Below, piece by piece: positions 1-64,000 of a stretch of 64,000 nt of DNA. Source of the DNA: Bradyrhizobium amphicarpaeae. Lineage in GTDB: Bacteria > Pseudomonadota > Alphaproteobacteria > Rhizobiales > Xanthobacteraceae. The notes under the pieces were generated by a model, which had not been told where the DNA came from, made no database searches, and worked only from the letters and a program-made list of their open reading frames with translations. Made by a program: the position numbers and the translations under genes. The stretch is from NCBI RefSeq assembly GCF_002266435.3, contig NZ_CP029426.2, forward strand, positions 3,502,001 to 3,566,000, read 5' to 3'. Position 1 is the stretch's first letter. Every line of letters starts with the position of its first letter.

Positions 1-243
1 CTGCGCGCCAAGGGCGGTGCCTTCGATGCGGTGCTGACGATGTATCACGACCAGGGCCAGATCGCGATGAAGCTGATGGGCTTCGATCGCGGCGTCACCT
101 TGCTCGGCGGCTTCCCGTTCCCGATCTGCACGCCCGCGCACGGCACCGCCTACGACATCGCGGGACAGGGCATCGCCTCGATCGGCGCCAGCCGTGCGGC
201 GGTGTTGCTCGCGGCGGAGATGGCGGCTCACCGCGCCGTGTAA
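1..243 (+). CDS. pdxA: PdxA-family dehydrogenase, C-terminal part
   Basis: The last 80 codons of a gene whose start lies left of the window. The YHDQG motif, followed by a PFPICTPAHGTA stretch and a closing AGQGIAS segment, matches the C-terminal metal- and substrate-binding part of the PdxA family (4-hydroxythreonine-4-phosphate dehydrogenase, an NAD-dependent oxidative decarboxylase of vitamin B6 synthesis). Several PdxA paralogues act on other phosphorylated four-carbon acids, so the exact substrate cannot be fixed from this fragment. The family is certain, the physiological role is not. Confidence 0.8.
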   Translation: MRAKGGAFDAVLTMYHDQGQIAMKLMGFDRGVTLLGGFPFPICTPAHGTAYDIAGQGIASIGASRAAVLLAAEMAAHRAV

Positions 244-299
244 TCCTTCCGGGCTATCGCCTATGGGCGGCGCCGGCTCATTGACGCCGTGGCTTGGAC

Positions 300-1043
300 T
301 CAGTGGCTCGCGAGCCATGTTGCCAGCGGCGTCGACCCGAGGCGCGCCTCGCCCAGCGGGTTCAGCGACGTGTCGTCAATGGGGCCGCCGTAATATGCCG
401 CCTTGGGGTCGCCGGTCACCGGACGGGTGTCGCCCGACGCCTTCAGGCGGCGTGCGATGAATTCGTTGAAGGGAGCCTTCTCGGGACCTGCGATGTCGAT
501 CGTGCCGTTGAGCGGCTTGCCTGTCGCGACCTCCGCGAGGCGAAAGGCGACGTCGTCGGCGGCGATCGGCTGAAACAAGGCCGAGGGAACGACGATCCTG
601 CCGTCAACTGCCCCCATGTCGGCAATGGCGGCGAGGAATTCGAAGAACTGGGTGGCGCGCACGATCGAGTAGGGGACCGGGGAAGACTTGATGATCGTCT
701 CCTGGGCGAGCTTGGCACGGAAATAGGCGTTGTCAGGCGACCGTTCGGTCCCGACAATCGACAGCGCCACGTGATGCTTCACGGCGGCGGCGGCCTCTGC
801 CGCGACCATATTCCTGCTCGACCGCTCGAAGAACTCGAGCACGGCGGCGGGCTCCCAGGACGGCGCATTGGCGACGTCGACGACGACATCCGCGCCTGCC
901 AGCGCCGCGGCGAGGCCTTCGCCGGTCACGGCATTGACGCCCGATTTCGGTGAAGCCGCCACGGCCTCGTGGCCTTGCTGCCTGAGCCGCGCCACCAGCT
1001 TGGATCCGATCAACCCGGTTCCGCCAATCACGACAATCTTCAT
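300..1043 (-). CDS. NAD(P)-binding epimerase/NmrA-type SDR protein
   Basis: A 247-residue atypical short-chain dehydrogenase. It begins MKIVVIGGTGLIGSKL, the Rossmann GGTGxIG dinucleotide-binding loop, and has an NmrA/YwnB-like body with an IVRATQFFEF segment where substrate pockets lie in this family. No classical YxxxK pair is obvious, so it may be a redox sensor or a quinone/NADPH-binding oxidoreductase rather than a true epimerase. The start at 1043 is chosen because AAGGAGA lies six bases upstream; a longer start six codons earlier would include that ribosome site. It converges with the PdxA-like gene. Confidence 0.8.
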   Translation of the reverse strand: MKIVVIGGTGLIGSKLVARLRQQGHEAVAASPKSGVNAVTGEGLAAALAGADVVVDVANAPSWEPAAVLEFFERSSRNMVAAEAAAAVKHHVALSIVGTERSPDNAYFRAKLAQETIIKSSPVPYSIVRATQFFEFLAAIADMGAVDGRIVVPSALFQPIAADDVAFRLAEVATGKPLNGTIDIAGPEKAPFNEFIARRLKASGDTRPVTGDPKAAYYGGPIDDTSLNPLGEARLGSTPLATWLASH

Positions 1044-1396
1044 GACCTGTCTCCTTGGCATGTGACGAGCGCGAGGTGCCGGTGCGGGTTGGCGCTCACG
1101 CCGGTGAACGTGATGCGAAGCGACTCTACTCGATCAATGAGGCGGGCTCTTGCCTGTAACGGGCGCGGCTTGCTGGAAAATGCTTCAGAAGCCGGGGTGC
1201 GATTTCACAAAGCCGCTAGGGGGCATTCCTCGTGCCGCAACACACTCTGCGATGATCGCAGATTGCCAGTGTTTTGCCCGTCGTGTCAAAACTTCGGGCG
1301 AGGGGGGCCAAAGGTTGGACTGAAAAGGCCAATGAAAACAACCCTCCGGCTACTGTGCATGGGGTTGTTTTCGCGTTTTTAGCCAGGCCTGCCGCT
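1044..1396. other. intergenic stretch with one repeat copy
   Basis: About 350 bases with no convincing gene. The left part should hold the promoter and ribosome site of the NAD(P)-binding protein. The right end, 1347-1380, is one copy of a 34-base repeat that recurs in inverted orientation at 26220-26253. Nothing else is recognised. Confidence 0.5.
1347..1380 (+). repeat. 34-base dispersed repeat, copy A
   Basis: This segment contains TGCATGGGGTTGTTTTCGCG and is identical over 34 bases to the reverse complement of 26220-26253. It lies 16 bases past the stop codon of the chemoreceptor gene. It ends in a T run on the plus strand but has no clear stem, so it does not look like a simple terminator. 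Confidence 0.75.
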
Positions 1397-2473
1397 TTAC
1401 GCCCCGCAGGCGATCACACCGTACCAGCCGAGCCCGCGATAGGTCTCATAGCCCGGCGTCGCGTGGAAGGCGATCAATGCCCCCGTGCGGTCGTGATAGA
1501 AGCCGGAGGCCTGGCCGTTCAGCGAGATCGAGATACGCTCGCTGAGGATGCCCTGGCCGTCCGACGCCGCGATCACGCGGAAATTCGAATCGACCAGCAG
1601 CACGCGTGCCTTGTCGCTGTCGCCGACGCGCACGCCCTGGACGATGGCGCGGGCCTGCGGCTCCCAGTCGAAATGGATGGCGAGCACGCCGATCGGGGCG
1701 CCATTGGCCTGGCCGCCGGCCCGGACGCTGGCGCAATAGGTCGCAACCTGCGCGTTGCCGAGCAGCGGCTGGTTCTCGACGTCGCCGGCAACGTAGTCGT
1801 CACCCGACCGCAAGCCCTTTGCCTCGCGAAACCATTTGGTATGGGCGACGTTCTGGCCGACAGCGCGGAAGCGGTCGGCGCGGCCGTTGGCGATGACGTT
1901 GCCGTCGAGGTCGCAGAGCCAGAGGTCGAGATAAACGGTGTAGGCCCCGAGGATGACGCCCAGGCGCTGCGAGGCGTGGGAAACGGCCGCAGCGCCGGGT
2001 GAGGCGGCGCAATCGACCACCGCGGAATCGGTCGCCCACCAGCGCACGTCGCAGGTGCGTTCATAAAGGTTGCGGTCGATCAGCTCGATCGCGTTCAGCG
2101 ACAGGTCCATCATGCGCTCGCCGCGCGAACGCCGGCTCATGCGTTCGATCGAGGAGACGAGATCGCCCGTGCGCTTCGTCAACTGGCTTTCGAGCTCGCG
2201 GGCGATGGTCTCGACCTGCTGGCCGACGCCGCGCACCTCCTGGGCCACCACCGCAAAGCCCGCGCCTTGCGCGCCGGCGCGCGAGCTTTCGATCAGCGCG
2301 TTCAGCGCCAGCATCTTCATCTGGTTGGTGATCTGCTGGATCGACTTGGTCTTGTCGACCGCGATCTGGTTGACCTCCGCGGTCAGGCGGTTGATCAGCG
2401 CGGAAATGTCGGAATCATCGTCAGCGGGTTCGGTGGCGATCGGCTTGGCCTTCAGACCCAGCGCAGCAGACAT
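1397..2473 (-). CDS. soluble methyl-accepting chemotaxis protein with C-terminal sensor domain
   Basis: A 358-residue protein with no membrane segment. Residues about 20-95 contain the chemoreceptor hairpin tip (LALNALIESSRAG followed by GFAVVAQEVR), which in receptors contacts CheA and CheW. The remaining 250 residues look like a Cache/PAS-type sensing fold (DLDGNVIANGRADRF, then VLLVDSNFRVIAASDG). The order is the reverse of a classical receptor: signalling module first, sensor last. The signalling part is short. The start at 2473 follows AAGGGAAG; an in-frame start 19 codons upstream has no such site. A role in sensing a cytoplasmic signal is inferred. Confidence 0.85.
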   Translation of the reverse strand: MSAALGLKAKPIATEPADDDSDISALINRLTAEVNQIAVDKTKSIQQITNQMKMLALNALIESSRAGAQGAGFAVVAQEVRGVGQQVETIARELESQLTKRTGDLVSSIERMSRRSRGERMMDLSLNAIELIDRNLYERTCDVRWWATDSAVVDCAASPGAAAVSHASQRLGVILGAYTVYLDLWLCDLDGNVIANGRADRFRAVGQNVAHTKWFREAKGLRSGDDYVAGDVENQPLLGNAQVATYCASVRAGGQANGAPIGVLAIHFDWEPQARAIVQGVRVGDSDKARVLLVDSNFRVIAASDGQGILSERISISLNGQASGFYHDRTGALIAFHATPGYETYRGLGWYGVIACGA

Positions 2474-2750
2474 CGGGAACTTCCCTTGGCAATGAGGTCT
2501 GATCTGCAACGAACCCGGACAATCGCTCACAGATCGAATACGATTCTTTTTCGAAGATTCCGCCTAACGCCCGCTTAATTTGCTGCTCGCCGGAATGCCC
2601 AAATGATAGTCAGTCGGCGCAGCAGATCGGCAATCCACCGCTTTGTGCGGCGCAGAGATTGCAAATCCCGGAGGATTCCGGGTCAATCGTCCTGCAAGCC
2701 GGACCGACGCGATACCGTCGATTGCGGGTTCCTCAAACCAACTGTAACCC

Positions 2751-4592
2751 ATGACGCCGCCTGCAACCGCCTTGCCCGTCGAAGCGCCCCAGGCGTTTCT
2801 CGGCGTCGCGCGCTCGTTGACCGACAAGCTCTGGCGCGACCGGCTGGATGCCCGCGGGGCGGCCCAGGCGCTCGCTATCGTGCAGCGGCACCAGCTCCCC
2901 GAACTGCTGGCCCGGGTGCTGGCCGGCCGCGGCGTCGACATCGACGCGGTGCCCGACTTTCTCGATCCGACCATCCGCAAGCTCATGCCGGACCCCTTTA
3001 CCGTGACGGGAATGGAGGCCGCGGCGAAGCGGATCGCGGATGCCGCGGTGAAGGGCGAAAAGGTCGCCATCTTCGGCGACTACGACGTCGACGGCGCGAC
3101 CTCGGCGGCGCTGCTCACCTGGCACCTGCGCCATTGCGGGCTCGACCCGCTGATCCACATCCCCGACCGCATCTTCGAGGGCTATGGCCCTAATGTGGAA
3201 GCCGTTCGCGGGCTGGCGGCCAAGGGCGCCACGCTGCTGGTCACCGTCGATTGCGGCACCACCAGCATCGAGCCGCTCGCTGAAGCAAAACGGCTCGGCA
3301 TGTCCGTGGTCGTGATCGACCATCACCAGGCCGGTACGGAGCTCCCGGAGGTCGACGCGCTGGTCAATCCGAACCGGCTCGACGATCTTTCCGGCCTCGG
3401 TCATCTCGCCGCGGTCGGTCTCGTGCTGGTGACGCTGGTTGCGGTCAATCGCGAGCTGCGCCAGCGCGGTTTCTGGAATGCGGAAATGCCCGAACCGGAT
3501 CTGCTCGGCATGCTGCACCACGTCGCGCTCGGGACGGTTGCCGACGTCGCCCCCCTGATCGGTCTCAACCGCGCTTTCGTCGCCAAGGGGCTGATCGCGA
3601 TGCGGCGGCGCGACCATGTCGGCCATACCGCGCTGATGGATGTGGCGCGGCTCAACGGGCCGCCGGAGGCCTGGCATCTCGGCTTCATGCTGGGGCCGCG
3701 CATCAATGCGGGCGGCCGCATCGGCCGCGCGGATCTCGGCGTGCGGTTGCTGCTTGAAGGCGACAGCGTCGAGGCCGCGCGGATCGCCGCCGAGCTCGAC
3801 CGTCTCAACAGCGAGCGGCGCGTCATCGAGCAGGCGGCCGAAGCGCAAGCCGAAGCCGAGGCGTTGGCCTCGATCGGGCTGGAGGACAAGCTCAGCGTCA
3901 TCGTCACGGCGTCCGAAGGCTGGCACCCCGGCGTCGTCGGCCTCGTTGCCTCCCGCCTGAAGGAAAAGTTTTCGCGACCCGCTTTCGCCATTGCGCTCGA
4001 GCCCGGCGGCATTGGCACCGGATCGGGGCGCTCGATCGCAGGCGTCGATATCGGCAAGGCCGTGCGGCAGGCGGTCACTGACGGCATTCTGCTGAAAGGC
4101 GGCGGCCACGCGATGGCCGCGGGCGTGACGTTGCGGAAGGAGAAGCTCGCCGAATTTCGCGCCTATCTCGAGAACGCGCTGGCGCGGGACGTCGCCGAGG
4201 CGCGCCACGTCAACGAGCTCTACATCGACGGCGCGGTCTCCGCGCGCGCCGTGACGACGGAGCTTGCGGCGACGCTGAACCGCGCCGGTCCGTTCGGCAG
4301 CGGCAATCCGGAAGCCGTGCTGGCGCTGCCGGCACACCAGCTCGTGTTTGCCGACGAAGTCGGGCAGGCGCATCTGCGCCTGCGCTTCAAGTCGGGCGAT
4401 GGCGCCATCGTCAACGGCATCGCGTTCCGCTCGGTCGGCCAGAAGCTCGGCAACGCGCTGCTGGCCAATCGCGGCCAGCAACTGCATGTCGCCGGCTCGC
4501 TCTCGGTCGATCGCTACCAGGGCGCCGAGCGGGTGCAATTCCGCGTCATCGACGTCGCGCTACCGGACCAGGGGCCATCCGTGATTAGATAG
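2751..4592 (+). CDS. recJ: single-stranded-DNA-specific exonuclease RecJ
   Basis: A 613-residue 5'-to-3' single-strand exonuclease of the DHH superfamily, acting in recombination, mismatch repair and replication-fork processing in the cytoplasm. The N-terminal half carries the metal-binding motifs FGDYDVDGATSAA (near residue 107) and VVIDHHQ (near residue 190). The GGGHAMAAG motif of the DHHA1 domain follows near residue 450, and the C-terminal OB-like region closes the protein. Length fits the family. It stands as a single gene with its own upstream region. Confidence 0.97.
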   Translation: MTPPATALPVEAPQAFLGVARSLTDKLWRDRLDARGAAQALAIVQRHQLPELLARVLAGRGVDIDAVPDFLDPTIRKLMPDPFTVTGMEAAAKRIADAAVKGEKVAIFGDYDVDGATSAALLTWHLRHCGLDPLIHIPDRIFEGYGPNVEAVRGLAAKGATLLVTVDCGTTSIEPLAEAKRLGMSVVVIDHHQAGTELPEVDALVNPNRLDDLSGLGHLAAVGLVLVTLVAVNRELRQRGFWNAEMPEPDLLGMLHHVALGTVADVAPLIGLNRAFVAKGLIAMRRRDHVGHTALMDVARLNGPPEAWHLGFMLGPRINAGGRIGRADLGVRLLLEGDSVEAARIAAELDRLNSERRVIEQAAEAQAEAEALASIGLEDKLSVIVTASEGWHPGVVGLVASRLKEKFSRPAFAIALEPGGIGTGSGRSIAGVDIGKAVRQAVTDGILLKGGGHAMAAGVTLRKEKLAEFRAYLENALARDVAEARHVNELYIDGAVSARAVTTELAATLNRAGPFGSGNPEAVLALPAHQLVFADEVGQAHLRLRFKSGDGAIVNGIAFRSVGQKLGNALLANRGQQLHVAGSLSVDRYQGAERVQFRVIDVALPDQGPSVIR

Positions 4593-4683
4593 AGCAGGAT
4601 CCGACGCGACAAACGCGGAACGCGTTTGCGCGGAGATCATGCGCAAAAATAAGATCGCTCAAACAACAAAAAAGGGAGTGAAC

Positions 4684-5493
4684 ATGGCAGGGCAGGTTGA
4701 GGGCAAGGTCGCGCTGGTGACCGGCGGCGCCTCGGGTATCGGCGAGGCCATCGTCGAGCTGTTCGCCCGCGAAGGCGCGACTGTCGTCATCACCGACATC
4801 GATGAGCTGCGCGGGCCCGAGCTCGCCAAGCGCGTGACAAAAGCAGGCGGCAAGGCGATCTTCCTGGAGCAGGACGTCACCAGCGAAGAGCGCTGGAGCG
4901 AAATCGTCGGCGAAATCGCCAGGCGCTATGGCCGGCTCGATATCATGGTTTCCAATGCCGGCATCGGCATCGCCGTGCCCTCGATCACCGACATGACGCT
5001 CGCCGACTGGCGCAAGCAGAACGCCATCAATCTCGACGGCGTGTTTCTCTCGGTCAAGCATTGCCTGCCGCTGATGCGCAAGCATGGCGGCGGTTCGATC
5101 GTGATGATGTCCTCGCTCGCGGGCCTGCGCGGCGCGCCGGGCTTGTCGGCCTATTCGGCGACCAAGGGCGGCGTGCGGCTGTTCGCCAAGTCGATCGCGA
5201 TGGAATGCGCGGCGGCCGGCGACGGCATCCGGGTCAATTCCGTGCATCCCGGCATCATCGACACGCCGATCTGGGGCAAGATCCCGACGGGTGCGACCGG
5301 CGCCGGCCAGAACGCGCCGATTGATCCCGAGGAGCGCGCCAAGGTCGCAACCCCGCTCGGTCGCGCCGGGCAGGCGGCCGAGATCGCTTCCGGCGTGCTG
5401 TATCTGGCCTCCGACGCCTCGCGCTATGTCACGGGCAGCGAGCTCGTCATCGACGGCGGCATGAACGCCGGCGGCGTGCCGCGGCGGGCCTGA
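4684..5493 (+). CDS. SDR-family oxidoreductase
   Basis: A classical short-chain dehydrogenase of 269 residues. It has TGGASGIG at the N-terminus for NAD(P) binding, NAGIG in the middle, a catalytic serine in MMSSLAG and YSATKGG holding the Tyr/Lys pair. The C-terminus SELVIDGGMNAG is typical of 3-oxoacyl-ACP reductase-like or polyol dehydrogenases. The start at 4684 follows AAAGGGAG; an ATG 15 codons upstream is in frame but lacks a ribosome site. The aldolase gene follows about 100 bases later, so the pair may act on the same sugar or hydroxy-acid route, which is inferred only from proximity. Confidence 0.92.
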   Translation: MAGQVEGKVALVTGGASGIGEAIVELFAREGATVVITDIDELRGPELAKRVTKAGGKAIFLEQDVTSEERWSEIVGEIARRYGRLDIMVSNAGIGIAVPSITDMTLADWRKQNAINLDGVFLSVKHCLPLMRKHGGGSIVMMSSLAGLRGAPGLSAYSATKGGVRLFAKSIAMECAAAGDGIRVNSVHPGIIDTPIWGKIPTGATGAGQNAPIDPEERAKVATPLGRAGQAAEIASGVLYLASDASRYVTGSELVIDGGMNAGGVPRRA

Positions 5494-5589
5494 GCCGCGC
5501 AGGGCAGGGCGGCACGCGCAGGGGCTGACGCGCAGGCGCAGCCCCTGTACAAGGCGGACAGCTTTCGACTGACAGAGGTGTCCTTCGCC

Positions 5590-6387
5590 ATGGCGCACAG
5601 CCTTCACGCTTCCTCACCCGCGCCCGGCCCATTCCGTTCGAACCGGCCGGACCTCGCCACCGATGCGATCCGCACCGCGCGCGAGGATCTTGCCGCCTGT
5701 TTCCGTATGGCGGCGCGCAACGGTTTTGAGGAAGGCATCTGCAACCACTTCTCGGCTGTCGTGCCCGGCCATGACGATCTGTTTCTCGTCAATCCCTATG
5801 GCTATGCCTTTCGCGAGATCACGGCCTCAAGGCTCTTGATCTGCGATTTCCACGGCAACGTGCTCGACGGCGAAGGCGTACCGGAGGCAACCGCCTTCTA
5901 CATCCACGCCGAGATGCACAGGTTGCTGCCGCGGGCCAAGGTCGCGTTCCACACGCACATGCCTTACGCGACGGCGCTGTCGATGACCGAAGGCGAGCCC
6001 TTGATCTGGGCCGGCCAGACTGCGCTGAAATTCTACGGCCGCACCGCTGTCGACCGCGACTACAACGGCCTCGCGCTCGACAACCGCGAGGGCGCGCGGA
6101 TCGCCTCGGCCGTGGGGGATGCCGATATCGTCTTCATGAAGCATCACGGCGTGATGGTACTGGCCCCGACCATCGCGGAAGCCTGGGACGATCTCTATTA
6201 TCTCGAGCGCGCCGCCGAGGTGCAGGTGCTGGCGATGTCGACGGGACGAAACGTGCTGCCGGTCGATCCCGCGATTGCGGCCGAGACCTACCGGCAGATG
6301 CGTGAGGGCGATTCCGAATCCGCCCGGCTGCATCTCGCCGCGATCCGCCGGCAGCTGGATGCGGAAGAGCCGCAGTACCGGCATTGA
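5590..6387 (+). CDS. class II aldolase/adducin family protein
   Basis: A 265-residue protein of the class II aldolase/adducin fold. The zinc-binding histidines are visible in AFHTHMPYAT and in KHHGVMVL, and an early NHFS motif (EGICNHFSAV) fits the phosphate or substrate loop. Related proteins are aldolases, epimerases and decarboxylases of sugar phosphates, and the substrate cannot be read from sequence. An in-frame GTG four codons upstream (5578) is an alternative start. It follows an SDR gene in the same direction. Confidence 0.9.
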   Translation: MAHSLHASSPAPGPFRSNRPDLATDAIRTAREDLAACFRMAARNGFEEGICNHFSAVVPGHDDLFLVNPYGYAFREITASRLLICDFHGNVLDGEGVPEATAFYIHAEMHRLLPRAKVAFHTHMPYATALSMTEGEPLIWAGQTALKFYGRTAVDRDYNGLALDNREGARIASAVGDADIVFMKHHGVMVLAPTIAEAWDDLYYLERAAEVQVLAMSTGRNVLPVDPAIAAETYRQMREGDSESARLHLAAIRRQLDAEEPQYRH

Positions 6388-6397
6388 CAACGGCCGC

Positions 6398-6478
6398 GTA
6401 GCCCGGATGGAGCGCAGCGTAATCCGGGGCTGCTACATGCGGAGGCAAGCGTCCCGGATTGCGCTCCACTCGGGCTAC
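6398..6478. repeat. REP-like palindromic element 1
   Basis: The left arm GTAGCCCGGATGGAGCGCA and the right arm, reading TGCGCTCCACTCGGGCTAC, are near-perfect inverted repeats around a 40-base centre, so the transcript would fold into a long imperfect hairpin. It sits between two convergent genes. The arms share the GTAGCCCGGATG(G)AGCGCAGCG core with the element at 27006-27079. Confidence 0.8.
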
Positions 6479-6490
6479 AAGCGCGAGCTA

Positions 6491-7720
6491 TCATCCGCCC
6501 TGCCGCAGCTTGGCCAGCACCTTCAGCCCGCCATAGCCATCCGCAGGCGCGATCCCCGCGCGCTGCTGGAAATCCTTGATCGCCTTCATGGTGTCGTTGC
6601 CGACGCGGCCGTCGGTGCCGCCGGTGTCGAAGCCGGCTTTGGTCAATCGCGTCTGCATCTCCTGCACCTCGGCGAGCGTCAGCGCTCGCTCGGAGCCGGG
6701 GAAGGGCTGGATGAAGGGCGGCCCGCCGAGGCAGCGATCGCCGAGATGGCAGATCGCCAGCGCATAGTTCATGGAAGGGTTGTAGCTCTTCACCGAGTAG
6801 AAATTCGGTCCTAGCAGGAATGTCGGTCCGCCCGCGACCGGCGTCCACATTTGCGCGGATGCGTTCGGCTGCGGGAAAGGCTGGCCGTCGGCGCGGGTGA
6901 CGCCGGAAGATGCCCAGGCCGCATAGGTGCGGCTGCCGCTGACATTGCCGGCCGCCCGCACTTCGTAGCCCCAATGCTCGCCGCGATGCCATTTGCCGCG
7001 ATTGACGAGATATTTCGCGGTAGAGCCCAGCGCGTCGTCGGGCTTGCCGAAGGGTGAGACCTTGCCGTCGCCGTCATAGTCGATACCGACATTGAGCCAG
7101 ACTTCCGGCATCCATTGCGAATGGCCCATCGCGCCGGCCCAGGATCCCTGCATCTGCTCCGGCGTGCTCCAGCCCTTGTCGACGATGCGCAGCGCGTTGA
7201 TCAGCTCGGTCTCCCAATAGGCCTTGCGGCGCGGCTCGTTCCAGGCGAGCGCGGCGAGTGAGGGAAACACCGGCGTCATGTGGTTCTGTTGCACCAGGGG
7301 ATCGCCATAGGCGGACTCGACGCCCCACAGCGCCAGCAGCGTGCCGCGTTCGACACCGAAATCCCGCTCGATGCGCGCCAGCAGCGCCTCGTTGTTCTTC
7401 AGCGCGATCTTGCCGTTGATGATGCGCCAGTCGGAGACGCGGCGGTTGATGTATTGCCAGACCTGTTCGTGGAATTCGGGCTGGCTGCGCATCTGCTTGA
7501 ACACGCTCATGTCGGGCTCGACCCGTGCCATCGCGCGCTGCCAGGTCGCGGCCGAGATGCCCTTGGCCATAGCCCGTGCGCGAAAACTCTCGCGCCATTC
7601 GTCGAAGCCTGGAGGCGCGGCGAGTACGCCTGCGGGTGTCGCGAGGACAGTGCCTGCGCCGAGCATCGACTTCAGCAATGTGCGGCGGGTGTGATGGGCC
7701 GAGGAATCAGCTTGTTTCAT
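6491..7720 (-). CDS. lytic murein transglycosylase with peptidoglycan-binding domain
   Basis: A 409-residue MltB-type (SLT-family) lytic transglycosylase that cleaves glycan strands of peptidoglycan in the periplasm. The N-terminus has a twin-arginine-like signal (RRTLLKSM, a hydrophobic stretch, then an alanine-rich cleavage site near residue 34). The catalytic glutamate is in LWGVESAYGDP near residue 135. The GAMGHSQWMPEVW segment and the KSYNPSMNYA segment are family hallmarks. A C-terminal PG_binding_1 domain (about residues 345-405, with TGGTDGRVGNDT) anchors it to the wall. Confidence 0.95.
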   Translation of the reverse strand: MKQADSSAHHTRRTLLKSMLGAGTVLATPAGVLAAPPGFDEWRESFRARAMAKGISAATWQRAMARVEPDMSVFKQMRSQPEFHEQVWQYINRRVSDWRIINGKIALKNNEALLARIERDFGVERGTLLALWGVESAYGDPLVQQNHMTPVFPSLAALAWNEPRRKAYWETELINALRIVDKGWSTPEQMQGSWAGAMGHSQWMPEVWLNVGIDYDGDGKVSPFGKPDDALGSTAKYLVNRGKWHRGEHWGYEVRAAGNVSGSRTYAAWASSGVTRADGQPFPQPNASAQMWTPVAGGPTFLLGPNFYSVKSYNPSMNYALAICHLGDRCLGGPPFIQPFPGSERALTLAEVQEMQTRLTKAGFDTGGTDGRVGNDTMKAIKDFQQRAGIAPADGYGGLKVLAKLRQGG

Positions 7721-7844
7721 GGATCCAGTCTAGCGGGAAACATGGCCGCTGTGAGCCGGTTCCGGGGACGCCGGAAGAGGCCGTGCATGCGGAACAAAGT
7801 GTCGCAGTCCCGCATTCTCTCCCCACGACAACGAGGAGGACAAG

Positions 7845-8099
7845 ATGAGGAAATATCTGTTTGCTGCCGCCATGGTGACCGCCATCGCGGCTCCGGCGTT
7901 CGCCGATGAAGTTGGTGTTCACGTTGGCCCGGTCGGTGCCGGCGTCACCGTTGGCCAGTCGCCGGACTATCGCGTCCGCGAGCGTGACCGCACCACGGTC
8001 ATCCGGGAACGCGAGCCGTCGAGCCGCACCACCGTGATCAAGAAGGAAGATGCGTACGGCAATCGCAGCAAGACCGTGATCCATCACGACAACGACTGA
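7845..8099 (+). CDS. small secreted hypothetical protein
   Basis: An 84-residue protein with a clear Sec signal peptide (MRKYLFAAAMVTAIAAPAFA, cleaved before DEVG). A short glycine/valine stretch and a highly charged tail rich in Arg, Thr and Asp follow (RERDRTTVIRERE). GAGGAGGACAAG lies just before the ATG. Probably periplasmic. No function is recognised. Small basic secreted proteins of this style are common in Bradyrhizobium. Confidence 0.75.
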   Translation: MRKYLFAAAMVTAIAAPAFADEVGVHVGPVGAGVTVGQSPDYRVRERDRTTVIREREPSSRTTVIKKEDAYGNRSKTVIHHDND

Positions 8100-8158
8100 C
8101 GGGAATTGGCCCCGGCCTGAGCGCCGGGGCCAATCATTCGTCGAGAATTCGGGGTGGA

Positions 8159-8410
8159 ATGAAGATACGCGCGCATGCGGAAAGCCACGTCGTCGAACTC
8201 GACGACGGATCGCAATGGCAGATCTTTCCCGGCGATCTCGCGACCACGCTGAGCTGGCAGCCCGAGACTGATCTGCACCTGGAGCCAAGTGGCGACCGGG
8301 TGAGTTCGCATGTGCTGGTGAATACCACCGACAACAGCCGCGTCCGGGTGATCGCGGCGGACGGGACCTGGGTCGATGGTGAGGTTAAGAATGTGTTGAA
8401 GGACGGTTAG
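8159..8410 (+). CDS. conserved hypothetical protein
   Basis: An 83-residue soluble protein, rich in beta-strand-type residues (VVELDDGSQWQIFPGDLATT), with no signal peptide or membrane segment. The translation is compact and shows coding character. It follows the secreted 84-residue gene by about 60 bases, but a hairpin-like GGCCCCGGCC..GGCCGGGGCC region lies between them, so they may be separate transcripts. Function is unknown. Confidence 0.65.
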   Translation: MKIRAHAESHVVELDDGSQWQIFPGDLATTLSWQPETDLHLEPSGDRVSSHVLVNTTDNSRVRVIAADGTWVDGEVKNVLKDG

Positions 8411-8494
8411 CCGGCTCCCGCGCTTTCCGGATATCCCTGACTTTTAGGCCTGTCGTTTTACGGTCGGTTCGTCTCCGTCTGCGCAAGATGCGGT

Positions 8495-8680
8495 ATGCGG
8501 GAGCTTTTCGACCTCATCCGTGCCAATCCCTGGCCCTTCGGCGCCGGGCTTCTCGTCGTCGTCCTGATGATCATCGCCGAGAATTTTGGCCGCGGCATCC
8601 AGGGCGTCGATGCCGGAGGAGGCGGCGATTTCTTGGATGCAGCCGGCTGTGACGGCGGCGACGGGGGAGGCGGCGACTGA
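8495..8680 (+). CDS. small membrane protein, glycine-rich tail
   Basis: A 61-residue protein with one membrane segment (FGAGLLVVVLMIIAEN, residues 15-30) and a tail made almost entirely of Gly, Asp and Ala. The ribosome site is weak. It converges with the MarR gene seven bases away. Function is unknown, and the glycine-rich tail makes coding assignment less certain than for its neighbours. Confidence 0.5.
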   Translation: MRELFDLIRANPWPFGAGLLVVVLMIIAENFGRGIQGVDAGGGGDFLDAAGCDGGDGGGGD

Positions 8681-8687
8681 TCCTCGC

Positions 8688-9209
8688 CTAGTCCTCCTGC
8701 AACTCCGTCGCGACGTTAGCGAGCCAGCGGCGAATGCTCGCCTCGGCCTTGGCGTCGAGCCCGCCAGCCAGACGCTTCTCCAGCGCGATCACGCGCTCCC
8801 TGCACGCCTTCAACAACGTCGCTCCCCGCTTGGTCAGTGTCCATTGCTGGATGCGGCCGTGGACGGGATGAGGCGTCATCAGGATCGCGCCGTCGCGCTC
8901 GAGGTTGCGGATGATGACCCCGACCGTCTGCGGGGTGAGGAAAGTGAGGCGGGCCACGTCGGCGCCCGACAGGCCCGGATAGGCATTCAGCATCGTCAGC
9001 ACCGCAAATTGCGGCGAAGTCACGCCGAGGTCTGCGAGCGTCCGCTCCATCGTCAGGCGGACCGCGGCATGGGCCTGGCGCAGGAGATAGCCGAGATAGC
9101 CTTGCTCCCCGCGCTTGCCTTCGCCCGGGGCGGGTACCTGCACGGGACCTGGCTCGGCGGTTTTGCCCAGGGATTTCGATCTCGTGATAGTCGGTGTCTT
9201 GCGTAACAT
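8688..9209 (-). CDS. MarR-family transcriptional regulator
   Basis: A 173-residue winged-helix regulator. LTKRG near the wing, the DNA-recognition region LSGADVARLTFLTPQTVGVIIRN and the basic N-terminus fit MarR proteins, which bind palindromes as dimers and are released by small aromatic or oxidising ligands. The start at 9209 is preferred because it leaves the operator-like palindrome 9209-9244 outside the coding sequence; an upstream in-frame start would run through it. It is divergent from the AhpD-like gene, the usual arrangement for a MarR repressor and its target. Confidence 0.9.
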   Translation of the reverse strand: MLRKTPTITRSKSLGKTAEPGPVQVPAPGEGKRGEQGYLGYLLRQAHAAVRLTMERTLADLGVTSPQFAVLTMLNAYPGLSGADVARLTFLTPQTVGVIIRNLERDGAILMTPHPVHGRIQQWTLTKRGATLLKACRERVIALEKRLAGGLDAKAEASIRRWLANVATELQED

Positions 9210-9244
9210 ATAAGTGCTCTTATAAGATATCAGCAATCTTATAA
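9209..9244. promoter_or_regulatory. nested palindromic operator between marR and AhpD-like gene
   Basis: Arms TTATAAGAT (9220-9228) and ATCTTATAA (9236-9244) form a perfect 9-base inverted repeat with a 7-base spacer. A second repeat, TATAAG-4-CTTATA (9209-9224), shares the left arm. MarR dimers usually bind such palindromes, so this is the likely operator for both divergent genes. Binding itself is inferred. Confidence 0.7.
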
Positions 9245-9262
9245 TAGACGAGGTGGACGGCA

Positions 9263-9742
9263 ATGTCACATGCCCGCAGTGAATACGAGGAGTTCAAACG
9301 GATTGCGCCCGATGCGTATGATCTGGTGCTGGCGCTGGGCCAGCTTGCGGCCAAGGCCGGCCTCGACAAGCAGCTTCTCGAGCTCGTCAAGCTGCGCGCC
9401 TCGCAGATCAACGGCTGCGCCTTCTGCGTGCAGCACCACGTCCTGCTGTCGGAACGGATCGGCGTGCCCGTCGACAAGCTGCATCTGGTCGCGGTCTGGC
9501 GCGAGGCGCCGATCTTTTCGCCGCGCGAGCGCGCCGCGCTGGCCTGGGCCGAGGCGCTGACCCTGCTGCCCGACGGCGTCAGCGAGGACGTCTATGCCGA
9601 AGCTGCCCTGGAGTTCTCCGAGACCGAACTGATGTACCTGACCTCGGCGGTCGCCTCGATCAATGTCTGGAACCGTTTCGGCGCTGCGTTTCGCTGGACG
9701 CCGGCGCCGCGGCCGGTGGCCGCGAATGCGGCAGCATCCTGA
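9263..9742 (+). CDS. AhpD-like carboxymuconolactone decarboxylase-family protein
   Basis: A 159-residue all-helical protein. The CAFCVQHH motif gives the CxxC plus His proton-relay arrangement of AhpD-type alkylhydroperoxidases, which reduce peroxides or peroxiredoxins through a cysteine pair. The ribosome site GAGGTGG precedes the ATG. It is divergent from marR and followed within about 20 bases by a cupin gene, so a peroxide or electrophile response unit is a reasonable inference. Confidence 0.92.
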   Translation: MSHARSEYEEFKRIAPDAYDLVLALGQLAAKAGLDKQLLELVKLRASQINGCAFCVQHHVLLSERIGVPVDKLHLVAVWREAPIFSPRERAALAWAEALTLLPDGVSEDVYAEAALEFSETELMYLTSAVASINVWNRFGAAFRWTPAPRPVAANAAAS

Positions 9743-9763
9743 TCGGCACGAACGGAGGTTACG

Positions 9764-10267
9764 ATGACAGCAATGAGTTTATCTGCCGTACAGCGGCCGG
9801 CGCCGTCACGTTCGACGGCGCTTGCCGTCGTCGCAGGACTTGCCTGCGCATTTGCGATCGGCAAGACACTGCCGCTGACGATGGACGCCGTCTCTGGCGC
9901 GCTGGCGCCGCTCTGCGCCACGGCGGCGGAGAGTTCGCCGCTCGACAAGGTCGAGCCGATCGGGTCCTACGCCTTGCCGAACGTGCCGGGCAAGCGCGTC
10001 ACCATCGTGCGCGTGACCTATGGTCCAGGTGGATTCTCGCGGCCGCACCGTCACGCAGGATCGGTGACCGCCTACATCACCAAGGGCGAGATCCGCTCCC
10101 AGCTCGGCGGCGGTCCCGTCGAGACGTTCGGCGTCGGCCAGTCATTCTTCGAGCCGCCAGGCTCGACGCATCTGGTCTCGGCCAACGCCAGCATGACAGA
10201 GCCCGCGGAGTTGATCGCGGTGTTCGTGGCCGACGAGGGCGCGCAGCTCACGACGTTGCTTGAATAG
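9764..10267 (+). CDS. cupin-domain protein with N-terminal membrane anchor
   Basis: A 167-residue protein. Residues about 20-45 form a hydrophobic anchor or uncleaved signal. The rest is a small beta-barrel cupin with the metal-ligand motif PHRHAGSVTAYITKGE and the second motif FFEPPGSTHLVSAN. Likely faces the periplasm and binds a metal. The gene is 21 bases behind the AhpD-like gene and probably co-transcribed under the same MarR operator. The substrate is unknown. Confidence 0.88.
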   Translation: MTAMSLSAVQRPAPSRSTALAVVAGLACAFAIGKTLPLTMDAVSGALAPLCATAAESSPLDKVEPIGSYALPNVPGKRVTIVRVTYGPGGFSRPHRHAGSVTAYITKGEIRSQLGGGPVETFGVGQSFFEPPGSTHLVSANASMTEPAELIAVFVADEGAQLTTLLE

Positions 10268-10277
10268 CCGGCAGCCT

Positions 10278-11261
10278 TCAGGCTTGCCTCAAGCCCTTCA
10301 ACCGCTTCCATGCCGGCGAGAGACCGTATTGGACTGCCGGAATTGCAAGTGCGCCGACGATCAATCCAACGATCCCTGAGATGGCCGCTTCGACCGACCA
10401 TTCGATGACACCGCCAATGGAGGGAAGGGCGTGCGCTGCAGCCTCGGTTGCGGCATGGACCGTGCGGCCGACCACGGGCGGGCCGTATTTTTCGATGCCG
10501 TGCAGGATGATGCCGCCGCCAACCCAGATCATGGCGGCCGTGCCGATGGTGCTCAGCACTGCCAGGAAGGTAGGCATACCGCGGACCAGTGCGCGTCCAA
10601 GCGAGCGGACCGCGGCGCCAATGATGGAGGCGCCATCGTAGCGCGCAAGGGCCAGCCCGGCATCGTCCGCCTTCACGATCAGGGCCACCACGCCGTAGAC
10701 CCCGACCGTGATGCCGAATCCGACCAGTGCCAGCACCAATGCCTGGGTCCAGACATTGCCTGCGGGGATAGCTGCCAGCGTGATCGCCATGATCTCCGCC
10801 GACAGGATGAAATCGGTCTTGATGGCGCTCGCGACCTTCTCGTCCTCGACCGACCTGGCATCCGCCGCCATCGGCTGGCGCTGGGCCTCGTGGTGCGCAT
10901 GGTGCGGCATCACGGCTTCGAGCACCTTCTCGGCACCCTCGTAGCAGAGAAAGGCTCCGCCCAGCATGAGCAGCGGGGTCACCGCGGTTGGAAGGAAATA
11001 TCCAAGCAGCAGAGCAACGGGAAGCAGAATCAGCAATTTGTTGCGCAGCGATCCGACCGCAATCTTGCCGACGATCGGCAGTTCACGCTTCGAGGCAAAA
11101 CCGATGACGTAGTTCGGCGTGACGGCCGTGTCGTCGATGACCACGCCGGCCGCCTTTGCGCCCGCCTTGGCAGCCTGGCCCGCCACGTCGTCGAGCGAGG
11201 CCGCTGCCACCTTTGCAATTGCCGCGATATCGTCGAGAAGACCGATCAGTCCGACACTCAT
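10278..11261 (-). CDS. DUF808 (YedI-like) inner-membrane protein
   Basis: A 327-residue polytopic membrane protein. The N-terminal MSVGLIGLLDDIAAIAKVAAAS and the following AGVVIDDTAVTPNYV segment are hallmarks of the DUF808/YedI family. Several hydrophobic segments follow (ILLPVALLLGYFLP; FGITVGVYGVVALIV; AIPAVQYGLSP at the end). Function is unproven. The start at 11261 is chosen because the family begins with MS-GLxxLLDD; an ATG-free extension upstream is less likely. Confidence 0.9.
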   Translation of the reverse strand: MSVGLIGLLDDIAAIAKVAAASLDDVAGQAAKAGAKAAGVVIDDTAVTPNYVIGFASKRELPIVGKIAVGSLRNKLLILLPVALLLGYFLPTAVTPLLMLGGAFLCYEGAEKVLEAVMPHHAHHEAQRQPMAADARSVEDEKVASAIKTDFILSAEIMAITLAAIPAGNVWTQALVLALVGFGITVGVYGVVALIVKADDAGLALARYDGASIIGAAVRSLGRALVRGMPTFLAVLSTIGTAAMIWVGGGIILHGIEKYGPPVVGRTVHAATEAAAHALPSIGGVIEWSVEAAISGIVGLIVGALAIPAVQYGLSPAWKRLKGLRQA

Positions 11262-11346
11262 CAACCCGATCCCTTGTTCGTTCGAGCCGGCGGTGTCCGC
11301 GACTGCATGCACTTGCACCGCCCTTCATTTGGAAGCGAGCAAGCTC

Positions 11347-12948
11347 TCAATTCTCTTCGCCGCCTGACCCCTCGCGCAAGTCCGGCTTGATCGCGTCGTC
11401 GGGCAGCGCATGGGCCACCGGCTGCGCCGTGACTGCGATCTCCGGGCCGATCTCGCGGCCGCGGGCGCGGATCAGGCGTTCGTAGGCGGAGACCAGGGTG
11501 ACGTAGGGGCTGACCCAGATCCAGCCGTCGCGCGTGAACACCTGCACGTCGAAATGCAGATGCATCGATGTTCCCGCGGGATGGTCGAGATAGTTCGAGA
11601 TCACACCGATCTTCTCGCCTTCGGTGACGATGCGGCCATTGAGCACGCCATCGGCATTCATCGCCTGCGGATTCATGTGCATGTAGCGGAAGCGGATGTG
11701 CTCGGTGCGGCTGTTGACTTGAAGCGTCGCGGCCTGGTCCTTGGACGCACGGATCACGATGGCATCGCGCACGGCGACGACGCCGCGCTGCTTGGGATCG
11801 CAGGGCTCGCGGCCTTCTCCGGGCGGCGGGCAGTCGGCGGCGCGGATGTCCTCGCCCTGATGGCCGTAACCGCCTGCGCATTGCCAGACCTCGAAACTGC
11901 GTGACTCGCAGAAATTGTCGCGCCAGGGATAGGCGGTCGTGCTCTCCGTCTTGTCGCGCTTGGCATAGGATTGCGAGCGGACGAAGGCGGGCGCCTTTTC
12001 GAGCGGAAAGCGGATCTGTGCATAGGCCATCGCGTCCGGATGGCCGCCCTGCTTGCGATAGCCGGTGTTCGGGATGATGTCGCCGCTCGGCCGGTAACTG
12101 AAATCCGGTGAACGCCCGGCCGGACGATCGAGGACGTTGGAGGCGATATCCGTCAATGGCCGCATGCGCTGGCCGCCGGCGACGCGCAGGGCCTTCAGGA
12201 AGCGCTCAGCGACCGGAGAGGCTTCCTTGCAGGCGAGCCGCCGCGGCTTGGCGACGCTGTCGAGGCATTGGATCGACACCACATAGGCGGCGCCGAACCG
12301 AGTGAAAGCGTAACGGACATAGCCTTCCCGGATGAACCTGCGCAGGTCCGGGTAGGTTGTCGCGAGCGGTTTGACCGGCTCGCCCTTACCGCCGGCGGGA
12401 TCGGCGATGTCGTAGACCAGCGCCGAGCCCGTGATCTGCACCTCGACCGGCCTCGTGAACACCCGGCTCGGCATGCCGTCGCCGGCGCCGGGCTCGAGCG
12501 AGAAGGTCGCGCTGTAGCCGGCGGGGCCGGCATCGAACATGTCGACGGGATTGAAGTCTGCCTGGTAGCGGGACAGCGCCAGCGTTGCCGTCGCGCCGCT
12601 GCGCTGCGCCTCGAGGTAAGCAGCGGCGTCGAACGGCAGCAGCACCGGCACCGGACTGCGGGTGATGCCGATGAAGAATCGCGAGGAAACCGCGTTGAGC
12701 TGCACCAAGGCGGGCATCGCGCGGGAATCGTAACGCGGCACCGAACGGCGAGGCGCGAAGATGAAATCGTCCGCGACCCGGGGACGGCCGTTGATCTCGG
12801 TGCGGAGCTGGTCGAGCGCCGCGCGCCAGTCGACGCGCAGGGCCGTGAGCGAAGGGCTGCGGAATTCATCCGCAGCGAGCGGAGTGGCAATGAGGAGCGA
12901 AAGCGACGCCAGAAACAGCGAGACGAAGCGGAAACCCTTCCCAACCAC
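11347..12948 (-). CDS. M23-family peptidase-like secreted protein
   Basis: About 533 residues with a signal peptide (FVSLFLASLSLLIATPLAA). The C-terminal part contains MHLHFDVQV, the HxH of LytM/M23 zinc peptidases, preceded by a GHQGEDIRAADCPPP segment carrying another candidate ligand. The usual HxxxD motif appears as HQGED. The long N-terminal half is not recognised. It probably acts on peptidoglycan or is a structural relative. Two GTG starts are possible, 12969 and 12948; the second has GGGGGGCGAG just upstream and begins directly with the signal peptide. Confidence 0.8.
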   Translation of the reverse strand: MVGKGFRFVSLFLASLSLLIATPLAADEFRSPSLTALRVDWRAALDQLRTEINGRPRVADDFIFAPRRSVPRYDSRAMPALVQLNAVSSRFFIGITRSPVPVLLPFDAAAYLEAQRSGATATLALSRYQADFNPVDMFDAGPAGYSATFSLEPGAGDGMPSRVFTRPVEVQITGSALVYDIADPAGGKGEPVKPLATTYPDLRRFIREGYVRYAFTRFGAAYVVSIQCLDSVAKPRRLACKEASPVAERFLKALRVAGGQRMRPLTDIASNVLDRPAGRSPDFSYRPSGDIIPNTGYRKQGGHPDAMAYAQIRFPLEKAPAFVRSQSYAKRDKTESTTAYPWRDNFCESRSFEVWQCAGGYGHQGEDIRAADCPPPGEGREPCDPKQRGVVAVRDAIVIRASKDQAATLQVNSRTEHIRFRYMHMNPQAMNADGVLNGRIVTEGEKIGVISNYLDHPAGTSMHLHFDVQVFTRDGWIWVSPYVTLVSAYERLIRARGREIGPEIAVTAQPVAHALPDDAIKPDLREGSGGEEN

Positions 12949-13001
12949 TGTCTCGCCCCCCGGCGGCACCTGCGCTCGCTCTGTTCCTCGTCAGCCCTTG
13001 A

Positions 13002-13568
13002 TCAGTCCTTGGCGCGTTCGGAGTAGGAGCCGTCCTCGGTCATGACCACGATACGGGTACCGACCGCGATGTGTGGCGGCACCGTAGTGCGCACGCCGTT
13101 GGAAAGCACCGCAGGCTTGTAGGAGGACGAGGCGGTCTGGCCCTTGGTCACCGGCTCGGTCTCGACCACTTCCAGCGTGACGCGCTGGGGCAGCGCGAGC
13201 GAGACCACGTTGACGTCGTGGGTCGACAGCTTGACGGTCATGTCCGGTTGAAGATAGGAGGCCGCGTCGCCGACGACGTCCTTGGAGACCTGGACCTGAT
13301 CGTAGGTCTCCGGGTTCATGAAGTGGTAGCCGTCGCCATCTTCATACAGGAAGGTGTAGTTGCGCTCTTCGATGGTGGCTTTTTCGACCTGGTCGGTGGT
13401 CTTGTAGCGTTCGGAGATCTTTACCCCGTCCGAGATTCGGCGCATTTCGATCTGGCTGACCGGGGTGCCCTTGCCGGGATGGATGTTCTCGGCGCTCACG
13501 ACGACATAGAGCTTGCCGTCTTGCTCGATCACGTTGCCCTTGCGAATAGAACTGGCGATGACTCTCAA
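13002..13568 (-). CDS. efp: elongation factor P
   Basis: A 188-residue translation factor that binds between the P and E sites and rescues ribosomes stalled at polyproline. All three beta-barrel domains are present. The domain I loop tip reads HPGKGTP, so the modifiable lysine is residue 33, matching the lysine that EpmA beta-lysylates in the gammaproteobacterial system. Translation probably starts at TTG, because no ATG or GTG is placed correctly and AGGAAA lies eight bases upstream. It is divergent from epmA across 162 bases. Confidence 0.97.
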
Positions 13569-13730
13569 AGCTATATTTCCTGCTTGCTTGGCCCGGCACC
13601 GGCCAGGACGTGATCAAATTGATGGGGGACCTGGGGCCTCAAATCAGACCGCGGCACCCGTTTCGGGCCGCAACATACTGATTTTGCCGTTAGATGCCAG
13701 CATTTTGCTCAGGTTCGGGGCGGTCGGGTA

Positions 13731-14795
13731 ATGGCTGGGGACAAGCCCATCTCACCATTCTGGTCGCCCGGGCGGCACCTCGACCGCCGGCCGTTCCTCC
13801 AGGCCAGAGGGGCCATTACCGGGTCTCTCAGGGGCTTTTTTGCCGAGCAGGGGTTCGTGGAGGTCGAAACCTCCATCCTCCAGGTCTCCCCGGGCAACGA
13901 GACCCATCTGCACGCCCCCCGGACCGAGATCATGCGGCCGGACGGCAGCCGGGCCAGCCGATATTTGCGGACTTCGCCCGAATTCGCCTGCAAGAAGCTG
14001 CTGGCGGCGGGCGAGACGCGGATTTTTGAGCTCGCGCGCGTGTTCCGGGATCGTGAGCGCGGTGACCTGCATCTGCCCGAATTCACCATGCTGGAATGGT
14101 ATCGGGCAGGCGCCTCCTATGACGCCATCATGGCCGATTGCGTCGTCGTCATCGCCCGCGCCGCGCAGGCGACCGGCATCGGGACCTTCTCGTTCCGTGG
14201 CCGGACCGCCGATCCGTTCGCCGAGCCCGAACTCCTGACGGTCGCGGGCGCCTTCGAACGGTTCGCCGGCATCGACCTGCTGTCGACAATCGGGGACGGC
14301 GAGGGTAACCGTGCCGCGCTGGCCGAGGCGGCCAGCGGCAAGGTCCGTGTGGCCGGGGACGATACCTGGTCGGATCTCTTCAGCAAGGTCCTGGTCGAGC
14401 ATGTCGAGCCGAATCTGGGGCAGGGGCGTTTGACCATTTTGTTCGAATACCCATCTCCGGAGGCGGCGCTGGCGCGGGTGAAGACGGGGGATCCCAGGGT
14501 CGCCGAGCGCTTCGAGGTCTACGCCTGCGGCGTCGAGCTCGCCAACGGCTTTGGGGAACTGACCGATGCCGAGGAGCAGCGCAAGCGCTTCACGGAATCG
14601 ATGACGGAGAAGCAGCGCCGCTACGGCGAAGCCTATCCGCTCGACGAGGACTTTCTGGCCGCGGTCGCCGCAATGCCGGAGGCGAGCGGCGTCGCGCTCG
14701 GCCTCGACCGGCTGGTGATGCTGGCAAGCGGCGCATCGCGGATCGATCAGGTGGTTTGGACGCCACCTGCAAATGAAGCATCTTTCGAGACATGA
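13731..14795 (+). CDS. epmA: EF-P--(R)-beta-lysine ligase EpmA
   Basis: A 354-residue paralogue of the class II lysyl-tRNA synthetase catalytic domain, lacking an anticodon-binding domain, as in EpmA/GenX/PoxA. Motif 2 is visible as ARVFRDRERGDLHLPEFTMLEWY and motif 3 as GVALGLDRLVML. It charges (R)-beta-lysine onto the EF-P loop lysine. The stop overlaps the epmB start by four bases (ATGA), so the two are translationally coupled. It is somewhat longer than the E. coli enzyme. Confidence 0.95.
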   Translation: MAGDKPISPFWSPGRHLDRRPFLQARGAITGSLRGFFAEQGFVEVETSILQVSPGNETHLHAPRTEIMRPDGSRASRYLRTSPEFACKKLLAAGETRIFELARVFRDRERGDLHLPEFTMLEWYRAGASYDAIMADCVVVIARAAQATGIGTFSFRGRTADPFAEPELLTVAGAFERFAGIDLLSTIGDGEGNRAALAEAASGKVRVAGDDTWSDLFSKVLVEHVEPNLGQGRLTILFEYPSPEAALARVKTGDPRVAERFEVYACGVELANGFGELTDAEEQRKRFTESMTEKQRRYGEAYPLDEDFLAAVAAMPEASGVALGLDRLVMLASGASRIDQVVWTPPANEASFET

Positions 14796-15886
14796 TGAAA
14801 ACCAACCTTGCACGCACTCTGCGAGAGCCGGCTGAGCTCGTGGCCGAAGGGCTGGCGCCCGCAGCGGCGCTGCCGGCGCTTGAGCGCGTTGCCGCACGCT
14901 ATGCCGTGGCGATCACGCCGGCGCTGGTCGAACTGATCGATCCGTCCGACCCCGACGATCCCATCGCACGCCAGTTCGTTCCGAGTGCAGCCGAATTGGA
15001 GATGCAGCCGGGCGAGAACGCCGATCCGATCGGAGATCATCCGCACTCGCCGGTCTCAGGCATCGTGCACCGCTATCCCGATCGCGTCTTGTTCAAGCTG
15101 GTGCACGTCTGCGCGGTCTATTGCCGCTTCTGTTTCCGCCGCGAGATGGTCGGACCCGGCAAGGAGAATGCGCTGTCGGACAGCGCCTATCGCGCGGCAA
15201 TCGACTACATCCGTTCGCATCACGAGATCTGGGAAGTGATCCTGACCGGCGGCGATCCGCTGATGCTGTCGCCGCGGCGGATGGGCGAGATCATGGCCGA
15301 ACTCGCGGCGATCGATCACGTCAAGGTCATCCGCCTTCACACAAGGGTGCCGGTGGCCGATCCCGCGCGGATCAGCGACGAGATGGTCGCGGCGCTGAAG
15401 GTCGAGGGTGCCACCACCTGGGTGGCCGTGCATGCCAACCATGCACGGGAATTGACGGGAACGGCGCGCGCCGCCTGCGCGCGGCTCGTCGATTGCGGCA
15501 TTCCGCTGGTGAGCCAGTCCGTGCTCTTGCGCGGGGTCAATGACAACATCGCCGCTCTGTCGGATTTGATGCGAGGTTTCGTCGAATGCCGGATCAAGCC
15601 TTATTATCTGCATCACGGCGATCTTGCGCCGGGTACCGTGCATTTGCGAACGACGTTGGCGGAAGGGCAAGATTTAATGCGGCAGTTGCGCGGGCGGGTG
15701 TCAGGGCTCTGTCAGCCGGACTATGTCATCGACATTCCCGGCGGTGCCGGGAAGTCGCCGGTCGGACCGAACTACGTGTTGGCGGCGCAAAATACCGCAC
15801 CTGACGCGCGTGATGCCGACACCGAAACGCGCTATCGTATCTTGGATTATTGCGGCGACGTTCATCTCTATCCGCCCGAGACCTGA
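14792..15886 (+). CDS. epmB: EF-P lysine 2,3-aminomutase-like EpmB
   Basis: A 364-residue radical-SAM, PLP-dependent enzyme of the KamA/YjeK type, converting (S)-alpha-lysine to (R)-beta-lysine for EpmA. The iron-sulphur cluster motif is CAVYCRFC (CxxxCxxC), followed by FRREMVG. TGGDPLMLSPRRM and VAVHANHARELT are family segments. The PLP lysine is expected in the C-terminal part (PGGAGKSPVGP). It overlaps epmA by four bases. Confidence 0.95.
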   Translation: MMKTNLARTLREPAELVAEGLAPAAALPALERVAARYAVAITPALVELIDPSDPDDPIARQFVPSAAELEMQPGENADPIGDHPHSPVSGIVHRYPDRVLFKLVHVCAVYCRFCFRREMVGPGKENALSDSAYRAAIDYIRSHHEIWEVILTGGDPLMLSPRRMGEIMAELAAIDHVKVIRLHTRVPVADPARISDEMVAALKVEGATTWVAVHANHARELTGTARAACARLVDCGIPLVSQSVLLRGVNDNIAALSDLMRGFVECRIKPYYLHHGDLAPGTVHLRTTLAEGQDLMRQLRGRVSGLCQPDYVIDIPGGAGKSPVGPNYVLAAQNTAPDARDADTETRYRILDYCGDVHLYPPET

Positions 15887-15929
15887 GCGGTGAAGGCGGC
15901 GGCGCTGGTTTGAGGAATGGAGGAGAGAC

Positions 15930-16190
15930 ATGAAGAAGATCATCGTGGCAGCATCGCTCGTGGTCTTGCTCGGTGGCGCGGCGGTCGCGCAGACCGGGAG
16001 CAAGGGATCAACGTCGGGCGGCGCCACGTCGGGGCAGTCGGGCTCATTGCCGCCTGCACCCGTCGGTCATCGTCAGCCGCGCGCCGGCGACGTGCCGAAT
16101 GAGAAGAATTTGAGCGATCCGAACGATCCGCTCAGCAAGGAAAATCAGGCGCTCGACAAGAAGATCAAGAGCATCTGCCGGGGCTGCTGA
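15930..16190 (+). CDS. small secreted hypothetical protein
   Basis: An 86-residue protein with a signal peptide (MKKIIVAASLVVLLGGAAVA, cleaved before QTGS). A Gly/Ser/Thr-rich linker follows, then a charged helix and a C-terminal CRGC pair that could form a disulphide or bind metal. GAGGAGAGAC precedes the ATG. It follows epmB by 43 bases, but no functional tie is evident. Confidence 0.65.
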   Translation: MKKIIVAASLVVLLGGAAVAQTGSKGSTSGGATSGQSGSLPPAPVGHRQPRAGDVPNEKNLSDPNDPLSKENQALDKKIKSICRGC

Positions 16191-16244
16191 TCGTCGACCG
16201 TTGCGGGCAGGGCACGACAGTCCGCCCCACCCGCGTTTGCCAGC

Positions 16245-17330
16245 TTACGCTGTCCGCTCGTGCAACCCAGCGCGCTGGGCGTTGCGGCGGATTTCGACCG
16301 CGTCAGCAAGCTGCTCGAGCGTGGTTTTGGTGGTTGCCCAGTCGATGCAGCCATCGGTGATGCTCTGGCCGTAGGTGAGCGGCTTGCCCGGCACGACGTC
16401 CTGACGGCCGGCAATGAGATTGCTCTCGATCATCACGCCCATGATGCGGTTCTCGCCGCCGGAGATCTGGCCGGCGATGTCGGCCATCACGAGCGGTTGG
16501 TTCTCCGGCTTCTTGCTCGAATTGGCATGGCTCGCGTCCACCATCACCAGCGGTGCGGCACCGGATTTGGTCAGCTCGTTGCAGGCGGCCGCGACGCTTG
16601 CCGCGTCGTAGTTCGGCTTGCTGCCGCCGCGCAGAATGACGTGGCAGTCCTCGTTGCCCGCGGTCGAGGCGATCGCCGAACGGCCGAGCTTTGTCACCGC
16701 CATGAAGTGATGCGGATGCGAAGCCGACTTCACGGCGTCCGCTGCGATCCGCACATTGCCGTCGGTGCCGTTCTTGAAGCCGACCGGACAGGACAGGCCC
16801 GAGGCCAGCTCGCGATGGATCTGGCTCTCGGTCGTGCGCGCGCCGATCGCGGCCCAGGAAACCAGGTCGGCGATGTATTGCGGCGTCGTCATGTCCAAGA
16901 ACTCTGTGCCGGCGGGCAGGCCGAGATTGTTCACGGCCGAGAGCACGTTGCGCGCCAGCCGCAGGCCCTTGTTGATGTCGAAGCTGCCGTCGAGATCGGG
17001 ATCGTTGATCAGGCCCTTCCAGCCGACGGTGGTGCGCGGCTTCTCGAAATAGACCCGCATCACGATTTCGAGCTGGTCGGCGAGCTCTTCGCGCAAGTTC
17101 GCCAAGCGCTCGGCATATTCCAGCGCGGCCTTGGGGTCATGCACCGAGCAGGGGCCGACCACGACCAGCAGACGGTCGTCCTGGCCGGCGAGAATGGCGT
17201 GGATGGCGTTGCGCGCCGCCATCACCACGCGCGTCGCGGTGAGCGTGCGCGGGACTTCCCGCATCACCTCTTCCGGCGTGCTCAGCTCTTTCAGTTCGCG
17301 GATACGAAGATCGTCGGTCGTGCTCAGCAC
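16245..17330 (-). CDS. aroG: class I 3-deoxy-7-phosphoheptulonate (DAHP) synthase
   Basis: A 361-residue class I (AroFGH-type) enzyme joining phosphoenolpyruvate and erythrose 4-phosphate, the committed step to Phe, Tyr and Trp. Family motifs are VVVGPCSVHDP, PRTTVGWKGL, AGTEFLD and VMVDASHANSSK. The isozyme letter cannot be decided from sequence. Translation probably starts at GTG 17330, with CAGGAG seven bases upstream; a longer frame would run through the terminator hairpin of the upstream attenuator. The upstream leader indicates feedback through aromatic aminoacyl-tRNA levels. Confidence 0.95.
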   Translation of the reverse strand: MLSTTDDLRIRELKELSTPEEVMREVPRTLTATRVVMAARNAIHAILAGQDDRLLVVVGPCSVHDPKAALEYAERLANLREELADQLEIVMRVYFEKPRTTVGWKGLINDPDLDGSFDINKGLRLARNVLSAVNNLGLPAGTEFLDMTTPQYIADLVSWAAIGARTTESQIHRELASGLSCPVGFKNGTDGNVRIAADAVKSASHPHHFMAVTKLGRSAIASTAGNEDCHVILRGGSKPNYDAASVAAACNELTKSGAAPLVMVDASHANSSKKPENQPLVMADIAGQISGGENRIMGVMIESNLIAGRQDVVPGKPLTYGQSITDGCIDWATTKTTLEQLADAVEIRRNAQRAGLHERTA

Positions 17331-17364
17331 GGCGGGCTCCTGTTTGTTTCGAACCTGCCGGCCA

Positions 17365-17392
17365 ATAAAAAAGCCGCCAGGTCTGGCGGCTT
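17365..17392 (-). terminator. intrinsic terminator arm of the aroG attenuator
   Basis: On the minus strand a 10-base-pair stem (AAGCCGCCAG / CTGGCGGCTT, tight 2-base loop as written, larger in practice) is followed by a run of six T. It lies 35 bases before the GTG of the DAHP synthase. Its left arm is complementary to a segment inside the leader peptide, so terminator and antiterminator are mutually exclusive. Confidence 0.9.
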
Positions 17393-17414
17393 GTTCGGAC
17401 GTTTGCTGCAATTT

Positions 17415-17495
17415 TCAGATTGAGCGCGATCCTCCTGCCGCCAGCGAGCTGTCGTAGCTAAAGTACCAAAAATAGCTGGTGGCGACGGTGATCAT
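17415..17495 (-). CDS. aromatic amino acid leader peptide of aroG
   Basis: A 26-residue open reading frame, starting MITVATS and then reading YFWYFSY: three Tyr, two Phe and one Trp within seven codons (8-14). A ribosome waiting for any of the three aromatic tRNAs would stall here. Codons 5-7 form stem segment 1 (17475-17483) and codons 18-20 form segment 2 (17437-17444), which can pair either with segment 1 or with the terminator's left arm. No Shine-Dalgarno sequence is seen. The promoter placement suggests the mRNA starts at or within a base or two of the ATG. Confidence 0.88.
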   Translation of the reverse strand: MITVATSYFWYFSYDSSLAAGGSRSI

Positions 17496-17502
17496 GGAGG
17501 GG

Positions 17503-17531
17503 CATATAGCGCGCCATCGGCGGATTGTCAC
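17503..17531 (-). promoter_or_regulatory. promoter of the aroG leader
   Basis: On the minus strand GTGACA (17526-17531; five of six to TTGACA) and TATATG (17503-17508) are 17 bases apart, a near-ideal sigma-70-type promoter. Transcription would begin near 17495-17497, the first base of the leader peptide's ATG. Confidence 0.7.
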
Positions 17532-17563
17532 CCCCCAATCGCCGCGGCAGGTAACGAGGCGCC

Positions 17564-18142
17564 TCAGGTGTTGCTGTTGCGCGCCGCCAGCGCCAAGCCG
17601 ATCAGGCTGGCGCCGCCGAACAGCAGGTTGATACCGACGAGGACGCCGATCGCCCATTCCGCCGAGCTCGGCAGTCCGGTGATCACCATAAACGAGATCG
17701 CGATGTCGACGAGGCCCGAGATCAGAAGCCACGACCAGCGGCTGCTCAGCTCGCGGCGGTGCTCCAGCGCGTACATGATGGTGGCGACGCCCTCGGCCAG
17801 GAAGTAGGCGCCGACGACGATGGTCAGCGTCAGCACGGCCTGCATCGGCCGGGCCAGCAGCAGCAGGCCGGCAAGCACGGCGAGCGCAGCCGAAATCAGC
17901 GACCACCAGAAGCCCGGGGTGCTGCGCGCCCAATAGGTCACGATCAATCCGCCGATACCGCTGATCAGGAACATCCAGCCGAGGAAAATCGCGATCGCGA
18001 GGCTTGCGAGCGGCGGCAGGATCAGCGCCGCGACGCCGAGAATGGCGAGCAGAATGCCCTCGAACAGGAAGGCCTTCCAGTGGGCCTTGACCGTCTGGTT
18101 CATCATGGATTGCAGCCGTGAAAAATCTTCGGGCGACGTCAT
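17564..18142 (-). CDS. HdeD-family (DUF308) membrane protein
   Basis: A 192-residue inner-membrane protein with about six hydrophobic segments (ILLAILGVAALILPPLASLAIAI and following pairs), the repeated-helix-pair pattern of the HdeD/DUF308 family linked to acid stress in enterobacteria. The start at 18142 (MTSPEDFSRL) fits family N-termini better than an in-frame start 11 codons upstream. The role here is unproven. The aroG promoter lies between it and aroG. Confidence 0.85.
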   Translation of the reverse strand: MTSPEDFSRLQSMMNQTVKAHWKAFLFEGILLAILGVAALILPPLASLAIAIFLGWMFLISGIGGLIVTYWARSTPGFWWSLISAALAVLAGLLLLARPMQAVLTLTIVVGAYFLAEGVATIMYALEHRRELSSRWSWLLISGLVDIAISFMVITGLPSSAEWAIGVLVGINLLFGGASLIGLALAARNSNT

Positions 18143-18211
18143 CGGCAGGCTCCAGATCGAAAGGTCAGCGCTCAATCTAGTATGCGCGCGGCGCGCTTGC
18201 CATCCCGCGGC

Positions 18212-19252
18212 TCATCCGCCGCCGGGGGCCGAGGAAAAACCTTCTGCGCTGGTGCGGATGCGGTTGCGGCCGAGAACATAGATCGCCGTTGTGACAATCA
18301 GAAGCGCCAGGCCGAGCAGGATCGAGACGAAACCGATCGGGATCAGGGCCAGCGTCAGATTGCGCTCGGGGTTGATGAGCCAGTGATGGATCGAGGTCAG
18401 CACGAAGGCGAGGCCGAGGAAACCGACGCCGCCACCGGCCAGCAGCAGCGCCCACATCCGCCGGAGCTGGCTGAGCCGCTCCCGTGCGACATCGGTCCGG
18501 GGGGCATGGTGGCGGGCGACGCGCCGGACCAGACGGATCGCGAAGGCGATCGAGCTGAAGCCGATCAGGAGGCTGGCGGCACCCAGCCACATCCGGAGCG
18601 TCGGATCGAGGTCGGGCATTCTTTGCAGGGTCAGCAGCGGAAAGTCGAAGGCCGAATGCAGCGCGAGCGGGCCGGCGAGCATCAGCAGGCGGCTGGAGAG
18701 GCGGGCCCAGTCGCGATGGTGGCGGTTCGCGCCGAGCGCCGTGCCGGCGCGCGCGATCGTCAGGTAAGCGCCCGCGATGATGCCGAGCGCGCCGTGGAAC
18801 GGCACGGTCAGGACGCTGCGCAAGGCGGCCAGCGAGCGCCACATCTCGGCGTGCTGAACCAGATAAGCCAGGTTCTCGTAAGCGGCGAAGCCGAGGCCGA
18901 CCGCGGCGCCGTAGACCACGGTATCCATCGGATTGGCAAAGGTCCGCCGCTTGGTCGAGGCGATCAGCACGATGGCGATCACCTTGACGGCTTCCTCAGG
19001 CAGCGCGACGCCGAAGATCGAATGCATCGCCAGCGCCGCCCAGGGGTCGTCGGGCGCCGCGACCATCTTGGCGAAGGGGGCGCGGGCGAGGCCAAGCAGC
19101 GAGATGCTGGCCGCCCCTAACAGAAACGCGGTCCAGACCTGGGCCGGCGGGCCAGGGCGCTCCTCGGCGGCGATGACAAGCCACAGCATCAGCAGCGCCG
19201 GGGCGATGGCGGCTGTTCCGATAACGGTGGGCAACGCTTCAATCAGGTACAT
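18212..19252 (-). CDS. PrsW-family intramembrane protease-like protein
   Basis: A 346-residue protein with about eight or nine membrane segments. Motifs of the PrsW/CPBP-like glutamic intramembrane proteases are seen in order: PEEAVK near residue 87, GFAAYENLAYL, PFHGALGIIAGAYL and ALHSAFDFP. These supply the paired glutamates and the histidines of the active site. PrsW in Bacillus cleaves an anti-sigma factor; the substrate here is unknown. A charged proline/arginine linker separates a C-terminal group of helices. Confidence 0.85.
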   Translation of the reverse strand: MYLIEALPTVIGTAAIAPALLMLWLVIAAEERPGPPAQVWTAFLLGAASISLLGLARAPFAKMVAAPDDPWAALAMHSIFGVALPEEAVKVIAIVLIASTKRRTFANPMDTVVYGAAVGLGFAAYENLAYLVQHAEMWRSLAALRSVLTVPFHGALGIIAGAYLTIARAGTALGANRHHRDWARLSSRLLMLAGPLALHSAFDFPLLTLQRMPDLDPTLRMWLGAASLLIGFSSIAFAIRLVRRVARHHAPRTDVARERLSQLRRMWALLLAGGGVGFLGLAFVLTSIHHWLINPERNLTLALIPIGFVSILLGLALLIVTTAIYVLGRNRIRTSAEGFSSAPGGG

Positions 19253-19531
19253 CGGCGCCGAAAATAGGTTCCCTTGATCCGCTTATCTACATTCACCGAT
19301 GCGACCATCTGTCATGCGCGCTGTCGGCTCGCTTAATGGACGCGATAGCTTGCGTTCACCTGCAGTCACCCGCGGGTGCAAAATACACGCGAAATCAATT
19401 GCATGACAGCACCCGTTCGTCATCCCTGACAACGACTGCCCGACCAAGGTCGGGACGCGATTGGCAAGCTGGATCAATGAAGTGCGCAAGTTTCTTCGAT
19501 TCACCGCGCAGCGGCGCGCGAGATAGGCCAG

Positions 19532-19687
19532 CTAGCTGCGCTTCGTTGGTCCCCGACGGGGCGGTGAGGTGATCCGGCGGGTCCGCGTCTGCTCCAGCTC
19601 CCAGAAGGCGCGTACGAGGCACGTGCCGAGGCAGAAGACGATGAGCAACAGCAGGAAGGCCTGGTCCACGGCGGGGATGTGTATCAT
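19532..19687 (-). CDS. small single-pass membrane protein
   Basis: A 51-residue frame starting MIHIPAVDQ with one membrane segment (AFLLLLIVFCLGTCLVRAFW) and a basic C-terminal tail (TRTRRITSPPRRG, ending KRS). The tail is positively charged, so it probably stays in the cytoplasm. No strong ribosome site. Composition and topology support a real small protein; function is unknown. Confidence 0.5.
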   Translation of the reverse strand: MIHIPAVDQAFLLLLIVFCLGTCLVRAFWELEQTRTRRITSPPRRGPTKRS

Positions 19688-19746
19688 GGCGATGATAAAG
19701 CAACGCCCATGCCATGCGTTCCCGGAACGGCCGGCGTTTTTCGGCT

Positions 19747-20019
19747 TCAGTGCGTGGTGAACGGCGGCGGCGCCCCGGGAGCGACGTCGAAGGCGCCGAG
19801 ATGGAATTCCTCACCGAGGGATGCGTCGGCCTCGCCCGGTTGCGTCAGCAGCGTGAACGCGGCCTGCGGGTAGAGCCTCCAGATCTCCAGATCGCCGGCG
19901 GTGATGGTGAGCCAGCCGAACGTGTACATGTAACGTCCGGGCTCCGTGACCCGGCCGACCCTGTCCCAAGTGATCTTGCCAACTGTGATTTTGTCCACTG
20001 TGATCTTGTCGACTGCCAT
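19747..20019 (-). CDS. conserved hypothetical protein with DKIT repeats
   Basis: A 90-residue protein. The N-terminus MAVDKITVDKITVGKITW is built from a five-residue unit repeated three times, the DNA being a 15-base near-repeat. The remainder (GRYMYTFGWLTITAGDLEIW, then YPQAAFTLL and EFHLGAFDV) has a beta-rich pattern and no membrane segment. The start at 20019 is chosen as the first ATG of the repeat. Function is unknown. Confidence 0.65.
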   Translation of the reverse strand: MAVDKITVDKITVGKITWDRVGRVTEPGRYMYTFGWLTITAGDLEIWRLYPQAAFTLLTQPGEADASLGEEFHLGAFDVAPGAPPPFTTH

Positions 20020-20157
20020 TCGGTCCCCCGATCGCAAGTCTGCAAATGACGCCGGCCCTTGGGGCACGGGCGTTCAAAAACTGATCCCGCAATGGGGCCG
20101 CGATAGGGCGACGATGCGGAGGCAAGACGGCTCCAGCTGAGGTCGGGCAGGCCGGCT

Positions 20158-20784
20158 TCAGGCCGACTGCTGCAGCGGCGAGCGCACGATGAGCCGGACC
20201 AGGTCGTCCCGCGGCAGTTTTTCGGCGAATTTGACCGCAAAGCCGTTGTCGAATTTGCGGATGACCCGCCCGACGCAGGCGCCGACGGCAAGCGGGGTTC
20301 CCACCGGTGGGTCGTACTCGCAGGAGATCGCCACCCCCGCCGTAGAGACGTCGATGATGAAGCAGGCATAGGTGTGGCCATCGGCGAGCGTCAGGACAGT
20401 GTGCGAGACCTGCGGAACGAAACGTGCGTCGCGCCGCAGTTCCTTGACGCTGTCGTCCTTCTGCTTCTTTTCGAGCCAGGTGAGCTTTTCCGACATCCAG
20501 GCGCGCCGCGCCCGCGTCATGTCGAGCTCCATCAGGAAACCCGACTTCAGCGTCGCGCTGATCGTGCACTGGAATTCGCCGAAATCCTGGAAATAGGAGG
20601 TGAGGCGCTCCCCGACCTTACCGACGACGGGCACGTCCACGATCATGCGGAAGGGCGAAACGCGCTTGGTGCGGCAGGCGAAGCTGCGCAACTTGCCCTC
20701 GCAATCGTACCAGCGCGGCAGCGAGTAGCTGCCGCTCACCGTGACATCCACTGCTCGTTGCCTGAGGAACTCTGCGACGGACAT
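20158..20784 (-). CDS. PilZ-domain protein
   Basis: A 208-residue protein, probably two PilZ-like halves. The C-terminal half has the c-di-GMP-binding pattern: RRDARF (RxxxR-type) near residue 117 followed by DVSTAGVAI (D/NxSxxG). The N-terminal half lacks a clear RxxxR. PilZ proteins transmit c-di-GMP levels to motility, polysaccharide or cell-cycle targets. The ATG at 20784 is preferred over a TTG three codons upstream. A second PilZ protein is encoded at 25480-25734. Confidence 0.88.
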   Translation of the reverse strand: MSVAEFLRQRAVDVTVSGSYSLPRWYDCEGKLRSFACRTKRVSPFRMIVDVPVVGKVGERLTSYFQDFGEFQCTISATLKSGFLMELDMTRARRAWMSEKLTWLEKKQKDDSVKELRRDARFVPQVSHTVLTLADGHTYACFIIDVSTAGVAISCEYDPPVGTPLAVGACVGRVIRKFDNGFAVKFAEKLPRDDLVRLIVRSPLQQSA

Positions 20785-21000
20785 GCGGGCCAATCGTGTT
20801 TCGGATCATTTCCGTAATTCCACGGTAGCGGTCAAATTCTAAGTAAATGATACCAGCGCTCAGGAGCAGGGGTAAATTTCCGGTAAATGCACGCCTCGGT
20901 CGCGTAGCCGAAAGCGCGGCAAAAGGAGCCGTTAGGCTGCAGGCCGTCTCACAACCTCGTCATTGAGGGCTCGGTGAAGCAACGAGGCGCCGCGGCACAG

Positions 21001-21705
21001 CTAGAGAAATCCGAACAGCACTAGTAAAGCCAGCGCGCCCACGGCCATGACGAACTGGATCGTCATCCATGTCAGGCCGTTCGGGCTGATCTCCAATCCC
21101 AGCGGCGGGAATGCACGCCGCATCGCCAGCGCCGTGGAGGCCTCGGCGGTGGCGAGCAGGAGGGCGATGCCGGCAGTGAAAGACCATGACTCGGCCGGAG
21201 GCATCCATGATGCGAGCCAGGTGGGAACGGAGCCTTTCAAGGCGGCGAGCAACGCGAACCAGCCGAACCAGAATGCGGAGCGCTTGATGATGGCGGGGCC
21301 GATCGTTTCGGGCTCGAGGCGGATACCGATCGTCGCCAGCGCGCTTTCGATGCGCTCGGCGTCGGTCAGGACGACGAACCCGCCGAGATAGAGCGGAATG
21401 CGCGACTGGAAGAGCAAAGCGAGGATGCCGAACACGATGGCGTAGCCGATGACATCGCCGAGAATATCCTTGGCGCTCCGGTCCGGCAGGCCAGGCGCGA
21501 CCGGAGCAGATTCTGGCTGCGGCTGCGGAAGCGATCTGGCGCGCGCCAGATGCTCCAGCATTCTGGCACGCCGGTCCGGCGAATATGGCGCCGCGCGGCG
21601 CATCCATGCCGGTGGCGTGGTCGTCATCGCGGGGGCGGCGGAGTGGCCCTCCGGGGTCGATTTGCGCTGTTCCATGAGCCGAACCAGATCCATCCGTGAC
21701 GCCAT
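21001..21705 (-). CDS. hypothetical membrane protein
   Basis: A 234-residue protein. The first 75 residues are basic and proline-rich (cytoplasmic). About four membrane segments follow (DVIGYAIVFGILALLFQ; AFWFGWFALLAAL; SFTAGIALLLATAEAS; and QFVMAVGALALLVLFGFL at the very end). No domain is recognised. Composition is typical of the neighbourhood. Confidence 0.65.
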   Translation of the reverse strand: MASRMDLVRLMEQRKSTPEGHSAAPAMTTTPPAWMRRAAPYSPDRRARMLEHLARARSLPQPQPESAPVAPGLPDRSAKDILGDVIGYAIVFGILALLFQSRIPLYLGGFVVLTDAERIESALATIGIRLEPETIGPAIIKRSAFWFGWFALLAALKGSVPTWLASWMPPAESWSFTAGIALLLATAEASTALAMRRAFPPLGLEISPNGLTWMTIQFVMAVGALALLVLFGFL

Positions 21706-21825
21706 CGCTGCGCGCGAGGCGGTTTCTTCCGGACGTTGGTCGGAGGCAAGGGCCGGGGAGGTTCATGCGGAGTGACGGATATCGCCGTTCGTCGCCCAGG
21801 GCCGGGGGCGAGTTGGCGGCGGATT

Positions 21826-22037
21826 TCAGATTTCACCTTCCTGCCGAAGGTGCTCCGCGACCGGCGGCAATGCCTGGTCGACGATCTTCTTGTTGATCTC
21901 GTCCCACAGTTGCGCTTGAGTGCCGGGAGGTCTGGGGGGACCCCATTGATGTCTATTTTTTTGGCTGCGGCGTCTCGCGCCGCGGTATTGGATTTTGCAG
22001 TCAATTTCAGTTCGGGCAGGCTCAATGAAACCTGCAT
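21826..22037 (-). pseudogene. small protein gene with a frameshift at a G6/C6 run
   Basis: From ATG 22037 the first frame reads MQVSLSLPELKLTAKS and on to INGVPP. From there a different frame continues coherently as GTQAQLWDEINKKI and ends HLRQEGEI at the stop at 21826. The switch falls at six identical bases (21934-21939); one extra base would restore a 70-residue protein. Upstream of the ATG it abuts the divergent methyltransferase gene. It could be a true decayed gene, a slippage site or a base error. No function is recognised. Confidence 0.5.
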
Positions 22038-22043
22038 CTCGCC

Positions 22044-23495
22044 ATGGACATGACCGTGATGTCCGGCGGCCTGTCGCCGCGGAAGGCAGGCGTTCTCGAT
22101 CACGCGGACCGTATCGCCACGGATCGCGTGGCATGGCGCGCGAAGAACGGCTTTTTCCACGACGAGGATGAACGCTATCTCCGGTTTCTGATCCCGCCGG
22201 GAAGTCGCGTCCTCGACATCGGCTGCGGCATCGGCGATACGCTCGCGAGTCTCGCGCCGTCACACGGCGTCGGGGTCGATTTCTGTCGCAAGCAAATCGC
22301 GATCGCGCGGCAGCGCCACGCCGACCTCACTTTCGTCGAAGGCGATGTCGAGAACCCCGCGACGCTCGACGCGGTGCAAGGTCCGTTCGACTATATCCTC
22401 GTCCTCGATACGATCGGTTCGATGGAGGATTGTCAGAAGTTCATCGCCCAGCTGCATCCGTTCTGCACGCGGGATACGCGGCTGGTGATCGGGTACTTCT
22501 CGCATCTGTGGTACCCCCTGCTGAAGCTCGCCGAGTTCGTCGGGCTGCGGATGCCGCATCCGGACCAGAACGTGCTGTCTCCGTCCGACCTGCGCAGCCT
22601 TGCCGGGCTTGCGGATTTCGATCCGGTGAAGTCGGAGCAGCGCGTGCTCTCGCCGGTGCGGATGTTCGGGCTCGGGCGCTTTCTCAATCGTTTCGTCAGC
22701 GTGCTGCCGGGAATCCGCCAGTTGGCGCTTCGGCATTATCTGGTCGCACGGTCCAGCCGCAAGGCGAGGGAAGAGTTCGCCTCGGCCACCGTCGTCGTCC
22801 CGGCGCGCAACGAGCGCGGCAATATCGAGCCCGCGGTCCTGCGAATTCCCGACTTCTGCAGCGACATCGAGATCATCTTCATCGAAGGCCACAGCCAGGA
22901 CGGCACCTTCGAGGAGATGGAGCGGGTCAGGCAGGCGTATCCGTCCAAGGACATCAAGGTGATGCGCCAGCCCGGCAAGGGCAAGGCCGACGCCGTCTTC
23001 ACCGCGTTCGATGCGGCGCGCGGCGACGTGCTGATCATTCTCGACGCCGACCTGACCATGCCGCCGGAGCAGATTCCGAAATTCGTCGAGGCGCTGCTGG
23101 CGGGCAAGGGCGAGTTCGTCAATGGATCTCGCCTGGTCTATCCGATGGACGACGGCGCGATGCGCTTCCTCAATCTGATCGCCAACAAGGTCTTTTCCTA
23201 TCTGTTCTCCTGGCTGCTCAATCAGCGCTATACCGACACGCTGTGCGGCACCAAGGTCCTGCGCCGCAGCGACTATCGGCGCCTGAAGGCCGGCAAGGCC
23301 TATTTCGGTGATTTCGATCCGTTCGGCGACTTCGACCTGATCTTCGGCGCATCGAAGCTCAACCTGAAGTCCGTGGATCTCCCGATCCGCTATGCCGCAC
23401 GCACCTATGGCGAGACCCAGATCTCCAGGTTTCGCCATGGCTGGATGCTGCTGAAGATGGTGGCTTTCGCCTTCCTCAAGATCAAGGCGATCTGA
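22044..23495 (+). CDS. methyltransferase-glycosyltransferase fusion protein
   Basis: A 483-residue two-domain protein. Residues about 45-200 are a class I SAM methyltransferase (LDIGCGIGD at 57-65, then GVGVDFCRKQ). Residues about 248-483 are a family 2 glycosyltransferase of the dolichol-phosphate-mannose synthase type, with ATVVVPARNERGNI, the metal-binding DAD in ILDADLTMP and DTLCGTKVLRR. It has no strong membrane segment. It probably modifies a lipid-linked or surface glycan, with the membrane protein encoded next as partner; that is inference. Confidence 0.9.
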   Translation: MDMTVMSGGLSPRKAGVLDHADRIATDRVAWRAKNGFFHDEDERYLRFLIPPGSRVLDIGCGIGDTLASLAPSHGVGVDFCRKQIAIARQRHADLTFVEGDVENPATLDAVQGPFDYILVLDTIGSMEDCQKFIAQLHPFCTRDTRLVIGYFSHLWYPLLKLAEFVGLRMPHPDQNVLSPSDLRSLAGLADFDPVKSEQRVLSPVRMFGLGRFLNRFVSVLPGIRQLALRHYLVARSSRKAREEFASATVVVPARNERGNIEPAVLRIPDFCSDIEIIFIEGHSQDGTFEEMERVRQAYPSKDIKVMRQPGKGKADAVFTAFDAARGDVLIILDADLTMPPEQIPKFVEALLAGKGEFVNGSRLVYPMDDGAMRFLNLIANKVFSYLFSWLLNQRYTDTLCGTKVLRRSDYRRLKAGKAYFGDFDPFGDFDLIFGASKLNLKSVDLPIRYAARTYGETQISRFRHGWMLLKMVAFAFLKIKAI

Positions 23496-23521
23496 AGCGC
23501 GGGAGCCACGGTTCGACGACG

Positions 23522-25165
23522 ATGATGCCGGACGATTGCTGCTTCCCCGACGCGCACGTGAGCGGGAGGATCAGAACGCTGCTGATCCTCGTCGTGCCGT
23601 TGCTCTATCTGGCGGCGACGCTGCTCTATTCGGCCGACCAGGCCGTCTGGGGCGTCCAGGTCGATCCGGAATCGGCGTACACCATGAACGGGCTGGTGGC
23701 GGCGGCAGGATACGGCTCACTGAAATTCGATCATCCGGGAACGACGACGACGCTGCTCGTCGAACTGATCGTCAGGGGCTGGGCCCTGTTCGCCGGGCCT
23801 AAGGATATCGTCGCGTTCGGGCTCGAACATTACGATGCGATCACATCGGCGGCGCGCGCCGGCGAGGCGCTGCTGCTCACGGCCGCGCTGCTGGCCGGCG
23901 GGATCATCGTCGGCCGGGCGACGCACAGCGCGATCGCTGCGATGCTGTTTCAGGCCGGCGCGTTCGTGCACGCGGACACGTTTCACTTCCAGATGGTTGT
24001 TGCGCCGGAAAGCCTGATGGCCGCGATCGCGCTGTTCGGCATGGCGATCGTGATCAAGGCCGCGCTCGATGCGCATCCGCCGTCGACGGGGCTCGGCGTC
24101 GTCTGCGGGGTCATCTTCGCGCTCGGGTTCGCGACGAAATATCTCTATCTGCCGCAGGCGCTGTTCGCCGTATGCCTGCTTGGAAACAGGCGCGCCTTCG
24201 TCGCCGCCACGGTCACCGGGGCGATCGGCTTCGTTGGCTTCAGCCTGATCTTCAATCCGGGAACGATCACGCGCGGGTTCGGATGGCTCGTGCAAATCGC
24301 CACCCACAAGGGAAATTACGGCGAGGGCGAGCCCGGCTTCATTGATTTCGGAACGTTCTGGTCGAACATGGCCGAGATCATCAAGGCGGCGCCGCTCGTG
24401 TTCGGCGTGTATGTCGCAGCGGCGGCCGCGGCGCTGGCCTGGTGCATCAAGAGCAGGAACTGGCGCGATCCGGTCAGCCTGACGCTCGGTGCCGCCGTCC
24501 TCATCCATGCAGCACATCTCGTGGCAACGTCGAAGCATTATGCGCTGCATTACATGATGGTGCCGTGGGTCCTGACCGGAGGCGTGCTGGTCCTGATCGT
24601 GGTGCAGGTCAGGCGGCTGCTCCCCGCCGTCCCTCCGGCCGCGCTGAGCCTGCTTGCCGGCAGCCTGTGTGCCGCCATGAGCGCGATGACGCTGATCGAC
24701 GCCCGCGCCGCAGCGCTGCAGGCGTCTCAGTCGAACGCGATCGGGGCCCGGCTTTCGAAGGCCGTGGTCGCGGCGGGTCCGGCCTGCGCCAACGTCTCCG
24801 GCATGTTCGTGCGCGCGCCGGAGAACGACATGAACCACGGCTGGGACATGACGCTGCAGCTCTGGGGCGACCAGGCGATGCGGGACAGGTTTTCCGCGGC
24901 CTATGCGAGCGCTTTCAGGGTCCCGCTGCTGGACCACAATGGCTACACGCATGTCCTCAAGCAAAATTTTCGTCCGGACAGCTACGCCAGGCTCGGGGCG
25001 GACTATCCCTGCATCATCGTCCGCTCGGCGGTGGTGCTCGATGCCGAAAATTCGATCGGACTGCTGGCGCTCAACCCGGACCATTGCGTGATCGAGGGGA
25101 TCCACGTCTATACCGTCGGGCTCGCCTGCGCGAAGGTGCGCGGCAGCTTTCTGGAGCAGAGGTGA
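23522..25165 (+). CDS. polytopic membrane protein, possible GT39/PMT-like glycosyltransferase
   Basis: A 547-residue protein with about ten to twelve membrane segments and a C-terminal soluble part of about 130 residues. An early loop bearing VDPESAYTMNGL and, further on, DHPGTTTTLL resembles the acidic first loop of GT-C enzymes (ArnT/PMT-like), which transfer sugars from lipid carriers. The preceding DPM1-like gene makes such a role plausible. No signature is strong enough to be sure. The gap to the upstream gene is 26 bases, suggesting one operon. Confidence 0.6.
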   Translation: MMPDDCCFPDAHVSGRIRTLLILVVPLLYLAATLLYSADQAVWGVQVDPESAYTMNGLVAAAGYGSLKFDHPGTTTTLLVELIVRGWALFAGPKDIVAFGLEHYDAITSAARAGEALLLTAALLAGGIIVGRATHSAIAAMLFQAGAFVHADTFHFQMVVAPESLMAAIALFGMAIVIKAALDAHPPSTGLGVVCGVIFALGFATKYLYLPQALFAVCLLGNRRAFVAATVTGAIGFVGFSLIFNPGTITRGFGWLVQIATHKGNYGEGEPGFIDFGTFWSNMAEIIKAAPLVFGVYVAAAAAALAWCIKSRNWRDPVSLTLGAAVLIHAAHLVATSKHYALHYMMVPWVLTGGVLVLIVVQVRRLLPAVPPAALSLLAGSLCAAMSAMTLIDARAAALQASQSNAIGARLSKAVVAAGPACANVSGMFVRAPENDMNHGWDMTLQLWGDQAMRDRFSAAYASAFRVPLLDHNGYTHVLKQNFRPDSYARLGADYPCIIVRSAVVLDAENSIGLLALNPDHCVIEGIHVYTVGLACAKVRGSFLEQR

Positions 25166-25181
25166 GGGGAACCCGGGCTGC

Positions 25182-25256
25182 TGGCGCTCCCTAGCGGAAT
25201 CGAACCGCTCTCTCCACCGTGAAAGGGTGGCGTCCTAACCGATAGACGAAGGGAGC
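25182..25256 (-). tRNA. tRNA-Glu (TTC), CCA encoded
   Basis: On the minus strand the acceptor arms GCTCCCT / AGGGAGC pair fully. The anticodon loop reads CCTTTCACG with anticodon TTC. The T-arm GGTTCGATTCC is canonical, and the discriminator G is followed by an encoded CCA. The gene lies just downstream of, and opposite to, the membrane-protein gene. Confidence 0.95.
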
Positions 25257-25479
25257 AAACGCAGGGCCCTGCCGATTTTGCCGACACGACCGCTGCCGGC
25301 CGAGTCGGGCCCGGCGGCTTGCAGCGGGCGAACGTATAGTGTCCTTTCTGGCTCCCCGCAAGCCGTCCGGGACCGGTCTTTTGGGACCGGTGGACAGCGC
25401 CGGCCCGGGATGATCCTGAGGCGATTTCAACGGTTTCTTAGGGTTCCCTGCGTAGCGCTGGACGAGGAGATATTTGCCA

Positions 25480-25734
25480 ATGCCACCGCCGAAAAAGCGC
25501 GCCAGCCGCAAGCTGCTGTCGCAGCAAGCCTGGATCACGCTCGACGGCGGCTTCGCCGCGCGGCAGTGCCTGGTCAAGGACATCTCGGATACCGGCGCCA
25601 AGATCACGCTGGACGAGGACGCGAGCCAGCTCCCGGGCATGATCCGGCTCGCCTTCGCACGCGATGCGCGCACCGGGCGGAGCTGCCAGGTGGTCTGGCG
25701 CCGCGGCAAATCCGCCGGCATCAAGTTCATCTGA
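25480..25734 (+). CDS. short PilZ-domain protein
   Basis: An 84-residue protein, nearly the size of one PilZ domain. The DISDTGAKI motif fits the D/NxSxxG pattern, and the basic N-terminus (KKRASRKL) replaces the canonical RxxxR, so c-di-GMP binding is uncertain. WRRGKSAGIKF closes the domain as in other rhizobial small PilZ proteins. GAGGAG lies upstream. A TTG two codons earlier is an alternative start. Confidence 0.85.
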   Translation: MPPPKKRASRKLLSQQAWITLDGGFAARQCLVKDISDTGAKITLDEDASQLPGMIRLAFARDARTGRSCQVVWRRGKSAGIKFI

Positions 25735-25790
25735 TCGCGACCGCAGCCGCCCCAATGGCGCGCGGCACCCGTCCGGGCTAGAACGCCGCC

Positions 25791-26037
25791 ATGCGCGTGC
25801 TGCTTCCCATCCTGATCCCGTTGCTGGCCGCAAAAGCCGCGGCGACTGAGGCCGTTCGTCTGCCGCCCACGGAGCGGCCGCAGGCCGGCAAGGCGCTTGC
25901 CGCTGAAGGGCGCGGGCGGGAAGGCCCAATCAGGCTCCTGCGCCAATTACGGCCCGCGCTTCGTCATGGTCGAGGGCACCGGGACCTGCGTGAAGATCGG
26001 CGGCTCGATCAGCGTCGACACCACCGTCAGGCGCTAA
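25791..26037 (+). pseudogene. short porin-like gene interrupted by a frameshift
   Basis: From ATG 25791 the frame gives a signal-peptide-like start (MRVLLPILIPLLAAKAAA). In the frame offset by one base, the sequence reads SCANYGPRFVMVEGTGTC then VKIGGSISVDTTVRR to a TAA at 26037. That C-x(n)-YGPxF-x-GTxTCxxIGG pattern is the N-terminal signature of alphaproteobacterial Porin_2 proteins. The frames meet between about 25891 and 25921. Either a small porin-derived gene has been disrupted, or a base is wrong. No long homopolymer is present. Confidence 0.6.
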
Positions 26038-26042
26038 AGCCG

Positions 26043-26210
26043 ATGCCCCAGGATCTGCTGCGCCTCGACCTCGTCGTTCCCGTGCTGATGTATTGCGCGC
26101 TGCTGTGGTGGGTCGGCCGCGGCCTGAGCTGGACGGCACGGCTGGCGACCGCGGCGGTGACCTTGGTGCTGATCGTCTGCGTGCTGCTGGTCGAGCGGGG
26201 CTGGGGCTGA
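26043..26210 (+). CDS. small two-helix membrane protein
   Basis: A 55-residue protein starting six bases after the porin-like stop. It has two hydrophobic segments (LVVPVLMYCALLWWV and LATAAVTLVLIVCVLLV) joined by a short loop with Arg and Ser, and a C-terminal ERGWG. Immediately after its stop lies a copy of the 34-base repeat. Function is unknown. Confidence 0.6.
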   Translation: MPQDLLRLDLVVPVLMYCALLWWVGRGLSWTARLATAAVTLVLIVCVLLVERGWG

Positions 26211-26219
26211 GCCAAAGTA

Positions 26220-26253
26220 AAAAACGCGAAAACAACCCCATGCACAGTAGCCG
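26220..26253 (-). repeat. 34-base dispersed repeat, copy B
   Basis: Identical, in inverted orientation, to 1347-1380. Here, as there, it begins within about 20 bases of a gene's stop codon. The T run (on the minus strand) points toward the preceding gene. Confidence 0.75.
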
Positions 26254-26336
26254 TCAAGTGCCGGTTTGGCGCCGGAGCATTGCGCCGAAACGCGGATTCG
26301 GCGCGCTCTTGCCGCAGCTTGCACCGCGCTTCCCGC

Positions 26337-26975
26337 TCATGACATCGGCGGAGCGACATGTTGTGCAAAACCGGGCCGCTTGCCGAGCTCGGCGAGCCAG
26401 CGCGTCAGATGCGGCTGCGCCGGCCGGGTGATGCCTTCGACGCCGAGCCAGCGCCGCGCATAGGAGCCGAGCGCGATGTCGGCGAGCGTGAACGCGTCGC
26501 CCTCCAGGAAGCGGCGCGAAGACAGCAGGCGGTCGGCGATCGCCCACACCTCGGCGGCGGCATCGGCATCGCGCTGCACCTGGATCATGTCGCGCTCGGC
26601 GGGCGCCGTGCGCACGATGCCCCAGAACACCGGGCGATCGACCGGCTGCACCGTCGACAGCGTCCAGTCGAGCCAGCGGTCGACCGAGGCGCGCAGCTTC
26701 GGCGCCTCCGGATAAATCGGCGTACCGCCCCCATGCGCGAGGCAGAGATAGCGCATGATCGAGTTGGACTCCCACAGCACGAAATCGCCCTCGACCAGCG
26801 TCGGGATCCGCGCATTGGGATTCATCGCGAGATAGTCGGCCTCGCGGGTCCGGCCGTAGCTCATGCCGGCGTCGATGCGCTCATAGGGCAAAGCAAGCTC
26901 GGTCAGGCACCACAGCACCTTCTGCACGTTGACCGAATTGGCGCGGCCCCAGATCGTGAGCTTGGTGTCAGGCAT
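26337..26975 (-). CDS. glutathione S-transferase family protein
   Basis: A 212-residue GST with an N-terminal thioredoxin-like domain (KLTIWGRANSVNVQKVLW; NARIPTLVEGDFVLWESNSIMRYL, the cis-proline and glutathione-binding segment) and a helical C-terminal domain (FTLADIALG). The SVNVQKV segment resembles the theta/beta-type active-site serine region. The start at 26975 has GGGGGAGA upstream and lies clear of the palindromic element at 27006-27079. Role: glutathione conjugation or a related thiol reaction in the cytoplasm. Confidence 0.92.
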   Translation of the reverse strand: MPDTKLTIWGRANSVNVQKVLWCLTELALPYERIDAGMSYGRTREADYLAMNPNARIPTLVEGDFVLWESNSIMRYLCLAHGGGTPIYPEAPKLRASVDRWLDWTLSTVQPVDRPVFWGIVRTAPAERDMIQVQRDADAAAEVWAIADRLLSSRRFLEGDAFTLADIALGSYARRWLGVEGITRPAQPHLTRWLAELGKRPGFAQHVAPPMS

Positions 26976-27005
26976 GAAGCGTCTCCCCCGCGTTTGTTCG
27001 GTGTC

Positions 27006-27079
27006 GTAGCCCGGATGAGCGCAGCGATATCCGGGATGTCTCGCGCGACCGTCCCGGGTATCGCTGCGCTCACCCGGGC
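27006..27079. repeat. REP-like palindromic element 2
   Basis: Left arm GTAGCCCGGATGAGCGCAGC and right arm, whose reverse complement begins GCCCGGGTGAGCGCAGCG, form a long imperfect hairpin around the GATATCCGGG/CCCGGGTATC inner arms. It shares the core with 6398-6478. It lies in the leader region upstream of the GST gene. Confidence 0.8.
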
Positions 27080-27155
27080 AATGGGTCCTCACCGACGCGG
27101 GTGATAGCGGAATTTCGGATGGCCGAGGACGGCGATTGCGGCGCGCCTCTCATGC

Positions 27156-27182
27156 AAAAAGCTCCGCACGCGGCGGAGCTTT
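27156..27182 (-). terminator. intrinsic terminator of the 26-residue gene
   Basis: Stem AAAGCTCCGC / GCGGAGCTTT with a short loop, followed on the minus strand by five T. It lies about 30 bases past the stop of the small membrane-protein gene at 27214-27294. Confidence 0.85.
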
Positions 27183-27213
27183 CGTTGCAAGACAGCCTGG
27201 TTGAACCCGCCGC

Positions 27214-27294
27214 TCAGCGGCCGAAGAACAGCCACAGCAGAATGATGACCGGAATCGGCACGCCCAGCATCCACAACAGAATTCCGCGTCCCAT
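27214..27294 (-). CDS. 26-residue single-pass membrane protein
   Basis: A tiny frame beginning MGRGILLWMLGVPIP and ending LFFGR: one hydrophobic helix with a basic residue at each end. GGAGGAG stands eight bases before the ATG, and a perfect intrinsic terminator follows the stop, so it has all parts of an independent transcription unit. Function is unknown. Confidence 0.75.
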   Translation of the reverse strand: MGRGILLWMLGVPIPVIILLWLFFGR

Positions 27295-27363
27295 GATGTT
27301 CTCCTCCAATTGCATTGTCGGAGGGTGAACGCGGGCGGCGAGGGCTTGTTCCAGTGCTTTTGC

Positions 27364-27816
27364 CTACCAATGGCCGGTATTGGGCATCGACGCCCAAGGC
27401 TCCTGCGGCGGCTTCGGATCGCCCTTCTGCAACAGCTCGATCGAGTGCAGATCCGGCGAGCGGACGAAGGCCATGTTGCCGTCGCGCGGCGGGCGGTTGA
27501 TGGTGACGCCGGCTTTCTGCAGCTTCTCGCAGGTGGCGTAGATGTCGTCGACCTCATAGGCGAGATGGCCGAAGAAGCGGTCCTCGCCATACTTCTCCTC
27601 GTCCCAATTCCAGGTGAGCTCGACCAGCGGCGCGCCGCGGCTCGAGGGCTGCTTCTTCAGCGCCTCGAGATCGTCCGACGAGCACAAGAACACCAGTGTG
27701 AACCGCCCCTTGTCGTTCTCGATCCGCCGCACCTCCTTCAACCCGAAAGCATCGACATAGAATTTCAGCGCGACATCGAGATTGCGCACGCGCAGCATGG
27801 TGTGGAGGTATCGCAT
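27364..27816 (-). CDS. gloA: glyoxalase I-type VOC protein (lactoylglutathione lyase)
   Basis: A 150-residue vicinal-oxygen-chelate enzyme that isomerises the methylglyoxal-glutathione hemithioacetal to lactoylglutathione. The four metal ligands of glyoxalase I are in place: His5 (RYLHTML), Glu66 (PLVELTWN), His84 (FGHLAYEV) and Glu127 (HSIELL). Its start has AAGGAGATAAG upstream. It lies in the same direction as the GST gene, consistent with glutathione-based detoxification. Confidence 0.93.
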   Translation of the reverse strand: MRYLHTMLRVRNLDVALKFYVDAFGLKEVRRIENDKGRFTLVFLCSSDDLEALKKQPSSRGAPLVELTWNWDEEKYGEDRFFGHLAYEVDDIYATCEKLQKAGVTINRPPRDGNMAFVRSPDLHSIELLQKGDPKPPQEPWASMPNTGHW

Positions 27817-27997
27817 TTTCTTATCTCCTTGAGAACGTTTTAGGACTTTGCGACCTTGGTGGTGCTATGGAGCATCAAATAGCAGTAAAATCCGCGGCCG
27901 TGCACTACCATACGTGCGGATTACGTGCGGGTCAGAGCCATTTTTGGTCTGATGGCCCGAATGCAGAATCTGGGGCCGGTATTTGGCTCGCACTGCA

Positions 27998-28657
27998 TCA
28001 CGCTCGAAGCAGCGCTGCCATCTCTTTCCAATGATAGGTTCGCACCTTCTCCGTTTGATGTCGCGCGGCTTTGACGATGGCGTGCGCGATGTCGTTGCCG
28101 GCGAGCCCGCGGTACCGGTCGACCGGACCAATGAGCAGCGGATTGAGCGCGCCCCATATCCGAATGATGAGGCGTTCACGCGGGCGGTCCTCCTCGCGCT
28201 CGCCGAGGATCATCGAGGGGCGGAAGATATGCGTGTGCTCGAAACCCAGCGCGAGAATGTCCCGCTCCACCTCGCCCTTGGTCCTGAGATAGAACACGCT
28301 GGAAGCGGCGTCGGCGCCGACGGCCGTGACCAGAAACACCGACCGCGCGCCGTTTGCCCTGGCGATCTCGGCCGCCAACAGCGGATAATCGTGATCGATC
28401 TTATAGTACTCAACCTCGTCGGGCGTGTGCTTGCGCGTCGTCCCCAGCGCGATGAAGATCTCGTCCGCAGCCAATTGCGGCTTGAGCGCGGGCAGGGAAG
28501 CTAGATCACCGATCAGCACCGTCAGCTTCGGATGGCTTACCGCCAGCGGCTTGCGGGCCACCGCGACAACCCGGGAATAGTCGGGACTGTCCAGCAAGTC
28601 GCGCAGCAAATGCGAGCCGATGAAGCCAGTCGCGCCGAAGACAAGTGCGGTTTTCAT
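27998..28657 (-). CDS. NAD(P)H-binding (HTATIP2/Tip30-like) oxidoreductase
   Basis: A 219-residue atypical SDR. The N-terminus KTALVFGATGFIGSHLLRDL is the dinucleotide-binding loop, then IALGTTRKHT and VFLVTAVGADAASSVFYLRTKGEVE, the last holding a YxxxK (YLRTK). This matches the Tip30/YwnB-like group. The substrate is unknown. Confidence 0.88.
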   Translation of the reverse strand: MKTALVFGATGFIGSHLLRDLLDSPDYSRVVAVARKPLAVSHPKLTVLIGDLASLPALKPQLAADEIFIALGTTRKHTPDEVEYYKIDHDYPLLAAEIARANGARSVFLVTAVGADAASSVFYLRTKGEVERDILALGFEHTHIFRPSMILGEREEDRPRERLIIRIWGALNPLLIGPVDRYRGLAGNDIAHAIVKAARHQTEKVRTYHWKEMAALLRA

Positions 28658-28887
28658 TCAAGCCACCGTTTGCGTTGATTGCCCGAGCGTTTGTTGAAAG
28701 TCTGGGGAAGTGGCGCCCGAAGGTCTTAGCCGAGGAATGTGCGTAAGCTTGTCGGATGGGCATTTGCGAAACCTATCATATTTCGTCACGCGAACAGGGC
28801 CAGTGCCTCGTCGTAGCGGCTCGCGTTTGGTCGACACCGCGATGACCGCCTCATGAACCCAACTGGCGGCGGCGCCGACCAAACGCC

Positions 28888-29088
28888 ATGGCCGCATTCG
28901 TTGCAGAACTCCTGTTTGATCTCGTCAGAGCCATCGTTGGTCGCTGGCTGAGAGAGGCTGCGTTCGCCATCTGTGGGTGGCTCGATACGAAGATTCATAG
29001 CCGCGTTGCACGCATTTTCGTCGGCCTCCTGCTCGGGGCGGCCGCCTTTTTCCTCATTCCTGCTATCATCGGTGCGCTGGGTCTTTGA
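28888..29088 (+). CDS. small membrane protein
   Basis: A 66-residue protein with an amphipathic N-terminal half (FVAELLFDLVRAIVGRWLREAA) and a C-terminal membrane segment (FVGLLLGAAAFFLIPAIIGAL). Its stop codon shares one base with the start of the next gene, so the two are coupled. Function is unknown. Confidence 0.65.
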   Translation: MAAFVAELLFDLVRAIVGRWLREAAFAICGWLDTKIHSRVARIFVGLLLGAAAFFLIPAIIGALGL

Positions 29089-29351
29089 TGCTCTCCGCGA
29101 GAACGAACCTCGTCATCGCATTGGCTGTGGGGGCGCTCATTTCGGCGGTGCTCCTTGTCCTGGAGCCGCTGACCGACTTTGCGTTTCTTTGGCTGGAGTG
29201 GCCGGGCATCAGCGCCGCGTATTTTTTTGGGGGAGCGGTCGGAGGATCCACCTCCCTTGGTATCGCCATTTGCTGGGTCGTGAACGCACTGATCTATGGT
29301 CTGAGCGCTCTCGTCATCCTCAGCGCCTTCAAGGTGCTGAGGGAAGCATGA
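29088..29351 (+). CDS. small three-helix membrane protein
   Basis: An 87-residue protein with about three membrane segments (NLVIALAVGALISAVLLVLE; ISAAYFFGGAVGG region; VNALIYGLSALVILSAF). It overlaps the stop of the preceding small membrane protein by one base, implying co-translation. No family is recognised. Confidence 0.65.
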   Translation: MLSARTNLVIALAVGALISAVLLVLEPLTDFAFLWLEWPGISAAYFFGGAVGGSTSLGIAICWVVNALIYGLSALVILSAFKVLREA

Positions 29352-29396
29352 TGCGCCGGCTCCGACGTGAGTCACCGAAGGCGGATCAGACGAGCG

Positions 29397-29549
29397 TCAC
29401 GCCGCCTTCTCCTCACCCTTCGCGATGATCTCGACTTCGAAATAGCCGATGTCGCGGAGCTCGGCGGCCTTCTTCTCGGCCGCTTCCCTGGTGTCTCGTT
29501 TCAAGATGATCTGGCCCGCTCCGTCGCGGGCGCAAACGAAATAAGGCAT
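29397..29549 (-). CDS. 50-residue conserved hypothetical protein
   Basis: A short soluble protein starting MPYFVCARDG, with GQIILKRDTREAAEKKAAELR in the middle and an acidic end. A strand, helix, strand pattern is likely. It resembles small bradyrhizobial proteins of unknown role. It shows good coding composition on the minus strand, though its ribosome site is weak. Confidence 0.6.
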   Translation of the reverse strand: MPYFVCARDGAGQIILKRDTREAAEKKAAELRDIGYFEVEIIAKGEEKAA

Positions 29550-29607
29550 TTTCGATTCCCAATTTCGTTTGCATACACACGGCCGCGGGGTCCCGCAATC
29601 GCATGGG

Positions 29608-29799
29608 TCAGTGCTCCAACCCGGCTTTTTGCCGCATCTTGTCGATCAGCTCGGAAGCCTCGGCCTTGGTCAGGTCGTCCTCGGGCGGGCTCTCCTGGGC
29701 CTGCTCGGCGAGGGTCTTGAGATAGGATTCCTGGGCTCCGGTCATCGGGTCGCTGCCGGAAACCCAGTCTTTCGGGTCCTTCTCGGTGTTGTCGGCCAT
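29608..29799 (-). CDS. DUF3072-family small protein
   Basis: A 63-residue acidic protein. DPMTGAQESYLKTLAEQA followed by LTKAEASELIDKMR is the hallmark of DUF3072, a family of short helical proteins of unknown function found in many soil bacteria. AAGGAGATG overlaps the region just before the start. Confidence 0.85.
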   Translation of the reverse strand: MADNTEKDPKDWVSGSDPMTGAQESYLKTLAEQAQESPPEDDLTKAEASELIDKMRQKAGLEH

Positions 29800-29897
29800 C
29801 GCGCATCTCCTTATTTCGGTCTCCGTACAACGTCGGACTCGACACGCCGTTCCGTTTTTGTTCTCATGCTGCCATCTTCAAATCGCGAGGCGGAACA

Positions 29898-30131
29898 ATG
29901 CCGGACCTGGACTATGTCAGGCGGGAAATCGAACGGATGCGCATTCAGATCGGCAGGCAGCGCAAGGAGATCCTCCAGCTCCAGCGTGCGGGCATCGGCA
30001 CGGCCTCGGCCGAGGCGCTGCTGTCGCGGATGGAAGCGAAGGTCGAGACGCTTTGCGCCGAGCGGGACACGCTGAAGGCGGCGCAGCCACGCGCGGCCAA
30101 GGGCAGGGTGCTCGGCGGGAGGACATGGTGA
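29898..30131 (+). CDS. coiled-coil small protein
   Basis: A 77-residue highly charged protein with heptad character over residues 5-60 (YVRREIERMRIQIGRQRKE; ALLSRMEAKVETLCAERD), probably an alpha-helical hairpin or dimeric coiled coil. The next gene overlaps its end by seven bases, so the two are likely co-expressed. Function is unknown. Confidence 0.65.
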   Translation: MPDLDYVRREIERMRIQIGRQRKEILQLQRAGIGTASAEALLSRMEAKVETLCAERDTLKAAQPRAAKGRVLGGRTW

Positions 30132-30352
30132 GCAGGCGATGGTTCGACGACGAACGAGAGCTGTCGCCTTTCCTGACTGCGCTCGAGGACGTCCGCCGCC
30201 GGGCGACGCGGGAAGGGTGGTGCTATGCCCACGTTCAGGCCATCATCGTGGCCATCGACCAGTACGCGGAAGCGGCGACCGGCAACCGTGAGTATTTCCT
30301 GAACAAGCCGGTTTCGATTGGTGACAGGCGGAAGGCCGCGGACATTCCGTGA
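30125..30352 (+). CDS. conserved hypothetical protein
   Basis: A 75-residue soluble protein (MVSRRWFDDERELSPFLTAL, then EGWCYAHVQAIIVAIDQYAE and a basic tail). It is mostly helical by composition. It overlaps the coiled-coil gene by seven bases; translational coupling is likely because no independent ribosome site is seen beyond GGCGGGAGG upstream. Function is unknown. Confidence 0.65.
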   Translation: MVSRRWFDDERELSPFLTALEDVRRRATREGWCYAHVQAIIVAIDQYAEAATGNREYFLNKPVSIGDRRKAADIP

Positions 30353-30532
30353 GGGCGCCGGCCCCATGATCCACCGCGACGCGCGTGCCCGAGTTGCGTC
30401 GTCGCGTTCCGGTCGTCGGAGTGTCAAGTCCAGCCAGACTGCGATTGCGCGTTCCGAAAATGGAACGTCGATGGCTTGAGAGCTTGTTAACCGACCACCC
30501 TCAGGATGCCGCCCAAATTAGAGGAGACGGTG

Positions 30533-30742
30533 ATGTCGGACCTGGAACAAGCGATCCGCGAACGTGCGTATCAGCTCTGGATGGAGAGCGGTGCGGAGCA
30601 CGGCCACGCCGAACGACATTGGCTCGAAGCGCAGCGCGAAGTTCTCTCGGTCTCGTTGGGCGCCGTCGCGCGGGTCTCGAAGGTGAGCTCCGACAAGAAA
30701 CCGAAACCGGCAGCTTCGCGAAAGAAGCGTCGCGCCGCCTGA
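30533..30742 (+). CDS. DUF2934-family small protein
   Basis: A 69-residue protein. The segment IRERAYQLWMESGAEHGHAERHW is the DUF2934 signature (RAYxLWExxGxPxGxxxxHW). A lysine/arginine-rich C-terminal tail (KKPKPAASRKKRR) suggests nucleic-acid contact. GAGGAGACGGTG gives a ribosome site before the ATG at 30533; a longer frame upstream is less likely. Confidence 0.88.
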   Translation: MSDLEQAIRERAYQLWMESGAEHGHAERHWLEAQREVLSVSLGAVARVSKVSSDKKPKPAASRKKRRAA

Positions 30743-30800
30743 TTCGATAAGGCGCCGCAAGCCTCCTGTCGCCGACTCTTCCTTTAGCGCAGACACACGA

Positions 30801-30837
30801 AAAGCCGCGCCGCTCCGCAAGGGAACGACGCGGCTCT
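30801..30837 (-). terminator. intrinsic terminator of the secreted 90-residue gene
   Basis: Arms AGCCGCG (30803-30809) and CGCGGCT (30829-30835), extended by imperfect pairs. On the minus strand the stem is followed by TTTTCG. It lies about 25 bases past the stop at 30860. Confidence 0.7.
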
Positions 30838-30859
30838 GAAGCCGTCTGTTGCGACGACC

Positions 30860-31132
30860 TTACTTCATGTTGCTGCGGGTCTTCGTGCCACCCTGGTCGC
30901 TGCCGGGGCCGGAGCCGCCCTGGCCGGAGGCGTCTGGCTTCACCATTCCGCCCTTGTTCATGCCGTCATTGCTCATGCCGGTCGTGCCGTGATTCATCGA
31001 GCCCTTGTCGGTGTTGGTCATGCCGGGCTTCTGCATGTTGTTGGACTGCGCGGCCGGGCCGGTCTGGGTCTGCGCAAAGGCGGAGCCGGACATCAGACCC
31101 AGGGCGGCGGCGGCAATCATGAACTTCTTCAT
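30860..31132 (-). CDS. small secreted Met/Asn/Gly-rich protein
   Basis: A 90-residue protein with a Sec signal peptide (MKKFMIAAAALGLMSGSAFA, cleaved before QTQT). The mature part is low-complexity: Met, Asn, Gly, Thr and Lys with recurring GM and NKGG units (MSNDGMNKGGM). It resembles small periplasmic proteins that may bind metal through methionines, though this is not established. GAGGAGTTTGCG lies upstream and an intrinsic terminator downstream. Confidence 0.75.
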   Translation of the reverse strand: MKKFMIAAAALGLMSGSAFAQTQTGPAAQSNNMQKPGMTNTDKGSMNHGTTGMSNDGMNKGGMVKPDASGQGGSGPGSDQGGTKTRSNMK

Positions 31133-31355
31133 CGCAAACTCCTCATTGGTTGTGGAGGGCCAACAGGAGCGTGGAAGTTATGTTCCTAAATGCGATGCGC
31201 GAAAGGAAGTTTTCCTGGGGAAGTTCCAACTTGGGCGCGAAGCGAATGATCACTCGCCATCGCGCCTCGAGTTGTCGTTGAAACGCAATCCCGGCACAAA
31301 TGCGCTTCGCGTTCGTCGCGAGGGACAACCGCGGCGCGCACTTGCAGGATTGAGC

Positions 31356-31658
31356 TCAGGCCGCAATCCGTTGTTCGACCGGGGCCGTCAGCAGCTTGAG
31401 CGCTTGTGCATGTTGCAGGTCGGGGACTGCGATCGCCGTATGGCTGTAGACCGCGTGCGTCCTCGAGTTTGCAATCGTGTCCAGGATCTGGCTGCCCTTG
31501 ATGACGTGAAGGCCCATGCCTTCGTCGGTGGGGAAGATTGCCAGCACCACGTCATAGGCCGCGATGACGGCTCTGAGCGCCTCGGCCTTGTCTTCGGCAA
31601 CGTCGACGAAGACACGAACATCAGCCGCGAGTTCGCGCAGCTCGTGAAAATCCAGCAC
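31356..31658 (-). CDS. hypothetical protein
   Basis: A 100-residue soluble protein with alternating strand/helix character (DVRVFVDVAEDKAEALRAV; AAYDVVLAIFPTDEGMG; SHTAIAVPDLQHAQAL). The GTG at 31658 has GGAG nine bases upstream and is preferred to a TTG seven codons earlier. No family is recognised. Confidence 0.55.
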   Translation of the reverse strand: MLDFHELRELAADVRVFVDVAEDKAEALRAVIAAYDVVLAIFPTDEGMGLHVIKGSQILDTIANSRTHAVYSHTAIAVPDLQHAQALKLLTAPVEQRIAA

Positions 31659-31770
31659 TGTGGGGTTACTCCAACGCAACGATACTGAATGGAGCTTGGC
31701 GGCGTTGGGTTACTGAAGTGTCAACAAGGCGTGCCGGGCCACAGGTTTCACGACGAGGTGACCTCAGGCT

Positions 31771-32262
31771 TTAGCGCTTCGCTTCTTCCTTGCGAAGCCG
31801 CGCCTCGGCGGCCTCGTCGACGAGATTCAAGGCGAGGCCGTCGTAACTCAGTTTGAGCCCACGGCCGACGATCCATGTCCAGCCCTCGCGCTCCCTGATG
31901 GCTTCCGCGTTGAACTGGTCGGAGATCGATTTGACGGCAGCGTCCTGTGCCCCCGGATTGTTCAACTCTGCCTTGACGCGCCAGATCGGGTGCCTGGCGT
32001 CGGCCTCGTCGCTGTCGACCGAAACCTTGGCGCCGTTGATGTCGCACTCGAAGGTATAGGAGTCGTGGCTTCGGCGGCAGAGATAGCGGCGTTGACTGAC
32101 GAGCTTGATGGTCTCCTCGAACGTCATCCCGGGCGAGAAGCCGAAGATGTCGGACTTTTTCACCAAAGCGAGGGAGGCAGGCTTCAGGAAGCTGGGCTGG
32201 ATCGCGACGAGGGCAGCGACGGCAACGACGATCAAGCCTGCGATGACGATAGCGACCTTCAT
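31771..32262 (-). CDS. membrane-anchored hypothetical protein
   Basis: A 163-residue protein with one N-terminal membrane segment (MKVAIVIAGLIVVAVAALVAI) and a periplasmic domain. The domain has GFSPGMTFEETIKLV near its start and a cysteine pair (YLCRRSHDSYTFECD). GFSPGMTxEE-type openings occur in several small periplasmic proteins of unknown function. The ATG at 32262 has GAGGGG upstream; a longer frame is unlikely. Confidence 0.7.
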   Translation of the reverse strand: MKVAIVIAGLIVVAVAALVAIQPSFLKPASLALVKKSDIFGFSPGMTFEETIKLVSQRRYLCRRSHDSYTFECDINGAKVSVDSDEADARHPIWRVKAELNNPGAQDAAVKSISDQFNAEAIREREGWTWIVGRGLKLSYDGLALNLVDEAAEARLRKEEAKR

Positions 32263-32614
32263 GAACACCCCTCGGGAAACCTTCAGACCATTATAGGCAG
32301 ACGGGGCGTTGTGCCATGCCCCCAAAAGCGAAAACCCCGCCTGGGGGAAGCGGGGCTTTCTGGTGGGGTGAAGCTTGGGGACTTCAATGATATGACGCGC
32401 CGGCCGCCAAATGGTTCAAACGGAAATTGCGTGTCGCTGCGGCATCTTGCACAGGAAGTCGGGAACCCCGCAGAACCCCTGCTTGCGTTTTTGGCCTTGA
32501 TAGGCTCTAAGCCCGTCACTTCATGACCTCCGGGCATGAATCAGAAGCGCGCCTCCGCGGTCCGGCCGCGTCACAGCAGAGTTATTCGCGCGCACCCTTC
32601 AAAGGAATTCAGAC
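32263..32614. other. intergenic stretch with a terminator-like hairpin
   Basis: About 350 bases with no supported gene. At 32331-32357, arms CCCCGC and GCGGGG form a hairpin followed, on the minus strand, by TTTTCGCTTTT. No minus-strand gene ends here. The right end carries the ribosome site of the HU gene (AAAGGAATTC). Confidence 0.5.
32331..32357 (-). terminator. terminator-like hairpin without an obvious gene
   Basis: CCCCGC (32335-32340) pairs with GCGGGG (32350-32355). The T-rich tail is on the minus strand, pointing away from the HU gene. It may end a small RNA or be a bidirectional terminator. Confidence 0.45.
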
Positions 32615-32911
32615 ATGGCGAAGATGACGAAGACCCAATTGATTGATGCAATTGCCGAGGGCACGCAGCTTTCGAAGAACGACGTGAAGTCGGTGATCGA
32701 ATACATGGCGACGGTCGGCTACAAGGAGCTCAACGAGTCCGGCGAGTTCGTCATTCCCGGCTTCGCCAAGATGTCGGTCGTGAACAAGCCGGCGACCGAA
32801 GCCCGCATGGGCGTCAATCCCTTCACCAAGGAGCCGATGCAGTTTGCCGCCAAGCCCGCCAGCAAGTCGGTGAAGGCTTCGCCGCTGAAGGTCGCCAAGG
32901 ACGCCGTCTAA
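32615..32911 (+). CDS. HU-family DNA-binding protein
   Basis: A 98-residue histone-like protein. The N-terminal helices MTKTQLIDAIAEGTQLSKNDVKSVIEYM, followed by GEFVIPGFAKMSVVNKPATEARMGVNPFTKEP, follow the HU/IHF pattern. The arm tip has NPFTKEP where classical HU has NPxTGE. The tail is lysine- and alanine-rich. It bends DNA non-specifically in the nucleoid. The substitution in the arm is typical of the alphaproteobacterial HU-like subgroup. Confidence 0.92.
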   Translation: MAKMTKTQLIDAIAEGTQLSKNDVKSVIEYMATVGYKELNESGEFVIPGFAKMSVVNKPATEARMGVNPFTKEPMQFAAKPASKSVKASPLKVAKDAV

Positions 32912-33310
32912 GGCGATGTCGTTGCGGCCGGGAGATGCCGCAACGCGAGGACTGAAGACAAGGCGGTGTCCGGCGATCGCGATCCCGGACATCACCACGA
33001 CGACCGGGACGAACCTCCGAGCCCGCCGCGCCTTTTCAGCCAGACACATCGCTTCGAAAGAAAAACCCCGCGCTTTCGCACGGGGCTCTTCTGGCTGACG
33101 ACGTTGGGATTTCAGCGCCTGGCCGCCAGCCGTATTCCTAACTTAAAGTTGAAAATCCAAAAGGCAACCGCGCCGCGATGACGCATAGTTCGTCCACCGC
33201 GTCGCTGCGATAGCACTGGACGCTGAAATTCCCAGCTTCCATGGGTCCAAGCGGCGTTGAAGAGGTTCAACGCGACATGCCGGGAAAGCGCGCATGGGGC
33301 TGGACTTTTT
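32912..33310. other. intergenic stretch after the HU gene
   Basis: About 400 bases with no supported gene. A hairpin of ACCCCGCG and the CGGGGC side lies at 33062-33087, again with its T run on the minus strand (five A on the plus strand). The right end leads into the SOS-type box at 33311-33325. Confidence 0.5.
33060..33088. terminator. terminator-like hairpin downstream of HU
   Basis: CCCCG and CGGGG arms around GCTTTCGCA. On the minus strand the stem is followed by a run of T; on the plus strand by CTCTTCT. It may end the HU transcript weakly, or a minus-strand RNA. Confidence 0.45.
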
Positions 33311-33325
33311 GTTCTTATTTTGTTC
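33311..33325. promoter_or_regulatory. alphaproteobacterial-type SOS (LexA) box
   Basis: GTTC (33311-33314), seven bases, GTTC (33322-33325): an exact match to the direct-repeat LexA-binding motif GTTC-N7-GTTC known from alphaproteobacteria. It stands 38 bases before the ATG of a 45-residue gene, a normal promoter distance. Confidence 0.75.
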
Positions 33326-33362
33326 TAGTGAGCCACCTTAGGGACCGCTTGGGAGGTGACTC

Positions 33363-33500
33363 ATGACCGTCGAAAAGCAGCGCGAGGTGATCCGGCTCTG
33401 GAACGAACTCCGGAAGCTCGAGGGCCCGGCCGCCGAAGAGCTCCGCATCCAGATCCTGGAATGCTTCTCGGAGAAGGGCAGGGCGAAGCAGGCGGCTTGA
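33363..33500 (+). CDS. 45-residue protein, candidate SOS-regulated gene
   Basis: A short charged helical protein starting MTVEKQREVIRLWNELRK and ending GRAKQAA, with one cysteine (ILECFSEKG). GGGAGGTGACTC places a strong ribosome site before the ATG. The frame has typical codon use. The SOS-type box upstream suggests LexA control. No family or function is recognised; a small regulator of repair or division would be guesswork. Confidence 0.7.
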   Translation: MTVEKQREVIRLWNELRKLEGPAAEELRIQILECFSEKGRAKQAA

Positions 33501-34061
33501 GGCGCGCCGGCGGACGGCGACGACATCAGGCACACGGCAAGGCGGTCTCGATCGGACCGCTCGCGCTTGATCTGTGGTTGCCGCAGCCGCGACGAGGTTG
33601 AGCATTTTGAAGTGCGTCCCGGTTGGGGCGTTGCGGCGCAAGCATTCACCGCTGATGCTCCAGGAACGAACATGTGCCGGCAGCGTTCGGCCTGCATGAC
33701 ATGCCCGCGATACGCCAGGCCGATGATGGCGACGTCCGCCAACAGCTTTCGATGCGAACCCTGCCGCGAGATCGTCATCGTGTTCGCAGTCGTCTCGAAA
33801 TTCCTGCCGCCGAAAAACGTGCCGACGGCGAGTCTCGTCGCCGAAGGAGTTGCATCGTGCGCTTTCATCGATCGTTAGGAATCGCTTCGCTCTGATTTTT
33901 CCGACTCCGATTCGTTCTTCGAGAACGAAATGGAGTCGGATGCAGAACATGTTGCACCTGCCGGCGACGGTGCGGTCGTGCGCATCATAACGAGACAGCG
34001 TGATGCTTCGCACAGTCGCGTCCCCGCCTCCTCCGTAAGCCGTAAGGCGAGGGAGAGCGAC
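33501..34061. other. gene-poor stretch with a hairpin repeat
   Basis: About 560 bases. Frames exist on both strands, including a cysteine-containing plus-strand frame at 33672-33878, but none has a convincing ribosome site or recognisable domain. The stretch contains hairpin repeat copy 1 (33900-33940). Confidence 0.4.
33900..33940. repeat. GAACGAA hairpin repeat, copy 1
   Basis: Outer arms TCCGACTCC / GGAGTCGGA and inner arms TTCGTTCT / AGAACGAA with a 3-base loop: a two-part stem-loop of 41 bases. Copies at 34258-34298 and 58561-58599 share the layout. Confidence 0.75.
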
Positions 34062-34208
34062 ATGAATGCATGCTGGTTTCTTGCCGAGATCGCGAAAGTG
34101 TTCTGGTACGATCGGCACCCGCGCTTGCGGAAAGGCAAGCCGTCGGTGCCGCAAGTGCCGCCACCGGGATCGAAATCTCCCGATGCATCGTCTCCCGACG
34201 CGACGTAA
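34062..34208 (+). CDS. 48-residue hypothetical protein
   Basis: A short frame, MNACWFLAEIAKVFWYDRHP with a basic and proline-rich tail (LRKGKPSVPQVPPPG). AGGGAGAGCGAC precedes the ATG at good spacing, the main support. It lies between two copies of the hairpin repeat. Function is unknown. Confidence 0.4.
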   Translation: MNACWFLAEIAKVFWYDRHPRLRKGKPSVPQVPPPGSKSPDASSPDAT

Positions 34209-34527
34209 TCCGATCGTTGCGCGTACGTTTTGTTAATACCTGGTCCGCGCCGATTTCTTCGATTCCGATTCGTTCTTCGCGAACGAAATGGTGTCGAAGC
34301 TGGAACAAAGCCGGTCGGCGGAGCACGGCAGGTCTCAGCTTCACGCAAGACCCGTCGCTGCTCGTCGTGACGGAGGCGTCCTTCAATTCCTAACGAGAGT
34401 TTGCGCCGAAGCCGCTAACCCTATTCGGTTAGGTTAAAAGCCCAATTGCGTTGCGCCCGGCGCTCGTTGCGGTAGGTGTCTGGCAAGGACAAGCAAGAAA
34501 CGACTTTTGCCAAGAAGCAATTTTGCC
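34209..34527. other. gene-poor stretch with hairpin repeat copy 2
   Basis: About 320 bases without a supported gene, locally richer in A and T than its surroundings. It contains hairpin repeat copy 2 (34258-34298). CGGTTAGGTTAA near 34428 recurs near 39223. Confidence 0.4.
34258..34298. repeat. GAACGAA hairpin repeat, copy 2
   Basis: Outer arms TTCGATTCC / GGTGTCGAA (two mismatched or wobble positions) and inner arms TTCGTTC / GAACGAA. Same layout as 33900-33940, 358 bases upstream. Confidence 0.75.
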
Positions 34528-34725
34528 ATGACACCTTTTTCAGAGCCGTCCTTTCACCAAGGCGACCGTCACACCTACCGGCGCGTCGCCATCGTCGGCA
34601 CGCTGTTCTGTCTCGCTTTCGTGCTGATCAGCTTCTCGCTGCGGCCGCAGCTCGATGACACGCGCGTCGCGGTCAAAGCCGACAGGCTGGTGCGCACGGC
34701 GGGACAACCCGCGCACGCGAATTAG
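34528..34725 (+). CDS. small single-pass membrane protein
   Basis: A 65-residue protein, MTPFSEPSFHQGDRHTYRR with a membrane segment (VAIVGTLFCLAFVLISFSL) and a charged C-terminal part. Its stop codon overlaps the stop of the convergent 41-residue gene. Function is unknown. Confidence 0.6.
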   Translation: MTPFSEPSFHQGDRHTYRRVAIVGTLFCLAFVLISFSLRPQLDDTRVAVKADRLVRTAGQPAHAN

Positions 34726-34847
34726 CTCTCATCGCGATGAATGCGATGGTCGGCCGGTGCCTCCAGGCCCGCGGCACCGCGCGAGGCGAACGCCACGAAG
34801 CCGGCATAGCCGGTCAAATTGAGCAGGATATCGAGCCACGCCGGCAT
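34722..34847 (-). CDS. 41-residue hypothetical protein
   Basis: Begins MPAWLDILLNLTGYAGFVAFA, a short hydrophobic helix, then an Ala/Gly/acid-base tail ending HRDES. GAAAGAGGCCGAC lies upstream of the ATG. Its stop overlaps that of the convergent gene at 34725. This kind of tiny frame is typical of the region. Function is unknown. Confidence 0.55.
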   Translation of the reverse strand: MPAWLDILLNLTGYAGFVAFASRGAAGLEAPADHRIHRDES

Positions 34848-34918
34848 GTCGGCCTCTTTCGCTGAGTGAAGACACACCCAACGAACGCGCGCGAAGCCCG
34901 TTCCGCTCCGTTGCGAAC

Positions 34919-35149
34919 TCAGAGCGGAGAGGAGGGGTCGAGCCGGCGGCCGAGGGTCGCGACGGATGCGCTCGACGGCTGCTGTTTCAGGAACTCCGCG
35001 ATCGCCCGCGCCAACTCGCCGTCGCTCATCGGCGTCGGCGGCGGGTGCAGCGTGCCGACGCCGAAGTTGCGAACGATCTCGTCGTAGTGCCGATCGTCGG
35101 ATCGGGGAACCAGCCTGCGGATACGGGCCAGCAAAGCGGATAACGGCAA
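34919..35149 (-). CDS. hypothetical protein
   Basis: About 76 residues from a TTG at 35149 that follows GAGGAGGAGAG; a TTG 12 codons upstream is also in frame. Text such as LSALLARIRRLVPRSDDRHY and MSDGELARAIAEFLKQQPSS suggests a small helical protein. No family is recognised. Confidence 0.5.
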   Translation of the reverse strand: MPLSALLARIRRLVPRSDDRHYDEIVRNFGVGTLHPPPTPMSDGELARAIAEFLKQQPSSASVATLGRRLDPSSPL

Positions 35150-35429
35150 ACTCTCCTCCTCGGTCGTTCGCCCCGCTGGCAGCAATCATCGACTGCTGCC
35201 ATCTGCTCCCTTGAAACCGAAAACCCCGCCGGCATCGCGGAGATGCTGACGGGGTCTCGGTGCTGTCACCTCAACCGGATGGCAGAGGCTCCGCACTTGA
35301 GACTGCAATCTGCCACTGGCGGTTTCGTTCCGGCTGTATGGAATATTTTTGCTGTGGCCGGTTCCGCACCCTGTGCGCAACCATCGCAGGCGCTCGCCGT
35401 TATCTCTGCGAGACGTGAAGGAGAAGAGC

Positions 35430-35723
35430 ATGAAGAAAACACTGGCAGTTCTAGCCACCGTCGCAGCCGTCGGCGTCACTGCGGTCGCGGCTCCTGCGCC
35501 TGCCGAGGCGCGCGGGCGCGGCATCGGCCCGGGCCTCGCATTTGGCCTCGCGGCCGGCGCGATCACCGCGGGCGCCGTCGCAGCGTCGCAGCCCTACGGC
35601 TACGGTTATGGCCCCCGCTACGGTTATTATGGCGGGCCCGGCTACTACTACGGTCAGGGACCCTACGCCTATTACGGCGGCGGACCGTACTACCGGCACC
35701 ATCGCCATTGGCGCCATTGGTAG
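35430..35723 (+). CDS. Gly/Tyr-rich secreted protein
   Basis: A 97-residue protein with a signal peptide (MKKTLAVLATVAAVGVTAVAA then APAPAEA). A glycine/alanine segment (GIGPGLAFGLAAGAITAGAVAA) follows, then a tail of Gly, Tyr and Pro (YGYGYGPRYGYYGGPG) ending in His/Arg/Trp. Likely periplasmic or cell-surface; similar tails occur in rhizobial proteins of unknown role. GAAGGAGAAGAGC precedes the ATG and an intrinsic terminator follows. Confidence 0.75.
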   Translation: MKKTLAVLATVAAVGVTAVAAPAPAEARGRGIGPGLAFGLAAGAITAGAVAASQPYGYGYGPRYGYYGGPGYYYGQGPYAYYGGGPYYRHHRHWRHW

Positions 35724-35735
35724 CCACTCCAAACG

Positions 35736-35766
35736 AAAAGCCCGGAGCGATGCTCCGGGCTTTTTT
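35736..35766. terminator. bidirectional intrinsic terminator
   Basis: Arms AAAAGCCCGGAGC and GCTCCGGGCTTTT, loop GAT, with T runs on both strands. It ends the Gly/Tyr-rich gene and, on the opposite strand, the 54-residue gene. Confidence 0.9.
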
Positions 35767-35789
35767 CATGCGCAGTGATCGGACGCGCG

Positions 35790-35954
35790 TTACGGCCAGA
35801 GCGAGGGCCGCTCGACCTTGCGGGCGTTCTGCAGCGTCGACACGAAATACTCTTCGCGTTCGCGTTTGAATTTTTCCTGCGTGGCACGGAAGGCGGCGAC
35901 ACGGGCGGCGATCTCGTCGCGCTCACGGGCTTTGCGTTCTTCGTCTTCGGTCAT
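35790..35954 (-). CDS. 54-residue charged helical protein
   Basis: Begins MTEDEERKARERDEIAARVA, with heptad-like charge (EKFKREREEYF). Almost entirely helical, possibly a coiled coil. GAGGGGAACGCT precedes the ATG at 35954. The shared terminator follows. Function is unknown. Confidence 0.65.
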   Translation of the reverse strand: MTEDEERKARERDEIAARVAAFRATQEKFKREREEYFVSTLQNARKVERPSLWP

Positions 35955-36193
35955 AGCGTTCCCCTCAAGTTTGCTACTGAACCCAAGCACTGCCGCCGCA
36001 TCATCTTGAGTCGCATCGACACATCCATTGATGCTCCTGATTGGGGCGTCAATGGGGAGGAGGCATTGCAGGATTGTGATATGCGAGGGTCGGAAGAAAT
36101 TGCCGAGCGCATCGCGTTAGCGCTTGATAAGAGCGTCAACAATCTTGCCGCTTGCGCTTGTTGCTGTCAGGCAAAACGAATCGGGAGTTGCGA

Positions 36194-36955
36194 TTGATTG
36201 CATCGGATCTTCAGAGCGGCGTAGAACGGCTCGGCGAGATGATCGCCGGGGCGAGGGTCATCGTGCCGTTCACCGGCGCCGGCATCTCGACCGAATGCGG
36301 CATTCCCGACTTCCGCTCGCCGGGCGGAATTTGGACGCGCAACCGTCCGATCCCGTTCGACGAGTTCGTTGCGAGCCAGGAGGCGCGGGACGAATCCTGG
36401 CGCCGCCGTTTTGCGATGGAGGAGGTCTTCGCGGCGGCGAAGCCCGGCCGCGGCCATCGTGCGCTGGCGTCGCTGTACCGCGCCGGCAAGGTTCCCGCCG
36501 TCATCACCCAGAACATCGACAATCTCCACCAGGCTTCCGGCTTCGCCGGCGAGCACGTGATTGAACTCCACGGCAATACCACTTATGCGCGCTGCATCGG
36601 ATGCGGGCAGGCCTATCCGCTCGATTGGGTGAGGCACCGCTTCGACGGCGACGGCTTCGCGCCCAACTGCACGGGGTGCGATGAACCGGTGAAGACCGCC
36701 ACGATTTCCTTCGGCCAGATCATGCCCGACGATGAAATGCGGCGCGCGACCGCGCTGTCGCAAGCCTGCGATCTCTTCATCGCGATCGGTTCCTCGCTCG
36801 TGGTTTGGCCCGCGGCCGGCTTTCCGATGATGGCGAAGAATGCCGGTGCTCGTCTGGTGATCATCAACCGCGAGCCGACCGAACAGGACGACATTGCCGA
36901 CCTCGTCATCCATGACGACATCGGCGAAGCGCTCGGGCCCTTTGTCGCCAATTGA
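36194..36955 (+). CDS. Sir2-family NAD-dependent protein deacylase
   Basis: About 253 residues. The sirtuin motifs are all present: GAGISTECGIPDFRSPGG, TQNIDNLHQ, catalytic His in ELHGN, and a zinc ribbon with CIGCG and CTGCD. It removes acyl groups from lysines using NAD. The start is uncertain: TTG at 36194 has CGGGAG six bases upstream; TTG codons at 36152 and 36188 are also in frame, and no ATG fits. Confidence 0.93.
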   Translation: MIASDLQSGVERLGEMIAGARVIVPFTGAGISTECGIPDFRSPGGIWTRNRPIPFDEFVASQEARDESWRRRFAMEEVFAAAKPGRGHRALASLYRAGKVPAVITQNIDNLHQASGFAGEHVIELHGNTTYARCIGCGQAYPLDWVRHRFDGDGFAPNCTGCDEPVKTATISFGQIMPDDEMRRATALSQACDLFIAIGSSLVVWPAAGFPMMAKNAGARLVIINREPTEQDDIADLVIHDDIGEALGPFVAN

Positions 36956-37153
36956 GGCGTCAGTTTGATTCGCGGCTCTGCAAGCTGTTCATAGGTTCCG
37001 CCGAATCTCTTTTTTGTCTATGCCTCGCAACCGGGAGTGTTATCTTTTGAGTCGAAAGATTCGCGTCGCGTCCAATTGAGAACATTCTCTTAAGACGCGT
37101 GATTCGAGCGCCGCCGATGTGGCGGGTTGCATGGCAGTGTGGGGTCCGGGGTT

Positions 37154-37816
37154 ATGGGGTCGTCGGACGGATTTGAGTCCAAGAAGCTCGGGGTTCCCGG
37201 GCAGGGAGTATCGTCCGGGCGGATCTCGCCGGGCGAACACGGCGATGCCGGTCGCGACAGCGCTCTCAGTCCGTTCAGCGGATTGGGGGAGGCCAGCGCC
37301 AATCTCGTCGAAGTCCACGGCGTCATCAAATGGTTCGACGCTTCCAAAGGCTACGGCTTCATCGTTCCCGACAACGGCTGGCCGGACGTACTCCTGCACG
37401 TTACCGTGCTTAGGCGCGACGGCTTCCAGACCGCCTATGAGGGCGCCCGCATCGTTGTCGAGTGCATCCAGCGCGCCAAGGGTTACCAGGCGTTCCGCGT
37501 GGTCTCGATGGACGAGTCGACCGCGATCCATCCGGCGCAGATGCTGCCGCCGCGCACTCATGTCACGGTCACCGCGACCAGCGGGCTGGAACGGGCCCAG
37601 GTCAAATGGTTCAACCGGCTGCGCGGCTTCGGCTTCCTGACCTGCGGCGAGGGTACGCCCGACATCTTCGTGCACATGGAGACGCTGCGCCGCTTCGGCA
37701 TGACCGAGCTCAGGCCCGGCCAATATGTCCTGGTCCGTTTCGGGCCGGGCTCCAAGGGCATGATGGCGGCCGAGATCCATCCCGAGACCGGATCGCCGGG
37801 ATTGCAGTCGCACTAA
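37154..37816 (+). CDS. cold-shock protein with two CSDs
   Basis: About 220 residues with two complete cold-shock domains, at roughly residues 55-120 and 145-210. The RNA-binding motifs are KWFDASKGYGFI and KWFNRLRGFGFL, each followed by an acidic/hydrophobic second motif (DVLLHVTVL; DIFVHMETL). An acid/glycine-rich N-terminus precedes them. Such double-CSD proteins are typical of alphaproteobacteria and act as RNA chaperones. A GTG nine codons upstream is an alternative start. Confidence 0.92.
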   Translation: MGSSDGFESKKLGVPGQGVSSGRISPGEHGDAGRDSALSPFSGLGEASANLVEVHGVIKWFDASKGYGFIVPDNGWPDVLLHVTVLRRDGFQTAYEGARIVVECIQRAKGYQAFRVVSMDESTAIHPAQMLPPRTHVTVTATSGLERAQVKWFNRLRGFGFLTCGEGTPDIFVHMETLRRFGMTELRPGQYVLVRFGPGSKGMMAAEIHPETGSPGLQSH

Positions 37817-37951
37817 GTGCGGCGCAGCTCGGGCTCTGGCTTTCATTTCCCGCAATCGTGAGCAGGGGCGTTCTGGGAGGCCGGCGCGGCTCTGGCTTTT
37901 CCGGCGACTGCCGCGTAAGGACTGGTCCAGTCCCACGCCTCGAGTGCCCCC

Positions 37952-38437
37952 ATGAATCCTGATCGTAAGGCTGTCTGGTCCGCTCTGAAGGGCTGGCTTG
38001 CTGCCGTCCTCGTCATCGCCGGCTGTGCCGTTGCCGGCGCGCCCGCCCGAGCCGCCAGCTTCCAGCCGCTCGAGATCGTCACCAAGAACGGCGTGCAGGT
38101 GTTCTCGGTGGAGATGGCGACGACCGAGGAGGAGAAGCAGACCGGCCTGATGTACCGCAAGGAGCTGGCGGACGGCAAAGGCATGCTGTTCGACTTCAAT
38201 CCCGAGCAGGAGGTGTCGATGTGGATGAAGAACACCTATGTCTCGCTCGACATGATCTTCATCCGCGCCGACGGCCGCATCCTGCGCATCGCCGAGAATA
38301 CCGAGCCGATGTCGACCAAGATCATCTCGTCTCGCGGGCCTGCCCGGGCCGTGCTGGAGGTGGTGGCGGGAACGGCGCAGAAATACGGCATCCGGCCCGG
38401 CGACCGCGTCGGCCATCCGCTGTTCGGCAGCAAATAG
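37952..38437 (+). CDS. DUF192-family exported protein
   Basis: A 161-residue protein with a signal peptide (GWLAAVLVIAGCAVAGAPARAA). The DUF192 domain is clear: FSVEMATTEEEKQTGLMYRK, then MLFDFNPEQEVSMWMKNTYVSLDMIFI and an RAVLEVVAGTA segment. It probably works in the periplasm; no reaction is established for the family. tRNA-Pro follows about 95 bases downstream. Confidence 0.92.
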   Translation: MNPDRKAVWSALKGWLAAVLVIAGCAVAGAPARAASFQPLEIVTKNGVQVFSVEMATTEEEKQTGLMYRKELADGKGMLFDFNPEQEVSMWMKNTYVSLDMIFIRADGRILRIAENTEPMSTKIISSRGPARAVLEVVAGTAQKYGIRPGDRVGHPLFGSK

Positions 38438-38532
38438 CGCGGGCTGGCGACCGCCTTGGAGCCTTGATGGCGCCGGTTTGTAAGCTTGCTGGCGCCTTTG
38501 GAAGCGTGTATCGACGGGGCTCGCCGGACATT

Positions 38533-38609
38533 CGGGGTATAGCGCAGCCTGGTAGCGCGGCAGTTTTGGGTACTGCAGGTCGTTGGTTCGAATCCAGCTG
38601 CCCCGACCA
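38533..38609 (+). tRNA. tRNA-Pro (TGG), CCA encoded
   Basis: Acceptor arms CGGGGTA / TGCCCCG, anticodon loop TTTGGGT with anticodon TGG, T-arm GGTTCGAATCC, discriminator A and an encoded CCA at 38607-38609. The D-arm AGCGCAGCCTGGTAGCGC is canonical. Confidence 0.95.
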
Positions 38610-39366
38610 GTCCCGACGTTGAATCTCCTGAGCTTTTTCCCTGCGATTCTGACGTGATTCTGACAGCCCGCCGCTTGTGTCGTCGAGCGAGTTCTCCGCG
38701 ATGTTTCAAGCCGTTGCGCCTGTTGGACCGGAGGCAGAATTACCAACGCCGCATCGAACCTTTGGCTGTCGCCATAGACATATGTCTGTTGGGGATTTCA
38801 GCGCCCAATGTCTAAACGGACGCCGCCAAGCGATGATATTCCGCTTGCGCGGCGTTGCGCTTTTCCAGGTATCGCTTTTCGAATCTGGCCGATCAGTTCG
38901 AGGCGTACCAGCCGAGTGGAAACGGCAGCAGCGGCCATATCCCGTGATTGTCGTTGGCGGCTGTCGGCTCTTGCGCCGGCGTCCTTGTGATGGGCGCAGG
39001 AGGTGTCGATGCCAGCGCCAGGCGCAGGCGTTCACATTGCAAATTCATTGTGGTCGCCCCAACGAGTCGTCTCGAAATTCAACTTGGAAAATTAGACGTC
39101 AGCTCAATCAAATAACTACGCGTCCCGATGACGCGGCATTCTCAAATCGTGAGCGCATTCTAGTTAATTCGGCGGCAGCTTTCAACTGATCTCGGCTCGA
39201 GGCCGGGAGAGGTAAGGTTGACCGGTTAGGTTAAGGGAGAGCGGTTGTTGCGGCCGCTTCGGCGTTCGTTATCAGATCGATTCCGGCTCGCGATGGGCTG
39301 CCTGAAATTCTTGCTCACACAAGGTCACGGTTCGTCGTAGCGCGCGTATCCTGTGAGTTCTGCGTC
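38610..39366. other. gene-poor, relatively AT-rich stretch after tRNA-Pro
   Basis: About 750 bases with no supported gene on either strand. Frames of 100-170 codons exist but have no ribosome site, no domain and an unusual composition. From about 39050 to 39180 the GC content drops noticeably. No second copy of the tRNA 3' end was seen, so an integration site is not shown. Confidence 0.45.
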
Positions 39367-39561
39367 ATGTCCTTCGATCGCAACTTCAAAACCGCCGGTC
39401 CGCAATCGAGCTGGAGCGAGATCTGGCACCTCTGGACCGTGATCGTGCCCCGCCGCTCGATCAACGGGCAGCTCGTGGTCGGCAAGGTCTGGCGCCGCCA
39501 CGACGGCCGCGACTGGATCTACAAGAAATTCACCGAGTTCGACGGCGAAGAAGCCGCCTGA
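39367..39561 (+). CDS. conserved hypothetical protein
   Basis: A 64-residue soluble protein, MSFDRNFKTAGPQSSWSEIW, with a Trp/Arg-rich middle (HLWTVIVPRRSINGQLVVGKVWRR) and DWIYKKFTEFDGEEAA at the end. The pattern is a small beta-sheet. No signal peptide. Function is unknown. Confidence 0.65.
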   Translation: MSFDRNFKTAGPQSSWSEIWHLWTVIVPRRSINGQLVVGKVWRRHDGRDWIYKKFTEFDGEEAA

Positions 39562-39652
39562 AGCGCGATGCGCTTGGAATGAGCCATCATTGCGCCCCGC
39601 GCTATTTGCGAGGCCGTGCGGCCCCCCAACCCGCGTGCCGTTCGCCCGCAAC

Positions 39653-40051
39653 CTATCCGGGCGCCTGGACGCGCGGCAGCGGCAGCTTGAAGTGACGTTT
39701 CGCATAGGCGACGATTTCGGCGTCCGAGGGATGATCGGCGGCTTCCACCGCGGCAATCCGCTTGGCGACATCGGGTGCGCTCGCGCGAATGTGGCTGGCA
39801 AGCTCGGTCTTCGCGCTGGCCGGACCGATGATGAGGATCTCACCGGCGTCGGCCAGGGCTTTGGTCACCTCGCCGTAGAACGCCTTGTCAGGGGCGGCAT
39901 GGCCGCTGCCGATTGCGTTGGCCTTGTGATGAAGGTGGCGCGTCGCCAGTTGCGGATGCAACGTGATTTCGTCCGAGCCGCTCAGGCCGAGATGGAAGAT
40001 CCTGGCCTGCGAATGGTCGATCCATACCACGGCGTGAAAATGAGAGGGCAT
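39653..40051 (-). CDS. eRF1/Pelota-like 'translational machinery' protein
   Basis: A 132-residue protein. HAVVWIDHSQARIFHLGL, then HPQLATRHLHHKANAIGSGH and YGEVTKALADAGEILIIGP, match the bacterial baeRF-type family related to domain 2/3 of eukaryotic release factor 1 and often annotated as translational machinery proteins. The actual role in bacteria is not established. The start at 40051 follows AAGGCTAAAAGCAC. Confidence 0.8.
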   Translation of the reverse strand: MPSHFHAVVWIDHSQARIFHLGLSGSDEITLHPQLATRHLHHKANAIGSGHAAPDKAFYGEVTKALADAGEILIIGPASAKTELASHIRASAPDVAKRIAAVEAADHPSDAEIVAYAKRHFKLPLPRVQAPG

Positions 40052-40218
40052 GTGCTTTTAGCCTTGTCCGAGGGAAGGCCGCCGGTGCGGCGGCGCGTGT
40101 CGCAACGACACTAGGCCGACCGCCGCCGCCTTTGGTTGACCCAAGTCAACCGGTCTTTGTCAATCGATCTCGGCCATGGCGATTGAAGGGGGAACTCCAA
40201 CCGGCAAGCGCTCCCGGC

Positions 40219-41394
40219 TCAGGCCGCTTTCGCCGCGGCTGCCGCTGGCTTGGGGGGCGGTGGCTTGAGCGGCTTGTCCTGCTTCTTCGACCACGAAATG
40301 TAATAGGCCACCGTCGTCATGATCGCGATGCCGGCGATGCTGACGAAGATCTGCGCGAGCAGCGAGCCGGAGCTCATCGACAGCTCGAAATGGCCGACGA
40401 AGGACAGGAACACGCCGACGCAGAACACGGCGAGTGATTGCTGGCCGCAGACGATCAGGGGATCGAACACCTTCCATTCCAGCCCCGGCCATTCCTTCGG
40501 AACGAAGCGGATCACCAGGATCACGATCACGACGAAGTGGATGAAGCGGTAGGGCGCGAGGTTGGTCTTGTCGTTCGGGTTGAAGGCCGAGAACAGCCAC
40601 TCCGGGAACATGCCGCCGAACGCGGGGAAGCGGCCGGCCATGGTCATGACCAGCGCGAACAGGAGATAGCCGAGACACAGCCACAACGTGATCGGCGAGT
40701 TGATCACCGCTCCGGAGCGCCGCGCCCCGCCCATCGCGCACCATGCGCCGAACACGAACAGCACCTGCCAGCAATACGGGTTGAAGTACCACTGGCCGGC
40801 CGGATAGGCGGTCAGATTCCAGCCGAAATGGCGCGCAGTCAGCCACAGCAGGATCGACAGCCCCATCGTCAAATCGGGCTTGCGCAGCATGAACCACAGC
40901 ACCGGCGGAAACAGGCCCATCAGCACGATGTAGAGCGGCAGCACGTCGAGATTGAGCGGCTTGAAGCGAAGGAACAGGCCCTGGCGCAGCGTCTCGGTGG
41001 CGTTGTCGACGAGGCCGGCGACGTTGAACTCGTTGATCATCTCGCTATCGCCGAAGCGCAGCGCCAGATAGCTGATCGAGGCGATATAGATCACGAACAG
41101 GATGATGTGGGCGACGTAGAGCTGCCAGACCCGCTTGGTCAGCCTGGTGGCGCCGACCAGGAAGCCGCGGTCGAGCATCATCCGGGCATAGACGAACGAG
41201 GCGGTATAGCCGGAGATGAACACGAACAGGTCGGCGGCGTCGGAAAAGCCGTAATTGCGCGTCGTCACCCAGTTCACGACGTTGTCGGGAATGTGGTCGA
41301 GGAAGATCGCCCAGTTCGCGACGCCGCGAAACAGGTCGAGCCGGAGGTCACGGCCTTTTTCAGGAAGCGTGGCGTTGATGTTCAGGAAGGCCAT
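40219..41394 (-). CDS. opgC: OpgC-domain membrane protein
   Basis: A 391-residue protein with ten or more membrane segments. The start MAFLNINATLPEKGRDLRLDLFRGVANWAIFLDHIP, with FSDAADLFVFISGY shortly after, is the OpgC acyltransferase hallmark. OpgC succinylates osmoregulated periplasmic glucans at the membrane. The C-terminal tail is rich in Pro, Lys and Ala. The ATG at 41394 is preferred over a frame 30 codons longer. The glucan synthesis genes are not in the window, so the assignment rests on the domain alone. Confidence 0.9.
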   Translation of the reverse strand: MAFLNINATLPEKGRDLRLDLFRGVANWAIFLDHIPDNVVNWVTTRNYGFSDAADLFVFISGYTASFVYARMMLDRGFLVGATRLTKRVWQLYVAHIILFVIYIASISYLALRFGDSEMINEFNVAGLVDNATETLRQGLFLRFKPLNLDVLPLYIVLMGLFPPVLWFMLRKPDLTMGLSILLWLTARHFGWNLTAYPAGQWYFNPYCWQVLFVFGAWCAMGGARRSGAVINSPITLWLCLGYLLFALVMTMAGRFPAFGGMFPEWLFSAFNPNDKTNLAPYRFIHFVVIVILVIRFVPKEWPGLEWKVFDPLIVCGQQSLAVFCVGVFLSFVGHFELSMSSGSLLAQIFVSIAGIAIMTTVAYYISWSKKQDKPLKPPPPKPAAAAAKAA

Positions 41395-41647
41395 GCGACG
41401 GAAGCTCTCGAAGGGGACGGGTACGCCGAGGTCGGCGAGGTGGTGCCGCCGGGCGGGACCCCGGCGCGGAAGGCGGGTACGCAATTGTCACGGTGCAGCA
41501 TAATGACTATACCGTCGCGGAGGGTGCCGGGGCCGGAATCACCGATCAGTTCCCAACCGGTGTCTCTATACTATGCCCGCGGTTTCCACCAACTGCTACC
41601 GTGACGCAGCGAAATCGACGAAAAGACGAAAGAGGCCCGGATCATCC

Positions 41648-41953
41648 ATGACCGCACGCATTTTCAAGCCCGCCAAGAACGCGATGCAATCCGGCCGGTC
41701 AAAGACCAAGGAATGGCAGCTGGACTACGAGCCGGAGCAGCCGCGCTCGGTCGAGCCGCTGATGGGCTGGACCTCTTCCGGCGACATGAAGCAGCAGATC
41801 ACGCTGCGCTTCCACAGCAAGGAAGAGGCGGTCGCCTATTGCGAGCGCAAGGGCATCGCCTACCAGGTCATCGAGCCCCAGGATTCGATCCGCCGTCCGG
41901 TCGCCTATGCCGACAATTTCTCGTTCCGGCGCGGCGAGCCCTGGACGCATTGA
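41648..41953 (+). CDS. NDUFS4-type NADH dehydrogenase accessory subunit
   Basis: A 101-residue protein of the ETC complex I subunit family, homologous to mitochondrial NDUFS4. MTARIFKPAKNAMQSGRSKTKEWQLDYEP opens the protein; WTSSGDMKQQITLRF and YADNFSFRRGEPWTH follow, the usual conserved stretches. It stabilises the NADH-binding arm of complex I and is largely restricted to alphaproteobacteria and mitochondria. A GAGG site precedes the ATG. It is divergent from opgC. Confidence 0.93.
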   Translation: MTARIFKPAKNAMQSGRSKTKEWQLDYEPEQPRSVEPLMGWTSSGDMKQQITLRFHSKEEAVAYCERKGIAYQVIEPQDSIRRPVAYADNFSFRRGEPWTH

Positions 41954-42044
41954 GGGGCCGGCGCGCAGGCGCCCCTAGCCACGCGTGAAAGGGCCGAAAG
42001 GCCGAAATCCCGGTCGCTGGCAGATCGTCAGCCCCGGCAAGGAG

Positions 42045-42064
42045 CCTGGTCGCGGCCGACCAGG
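42045..42064. repeat. short perfect inverted repeat
   Basis: CCTGGTCG and CGACCAGG separated by four bases, upstream of the TetR gene. It may be an operator or a small transcriptional hairpin; no T run follows. Confidence 0.4.
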
Positions 42065-42134
42065 TTGCCGGTCTCATTCCCAAGAGAACAGCACCCCGAC
42101 AGCCGACACCTGCTTCCAACCCAAAGGCGCTCTC

Positions 42135-42164
42135 TTGCGATATACAGACCGATTGGTCTATATA
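42135..42164 (+). promoter_or_regulatory. tetR promoter with embedded operator
   Basis: TTGCGA (42135-42140) and TATATA (42159-42164) are 18 bases apart. The palindrome AGACC-GATT-GGTCT (42146-42159) fills the spacer, so a bound repressor would block polymerase. The start of transcription would fall near the ATG at 42171. Confidence 0.65.
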
Positions 42165-42170
42165 TGAGCA

Positions 42171-42785
42171 ATGAGGTCCCGAACCCCAGCGCAGTTGCCC
42201 CGTGGCCGGCCACGAGGTTTCGACTTGGACGCCGCTGTGGAACGCGCGATGGGCGTGTTCTGGTCGCGCGGATATCACGCGACGGCGCTTCCGGATCTTC
42301 TTCGTGCGACGAAGCTGTCGCGTGGCAGCCTCTACGCCGCTTTCGGTGACAAGCACTCGCTCTTCCTCCGTGCGCTCGATCGCTACATCGCCGATGCAGT
42401 GACACGGATGGATATCGAATTCGATCCCCACAACGAGCCGGTCGATGGCCTGCGGGCCTACCTTGCCGGCTATGTCGAGCGCACGAGCGGTGCCAATGGC
42501 AGGCGCGGATGCCTGCTCGTGGCTACGGCCATGGAGCTGGCCGGCCAGGATGCCGAAGTGGGTCGTCGCGTCGCGGGCTTTTTCAAAGCCATGGAGGCCA
42601 GGGTGGCGGATGCACTTTCCCGTGCGAAGGCGGCAGGCAAGTTGGCTGATGGCGTCGAGCCTTCAAGCGCCGCCCGAATCCTCGTCTGTTTCGTCGAGGG
42701 GCTGCGCGTAGTCGGCAAAACGGCGCCGACACGGATCACGTCGCAAGCAACCGTTGAGGCTCTTCTCGGTCGCTTCATCGAGTGA
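42171..42785 (+). CDS. TetR/AcrR-family transcriptional regulator
   Basis: A 204-residue repressor. The N-terminal helix-turn-helix reads FDLDAAVERAMGVFWSRGYHATALPDLLRATKLSRGSLYAAFGDKHSLFLRALD, typical of the TetR family. The C-terminal part (residues about 80-204) is a ligand-binding helical domain. The operator palindrome lies in its own promoter and a related one lies before the next gene, a DMT transporter 71 bases downstream. Autoregulation and control of the transporter are inferred. Confidence 0.93.
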   Translation: MRSRTPAQLPRGRPRGFDLDAAVERAMGVFWSRGYHATALPDLLRATKLSRGSLYAAFGDKHSLFLRALDRYIADAVTRMDIEFDPHNEPVDGLRAYLAGYVERTSGANGRRGCLLVATAMELAGQDAEVGRRVAGFFKAMEARVADALSRAKAAGKLADGVEPSSAARILVCFVEGLRVVGKTAPTRITSQATVEALLGRFIE

Positions 42786-42826
42786 ATAACCCGTGGCGTA
42801 GCTCCGCTACTGGCACGCCCATATCT

Positions 42827-42840
42827 GGACTGATCGGTCT
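42827..42840. promoter_or_regulatory. second TetR-type operator, before the DMT transporter
   Basis: GGACTGATCGGTCT matches AGACCGATTGGTCT of 42146-42159 at 11 of 14 positions and keeps the GAC..GGTC symmetry. It lies just before the ribosome site (AAAGGAGG) of the transporter gene. Confidence 0.6.
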
Positions 42841-42856
42841 TTAAAGGAGGGGTGCG

Positions 42857-43717
42857 ATGTCTGCCATCCAGATCATTTGCGCGGTGGCCGTTCCCTTGCT
42901 CTGGGGTTACCAGTTCGTGGCGATCAAGGCGGGCGTCACGGAGTTTCCGCCGCTCTTCTTCCTCGCACTGCGCTTCCTGGCCATCGCGCTGTTGCTTGTT
43001 CCGTTCGTCAAGAGGCCCGCACGCGAGCAGGTCGGCCCTGTCGCCGCCATTTCGATCTTCCTTGGCGGTCTGAACTTTGGGCTGTTCTATATTGGCCTTG
43101 GGCTCGGCTCCGGAAGCATGTCGGCCGTCGCATATCAACTCGCCACGCCGTTCACGGTCCTGCTGGCATGGCCGCTGCTCTCGGAGCGGCCGTCACTCAC
43201 CACGTCCGCCGGCGTGGTGCTCGCTTTCGTCGGCGTGGTTGTGTTGGCGGCGGGGCCTGGCCTGTCGGCAAACGCGCTTCCGCTATTGCTTGTGGTCGGG
43301 GCGGCCTTCGCTTTCGCGGTGTCCAACGTCCTGACGAAACGCTACGGCCCTTTTGATCCGTTGATGCTGATGGGGTGGTCGTCACTGCTCACGGTGCCGC
43401 AGGTCATGTTGATGTCGTTACTCATTGAGGATGGTCAAATGGCGAGCCTTGTCACGGCGGATGGACGCGGTTGGCTGGCACTCGCCTACACGATTTTCAT
43501 CGGAGGAATTGTCGGGTTCGGCCTCTGGTTTTGGCTGATCGCCCGTTGCTCCATGAACCGCATCGCGCCCTTCGGCCTGCTCCTTCCGGTGTTCGCCCTG
43601 ATTTCGAGCGTGTTGTTCCTTGGCGACCGCATGACCCCAAGGCTGATCGTCGGTGGGCTGCTCGCGATCGGCGGCGTCGCTATGACACAAGTCAGGCCGA
43701 GTGCTCGACCAGCTTGA
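42857..43717 (+). CDS. EamA/DMT-family transporter
   Basis: A 286-residue inner-membrane protein with ten hydrophobic segments in two repeated EamA halves. The second-half repeat starts near LPLLLVVGAAFAFAVSNVLTKRYGP. Such drug/metabolite transporters export amino acids, nucleobases or toxic compounds; the substrate is unknown. AAAGGAGGGGTGCG is a strong ribosome site. Its position after a TetR gene and a shared operator suggests an inducible efflux pump. Confidence 0.92.
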   Translation: MSAIQIICAVAVPLLWGYQFVAIKAGVTEFPPLFFLALRFLAIALLLVPFVKRPAREQVGPVAAISIFLGGLNFGLFYIGLGLGSGSMSAVAYQLATPFTVLLAWPLLSERPSLTTSAGVVLAFVGVVVLAAGPGLSANALPLLLVVGAAFAFAVSNVLTKRYGPFDPLMLMGWSSLLTVPQVMLMSLLIEDGQMASLVTADGRGWLALAYTIFIGGIVGFGLWFWLIARCSMNRIAPFGLLLPVFALISSVLFLGDRMTPRLIVGGLLAIGGVAMTQVRPSARPA

Positions 43718-43850
43718 ATTCCTGTCCTGTTTCAGCTGCGATATCGGGCGCCCAACACAATCCGCCAGGATTCTTTTTACGGCCCTTGGCACCAATTCCG
43801 CCGCATGCTTCGCTGGTCTCGACATCACAGGACCACGACGGAGGTGGGGT

Positions 43851-44342
43851 ATGGCCGGGCGTGACCAGCTCGACGGCATCGATCTGAAAATCCTCTCCGA
43901 GCTGCAGCAGGACGGACGTATTCGCAACAACGAGCTGGCGCTGCGCGCTGGCGTGTCGGCGCCGAACTGCCTGCGGCGGCTGAAATCGCTTTTCAGCCGC
44001 GGCGTGATACGGGCAGTCCGGGCCGTCATCGACGAGCGGCGGCTCGGCTACGAGGTGGTGTCGTTCGTCTCGATCCAGCTCGGCAGCCAGGCCCAGCCGG
44101 TACTCGAGGCGTTCGAGAGTTCGGTCGCTGCGATCCCGCGCATCCAGCAGTGCTGGCGGATTTCCGGCGACACCGACTATCTCCTCAAATGCGTCGCGCC
44201 GAGCGTCGAGAGCATGCGCCAGCAGCTGCTGCATTTCGCCGCGATGCCTAACGTGAAGAACGTCCGCAGCTTCCCGGTGCTCGGTGTTGCGAAGGATGTG
44301 CCGCTGCCGTTGCAGGAGGTCGTGCCAGCGTCGGCGGGATAG
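43851..44342 (+). CDS. Lrp/AsnC-family regulator
   Basis: A 163-residue regulator. LDGIDLKILSELQQDGRIRNNELALRAGVSAPNCLRRLKSL is the N-terminal helix-turn-helix; a RAM/AsnC ligand-binding domain follows (SFVSIQL, then AIPRIQQCWRISGDTDYLL). It binds amino acids and regulates amino-acid metabolism genes. The ATG at 43851 follows GGAGGTGGGG; a frame 50 codons longer is in the track of the previous gene's 3' end and is rejected. It converges with the AraC gene. Confidence 0.93.
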   Translation: MAGRDQLDGIDLKILSELQQDGRIRNNELALRAGVSAPNCLRRLKSLFSRGVIRAVRAVIDERRLGYEVVSFVSIQLGSQAQPVLEAFESSVAAIPRIQQCWRISGDTDYLLKCVAPSVESMRQQLLHFAAMPNVKNVRSFPVLGVAKDVPLPLQEVVPASAG

Positions 44343-44346
44343 CGCC

Positions 44347-45375
44347 TCAGCGATACTGCCCGCGAAACTCGCGCGGGCTCGCGCCTGTCCAGGAGCGGAA
44401 GGCGCGGGAAAAGCTCTTCTCGTTGCGGAAGCCGGCGATCTCCGCGATGCGTTTGATCGGCGTGCGGCCGCGCATCAGCTCCTGTTTTGCCAGTTCGAAT
44501 TTTGCCTCTTCCTTGAGGTTGCGCAGCGAGGTGGCTTCCTCGCGCAGGCGCCGATGCATGGTGCGGGTGGAGAGCGCAAGCTCGCTTGCGACATCCTCGG
44601 CACCGAGACTGCGTCCACGCGCATTGCGCAGCACGCGGCGAACACGCTCGACCAGCAGCCGGTCGCGCCGATAGGGCAGCACGGTCAGCCGCAACGCACC
44701 CTTGAGCATGTTGTCGAGGTCGGCGGCGCTGCGCGTCAGCGGCAGCGAGAGATAGTGCTTGTCGAAAGTGATCGTCGCACGGTCCGCGTCGAAGCAGATG
44801 TTGCGACAAAAGATGGTGGGATAGACCGAGACGTGGGGCGGCTCGGGATACGGAAACTCCGCGGCGCGCAATGCGATCCTGGAATCGACGGCCCAGCAGG
44901 AGAAGCCGAGCACGTAGCGGAGCAGGGTGACCAGGCAGAATTCACGCAGCGGCCCGAGATCGCGCAGTTCCCGGACGGATACCGAAGCGGTCTCCTCGCC
45001 GACCTCGAGATCGAGCAGCACGTCCTCGGTGAGCAGGCGATGATGCCGGCACCAGCGCTTGAGCGCCACCTCCAGCGTCGGCGCCGTGATCGAGGCGCGG
45101 CACAGCATGCCGTAGGTGCCGAAAGGCAGGCGGCGCGAGAACCAGCCGAGCGCCTCGTCGTCGAGCTCGCGCATGGCATGGCCCGCCAGCGCCTCGAACT
45201 GGGCGGCCGTGACCCGCCCGTCCGGAGAATTGACAAGGTCCGGCGCAACCTGACCCCGCTGCAATGCCTCGGCCGGATCCCGCCCGTATCGTGCATAGGC
45301 GGCAACCACGCCCCGCACGAAGGCGGCGGGGGTGACGGCGCGGCGCGGGATTGCGGTTGCGGCTTGAAAAGGCAT
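44347..45375 (-). CDS. AraC-family regulator with N-terminal arabinose-binding-like domain
   Basis: A 342-residue regulator. The N-terminal half matches the AraC arabinose-binding-domain type (PF12625-like) found in regulators of fatty-acid or amino-acid catabolism. The C-terminal HTH18 domain reads LGAEDVASELALSTRTMHRRLREEATSLRNL and closes with RAFRSWTGASPREFRGQY. It is divergent from the leucine catabolism operon across 122 bases and is its probable activator. The ATG at 45375 is chosen over a start at 45480, which would nearly meet the operon. Confidence 0.9.
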   Translation of the reverse strand: MPFQAATAIPRRAVTPAAFVRGVVAAYARYGRDPAEALQRGQVAPDLVNSPDGRVTAAQFEALAGHAMRELDDEALGWFSRRLPFGTYGMLCRASITAPTLEVALKRWCRHHRLLTEDVLLDLEVGEETASVSVRELRDLGPLREFCLVTLLRYVLGFSCWAVDSRIALRAAEFPYPEPPHVSVYPTIFCRNICFDADRATITFDKHYLSLPLTRSAADLDNMLKGALRLTVLPYRRDRLLVERVRRVLRNARGRSLGAEDVASELALSTRTMHRRLREEATSLRNLKEEAKFELAKQELMRGRTPIKRIAEIAGFRNEKSFSRAFRSWTGASPREFRGQYR

Positions 45376-45497
45376 TGCGACCTTTGGGAACTCCCTCGGG
45401 AAAATCCTCGCCAAGTTTGGCGGAAAATGCAACCTTTTCGACCGCAAGAGGGCGCCGACCCCGCTAGGTTCGGTCCCCAAAATACGGAGGAATCGCC

Positions 45498-46670
45498 TTG
45501 AACATCCCGAGCATCGACTTCGATCTGGGCGAAGACATCAGCATGCTGCGCGATACGCTCCGCGCCTTCGTGGAGGCCGAGATCACGCCCCGCGCCGCCG
45601 AGATCGAAAAGGCCAATCTGTTTCCGGCCGACCTCTGGAAGCGCCTTGGCGACCTCGGCCTGCACGGCATGACCGCGCCGGAGCAATATGGCGGCTCGAA
45701 CATGGGCTATCTCGCCCACATCGTCGCCATGGAAGAGGTTTCGCGCGGTTCCGCGGCCGTCGGCCTGTCCTACGGGGCCCACTCCAACCTCTGCGTCAAC
45801 CAGATCCGCCGCAACGGCAACGACGCGCAGCGCCAGCGCTATCTGCCGAAGCTGATCTCCGGCGACTTTGTCGGCGCGCTCGCGATGTCGGAGCCGGGCG
45901 CGGGCTCGGACGTCGTCTCGATGAAGCTGCGCGCCGACAAGCGCGGCGACCGCTACGTTCTCAACGGCTCGAAGATGTGGATCACCAATGGCGGCGATGC
46001 CGACGTGCTGGTCGTCTACGCCAAGACCGATCCCGAGGCGGGCCCGCGCGGCATGACCGCTTTTCTGATCGAGAAGGGTTTCAAGGGTTTTACCCACGGC
46101 CAGCATCTCGACAAGCTCGGCATGCGCGGCTCCAACACCTATCCCTTGTTCTTCGACGAGTGCGAGGTGCCGGAGGAGAACGTGCTCGGCAAGGTGGGCG
46201 AGGGCGTCAAGGTGCTGATGTCCGGCCTCGACTATGAGCGCACGGTGCTGTCGGGCGGTCCGCTCGGCATCATGGCGGCCTGCATGGACGCGGTGGTGCC
46301 CTACATGCATGAACGAAAACAGTTCGGCCAGCCGATTGGCGATTTCCAGCTGATGCAGGGCAAGCTCGCCGATATGTACGCGACCTGGCAGGCCACGCGC
46401 GCTTATGTCTACGCGGTGGGGAAGGCTTGCGATCGTGCCGACCACGCCCGCACGCTCCGCAAGGATGCGGCGGCCGCGATCCTTTATTCGGCGGAGAAGG
46501 CAACGTGGATGGCCGGCGAGGCGATCCAGGCGCTTGGCGGGGTCGGCTATACCAGCGAATTCCCCGTGGGGCGACTGTGGCGCGACGCAAAACTGTACGA
46601 GATCGGCGCGGGGACGTCCGAAGTTCGCCGCATGCTGATCGGCCGCGAACTGATGTCCGAGACGGCTTAA
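45498..46670 (+). CDS. liuA: isovaleryl-CoA dehydrogenase
   Basis: A 390-residue FAD-dependent acyl-CoA dehydrogenase converting isovaleryl-CoA to 3-methylcrotonyl-CoA in leucine breakdown. [16 protein letters not shown] and [18 protein letters not shown] are FAD/substrate segments; the catalytic glutamate is in [16 protein letters not shown], as in the isovaleryl-CoA enzymes. Translation probably starts at TTG 45498, since CGGAGG lies seven bases upstream and no ATG is suitably placed. First gene of a tight four-gene operon. Confidence 0.93.
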
Positions 46671-46694
46671 AACCTTCACCTCATTGGAATCAAC

Positions 46695-48299
46695 ATGCCG
46701 CTCCATTCCAGCATTGATCCGTCTTCGTCAGACTTTGCGCGCAACTCCGAGGCCATGCGCGGGCTCGTCGCGGACCTGCGCGAGAAGCTCAGTCAGGTCG
46801 CCGGCGGCGGTGGCGAGGTCTCGCGCAACCGCCACACGTCTCGCGGCAAGATGCTCGCGCGCGAGCGTGTCGACCTGCTGGTCGATCCCGGCACCTCGTT
46901 CCTCGAGCTGTCGCCGCTCGCGGCCTACGGCCTCTATGGCGGCGACGTGCATTCGGCCAGCGTCGTGACCGGGATCGGTCGCATCGCGGGCCGCGAATGC
47001 GTCATCGTCGCCAACGACGCCACCATCAAGGGCGGCACCTATTATCCGATGACCGTGAAGAAGCATCTGCGCGCGCAGGACGTGGCGCGACAGAACAATC
47101 TTCCCTGCGTCTACATGGTGGATTCCGGCGGCGCCTTCCTGCCGCTGCAGGACGAGATCTTTCCGGACGAGCGGCATTTCGGCCGCATATTCTACAACCA
47201 GGCGCAGATGTCGTCGCAGGGCATCCCGCAGATCGCGATCGTGATGGGCTCCTGCACCGCCGGCGGAGCCTATGTCCCCGCGATGTCCGACGAAAGCATC
47301 ATCGTGCGCAACCAGGGCACCATCTTTCTCGGCGGCCCGCCGCTGGTGAAGGCCGCGACCGGCGAGGTCGTCAGCGCCGAAGAACTCGGCGGCGCCGACG
47401 TGCATTCGCGGCAGTCGGGCGTCACGGACCACTACGCCCAGAACGATGCCCATGCGATCGGCATCGCCCGGCGCATCGTCGGCACGCTGAAGCCGAAAGT
47501 CACGCCGAACCTCAACATGCATCCGCCCCGCGAGCCGCTGTTCGCGGCCGAGGAGATCTATGGCGTGGTGCCCGTCGACGGCAGAAAACCGTTCGACGTG
47601 CGCGATATCATCGCGCGCGTGGTCGATGGCTCCGAGTTCGACGAGTTCAAGAAGCTCTACGGCACCACTCTGGTGTGCGGCTTCGCCCATATCTGGGGCT
47701 ATCCGGTCGGCATCATCGCCAACAACGGGATCCTGTTCAGCGAGAGCTCGCTGAAGGGCGCACATTTCATCGAGCTGTGCTGCCAGCGCGGCATCCCCCT
47801 GGTGTTCCTGCAGAACATCACCGGCTTCATGGTCGGCAAGAAATACGAGGCCGGCGGCATCGCACGTGACGGCGCCAAGCTGGTGACGGCGGTTGCGACC
47901 GCCGCGGTACCGAAATTCACCGTGGTGATCGGCGGCTCCTATGGCGCCGGCAATTACGGCATGTGCGGTCGCGCCTATTCCCCGCGCTTCCTCTGGATGT
48001 GGCCGAACGCGCGTATCTCGGTGATGGGCGGAGAGCAGGCCTCCATGGTGCTGAGCCAGGTGCGCCGCGACAACATCGAGGCCAAGGGCGAGAGCTGGTC
48101 GAAGGACGAGGAGGACAAATTCCGCGAGCCCATTCGCGCGCAATACGAGAGTCAGGGGCACCCCTATTACGCGACCGCGCGTCTCTGGGACGACGGCGTG
48201 ATCGACCCCGCCGACACGCGGCTCGTGCTCGGCCTTGGCCTCTCGGCGGCGTCGAATGCGCCGATCGAGCCGACGAAATTCGGCCTGTTCAGGATGTGA
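46695..48299 (+). CDS. liuB: 3-methylcrotonyl-CoA carboxylase, carboxyltransferase (beta) subunit
   Basis: A 534-residue biotin-dependent carboxyltransferase that moves CO2 from biotin to 3-methylcrotonyl-CoA. The pattern [60 protein letters not shown] and [17 protein letters not shown] is diagnostic for the MCC beta subunit rather than the propionyl-CoA enzyme. It starts 24 bases after the stop of liuA. Confidence 0.96.
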
Positions 48300-48303
48300 T
48301 GCG

Positions 48304-50307
48304 ATGGACCGTACAAAACTCTACCGGCGTTTTCGCACGCTCCTGATCGCCAACCGCGGCGAGATCGCAGCCCGCGTCATCCGCACCGCGCGCGCCATGG
48401 GCTTGCGCACCGTCGCGGTCTATTCCGAGGCCGATCGCGACGCGATGCATGTCGCGCTCGCGGACGAAGCCGTGCTGCTCGGTCCGGCGCGGGCCCGCGA
48501 CAGCTACCTCAACGTCGAGCGGCTGATCGAGGCCGCGCGCAAGACCGGCGCCGAGGCCGTGCATCCCGGCTATGGCTTTCTGTCGGAGAATGCCGAATTC
48601 GCACAAGCCTGCTTCGATGCCGGGCTGGTGTTTGTCGGCCCGACTGCCGACATGATGAATGCGATGGGCTCCAAGTCCGGCTCGAAAGCGCTGATGGAGA
48701 AGGCGGGCGTGCCGCTGGTGCCCGGGTATCACGGCGAGGCCCAGGATGATGCAACGCTGGCAAAGGCCGCCGAGAAGGTGGGTTTCCCGATTCTGGTGAA
48801 GGCCTCGGCCGGCGGCGGCGGCCGCGGCATGCGCATCGTACGCTCGGCCGACGAACTGGTGCCCGCGATCGTCAGCGCCAAGCGCGAGGCCAAGGCCGCG
48901 TTCGGCGACGACCGCATGCTGATCGAGAAATATGTCGATAATCCCCGACATATCGAGGTGCAGATCGTCGGCGACAGCCACGGCAATCTGCTGTCGCTGT
49001 TCGAGCGCGAATGCACCTTGCAGCGCCGCCATCAGAAGGTGATCGAGGAAGCGCCGTCGCCGACGCTCAATCCTGCCCAGCGCGAGGCGGTCTGCGCCGC
49101 CGCGCGAAAAGCGGCCGGAGCGGTGAACTATGTCGGCGCCGGCACCATCGAGTTCGTCTCCGACGGCAAGGACGTGTTCTTCATCGAGATGAATACCCGT
49201 CTCCAGGTCGAGCATCCCGTGACCGAACTGATCACCGGGATCGATCTCGTGGAGTGGCAGCTGCGCGTCGCTTTCGGCGAGGCGCTGCCGCTCAAGCAGG
49301 ACGAGATCCGGCTCAACGGCCACGCGGTCGAGGCGCGGGTCTATGCGGAGAACCCGACCAAGAATTTCATGCCGTCGGTCGGCATGATCTCGACCTGGCG
49401 GCTGCCGGCGGAAGGCGGGGGCTTGCGGATCGATGCCGGCTATCGCGAGGGTGATAGCGTCTCGCCGTATTACGACGCCATGCTGGCAAAGATGATTGCG
49501 TGGGCGCCGACGCGGGATGTCGCCATCGAACGGTTGAACCGGGGGCTGGAGGAGTCCGACGTTCGCGGCATCGTCACCAACATCCCGTTCCTGTCGGCGC
49601 TGATGACGCATCCGAAGGTGCGGACCAATGCGATCGACACCGGCTTCATCGAGCGTGAGCTGGCGGTTCTGACACAGGTCTCGCCGGCGCCGGGCGAGCT
49701 GGAGCTCTGCGGGGCGGTGGCTGCTGTCGTCAACGACGAGCGGAGGGCCGCTCAAAGCGAGGCGAATTCTCCCTGGCAGACCTTCGGCTGGCAACCGGTC
49801 GGCCGCCGCCAGCGCAGCTTTGCCTTTCGCGTCGGGCACGGGCCCGAGCAGAAGGTCGTGCTGAACTACGGCAGCGGACCGTCGACGCTGGTCATCGGCG
49901 AGCGCGAATTGGCGTTCGCGGCCGTAGCGAAGGACGGCGGCTTCGACCTGACGCTCGACGGAGTCAAATCGAGCGTGGCGGCCGTGATCGACGGCCACGA
50001 GCTGTACCTGCGCACGCGCAACGGCCGCTTCGACCTGCACTGGGTGGATCCGTTCGGCGGCGAGACCGAGGAGCAGACCGGAGCGGACAAGATCGCGGCA
50101 CCCTTGCCTGGCACGGTCGTCGCCGTGCTGGCCGAGGAGGGGGCAAAGCTGGAGAAGGGCGCGGCGATCCTCACGCTCGAAGTGATGAAGATGGAGCAGA
50201 CGTTGCGTGCGCCCTATGCCGGCGTGCTGAAGTCCATCAAGTGCAAGGTCGGCGACATCGTGCAGGAGGGCGTCGAGCTCGCCGTGGTCGAACCGGCCGG
50301 AGAGTGA
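48304..50307 (+). CDS. liuD: 3-methylcrotonyl-CoA carboxylase, biotin carboxylase (alpha) subunit
   Basis: A 667-residue subunit with an ATP-grasp biotin carboxylase domain (residues about 10-455; FRTLLIANRGEIAARVIRTA, KASAGGGGRGMRIV, EMNTRLQVEHPVTE) and a C-terminal biotinyl domain with the biotin lysine in EVMKMEQTL. It starts four bases after the stop of liuB and partners with it. The middle part is less conserved, as usual for MCC. Confidence 0.96.
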   Translation: MDRTKLYRRFRTLLIANRGEIAARVIRTARAMGLRTVAVYSEADRDAMHVALADEAVLLGPARARDSYLNVERLIEAARKTGAEAVHPGYGFLSENAEFAQACFDAGLVFVGPTADMMNAMGSKSGSKALMEKAGVPLVPGYHGEAQDDATLAKAAEKVGFPILVKASAGGGGRGMRIVRSADELVPAIVSAKREAKAAFGDDRMLIEKYVDNPRHIEVQIVGDSHGNLLSLFERECTLQRRHQKVIEEAPSPTLNPAQREAVCAAARKAAGAVNYVGAGTIEFVSDGKDVFFIEMNTRLQVEHPVTELITGIDLVEWQLRVAFGEALPLKQDEIRLNGHAVEARVYAENPTKNFMPSVGMISTWRLPAEGGGLRIDAGYREGDSVSPYYDAMLAKMIAWAPTRDVAIERLNRGLEESDVRGIVTNIPFLSALMTHPKVRTNAIDTGFIERELAVLTQVSPAPGELELCGAVAAVVNDERRAAQSEANSPWQTFGWQPVGRRQRSFAFRVGHGPEQKVVLNYGSGPSTLVIGERELAFAAVAKDGGFDLTLDGVKSSVAAVIDGHELYLRTRNGRFDLHWVDPFGGETEEQTGADKIAAPLPGTVVAVLAEEGAKLEKGAAILTLEVMKMEQTLRAPYAGVLKSIKCKVGDIVQEGVELAVVEPAGE

Positions 50308-50308
50308 C

Positions 50309-51229
50309 ATGAGCGACCCCGTCCGCATCATCGAAATGGGGCCGCGCGACGGCCTCCAGAACGAGAAGACATCAGTCAGCGTCGAGGCGCGCATCGCCTT
50401 CATCGAGGCGCTGGTCGGAGCCGGGCTCGATACGGTCGAGGTCGGCGCCTTCGTCTCGCCCAAGGCGATCCCGCAGATGGCAAGCTCCGATGCCGTGCTG
50501 CGCGGCGTGAGCCACATCACGGGCGCCGAGTTCCACGTGCTGGTGCCGAACGAGAAGGGCTATGACGCCGCGCGCGCGGCGGGCGCGAAAGTGGTCTCGG
50601 TGTTCGCCGCGGCGTCCGAGGGCTTTTCGCGCGCCAACATCAATTGCACGGTCGCGGAATCCATCGAGCGCTTCAAGCCTGTGCTGGCGCGCGCCAAGGC
50701 TGATGGCGTCAAGGTGCGCGGCTATATCTCCTGCGTGCTGGGATGCCCGTTCGACGGCGAGATCAAGCCGAAGGCCGTCGCCGATCTCGCGGGCACGCTG
50801 TGGGATATCGGCTGCTACGAGGTTTCGCTCGGCGACACCATCGGCGTCGGCACGCCAACCAAGGCCAAGGAGATGCTGCGCGCGGTGGCCGCCAACGTTC
50901 CCGCAGCCAGGCTCGCGATGCATTTCCACGACACCTACGGGCAGGCGCTGGCCAACCTCTATGCCGGCCTGGAGGAGGGCGTGCGCGTCATCGACGCCGC
51001 CGCCGGCGGCCTCGGCGGCTGTCCCTATGCCCCCGGCGCGACCGGCAATGTTGCAACGGAGGACGTCGTCTACATGCTCGAAGGCATGGGCGTCAGGACC
51101 GGCGTCGACATGGAGAAGCTGCTCGCGGCCACCAATGCGATGAGCGGTGTGCTGGGCAAGCCGCCGGTCAGCCGGGTGGCGTCCGCGCTGAATGCGAAGA
51201 AGAAGCGGGCCGCTTCGCAGGTGCCGTAG
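50309..51229 (+). CDS. liuE: hydroxymethylglutaryl-CoA lyase
   Basis: A 306-residue TIM-barrel enzyme that splits HMG-CoA into acetyl-CoA and acetoacetate, the last step of leucine degradation. MGPRDGLQNEKTSVS opens the protein; the signature GGLGGCPYAPGATGN near residue 230 includes the catalytic cysteine. It starts one base after the stop of liuD. The 3-methylglutaconyl-CoA hydratase needed between the carboxylase and this enzyme is not encoded beside it. Confidence 0.96.
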   Translation: MSDPVRIIEMGPRDGLQNEKTSVSVEARIAFIEALVGAGLDTVEVGAFVSPKAIPQMASSDAVLRGVSHITGAEFHVLVPNEKGYDAARAAGAKVVSVFAAASEGFSRANINCTVAESIERFKPVLARAKADGVKVRGYISCVLGCPFDGEIKPKAVADLAGTLWDIGCYEVSLGDTIGVGTPTKAKEMLRAVAANVPAARLAMHFHDTYGQALANLYAGLEEGVRVIDAAAGGLGGCPYAPGATGNVATEDVVYMLEGMGVRTGVDMEKLLAATNAMSGVLGKPPVSRVASALNAKKKRAASQVP

Positions 51230-51315
51230 GGTGGGCAAAGGCGCGTAGCGCTGTGCTCACGTTCTCGCCTTGATAGTCAACAGATGGTGGGCACGCTGCG
51301 CTTTGCCCACCCTAC
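51226..51315. repeat. REP-like palindromic element 3
   Basis: An 18-base perfect inverted repeat, with arms at 51223-51240 and 51301-51318 reading GCCGTAGGGTGGGCAAAG and its complement, surrounds a 60-base centre. It begins inside the liuE stop codon and ends before the convergent TRAP operon, so it may also serve as a terminator. Its core differs from elements 1 and 2. Confidence 0.8.
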
Positions 51316-51331
51316 GGCATTGCAAGTGCCG

Positions 51332-52690
51332 CTACCTGCTCCCGTCGGGCCCCATCACAAGATCGGGCAGCCCGGTCGAGATTTCCGGCACGAAACACAG
51401 CAGCAGCACCGCGAGCATCATCAGCAGAACGAAGGGCAGCGTGCCCCAGATCACCTCGCGCAGGGGAATGTCCGGCGCGACGTTGCGGATGACGAAGATG
51501 TTGAGGCCGACGGGAGGATGGATCAGCCCCATCTCCATCACGATGGTCATGACCACGCCGAACCAGATGATGTCGAAATTGGCGGCGCGTAAGGGCGGCA
51601 GGATGATCGGCGCGGTCATGAGGATGATGGAGACCGGCGGCAGGAAGAAGCCGAGCACGACGACCATGACGAGGATGGCAAACAGCAACTCCCAACGCGG
51701 CAGGTGCATCGCGACGATGGATTCGGCGACCGATTGCGAGATGTGCAGGTAGCTCATCACGTAGGAATAGAGCAGCGACATGCCGATGATCATCATCAGC
51801 ATGGTCGATTCCCGGATCGTCGACTTCATGATGGGGGCGAGGTCGCTCGGCCGCCACACGCTGTAGATCGCCGCGATCAGGGCCAGCGCCAGCAGGCCGC
51901 CGAGGCCGGCGGTTTCCGACGGTGTGGCATAGCCGCCATAGAGCGCGATCATGACGCCGGTCAGCAGCAGCACGAACGGGATCACGCGCGGCAGCACGCT
52001 GAAGCGTTCGGCGAGCGTGTATTCGTCGCGGGCGAGGATCGCCGCTTCCGGGCCGCCGTTCTTGTAGACGGCCTCGGCCGCCGCATATTCCCGGCGGAAG
52101 CGGTACACCGCATAGAAGCCAAACAGCGAGACCAGCAGCAGGCCGGGTCCGATGCCGGCAAGGAACAGCCGTCCGAGCGATTTTTCGGCCGCGACCGCGA
52201 ACAGGATCATGGTGATCGAGGGCGGCAGCAGGATGCCGAGCGTGCCGCCGGCGGCGATGATGCCGGCTGCAAAGCCGCCGGAATAGCCGCGCTTGCGCAT
52301 CTCGGGGATGCCGGCCGAGCCGATCGCCGAGCAGGTCGCGGGCGAGGAGCCCGCCATCGCCGCGAACAGCGCGCAGGCGAACACGTTGGCGACGCCGAGC
52401 CCGCCGGGCACGCGGTGCAGCCAGGCATGCAGCGCCGAATAGAGATCCTGGCCCGCGCGCGACTTGCCGATCGCCGCACCCTTCAGGATGAAGAGCGGGA
52501 TCGACAACAGCGTGATCGAGGCCATTTCCTCGTAGACGTTCTGCGTCACCGTATCGAGGGACGCGGAGGGCATGTAGATGCCCATGAACACGATCGCGAC
52601 CGCGCCGAGCGCGAACGCGATCGGCATGCCCGAGAACATCACGAGCAGCGTCGCAACGCCATAGGCGACGCCGATACCGAACACGCTCAT
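51332..52690 (-). CDS. TRAP transporter large permease (DctM type)
   Basis: A 452-residue polytopic protein with about twelve membrane segments. MSGIxIAFALGA-type opening (FSGMPIAFALGAVAIVFMG), AMAGSSPATCSAIGSAGIPEMRKRGYSGGFAAGIIAAGGTLG and MDTAPxI-type stretches identify DctM-type permeases. It conducts sodium-coupled substrate uptake. It starts within the last four bases of the small permease gene (ATGA). The substrate cannot be read from sequence. Confidence 0.95.
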   Translation of the reverse strand: MSVFGIGVAYGVATLLVMFSGMPIAFALGAVAIVFMGIYMPSASLDTVTQNVYEEMASITLLSIPLFILKGAAIGKSRAGQDLYSALHAWLHRVPGGLGVANVFACALFAAMAGSSPATCSAIGSAGIPEMRKRGYSGGFAAGIIAAGGTLGILLPPSITMILFAVAAEKSLGRLFLAGIGPGLLLVSLFGFYAVYRFRREYAAAEAVYKNGGPEAAILARDEYTLAERFSVLPRVIPFVLLLTGVMIALYGGYATPSETAGLGGLLALALIAAIYSVWRPSDLAPIMKSTIRESTMLMMIIGMSLLYSYVMSYLHISQSVAESIVAMHLPRWELLFAILVMVVVLGFFLPPVSIILMTAPIILPPLRAANFDIIWFGVVMTIVMEMGLIHPPVGLNIFVIRNVAPDIPLREVIWGTLPFVLLMMLAVLLLCFVPEISTGLPDLVMGPDGSR

Positions 52691-53241
52691 GAACGCCTGG
52701 CTCCGGTGAGGGGCAGCGCAAGCTGCACGAGGATCTGGATGCAGAGCAGGCTCATGCCGAACGCCATCAGCGAATAGGGGATGGCGAGCGGCGGCGACCA
52801 CATCGAGTTCGAGACCTGGCCGTCGACATAGGCCTCATGGGCCAGTGTCCAGGACTTCCAGGCGAAGAAGGCGCAGAACAGGAATGTGACAGCATCGACC
52901 AGCCAGAGCCGGATCTTGTTCGCCAGCGGCGACAAGAGGCCGACAAAGGCCTCGATGCCGATATGACCGCGGTTCTGCTGCACATAGGCGGCCGTCATGA
53001 AGGTCGCGCCGACCAGGAGGAACACGGCGGCCTCGTCCTGCCAGTAATTGGCGGCCTTGAACAGCGCGCGGCTGAGCACGCTGTAACTCAGGATCGCGCA
53101 GGCCGCGACCAGTGCGATCGCGGCGAATACGACGATGATGTTGTTGAGGATGGAGAGACCGCGATCGATCGCCGCCGCAGGGCCCGTGCCTGCGGCAGCG
53201 TCGGAGCGGACGTCACGATCCGGAATCGGACCGTGGCTCAT
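52687..53241 (-). CDS. TRAP transporter small permease (DctQ type)
   Basis: A 184-residue four-helix membrane protein (LNNIIVVFAAIALVAACAILSYSVL; EAAVFLLVGATFMTAAYVQQNRGHIGIEAF; PYSLMAFGMSLLCIQILVQL). The HIGIE-type loop is characteristic of DctQ. It overlaps the binding-protein gene and the large permease by four bases each (ATGA), so all three are translationally coupled. The ATG at 53241 starts MSHGPIPDRD. Confidence 0.9.
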   Translation of the reverse strand: MSHGPIPDRDVRSDAAAGTGPAAAIDRGLSILNNIIVVFAAIALVAACAILSYSVLSRALFKAANYWQDEAAVFLLVGATFMTAAYVQQNRGHIGIEAFVGLLSPLANKIRLWLVDAVTFLFCAFFAWKSWTLAHEAYVDGQVSNSMWSPPLAIPYSLMAFGMSLLCIQILVQLALPLTGARRS

Positions 53242-54260
53242 GCCGCGACGTCGGTGGCGAGCTTGAGCAGGTTTGCAGCGGTCGCGGTCTTGGCGCTGTA
53301 GTCCTTCCAGGCGGTGTCCCGGGCGATGTCGCGCCACTTGCCGACGGTCGCGGCATCGAGCGCCGAGACCTTGGCGCCGGCCTTCTCGTAGACCTTGGCG
53401 ACCTCGATGTCGTCGTCCTGCGCGCCCTTGCGGCCAAAGGCTTCGAGCTCGGTGCCGACCGCGAGCAGGATGTCCTGCTGGTTCTTCGGCAGCTTGTCGA
53501 AGATCGCCTTCGACATCATCAGCGGCTCGAGCATGAACCAGTAGGATGCGCCGGCCCCTGACGTCAGCGACTTCGCGACCTCTTCCAGCCGGAACGAGAT
53601 CAGGCTGGTCGAGGAGGTGATGCCGGCATCGCAGGCGCCGGTCTGCATCGCCGCGTAGATTTCGTTCGAGGGCACCGACAGCACCGAAGCGCCGGCGGTC
53701 TGGAGCACCATGTCCATCTCGCGCGAGCCGCCGCGCACCTTGAGGCCCTTGGCGTCTTCCGGCGCGACGATCGGCTTGGAGCGGCTGGCAACGCCACCGG
53801 CCTGCCACACCCAGGTGAGCAGGATGATGCCCTTGTCGGCGAGGAAGTCGGTCAGCGCCTTGCCGACCGGCTCCTTCTTCCAGCGCATGCCCTGGTCGTA
53901 GGTGGTTACGAGGCCGGGCATCAGGCCGATATTGGTCTCCGGCAGCTCGCCGCCGGCGTAGGGCATCGGATAGAGGCTGATGTCGAGCGCGCCCTTGCGC
54001 ATCGCGGAGAACTGCGCGTTGGTCTTGATCAGCGAAGAGTTCGGATAGATCTCGGCGGCGATGTCGCCGTTGCTGCGCTTGGCGACCTCGGCTGCGAACA
54101 TGCGGCAGAGCCGGTCCCGGAAATCGCCCTTGTCGATAGTGCCGCCCGGGAACTGATGCGAGATCTTCAGCGTGGTCGCGGCATGCGCGGTGCCGATGCC
54201 GAAGCGGAGGATGGCGGGTGCAGCGACAGCGGTCGCGAGCAGATGGCGGCGCGTGAACAT
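53238..54260 (-). CDS. TRAP transporter substrate-binding protein (DctP type)
   Basis: A 340-residue periplasmic binding protein with a twin-arginine-like signal (FTRRHLLATAVAAPAILRFGIGTAHA). KISHQFPGGTIDKGDFRDRL, PNSSLIKTNAQFSAMRKGALDI and GLKVRGGSREMDMVLQTAGA follow the DctP pattern; the conserved arginine that binds carboxylate substrates is in KVRGGS. First gene of the dctPQM operon. The substrate is an organic acid by analogy only. Confidence 0.94.
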   Translation of the reverse strand: MFTRRHLLATAVAAPAILRFGIGTAHAATTLKISHQFPGGTIDKGDFRDRLCRMFAAEVAKRSNGDIAAEIYPNSSLIKTNAQFSAMRKGALDISLYPMPYAGGELPETNIGLMPGLVTTYDQGMRWKKEPVGKALTDFLADKGIILLTWVWQAGGVASRSKPIVAPEDAKGLKVRGGSREMDMVLQTAGASVLSVPSNEIYAAMQTGACDAGITSSTSLISFRLEEVAKSLTSGAGASYWFMLEPLMMSKAIFDKLPKNQQDILLAVGTELEAFGRKGAQDDDIEVAKVYEKAGAKVSALDAATVGKWRDIARDTAWKDYSAKTATAANLLKLATDVAA

Positions 54261-54596
54261 GGTGTGATCCCCTTGAGCGTTTCTTCGGACGGTTCTTGTT
54301 GGCGTGATTTGGGCGGGTCATTGTGACCGGTGCGTAGGCCCATCCTAGCCGGTCTTTCACCCAATATTCTCTCATCTGATAGTTCGAGACCGAAGGCGGG
54401 GGCAAGGGGGTGGCCGTGCTGCGCTGCAGCACCTGGGCCGCTTGCCATCGGTGCGGCTCGCGCGGACGTGATCGCGATGAACGGCAGCGGCTTCAGAAAT
54501 TTATTGGCGAGGCCGTAACAAGGCCGGGCGTCAATCCGTCGAGATTGAATAGCGGCGTCCGTCGCTGGCAAACTCCATCCCGAAGGGAATTAACTT
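54261..54596. other. intergenic region upstream of the TRAP operon
   Basis: About 335 bases without a supported gene. It should contain the divergent promoters of the TRAP operon (to the left) and of the MXKDX gene (to the right); no clear consensus or operator was identified. Confidence 0.4.
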
Positions 54597-54842
54597 ATGA
54601 CCATTCGTACCCGCATCGTGCTCGGCGTCTCCGCTGCCGCCATCTCGCTTGGCCTCGCGCTCGCGCCGGCCGCCTTTGCCCAGGACAAGATGGGCAAGGA
54701 TGACGGCATGATGAAAAAGGACACGATGTCCAAGGACGGCATGATGAAGAAGGACACCATGTCCAAGGACGACGGCATGAAGAAGGATACGATGTCGAAG
54801 GACGGGATGAAGAAGGACGATGGGATGATGAAGAAGCACTGA
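54597..54842 (+). CDS. MXKDX-repeat secreted protein
   Basis: An 81-residue protein. A signal peptide (MTIRTRIVLGVSAAAISLGLALAPAAFA) is followed by about 50 residues made of units like MKKD, MSKD and DGM, the pentapeptide MXKDX repeat pattern. The mature part contains Met, Lys and Asp and almost nothing else, a possible metal- or stress-related role that is not established. The DNA repeats are 15-30 bases long and close to identical. A large hairpin follows. Confidence 0.9.
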   Translation: MTIRTRIVLGVSAAAISLGLALAPAAFAQDKMGKDDGMMKKDTMSKDGMMKKDTMSKDDGMKKDTMSKDGMKKDDGMMKKH

Positions 54843-54893
54843 TCTTCCATCGCCGGCGAAGCGTTTGCGACAGGCAAGCGCTCGCTAAAAGTC

Positions 54894-54917
54894 CTGGGGC
54901 GGTCACGTGGACCGCCC
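54894..54917. terminator. strong hairpin between convergent genes
   Basis: CTGGGGCGGTC and GACCGCCCCAG arms around ACGTG-like centre. It lies after the MXKDX gene and before the end of the convergent DUF6481 gene. No T run follows, so it may act as a Rho-independent pause, or merely protect mRNA ends. Confidence 0.55.
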
Positions 54918-54968
54918 CAGAGTCATGTTTCAGTCCAAACCAGTCGAACGCGACCGCGCCCGCGAATG

Positions 54969-55316
54969 CTACTTGCGCTTCGCCTTGCGGGCGGCGTAGC
55001 GCGCGTCACGCTTGGCCTTTTGCTCGGCCTCGGCTTCAGCCGCCTTCGCGATGGCTTCTTCGGCTTCGCGGGCGATCCGGGCGGCCTCGAGCGCGGCAGC
55101 CTCTTCTGCAAGGCGCTTCTGCTCGGCCTTCTCGGCCTCGCGCGCAGCCTTCGTCTCGGCCCGCTTGGCCGCGAGGGCCTCGCGCTCGGCACGCTTCGCC
55201 GCGACCGCGGGATCGTCGGCCCCGGGCTGCGACTTGAATTTGTTTAAAAGGTTTTTGCGTGCGTCCTGCGCCGCCTTTTGCCGGTCTGCGAAACCGGGTT
55301 CCCTGAATCCACTCAT
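54969..55316 (-). CDS. DUF6481-family helical protein
   Basis: A 115-residue protein, MSGFREPGFADRQKAAQDARKNLLNKFKS, then a highly charged Ala/Glu/Lys/Arg helix to the end (AREAEKAEQKRLAEEAAAL). The opening is the DUF6481 hallmark. Probably a long single helix or coiled coil in the cytoplasm; function is unknown. Confidence 0.85.
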   Translation of the reverse strand: MSGFREPGFADRQKAAQDARKNLLNKFKSQPGADDPAVAAKRAEREALAAKRAETKAAREAEKAEQKRLAEEAAALEAARIAREAEEAIAKAAEAEAEQKAKRDARYAARKAKRK

Positions 55317-55582
55317 CGACGAGCCTTGTCTTCCTCGCTTCCGATCCTACATCACTTCGATTGGTACGTCGGCTGGGCATAGCAGGCGCCACGCGACGAG
55401 GAAGCGTTTACATCGCCGCGCGTCGCGACGCCACCCATAATCGCAGCCGATCAGGTAGACGAAAAGTCGCCGCCCAGACGACCTCATCGTAGCCCGGAAA
55501 AACTGCCGAATTGTGATGTCCCTCATAAGGGACCACGAGGGCGACGCCTAGCGTCCGCCCCGATACGTGACGGAGCACGGGC

Positions 55583-55819
55583 ATGACGATCTTCCACTTC
55601 CGCCTGAAGGCGCTCGCAATTGCGTTGGCTCTGGTCGCCGTGGCCGGCGCCGCGCTGCTGCTCGCTCGTCCGCAGCCCATCGAGAGTGCTGTCCTGGGGG
55701 CCGACTGGGAATGCACCCAGACCGCGTTCGTGCTCACGACCTGTGCACCGCGGCTCCAGCAGGCTGTCCCCGCGGTCGAAACCTCGCGCAAGGATGCGAT
55801 CCGGGCGACCCGGGGCTGA
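55583..55819 (+). CDS. small exported or membrane-anchored protein
   Basis: A 78-residue protein with an N-terminal membrane segment (LKALAIALALVAVAGAALLLA) and a short periplasmic part with two cysteines (DWECTQTAFVLTTCAP), a likely disulphide. CGGAGCACGGGC precedes the ATG. No family is recognised. Confidence 0.65.
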   Translation: MTIFHFRLKALAIALALVAVAGAALLLARPQPIESAVLGADWECTQTAFVLTTCAPRLQQAVPAVETSRKDAIRATRG

Positions 55820-55900
55820 ACCTGACGAGTTGGGCTGTTCGGGATGTGACGGGACGTCGCACAACTGGTAAGTCGGCTCGCCCGCGCGGTAGGTAGCCAT

Positions 55901-56131
55901 ATGCCCACGTCCAAGCTCGAGTCCAAGCCCGAACCGGGCGAGAAGCCGAAATCCCGGCCGAAGCCTCAATCCGGTGACAACCGCCGCGGTGCGATCGCCG
56001 GCTTGATCATCGCAATCCTGATCCTCGGTATCGGCTGGTGGCTCGCGCGAGACCTCACCGCGGCCAGCAAGATGCAGGACTGCCTGATGTCCGGGCGACG
56101 CAATTGCAACGTAATCGAGCCGGCCCGCTAG
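55901..56131 (+). CDS. small single-pass membrane protein
   Basis: A 76-residue protein: a charged Pro/Lys-rich cytoplasmic start (SKLESKPEPGEKPKSRPKP), one membrane helix (GAIAGLIIAILILGIGWWL) and a short tail with two cysteines (DCLMSGRRNCN). GGTAGGTAGCC precedes the ATG. Function is unknown. Confidence 0.65.
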   Translation: MPTSKLESKPEPGEKPKSRPKPQSGDNRRGAIAGLIIAILILGIGWWLARDLTAASKMQDCLMSGRRNCNVIEPAR

Positions 56132-56305
56132 AAGCGCTCCTGCACGGCCCGTCGAGCCGAAAAAATGCCGTGATCTTAATCATTTGTAACGCGACTTCGC
56201 CGACCAGGCGGGTCAGCTATATCAGCCGGCATCAAGCCAAGCGCGATTCGAATCGTCTGTCGCGCCAGGCACCACGGCAATCGGGAAAGTAGGGGTCAAG
56301 CACGC

Positions 56306-57082
56306 ATGAGTGCGTCCAGCCGCATGAAGATCATCATTCCTTTGGTTTCGGCCGTGTCATTGCTCGCGCTTTCGGCGCAGGCCCAGGACGCCAGGCCACC
56401 GAGGGACGCCGGCCAGCCTCCGGCCCGCCCGGGCGCAGGGGCACCGCCTCCGGACGGTCAGAACATCCGCAAGGGCCCGCCGCCGCAGCAGGCGGCCCGA
56501 CCCGCGCCGCAGCCCGGGGGCCAGCCCCATGCGGGTCCCGGTCCGCACGGCGCCGGCGGTCCGCCGCCGGGACGTTATGTCGCCCGCGGTCCCGCTCCGA
56601 CGCGCGACTGGGGCGGACATGCCTATCGTGGCAATCGCTCCTGGGACGGCGGGCGCTGGCGCCACGAAGTTCACAACGGCCGCTCCGGCTGGTGGTGGGA
56701 CGTTGGCGGTGTCTGGTATTATTATCCGCAACGGATGGCTGGCCCGCCCGGCTATATCTCTGAAGAGTATTACGACGACGTGCCGGTGGCCTATGCCCCG
56801 CCGCCGCCCCCGGTCGCCTATGCACCGCCACCTCCGCCTCCGCCGCCGGCTGATCCCGGCGCGAGCGCGCTGGGCGGCGCCATCGTCGGCGGCGTGTTGG
56901 GCGGACTGATCTCGGGCAACGCGACCGGGGCTGCCGCGGGCGCGGTCCTCGGCGGCGCGACCGGAGCCATCGCCGGTGCCACCGCAGCATCCCAGCCGGG
57001 CTACTACTGGTCACAGGGCAATTGCTACTACCGCTATCCGGATGGGCAGTACGTGCCGACCGATCCGCGGGCGTGCCGCTAA
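56306..57082 (+). CDS. Pro-rich secreted protein with glycine zipper
   Basis: A 258-residue protein with a signal peptide (MKIIIPLVSAVSLLALSAQAQ; a start at 56324 is equally possible). The first half is Pro/Gly/Arg-rich, then a Tyr/Trp-rich middle (WWWDVGGVWYYYP) and a run of prolines. A glycine zipper, GGAIVGGVLGGLISGNATGAAAGAVLGG, near residues 190-220 resembles outer-membrane 17-kDa-antigen-type zippers. Likely in the periplasm or outer membrane. An intrinsic terminator follows. Confidence 0.8.
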   Translation: MSASSRMKIIIPLVSAVSLLALSAQAQDARPPRDAGQPPARPGAGAPPPDGQNIRKGPPPQQAARPAPQPGGQPHAGPGPHGAGGPPPGRYVARGPAPTRDWGGHAYRGNRSWDGGRWRHEVHNGRSGWWWDVGGVWYYYPQRMAGPPGYISEEYYDDVPVAYAPPPPPVAYAPPPPPPPPADPGASALGGAIVGGVLGGLISGNATGAAAGAVLGGATGAIAGATAASQPGYYWSQGNCYYRYPDGQYVPTDPRACR

Positions 57083-57106
57083 GGCACCGCTCGCATCCTG
57101 AGCTTG

Positions 57107-57138
57107 AAAAGAGGCGGGCGAATTGCCCGCCTCTTTTT
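57107..57138 (+). terminator. intrinsic terminator
   Basis: Arms AAAAGAGGCGGGC and GCCCGCCTCTTTT, 5-base loop, then a T run. It ends the glycine-zipper gene. Confidence 0.92.
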
Positions 57139-57295
57139 CTACGCTGGTGCCGTCAACCGATTGTCTCGATGCGTATCTCGGGGCGGCGTTCGGCGCCGCA
57201 CAACAACTGCCTCAAAAAAGCACTGGCTACCGGTGCCGCTTCACGCGATTCTCAAAAGAAAAAAATTGGGAAAGCGATTCGCGGGGACGTGGGAC

Positions 57296-57388
57296 ATGCT
57301 GGATGCAATCCAGATCAGCTTGGCGCTTTGGGCTATGATCGTTTGCGGCGGGATCAAGCTGGGGCAGGTGCTGCACTGCCTGTTCTAA
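57296..57388 (+). CDS. 30-residue hypothetical peptide
   Basis: MLDAIQISLALWAMIVCGGI then KLGQVLHCLF: one amphipathic to hydrophobic helix with two cysteines. GGGGACGTGGGAC offers a weak ribosome site. It may be a small membrane peptide, or not be translated. Confidence 0.35.
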   Translation: MLDAIQISLALWAMIVCGGIKLGQVLHCLF

Positions 57389-57430
57389 AGCGGCGCGAGC
57401 CTGCGCGCCAACGCGACGGATCGCGCTGCG

Positions 57431-57604
57431 TCACACCAGCCAGTTGAAGAACGCAATCGCGCCCCAGACCAGGCCGGCGATCCAGGCCAGCATCACGACG
57501 CCGATGGTACCGAGATAGGCGATGCCGAGCAGGTCGGTCCTTTGTCGTTGCGTCGGGACGTTGGCCGGAGCTGCTGCTTCTTGTGTCATGACGGGAAATA
57601 CCAT
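57431..57604 (-). CDS. 57-residue membrane protein
   Basis: A polar N-terminus (MVFPVMTQEAAAPANVPTQR) and one or two hydrophobic helices (LLGIAYLGTIGVVMLAWIAGLVWGAIAFF). GGAGGCACCG lies six bases before the ATG at 57604; a second ATG five codons in is possible. Function is unknown. Confidence 0.6.
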   Translation of the reverse strand: MVFPVMTQEAAAPANVPTQRQRTDLLGIAYLGTIGVVMLAWIAGLVWGAIAFFNWLV

Positions 57605-57849
57605 CGGTGCCTCCGCGTGCTGCTGGGAGCGTCGAGATATGGTTTAACCGAGATACCGATCGCAGACTGTGACGCAATTCACAGATCGCCCGGATGAAGC
57701 CGAGCCAAATGGCTTCGCAATCAGCGCATGCATCGTGAGTCAATCGCGCCGGCGCGTTTGCCCCAGTCCGGCGGACGCAGCGTTACCCCGCAATCTTACG
57801 GACGAAATTGCCATGGGCTTGTCCAGATGGCCGGCTAGAGTTCGGTGTC

Positions 57850-57999
57850 ATGTGTACCAAGTTCGACCCACAGCACGAAGCGGAAGCCGCAATGAAGCGG
57901 GCCGCGGCATCGGAAGGCGCCGACCGGCAGCGGCTGATCCAATTGGCCCTGGCCTGGTACGAGTTGGCCCGTGATCGTCGCGGTGAGCGGGCGGACTGA
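57850..57999 (+). CDS. 49-residue hypothetical protein
   Basis: A short helical soluble protein, MCTKFDPQHEAEAAMKRAAA, ending LARDRRGERAD. It shows coding composition, but its ribosome site is weak. Similar small frames are found in bradyrhizobia. Function is unknown. Confidence 0.5.
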   Translation: MCTKFDPQHEAEAAMKRAAASEGADRQRLIQLALAWYELARDRRGERAD

Positions 58000-58068
58000 G
58001 GGCATTCGCAGGGGATTTTCGCGTCACACGATGCAGGTCGAGATCGGGTCTGACGGTTGATCTCGATG

Positions 58069-58104
58069 AGAAAGCCCCGTGCTCGGGGGACAAGCACGGG
58101 GCCC
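58069..58104. terminator. terminator-like hairpin
   Basis: GCCCCGTGCT and AGCACGGGGC arms around a nine-base loop, with three A on the left and CCTTC on the right. No gene on the minus strand ends here. It may end the transcript of the 49-residue gene. Confidence 0.5.
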
Positions 58105-58293
58105 TTCAAAGCCGACCGGGGCAGGGAGGTCGGCACCACCTGATTTCATGCCATCCAACGTGCCGGTCGTGATCTCGTTCCGCGCCACTGCGCATTTTGT
58201 TGTGCCGTTCTCGATATGCCTGGCGTTGCGCGGGCGGCTCGGATTGCTCGCGCTCGAACAGGAACCTCCGTTCCTCGCGGACGTTTGCCGTTC

Positions 58294-58512
58294 ATGACCG
58301 ACCCCGAGTTACGCGCACAGTCCTTCGACATCGCCTGGAAATATCTAGACCGATCCGGCTTGCTCACAGGCCAGCGCGACGACTCCGCCCGCTTCATCCT
58401 GAACCGGATCGACAGGTTGATGCTGCGAGGGGAGCGGCGCAGGCTGCTATTGTCGAATGCCGCGATCGACGCTTACCGCTTGCGACCGATGCTCGTGTCC
58501 ATGGCTACGTGA
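58294..58512 (+). CDS. 72-residue hypothetical protein
   Basis: MTDPELRAQSFDIAWKYLDR, then FILNRIDRLMLRGERRRLLL: a basic helical protein resembling small rhizobial proteins of unknown role. The ATG at 58294 is the best start; an ATG 26 codons upstream is in frame but looks like non-coding sequence. Confidence 0.6.
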   Translation: MTDPELRAQSFDIAWKYLDRSGLLTGQRDDSARFILNRIDRLMLRGERRRLLLSNAAIDAYRLRPMLVSMAT

Positions 58513-58560
58513 TCGATCCATCGAAACGCGACGTTAAGACATGGGCCGCGCCGATTGTGC

Positions 58561-58599
58561 GGTTACGATTCGTGCTTTTGGAACGAAGCGGAGTCGGAT
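58561..58599. repeat. GAACGAA hairpin repeat, copy 3 (degenerate)
   Basis: GATTCGTGCTTTTGGAACGAA then GGAGTCGGATC follows the layout of 33900-33940, with losses in the outer left arm. It lies between the 72-residue gene and the DUF2171 remnant. Confidence 0.55.
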
Positions 58600-58636
58600 C
58601 GTGAACAAACAAAAGGCCCTCGAAGGGGCTCGATGT

Positions 58637-58850
58637 TCAGGCGGCTTCCGTCTTCGGTACGGCGCTGGCATTCATTGAAGGCTTGGCGACATCGCCTTCG
58701 ACGGCACCGACATATTTCGTGTCGATGTATGATGATGGTCCTTGTGACCTTCCGGGCTGTCCTTCCGCGTCAGCTTGATGCGGTTGGCCTCGACGCGGTC
58801 GATCGTGCCGACACGGGCGCCGTCCTTGCCGATGATTTTGAAGGTCCGTT
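58637..58850 (-). pseudogene. decayed DUF2171-type gene
   Basis: On the minus strand one frame reads TFKIIGKDGARVGTIDRVEA then NRIKLTRKDSPEGHKDHHH; the next frame continues YIDTKYVGAVEGDVAKPSM to the stop at 58637. The break is at a CAT-repeat (58728-58736) and one lost base explains it. Upstream of TFKIIG there is an in-frame stop and no start codon. The intact family has about 70-80 residues with a PRC-barrel-like fold. This copy looks inactive. Confidence 0.75.
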
Positions 58851-58972
58851 TCGATCAACCAAGGCCTCGAGCTGTGGATACTTCGATCCAGCAAATGCGC
58901 ATGGAGACCATTGAAGCCTGTCTCAAACGGAAGCAGGGAGAATTCAGGCTGTTGCGGAAGAGGGGGCCTCGA

Positions 58973-59224
58973 TCAGTCGATCGCCAGGCAATGCTCCAGG
59001 ACCGGCTTTTCGTTGTTGTCACGGCTGGGACGCGCCCAGTCCCGAACGGCGAAGGAAAGCTGATGCTGGCCCATGGCGGCACCAATGATCGACGCTTGAG
59101 CCACTTTGATGGGCCTCGTGACCACACTGGTGTTCACGACGCCTGCGTCGATTGCCAGATACGAGATCGCGACGATTGCCACCGCAGAGGCGATGGCCAT
59201 TCTCGTCCATTCAGCTGGAAGCAT
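58973..59224 (-). CDS. small membrane or exported protein
   Basis: An 83-residue frame with an N-terminal hydrophobic segment (MAIASAVAIVAISYLAIDAG after MLPAEWTR) and a soluble C-terminal part. The longer frame upstream runs antisense through tRNA-Arg and is not coding. Moderately supported; function is unknown. Confidence 0.5.
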   Translation of the reverse strand: MLPAEWTRMAIASAVAIVAISYLAIDAGVVNTSVVTRPIKVAQASIIGAAMGQHQLSFAVRDWARPSRDNNEKPVLEHCLAID

Positions 59225-59339
59225 CGAAGTCCTATAGGGCGCACTTCGCCCGGCGCTTACATAGGACTGATCGACGCCGTTCAAAGGCCGGCGTATGGTT
59301 ACCCACGCGTTCGTGAAGGGCGGTGGTTTAGAGTGAGGC

Positions 59340-59416
59340 TGGCGATCCCGGCAGGAATCGAACCTGCAACCCTCAGAGTAGAAATCTGATGCTCTATCCA
59401 GTTGAGCTACGGGACC
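59340..59416 (-). tRNA. tRNA-Arg (TCT), CCA encoded
   Basis: On the minus strand, acceptor arms GGTCCCG / CGGGATC (one mismatch), D-arm GCTCAACTGGATAGAGC, anticodon loop TTTCTAC with anticodon TCT and T-arm GGTTCGATTCC. Discriminator G and CCA are encoded. Confidence 0.95.
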
Positions 59417-59820
59417 GTCTTGAGCCGCCCAGAGACGAGGCCGGCCGTTCATCTACCATGCCAAATATGAAAAATATCGTCTTTCGCCAAGTCTGAACCG
59501 AACCGTTTTGCTCAGAGCCGCGACAAAGCGAGACGGTGGCATGTCAGGGTGCCGGGTTGAGCGGCAGCGGACTGGACGATGGATCACATCGCCGGGAACG
59601 CTGGCCAGCTTCCGGGGCGTGGCCGCCGGTCGACGGGTCGGGTATTGCTGCGCCATCAGGACGGCGTGAGCGGCGGTATCTTGATCGGTCTCCTCTGGGC
59701 TTGCCTTTCCATGGCGAATGCGACGATCTGCACCTTTGGTTCCATCGCCTTGAGTCCGTCACCTTTCCGCGCATTTCATGCTGCCTGCGGGCGGCTGTCC
59801 GCGATTTCCGGGAGTCCATC
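59417..59820. other. intergenic stretch before the alpha-2-macroglobulin gene
   Basis: About 400 bases between tRNA-Arg and the large gene. Short frames occur but none has support. The right end holds the ribosome site GGGAG of the next gene. Confidence 0.4.
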
Positions 59821-62800
59821 ATGATCGGTCTTGTTCGCGCCGTCACAATCTGCGCCACGCTGGCGCTCGGCCTTGGCGCGGCACATGCTGCCGACAAGGC
59901 GTTCAAGCGCGACGACCTCGCCGATTCCGCGATCAAGCTCGAGGCCCAGATCAAGAGCGAGGCGGGGCCCGTCGCCAAGACCAATGCGACTTTGAAGACG
60001 GACGCCGACGCCGCCTTCCGACGCAATGATTATCGTACCGGCCTGTCGGTCCTCGGTCAGATCGCGGCGACCACGCCGGAGGACGCCGGCAACTGGCTGC
60101 GGCTCGCCAAGGTCATCTTCCAGATCTCGCCGAAGAACTCGAGCGAGCAGACCTTCCTGCTGGAACGCGCCTCGACCGCGGCCTATATCGCCTACCAGCG
60201 CGCCGGCAATCCGGGCGAGGAGGCCGACGCGCTTGCGGTGCTCGGCAAGTCGCTGTCGGAGCGCAAGCTGTGGCGGCCGGCGCTGGATTCGCTGCGATTG
60301 TCGCTCGACATGCGCGAGGTCGCCGACGTCCGCGGCCAATACGAGAAGATGCGCGACGAGCACGGCTTCCGGCTGCTCGACTACACCGTGGACTCGGATT
60401 CGGCGAGCCCGCGCGCCTGCTTCCAGTTCTCCGAGGAATTGGCCAAGCGCACCGACTTCGCGCCGTACCTGGCGCTGGCGGGGCAGGACAAGCCGGCACT
60501 GTCGGCCGAAGGCAAGCAGCTCTGCGTCGACGGGCTGAAGCATGGCGAGCGTTACAACATCAATCTGCGCGCCGGCCTGCCGTCCACGGTGAAGGAGGGG
60601 CTGCCGAAATCGGCCGAGTTCAACGTCTATGTGCGCGATCGCAAGCCATTCGTGCGCTTCACCAGCCGGGCCTATGTGCTGCCCCGAACCGGCCAGCGCG
60701 GCATTCCCGTGGTCAGCGTCAATACGCCCGCGGTCAACATCAACGTCTTCCGGATCGGTGACCGCAACCTGATCAACACGGTGGTCGACAGCGATTTCCA
60801 GAAGACGCTGTCGAAGTACCAGCTCTCCGATCTCGGCGACGAGCGCGGCGTCAAGGTCTGGACCGGCGAGCTCGCGACCGCGATGACGCTGAACCAGGAC
60901 GTCACCACGGCGTTCCCGGTCGACCAGGCGCTCGGCGAGCTCCAGCCCGGCGTCTACGTGATGACGGCCGCCGCCAAGGGCCCGGGCTCTGACGACGATT
61001 ACCAGCTTGCCACGCAATGGTTCATCGTCTCCGATCTCGGCGTTGCCGCCTATTCCGGCAATGACGGCATCCACGTGTTCGTCAACTCGCTGGCTTCGAC
61101 CGATCCGGTCGGCAAGGCCGAGGTCCGGCTGGTTGCCCGCAACAACGAGATCCTTGCCACCCGCAAGACCGACGACAGCGGCCATGTGCTGTTCGAGGCG
61201 GGCCTTGCGCGCGGCGAGGGCGGCCTGTCGCCAGCGATGCTGACGGTGACCGGCGAGAAGGCGGACTATGCCTTCCTCAGCCTGAAGTCCTCCGCCTTCG
61301 ACCTGTCCGATCGCGGCGTCTCCGGGCGCGCGGTGCCTGCGGGTGCCGACGCCTTCGTCTATGCCGAGCGCGGCGTCTACCGCTCCAGCGAGACCGTCTA
61401 TCTCACCGCGCTGTTGCGTGACGGGCAGGGCAATGCCGTCAGCGGCGGTCCGCTGACGATGGTGATCGAGCGCCCCGACGGCGTCGAATACCGACGCGCC
61501 GTGCTCGCTGACCAGGGCGCCGGCGGCCGTACGCTGTCAGTGCCGCTCAATTCGGCCGTTCCGACCGGGACGTGGCGGGCGCGTGCCTTCACCGATCCGA
61601 AGGGCGCCTCGGTCGGAGAGACCACCTTCATGGTCGAGGACTACGTTCCTGATCGGATCGAATTCGACTTGTCTACCAAGGACAAGCTGATCAAAGCTAA
61701 CGCTCCAGTGGAGCTTAAGGCGTACGGCCATTTCCTCTATGGCGCGCCGGCCTCGGGCCTGCAGCTCGAAGGCGACATGCTGGTCGCGCCCGCGGCGGAG
61801 CGCCCGGGTTTTGCCGGCTATCAGTTCGGTGTTGCCGACGAGGAGACGACTTCGAACGAGCGTACGCCGCTGGAGAACCTGCCCGAGGCCGACGCCAACG
61901 GCGTTGCGACCTTCCCGGTGACGCTGGACAAGCAGCCGGCCTCGACCCGTCCGCAGGAGGCGCAGATCTTCGTGCGCATGGTCGAGACCGGTGGCCGCGC
62001 CGTCGAGCGCAAGATCGTGCTGCCGGTGGCGCCCAATGCGGCGCAGATCGGCATCAAGCCGCTGTTCGGCGCCAAGAACGTCGCCGAGGGCGACAAGGCC
62101 GAGTTCGACGTTCTGTTCGTCTCGCCCGAGGGCGAGAAGCTGCGCCGCGACGGCCTGCGCTACGAACTCCTGAAGATGGAGTCGCGCTATCAATGGTATC
62201 GCCAGAACAATTACTGGGAGTACGAGCCGGTCAAGTCGACCTCGCGCGTCGCCGACGGTGACGTGACCATTGCGGCCGACAAGCCGGCGCGGATTTCGCT
62301 CAACCCGCAACCCGGCCGCTACCGCCTCGACGTGAAGTCGAACGATGCCGATGGCCCGGTGACCTCGGTGCAGTTCGACGTCGGCTGGTATTCCGACGGC
62401 AGCGCCGACACCCCGGACCTGCTGGAGACCTCGATCGACAAGCCGCAATACGCCTCCGGCGACACCATGACCGTGTCGGTCAACGTCCGCAGCGCCGGCA
62501 AGCTCACCATCAATGTGCTCGGCGACCGCCTGCTGACGACCCAGACCATCGACGTCAAGGAAGGCACTGCCCAGGTGAAGCTCCCGGTCGGCAAGGACTG
62601 GGGCACCGGTGCCTACGTGGTGGCGACGCTGCGCCGCCCGCTCGATGCCGCGGCCCAGCGCATGCCGGGCCGGGCGATCGGGCTAAAATGGTTCGGCATC
62701 GACAAGCAGACCCGCACCCTTCAGGTGAAGCTGTCTCCGCCCGCGCTGGTTCGACCGAATTCGACGTTGAAGATTCCGGTCAAGCTCGACGGGCTCAATC

Positions 62801-64000
62801 CGGGCGAGGACGCCAAGATCGTCATCGCTGCTGTCGATGTCGGCATCCTCAACCTCACCAATTACAAGCCGCCGGCGCCGGACGACTACTATCTCGGCCA
62901 GCGCCGCCTGAGCGCCGAGATCCGCGACCTCTATGGGCAGCTGATCGACGGCATGTCGGGCACGCGCGGCCAGATCAAGTCCGGTGGTGACGCCGGTGCG
63001 GCGGAGCTGCAGGGCTCGCCGCCCACTCAAAAGCCGCTCGCGCTCTATTCGGGCATCGTGACGGCCGGCGCTGACGGCACCGCCGAAGTCAGCTTCGACA
63101 TTCCGGAGTTCGCCGGTACTGCGCGCGTGATGGCTGTGGCGTGGACCGCGACCAAGCTTGGCCGCGCCAACACCGATGTCGTGATCCGCGACCCCGTGGT
63201 GCTGACCACGACCCTGCCTCGCTTCCTGCTCAATGGCGACCACGGCACGGTCAACCTCGAGATCGACAATGTCGAAGGCCAGGCCGGCGACTACGTCATC
63301 AACGTGAAGACCGGCGGCCCGGTGAAGATGACCGGCAGCCCCGCGACCACGGTCAAGCTCGCCGCCAAGCAGCGCAACTCCTCCGCGCTCGCGATCGACG
63401 CGACCGCGGCGGGGCAGGCGACGCTCGACGTCGACATCAAGGGACCGAGCGGCCTGACGCTGGCGCGCCATTACGCGTTCGACGTCAAGGCCGCGACGCA
63501 GGTGCTGGCGCGGCGCTCGATCCGGACGCTGGCGAAGGGCGAGAGCCTGACGCTGACCTCGGACATGTTCTCCGACCTGGTGCCGGGCACCGGCAGCGTC
63601 TCGGTCTCGGCCAGCCTGTCGACCGCGCTCGACGCAGCGACGATCCTCAAGGCGCTCGATCGCTATCCCTATGGCTGCTCGGAACAGATCACGAGCCGCG
63701 CCATGCCGCTGCTCTATGTCAACGACCTCGCCGCCGGTGCTCACCTCGCCATGGACACCGAAGTCGATCAGCGCATCCGCGATGCGATCGAGCGGCTGTT
63801 GGCCCGACAGGGCTCGAACGGCTCGTTCGGCCTGTGGTCGGCCGGCGGCGACGATGCCTGGCTCGATGCCTACGTGACGGACTTCCTGACCCGCGCCCGC
63901 GAAAAGGGTTTTGTGGTGCCGGACGTGCTGTTCAAGAACGCGCTCGACCGTGTCAGAAACTCCGTCGTCAACGGCAACGAGCCGGAGAAGGACGGCGGGC
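59821..64000 (+). CDS. bacterial alpha-2-macroglobulin (MG2 domain), incomplete
   Basis: An open frame of 1393 codons running off the window. A signal peptide (MIGLVRAVTICATLALGLGAAHAA) leads to MG-type domains; the bait/MG2 region lies near residues 500-620. The thioester motif YPYGCSEQ (CxEQ) near residue 1285 is intact and is followed by the helical thioester domain. Such proteins trap foreign proteases in the periplasm. Family length is about 1600-1800 residues, so roughly 300 remain outside. The translation from 59821 runs without a stop. Confidence 0.93.
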   Translation, partial: MIGLVRAVTICATLALGLGAAHAADKAFKRDDLADSAIKLEAQIKSEAGPVAKTNATLKTDADAAFRRNDYRTGLSVLGQIAATTPEDAGNWLRLAKVIFQISPKNSSEQTFLLERASTAAYIAYQRAGNPGEEADALAVLGKSLSERKLWRPALDSLRLSLDMREVADVRGQYEKMRDEHGFRLLDYTVDSDSASPRACFQFSEELAKRTDFAPYLALAGQDKPALSAEGKQLCVDGLKHGERYNINLRAGLPSTVKEGLPKSAEFNVYVRDRKPFVRFTSRAYVLPRTGQRGIPVVSVNTPAVNINVFRIGDRNLINTVVDSDFQKTLSKYQLSDLGDERGVKVWTGELATAMTLNQDVTTAFPVDQALGELQPGVYVMTAAAKGPGSDDDYQLATQWFIVSDLGVAAYSGNDGIHVFVNSLASTDPVGKAEVRLVARNNEILATRKTDDSGHVLFEAGLARGEGGLSPAMLTVTGEKADYAFLSLKSSAFDLSDRGVSGRAVPAGADAFVYAERGVYRSSETVYLTALLRDGQGNAVSGGPLTMVIERPDGVEYRRAVLADQGAGGRTLSVPLNSAVPTGTWRARAFTDPKGASVGETTFMVEDYVPDRIEFDLSTKDKLIKANAPVELKAYGHFLYGAPASGLQLEGDMLVAPAAERPGFAGYQFGVADEETTSNERTPLENLPEADANGVATFPVTLDKQPASTRPQEAQIFVRMVETGGRAVERKIVLPVAPNAAQIGIKPLFGAKNVAEGDKAEFDVLFVSPEGEKLRRDGLRYELLKMESRYQWYRQNNYWEYEPVKSTSRVADGDVTIAADKPARISLNPQPGRYRLDVKSNDADGPVTSVQFDVGWYSDGSADTPDLLETSIDKPQYASGDTMTVSVNVRSAGKLTINVLGDRLLTTQTIDVKEGTAQVKLPVGKDWGTGAYVVATLRRPLDAAAQRMPGRAIGLKWFGIDKQTRTLQVKLSPPALVRPNSTLKIPVKLDGLNPGEDAKIVIAAVDVGILNLTNYKPPAPDDYYLGQRRLSAEIRDLYGQLIDGMSGTRGQIKSGGDAGAAELQGSPPTQKPLALYSGIVTAGADGTAEVSFDIPEFAGTARVMAVAWTATKLGRANTDVVIRDPVVLTTTLPRFLLNGDHGTVNLEIDNVEGQAGDYVINVKTGGPVKMTGSPATTVKLAAKQRNSSALAIDATAAGQATLDVDIKGPSGLTLARHYAFDVKAATQVLARRSIRTLAKGESLTLTSDMFSDLVPGTGSVSVSASLSTALDAATILKALDRYPYGCSEQITSRAMPLLYVNDLAAGAHLAMDTEVDQRIRDAIERLLARQGSNGSFGLWSAGGDDAWLDAYVTDFLTRAREKGFVVPDVLFKNALDRVRNSVVNGNEPEKDGG

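Follow-up and report, generated by a model that had tools for sequence, protein, structure and literature searches.

The window, a stretch of 64,000 nt from Bradyrhizobium amphicarpaeae, carries a class I-alpha DAHP synthase gene preceded by a short, aromatic-rich leader open reading frame (ORF) and an intrinsic terminator hairpin. The entire leader-attenuator-gene unit lies on the minus strand, with the following parts:

17526..17531, minus strand: -35 box GTGACA; this motif or a near-match occurs in most alphaproteobacterial loci
17503..17508, minus strand: -10 box TATATG (context GCTATA), ending 7 nt before the leader ATG
17415..17495, minus strand: leader ORF MITVATSYFWYFSYDSSLAAGGSRSI, 26 codons plus stop, probably leaderless
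17479..17493, minus strand: arm 1, in the register of the predicted fold (17475-17483 is the alternative register)
17454..17474, minus strand: putative sensing codons 8-14, Tyr Phe Trp Tyr Phe Ser Tyr (TAT TTT TGG TAC TTT AGC TAC)
17437..17444, minus strand: arm 2, CTGGCGGC, pairing with arm 3 according to covariation and folding
17383..17390, minus strand: arm 3, GCCGCCAG, partner of arm 2 or arm 4
17371..17392, minus strand: intrinsic terminator hairpin, AAGCCGCCA-gacc-TGGCGGCTT, with T run
17367..17380, minus strand: arm 4, CTGGCGGC, and T run
17337..17341, minus strand: Shine-Dalgarno sequence AGGAG of the DAHP synthase gene, placed by eye and from the anti-Shine-Dalgarno energies of the group
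16245..17330, minus strand: class I-alpha DAHP synthase (aroG/F/H type), taken from a GTG start

The enzyme matches TIGR00034 with 531.5 bits (cut-off, 173.2; the scan used a longer N terminus), and a search of its own genome returned no second gene of this type. That genome also encodes a class II DAHP synthase at another place, and inspection by eye of the sequence upstream of it revealed no comparable leader. On the other side of the unit, 68 nt upstream of the leader ATG, lies the end of a gene that weakly matches the HdeD family (69 bits; cut-off, 189). The leader is preceded by the promoter-like sequence GTGACA-N17-TATATG (17531-17526 and 17508-17503), although a stricter promoter scan listed no site. 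Within the leader ORF, AGGAGGA (17430-17436) resembles a perfect Shine-Dalgarno sequence, but no start codon follows at a suitable spacing. Folding predictions place some of its bases in an extension of the 1:2 hairpin, or pair its GGA with the UCC before the terminator.

A sequence-only reading of this DNA had proposed an aromatic leader, an antiterminator arm and a terminator in front of the DAHP synthase gene, and each was recovered here, including the 26-codon leader with YFWYFSY at codons 8-14. We asked how often such a run would arise by chance among the short ATG-initiated ORFs on both strands of the window (n = 718) and in 5,000 dinucleotide shuffles of 400 nt of upstream sequence. The leader was alone among the 718 ORFs in having at least six aromatic residues within nine (two nested ORFs have five), and at least five were reached in 4 of the 5,000 shuffles. 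Short ORFs are frequent and a terminator alone would reduce expression, so one could picture a constitutive partial terminator behind an ordinary upstream ORF, with chance aromatics and no aromatic control. We regard this explanation as having practically no chance of being correct, because none of the 5,000 shuffles produced a run of at least six, which rules out a chance ORF, and because the codons and arms recur across bacterial classes.

Leaders with at least four aromatics in nine residues were found at 91 of the 93 alphaproteobacterial loci collected, a group that comprises every such locus fetched and includes many near-copies; of the other two loci, one is cut by a contig end (L175) and one has a weak leader (L181). 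The betaproteobacterial and Xanthomonadales sets were selected for leader presence and are therefore uninformative on prevalence; betaproteobacterial loci without a leader exist (for example, L068, L074 and L075). When whole distinct leaders were counted, Phe, Tyr and Trp were all present in 54 of 59 alphaproteobacterial leaders, with Trp missing from the other 5, and in 10 of 10 from Xanthomonadales. The 41 distinct leaders of the beta set comprised 20 with all three, 20 without Trp and 1 without Tyr, the last being a mis-called frame (L036); in two leaders (L022 and L024), Trp lies outside the aromatic run. Some of the genomes outside the Alphaproteobacteria were assigned to the beta or Xanthomonadales group by likeness to relatives, and six assignments (L202, L203, L206, L207, L209 and L026) were made without a close named relative. 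Phe was encoded by TTT at 109 of 134 positions in the distinct alphaproteobacterial leaders versus 60 of 338 in the long ORFs of the window (TTC, 278 of 338), an excess that is descriptive because the leaders are related.

These counts bear on the amino acids to which the element responds. The absence of Trp from about half of the beta leaders and from a few alphaproteobacterial ones, together with the predominance of Phe and Tyr codons in the run, would fit a genuine switch that senses Phe and Tyr alone, with the Trp codon a passenger in an aromatic-rich run. We consider this unlikely, since Trp is retained in the large majority of distinct alphaproteobacterial leaders and in every Xanthomonadales leader, and since the Trp codon of the window leader (codon 10) falls inside the stalling range. 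A response to all three aromatic amino acids is the likely reading, and the codon make-up of the leader hints at which amino acids are monitored in each lineage.

Downstream of the aromatic run, the terminator that had been proposed at 17365-17392 was found as a hairpin (17392-17371) followed by a T run, with a folding energy of -15.3 kcal/mol (z = -4.85). The claim that an upstream segment pairs perfectly with the left arm of the terminator also held: arm 2 (17444-17437) is fully complementary to arm 3 (17390-17383), and its pairing with arm 3 and that of arm 4 with arm 3 are mutually exclusive. The sequence-only reading had stated that it would be refuted if the YFW codons or the pairing were not kept in relatives. 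This check did not refute it: the codons, the antiterminator and the terminator all proved conserved across the Alphaproteobacteria and were found again in Burkholderiales and Xanthomonadales, and compensatory changes accompany them.

Covariation was assessed in an alignment (A1) of 59 of the 148 leader-bearing loci (91 alphaproteobacterial, 11 Xanthomonadales and 46 betaproteobacterial). Excluded were sequences more than 90% alike, elements longer than 175 nt, three loci with a dubious start (L036, L053 and L192), two removed by name (L020 and L040), and 12 whose terminator was missed by the script; by eye, all 12 show a longer-loop hairpin and a T run. In A1, helix 2:3 was paired in 89.6% of cells (slid versions, 16 to 53%), and four of its seven pairs had changed on both sides (shuffled mean, 1.8), a count reached in 1 of 500 shuffles. 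Other measures for this helix were less distinctive: its nine further pair types were reached by 54 of 500 shuffles and exceeded by a +1 slide (10), and its eight cells changed on both sides were equalled by a +2 slide. Pairing is lost at the two outer positions in 20 and 17 of the 59 sequences, and some leaders carry arm mismatches (for example, L012, L014 and L018). Individual compensated arms 2/3, drawn partly from outside A1, include TTGGCGG/CCGCCAA (L138), CCGGCGG/CCGCCGG (L061) and GAGGCGG/CCGCCTC (L023); arm 4 has changed in these as well, so that three arms move together. In L090 and L091, arms 2/3 read CTGGCAG/CTGCCAG and arm 4 stays CTGGCGG, which gives a G-U pair in the terminator. 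Helix 3:4 was paired in 95.7% of cells (slid versions, 21 to 64%), with two pairs changed on both sides, a number that 172 of 500 shuffles also attained. RNAalifold, run on the full alignment, gave a consensus containing the terminator alone; without arm 4, the consensus was helix 2:3 for the complete, alphaproteobacterial and betaproteobacterial sets, whereas the five Xanthomonadales sequences preferred a 1:2-type hairpin unless their start was cut off.

The pairing of arm 1 is the least conserved part of the element. Eight of nine positions can indeed pair between the first of the earlier proposed segments (17483-17475) and 17445-17437. Folding predicts a different register, however, with leader nucleotides 10-16 paired to 53-59 and with CC/GG and GAUC/GAUC extensions; this places arm 1 at about 17493-17479. 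In the window the resulting 1:2 hairpin is strong (z = -3.1; 0 of 200 shuffles). Among the 57 of the 59 A1 sequences used for arm 1 and geometry counts, arm 1 stood out from mononucleotide shuffles (p < 0.1) in 25 leaders, and folds of the alignment up to arm 2 contained no common 1:2 hairpin in either the alphaproteobacterial or the betaproteobacterial set.

The geometry of stalling was modeled with a ribosome whose footprint extends 14 nt to either side of the first P-site base. With the modeled ribosome at any of codons 2 to 14, all eight pairs of 2:3 formed in the nascent RNA up to arm 3; five pairs were left at codon 15, two at codon 16 and none from codon 17 on. Codon 14, the last aromatic one, is hence the last in the model to leave arm 2 fully free. 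Measured from the first base of the final aromatic codon, arm 2 starts at exactly 12 nt in 31 of 57 leaders (closer in 10, farther in 16). Twelve nucleotides corresponds to the first base outside the modeled footprint, so a ribosome stalled at the last aromatic codon would just leave arm 2 free. With the modeled ribosome at the stop codon, the 1:2 hairpin formed behind it, and RNA up to arm 3 that lacked arm 1 folded into 2:3. The full-length fold was free of the terminator for a ribosome up to codon 12, and the terminator was the minimum-energy fold at codons 13 and 14, where antitermination would therefore have to be kinetic. The formation of 2:3 with a ribosome at codons 2 to 7 as well counts against the proposed mechanism. 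In the absence of a ribosome, RNA up to arm 3 preferred 2:3 over 1:2, so that the basal state would depend on 1:2 forming first; the ribosome-free full-length fold was 1:2 plus the terminator.

The sequence-only reading had further suggested that the leader peptide is translated from a leaderless transcript, and promoter spacing and the lack of ribosome binding sites both speak for this. In every one of the 91 alphaproteobacterial leaders, 6 to 10 nt separate the best -35/-10 pair from the start codon (6 to 7 nt in 84), with the leader start of L007, L085 and L121 moved to an upstream ATG chosen by its -10 spacing; shuffles place such a pair at 5 to 10 nt in 8% of cases. An anti-Shine-Dalgarno energy of -4 or lower was found for 2 of 91 alphaproteobacterial leaders versus 83 of 91 DAHP synthase starts. 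Because of the -10 spacing of 6 to 10 nt in all 91 leaders and the missing Shine-Dalgarno sequence in 89 of them, the leader ORF in Alphaproteobacteria is probably leaderless. A start 5 to 10 nt after a -10 box was seen in 8 of 11 Xanthomonadales and 9 of 44 beta leaders. The beta leaders also lack a Shine-Dalgarno sequence (energy of -4 or lower in 2 of 46), and 25 of 45 have a well-scoring promoter 22 to 39 nt upstream. The accessible part of a transcription start site study of Bradyrhizobium japonicum (PMC4842269) reports 192 start sites exactly at start codons and describes a GCTATA extended -10, which is present in the window promoter; the TGnTA motif that the same part describes before leaderless mRNAs was not seen at the window leader.

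Leaderless attenuation has a precedent in Sinorhizobium meliloti trpL-trpE(G), described in the accessible parts of two reports (PMC7298713 and PMC10117765) as a ribosome-dependent attenuator whose transcript starts at the leader ATG. Both trpL and the putative attenuator studied here are alphaproteobacterial, and trpL acts through the ribosome as the latter is predicted to do; trpL differs in sensing Trp, in its 14-amino-acid leader and in the gene it precedes. As portrayed there, the trpL RNA and peptide also have roles in trans, which raises the alternative that our leader mainly yields a trans-acting product, either the short RNA (about 125 nt) released at the terminator or the 26-amino-acid peptide, with attenuation in cis being secondary. 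What is retained, however, is the run of aromatics together with the arms and terminator, while the ends of the peptide differ between lineages, and we judge a chiefly trans-acting leader to be improbable, more so than a switch blind to Trp.

We then turned to the distribution of the gene and of the element. Few Alphaproteobacteria carry the class I-alpha DAHP synthase gene: it was present in 8 of 289 genomes of the class (own genome included; two matches near E = 1e-3 excluded), 39 of 297 of the order (one match near E = 1e-3 excluded) and 11 of 119 of the family, but in 111 of 117 of the genus. A covariance model (R1) built from 59 elements preceding DAHP synthase gave 55 matches at E <= 1e-6 in 398 Pseudomonadota genomes, and 48 of these lie just upstream of DAHP synthase, as judged from gene positions and tblastn on fetched loci. 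The remaining matches precede pheST (five) or pheA (two); one pheS and both pheA genes were named by search and the other four pheS genes by eye. We take these seven to be known Phe attenuator sites, and since such sites are absent from the R1 alignment, they act as a positive control. Not every genome with the enzyme has the element, since the enzyme family scored above its cut-off in 225 of the 398 genomes; the element was found in 23 of 23 alphaproteobacterial genomes of this sample with the gene above cut-off, many of them related to the training set.

In 199 genomes of the order, R1 at E <= 0.01 had some match in 107, many of them to the terminator alone, and we therefore used only the 23 matches below 1e-8. 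Twenty-two of these precede DAHP synthase, at least four from genomes outside the training set (G253, G285, G292 and G327), and one (2.4e-9) precedes tyrS; to judge from genome labels, the element search appears to have missed no gene-bearing genome in this sample. In the own genome, a second R1 match (24.9 bits) lies partly within the 3' end of an ORF; most of the others cover the terminator part alone, and two, at 18.0 and 16.1 bits, are weak but full-length.

Two further leaders came to light beside these matches. One, in the same order, is rich in Tyr (for example, MIKTAATFVYFYYVTSIPAAA or MSKNLTIISAVYYYATDISAAAFL) and precedes a divergent second tyrosyl-tRNA synthetase (TIGR00234; L243:1501-1622 and L251-L273, family f41). 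Runs of the YFYY, VYYY and VYYF types are kept in 23 of 24 loci of this tyrS clade (the exception, L274, is ambiguous), and none of the six loci fetched for the other tyrS paralogue has such a run. Five of the tyrS leader stretches were inspected; all contain a GC-rich hairpin, and two (L263 and L266) are without a clear T run. An ORF that follows a Phe-rich leader (L304:267-1799) fuses chorismate mutase/prephenate dehydratase with the beginning of a DAHP synthase domain that belongs to another class of the enzyme; the fetched stretch stops within this ORF.

A quick protein tree (137 rows) set the alphaproteobacterial enzymes on one side of a branch with weak support (66). The clade that holds them includes 9 of 10 Xanthomonadales rows (support, 99), and the leader-bearing beta enzymes are scattered over several places. 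This placement and the rarity of the gene suit a joint acquisition of gene and leader in Alphaproteobacteria.

Several known systems share parts of this arrangement. The pheA and pheST genes of gammaproteobacteria are controlled by Phe attenuators, which likewise combine an aromatic-rich leader with a terminator and were found by R1 although it was not trained on them; unlike the DAHP synthase leader, the seven pheA and pheST leaders contain mainly Phe, with a single Tyr at most, lack Trp and stand before other genes. Membership in the Rfam family Phe_leader (RF01859) was rejected, with a window score of 24.1 bits against a gathering threshold of 55, and an Rfam scan of the window element returned no family at threshold. 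One leader answers to several amino acids in the ilvGMEDA and thr attenuators of E. coli, which our element would resemble in this respect and which differ in sensing branched-chain amino acids or Thr and Ile and in the genes that they precede. The uORFC-13-1 motif, as far as it is presented in the accessible text of PMC8632094, is a proposed upstream-ORF attenuator before the DAHP synthase gene aroF, with a ribosome binding site and Phe codons, in Acholeplasma and unassigned environmental sequences. It shares with our element the proposed upstream-ORF attenuation of DAHP synthase; we set it apart, going by that description, because our element occurs in another phylum, has little Shine-Dalgarno sequence, contains all three aromatics and has another structure. 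Attenuation has also been predicted from a screen and a database before Shewanella aroF and Vibrio aroA(I-alpha)-tyrA (PMC2659441 and PMC1173090); these predictions concern DAHP synthase too, and the accessible parts name Tyr for aroF and describe no tri-aromatic leader. Our literature search returned no description of a tri-aromatic element in these bacteria, and an earlier prediction may exist in Vitreschak et al. 2004 or in Merino's attenuator database. The element thus appears to be a mechanistically classical attenuator, in a widespread version apparently answering to all three end products.

Taken together, the locus has (i) a leader ORF with a run of end-product codons; (ii) an intrinsic terminator between this ORF and the gene; and (iii) an antiterminator that excludes the terminator and that, with a modeled ribosome, is free under stalling. 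From its sequence, the element is very likely an attenuator. In the mechanism that we propose, transcription would start at, or a few nucleotides from, the leader ATG. When Phe, Tyr and Trp are all plentiful, the ribosome would reach the stop codon, arms 1 and 2 would pair behind it, and arm 3, left free, would form the 3:4 terminator. When any of the three is scarce, the ribosome would stall on codons 8-14, within the loop of the 1:2 hairpin; arm 2 would then pair with arm 3 upon its synthesis, no terminator would form, and the gene would be transcribed. We estimate a probability of about 0.88 that this is a ribosome-mediated transcription attenuator that adjusts the class I-alpha DAHP synthase to the availability of charged Phe-, Tyr- and Trp-tRNA. 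We lean, with less assurance, toward the fuller picture of a three-input OR gate, in which a shortage of any one of Phe, Tyr and Trp would turn on a single DAHP synthase, with a leader that is leaderless in Alphaproteobacteria, a leader-gene unit kept across three proteobacterial classes, and a retuning where Trp codons have been dropped.

E. coli has three DAHP synthase isozymes, each tuned to one amino acid. An OR-gate leader on a single enzyme would, if true, be the counterpart to this plan, with one sensor monitoring all three end products at the entry step of aromatic synthesis in Bradyrhizobium and its relatives. The linkage of element and gene spans the Alpha-, Beta- and Gammaproteobacteria, and the element offers a natural test case for leaderless initiation in attenuation.
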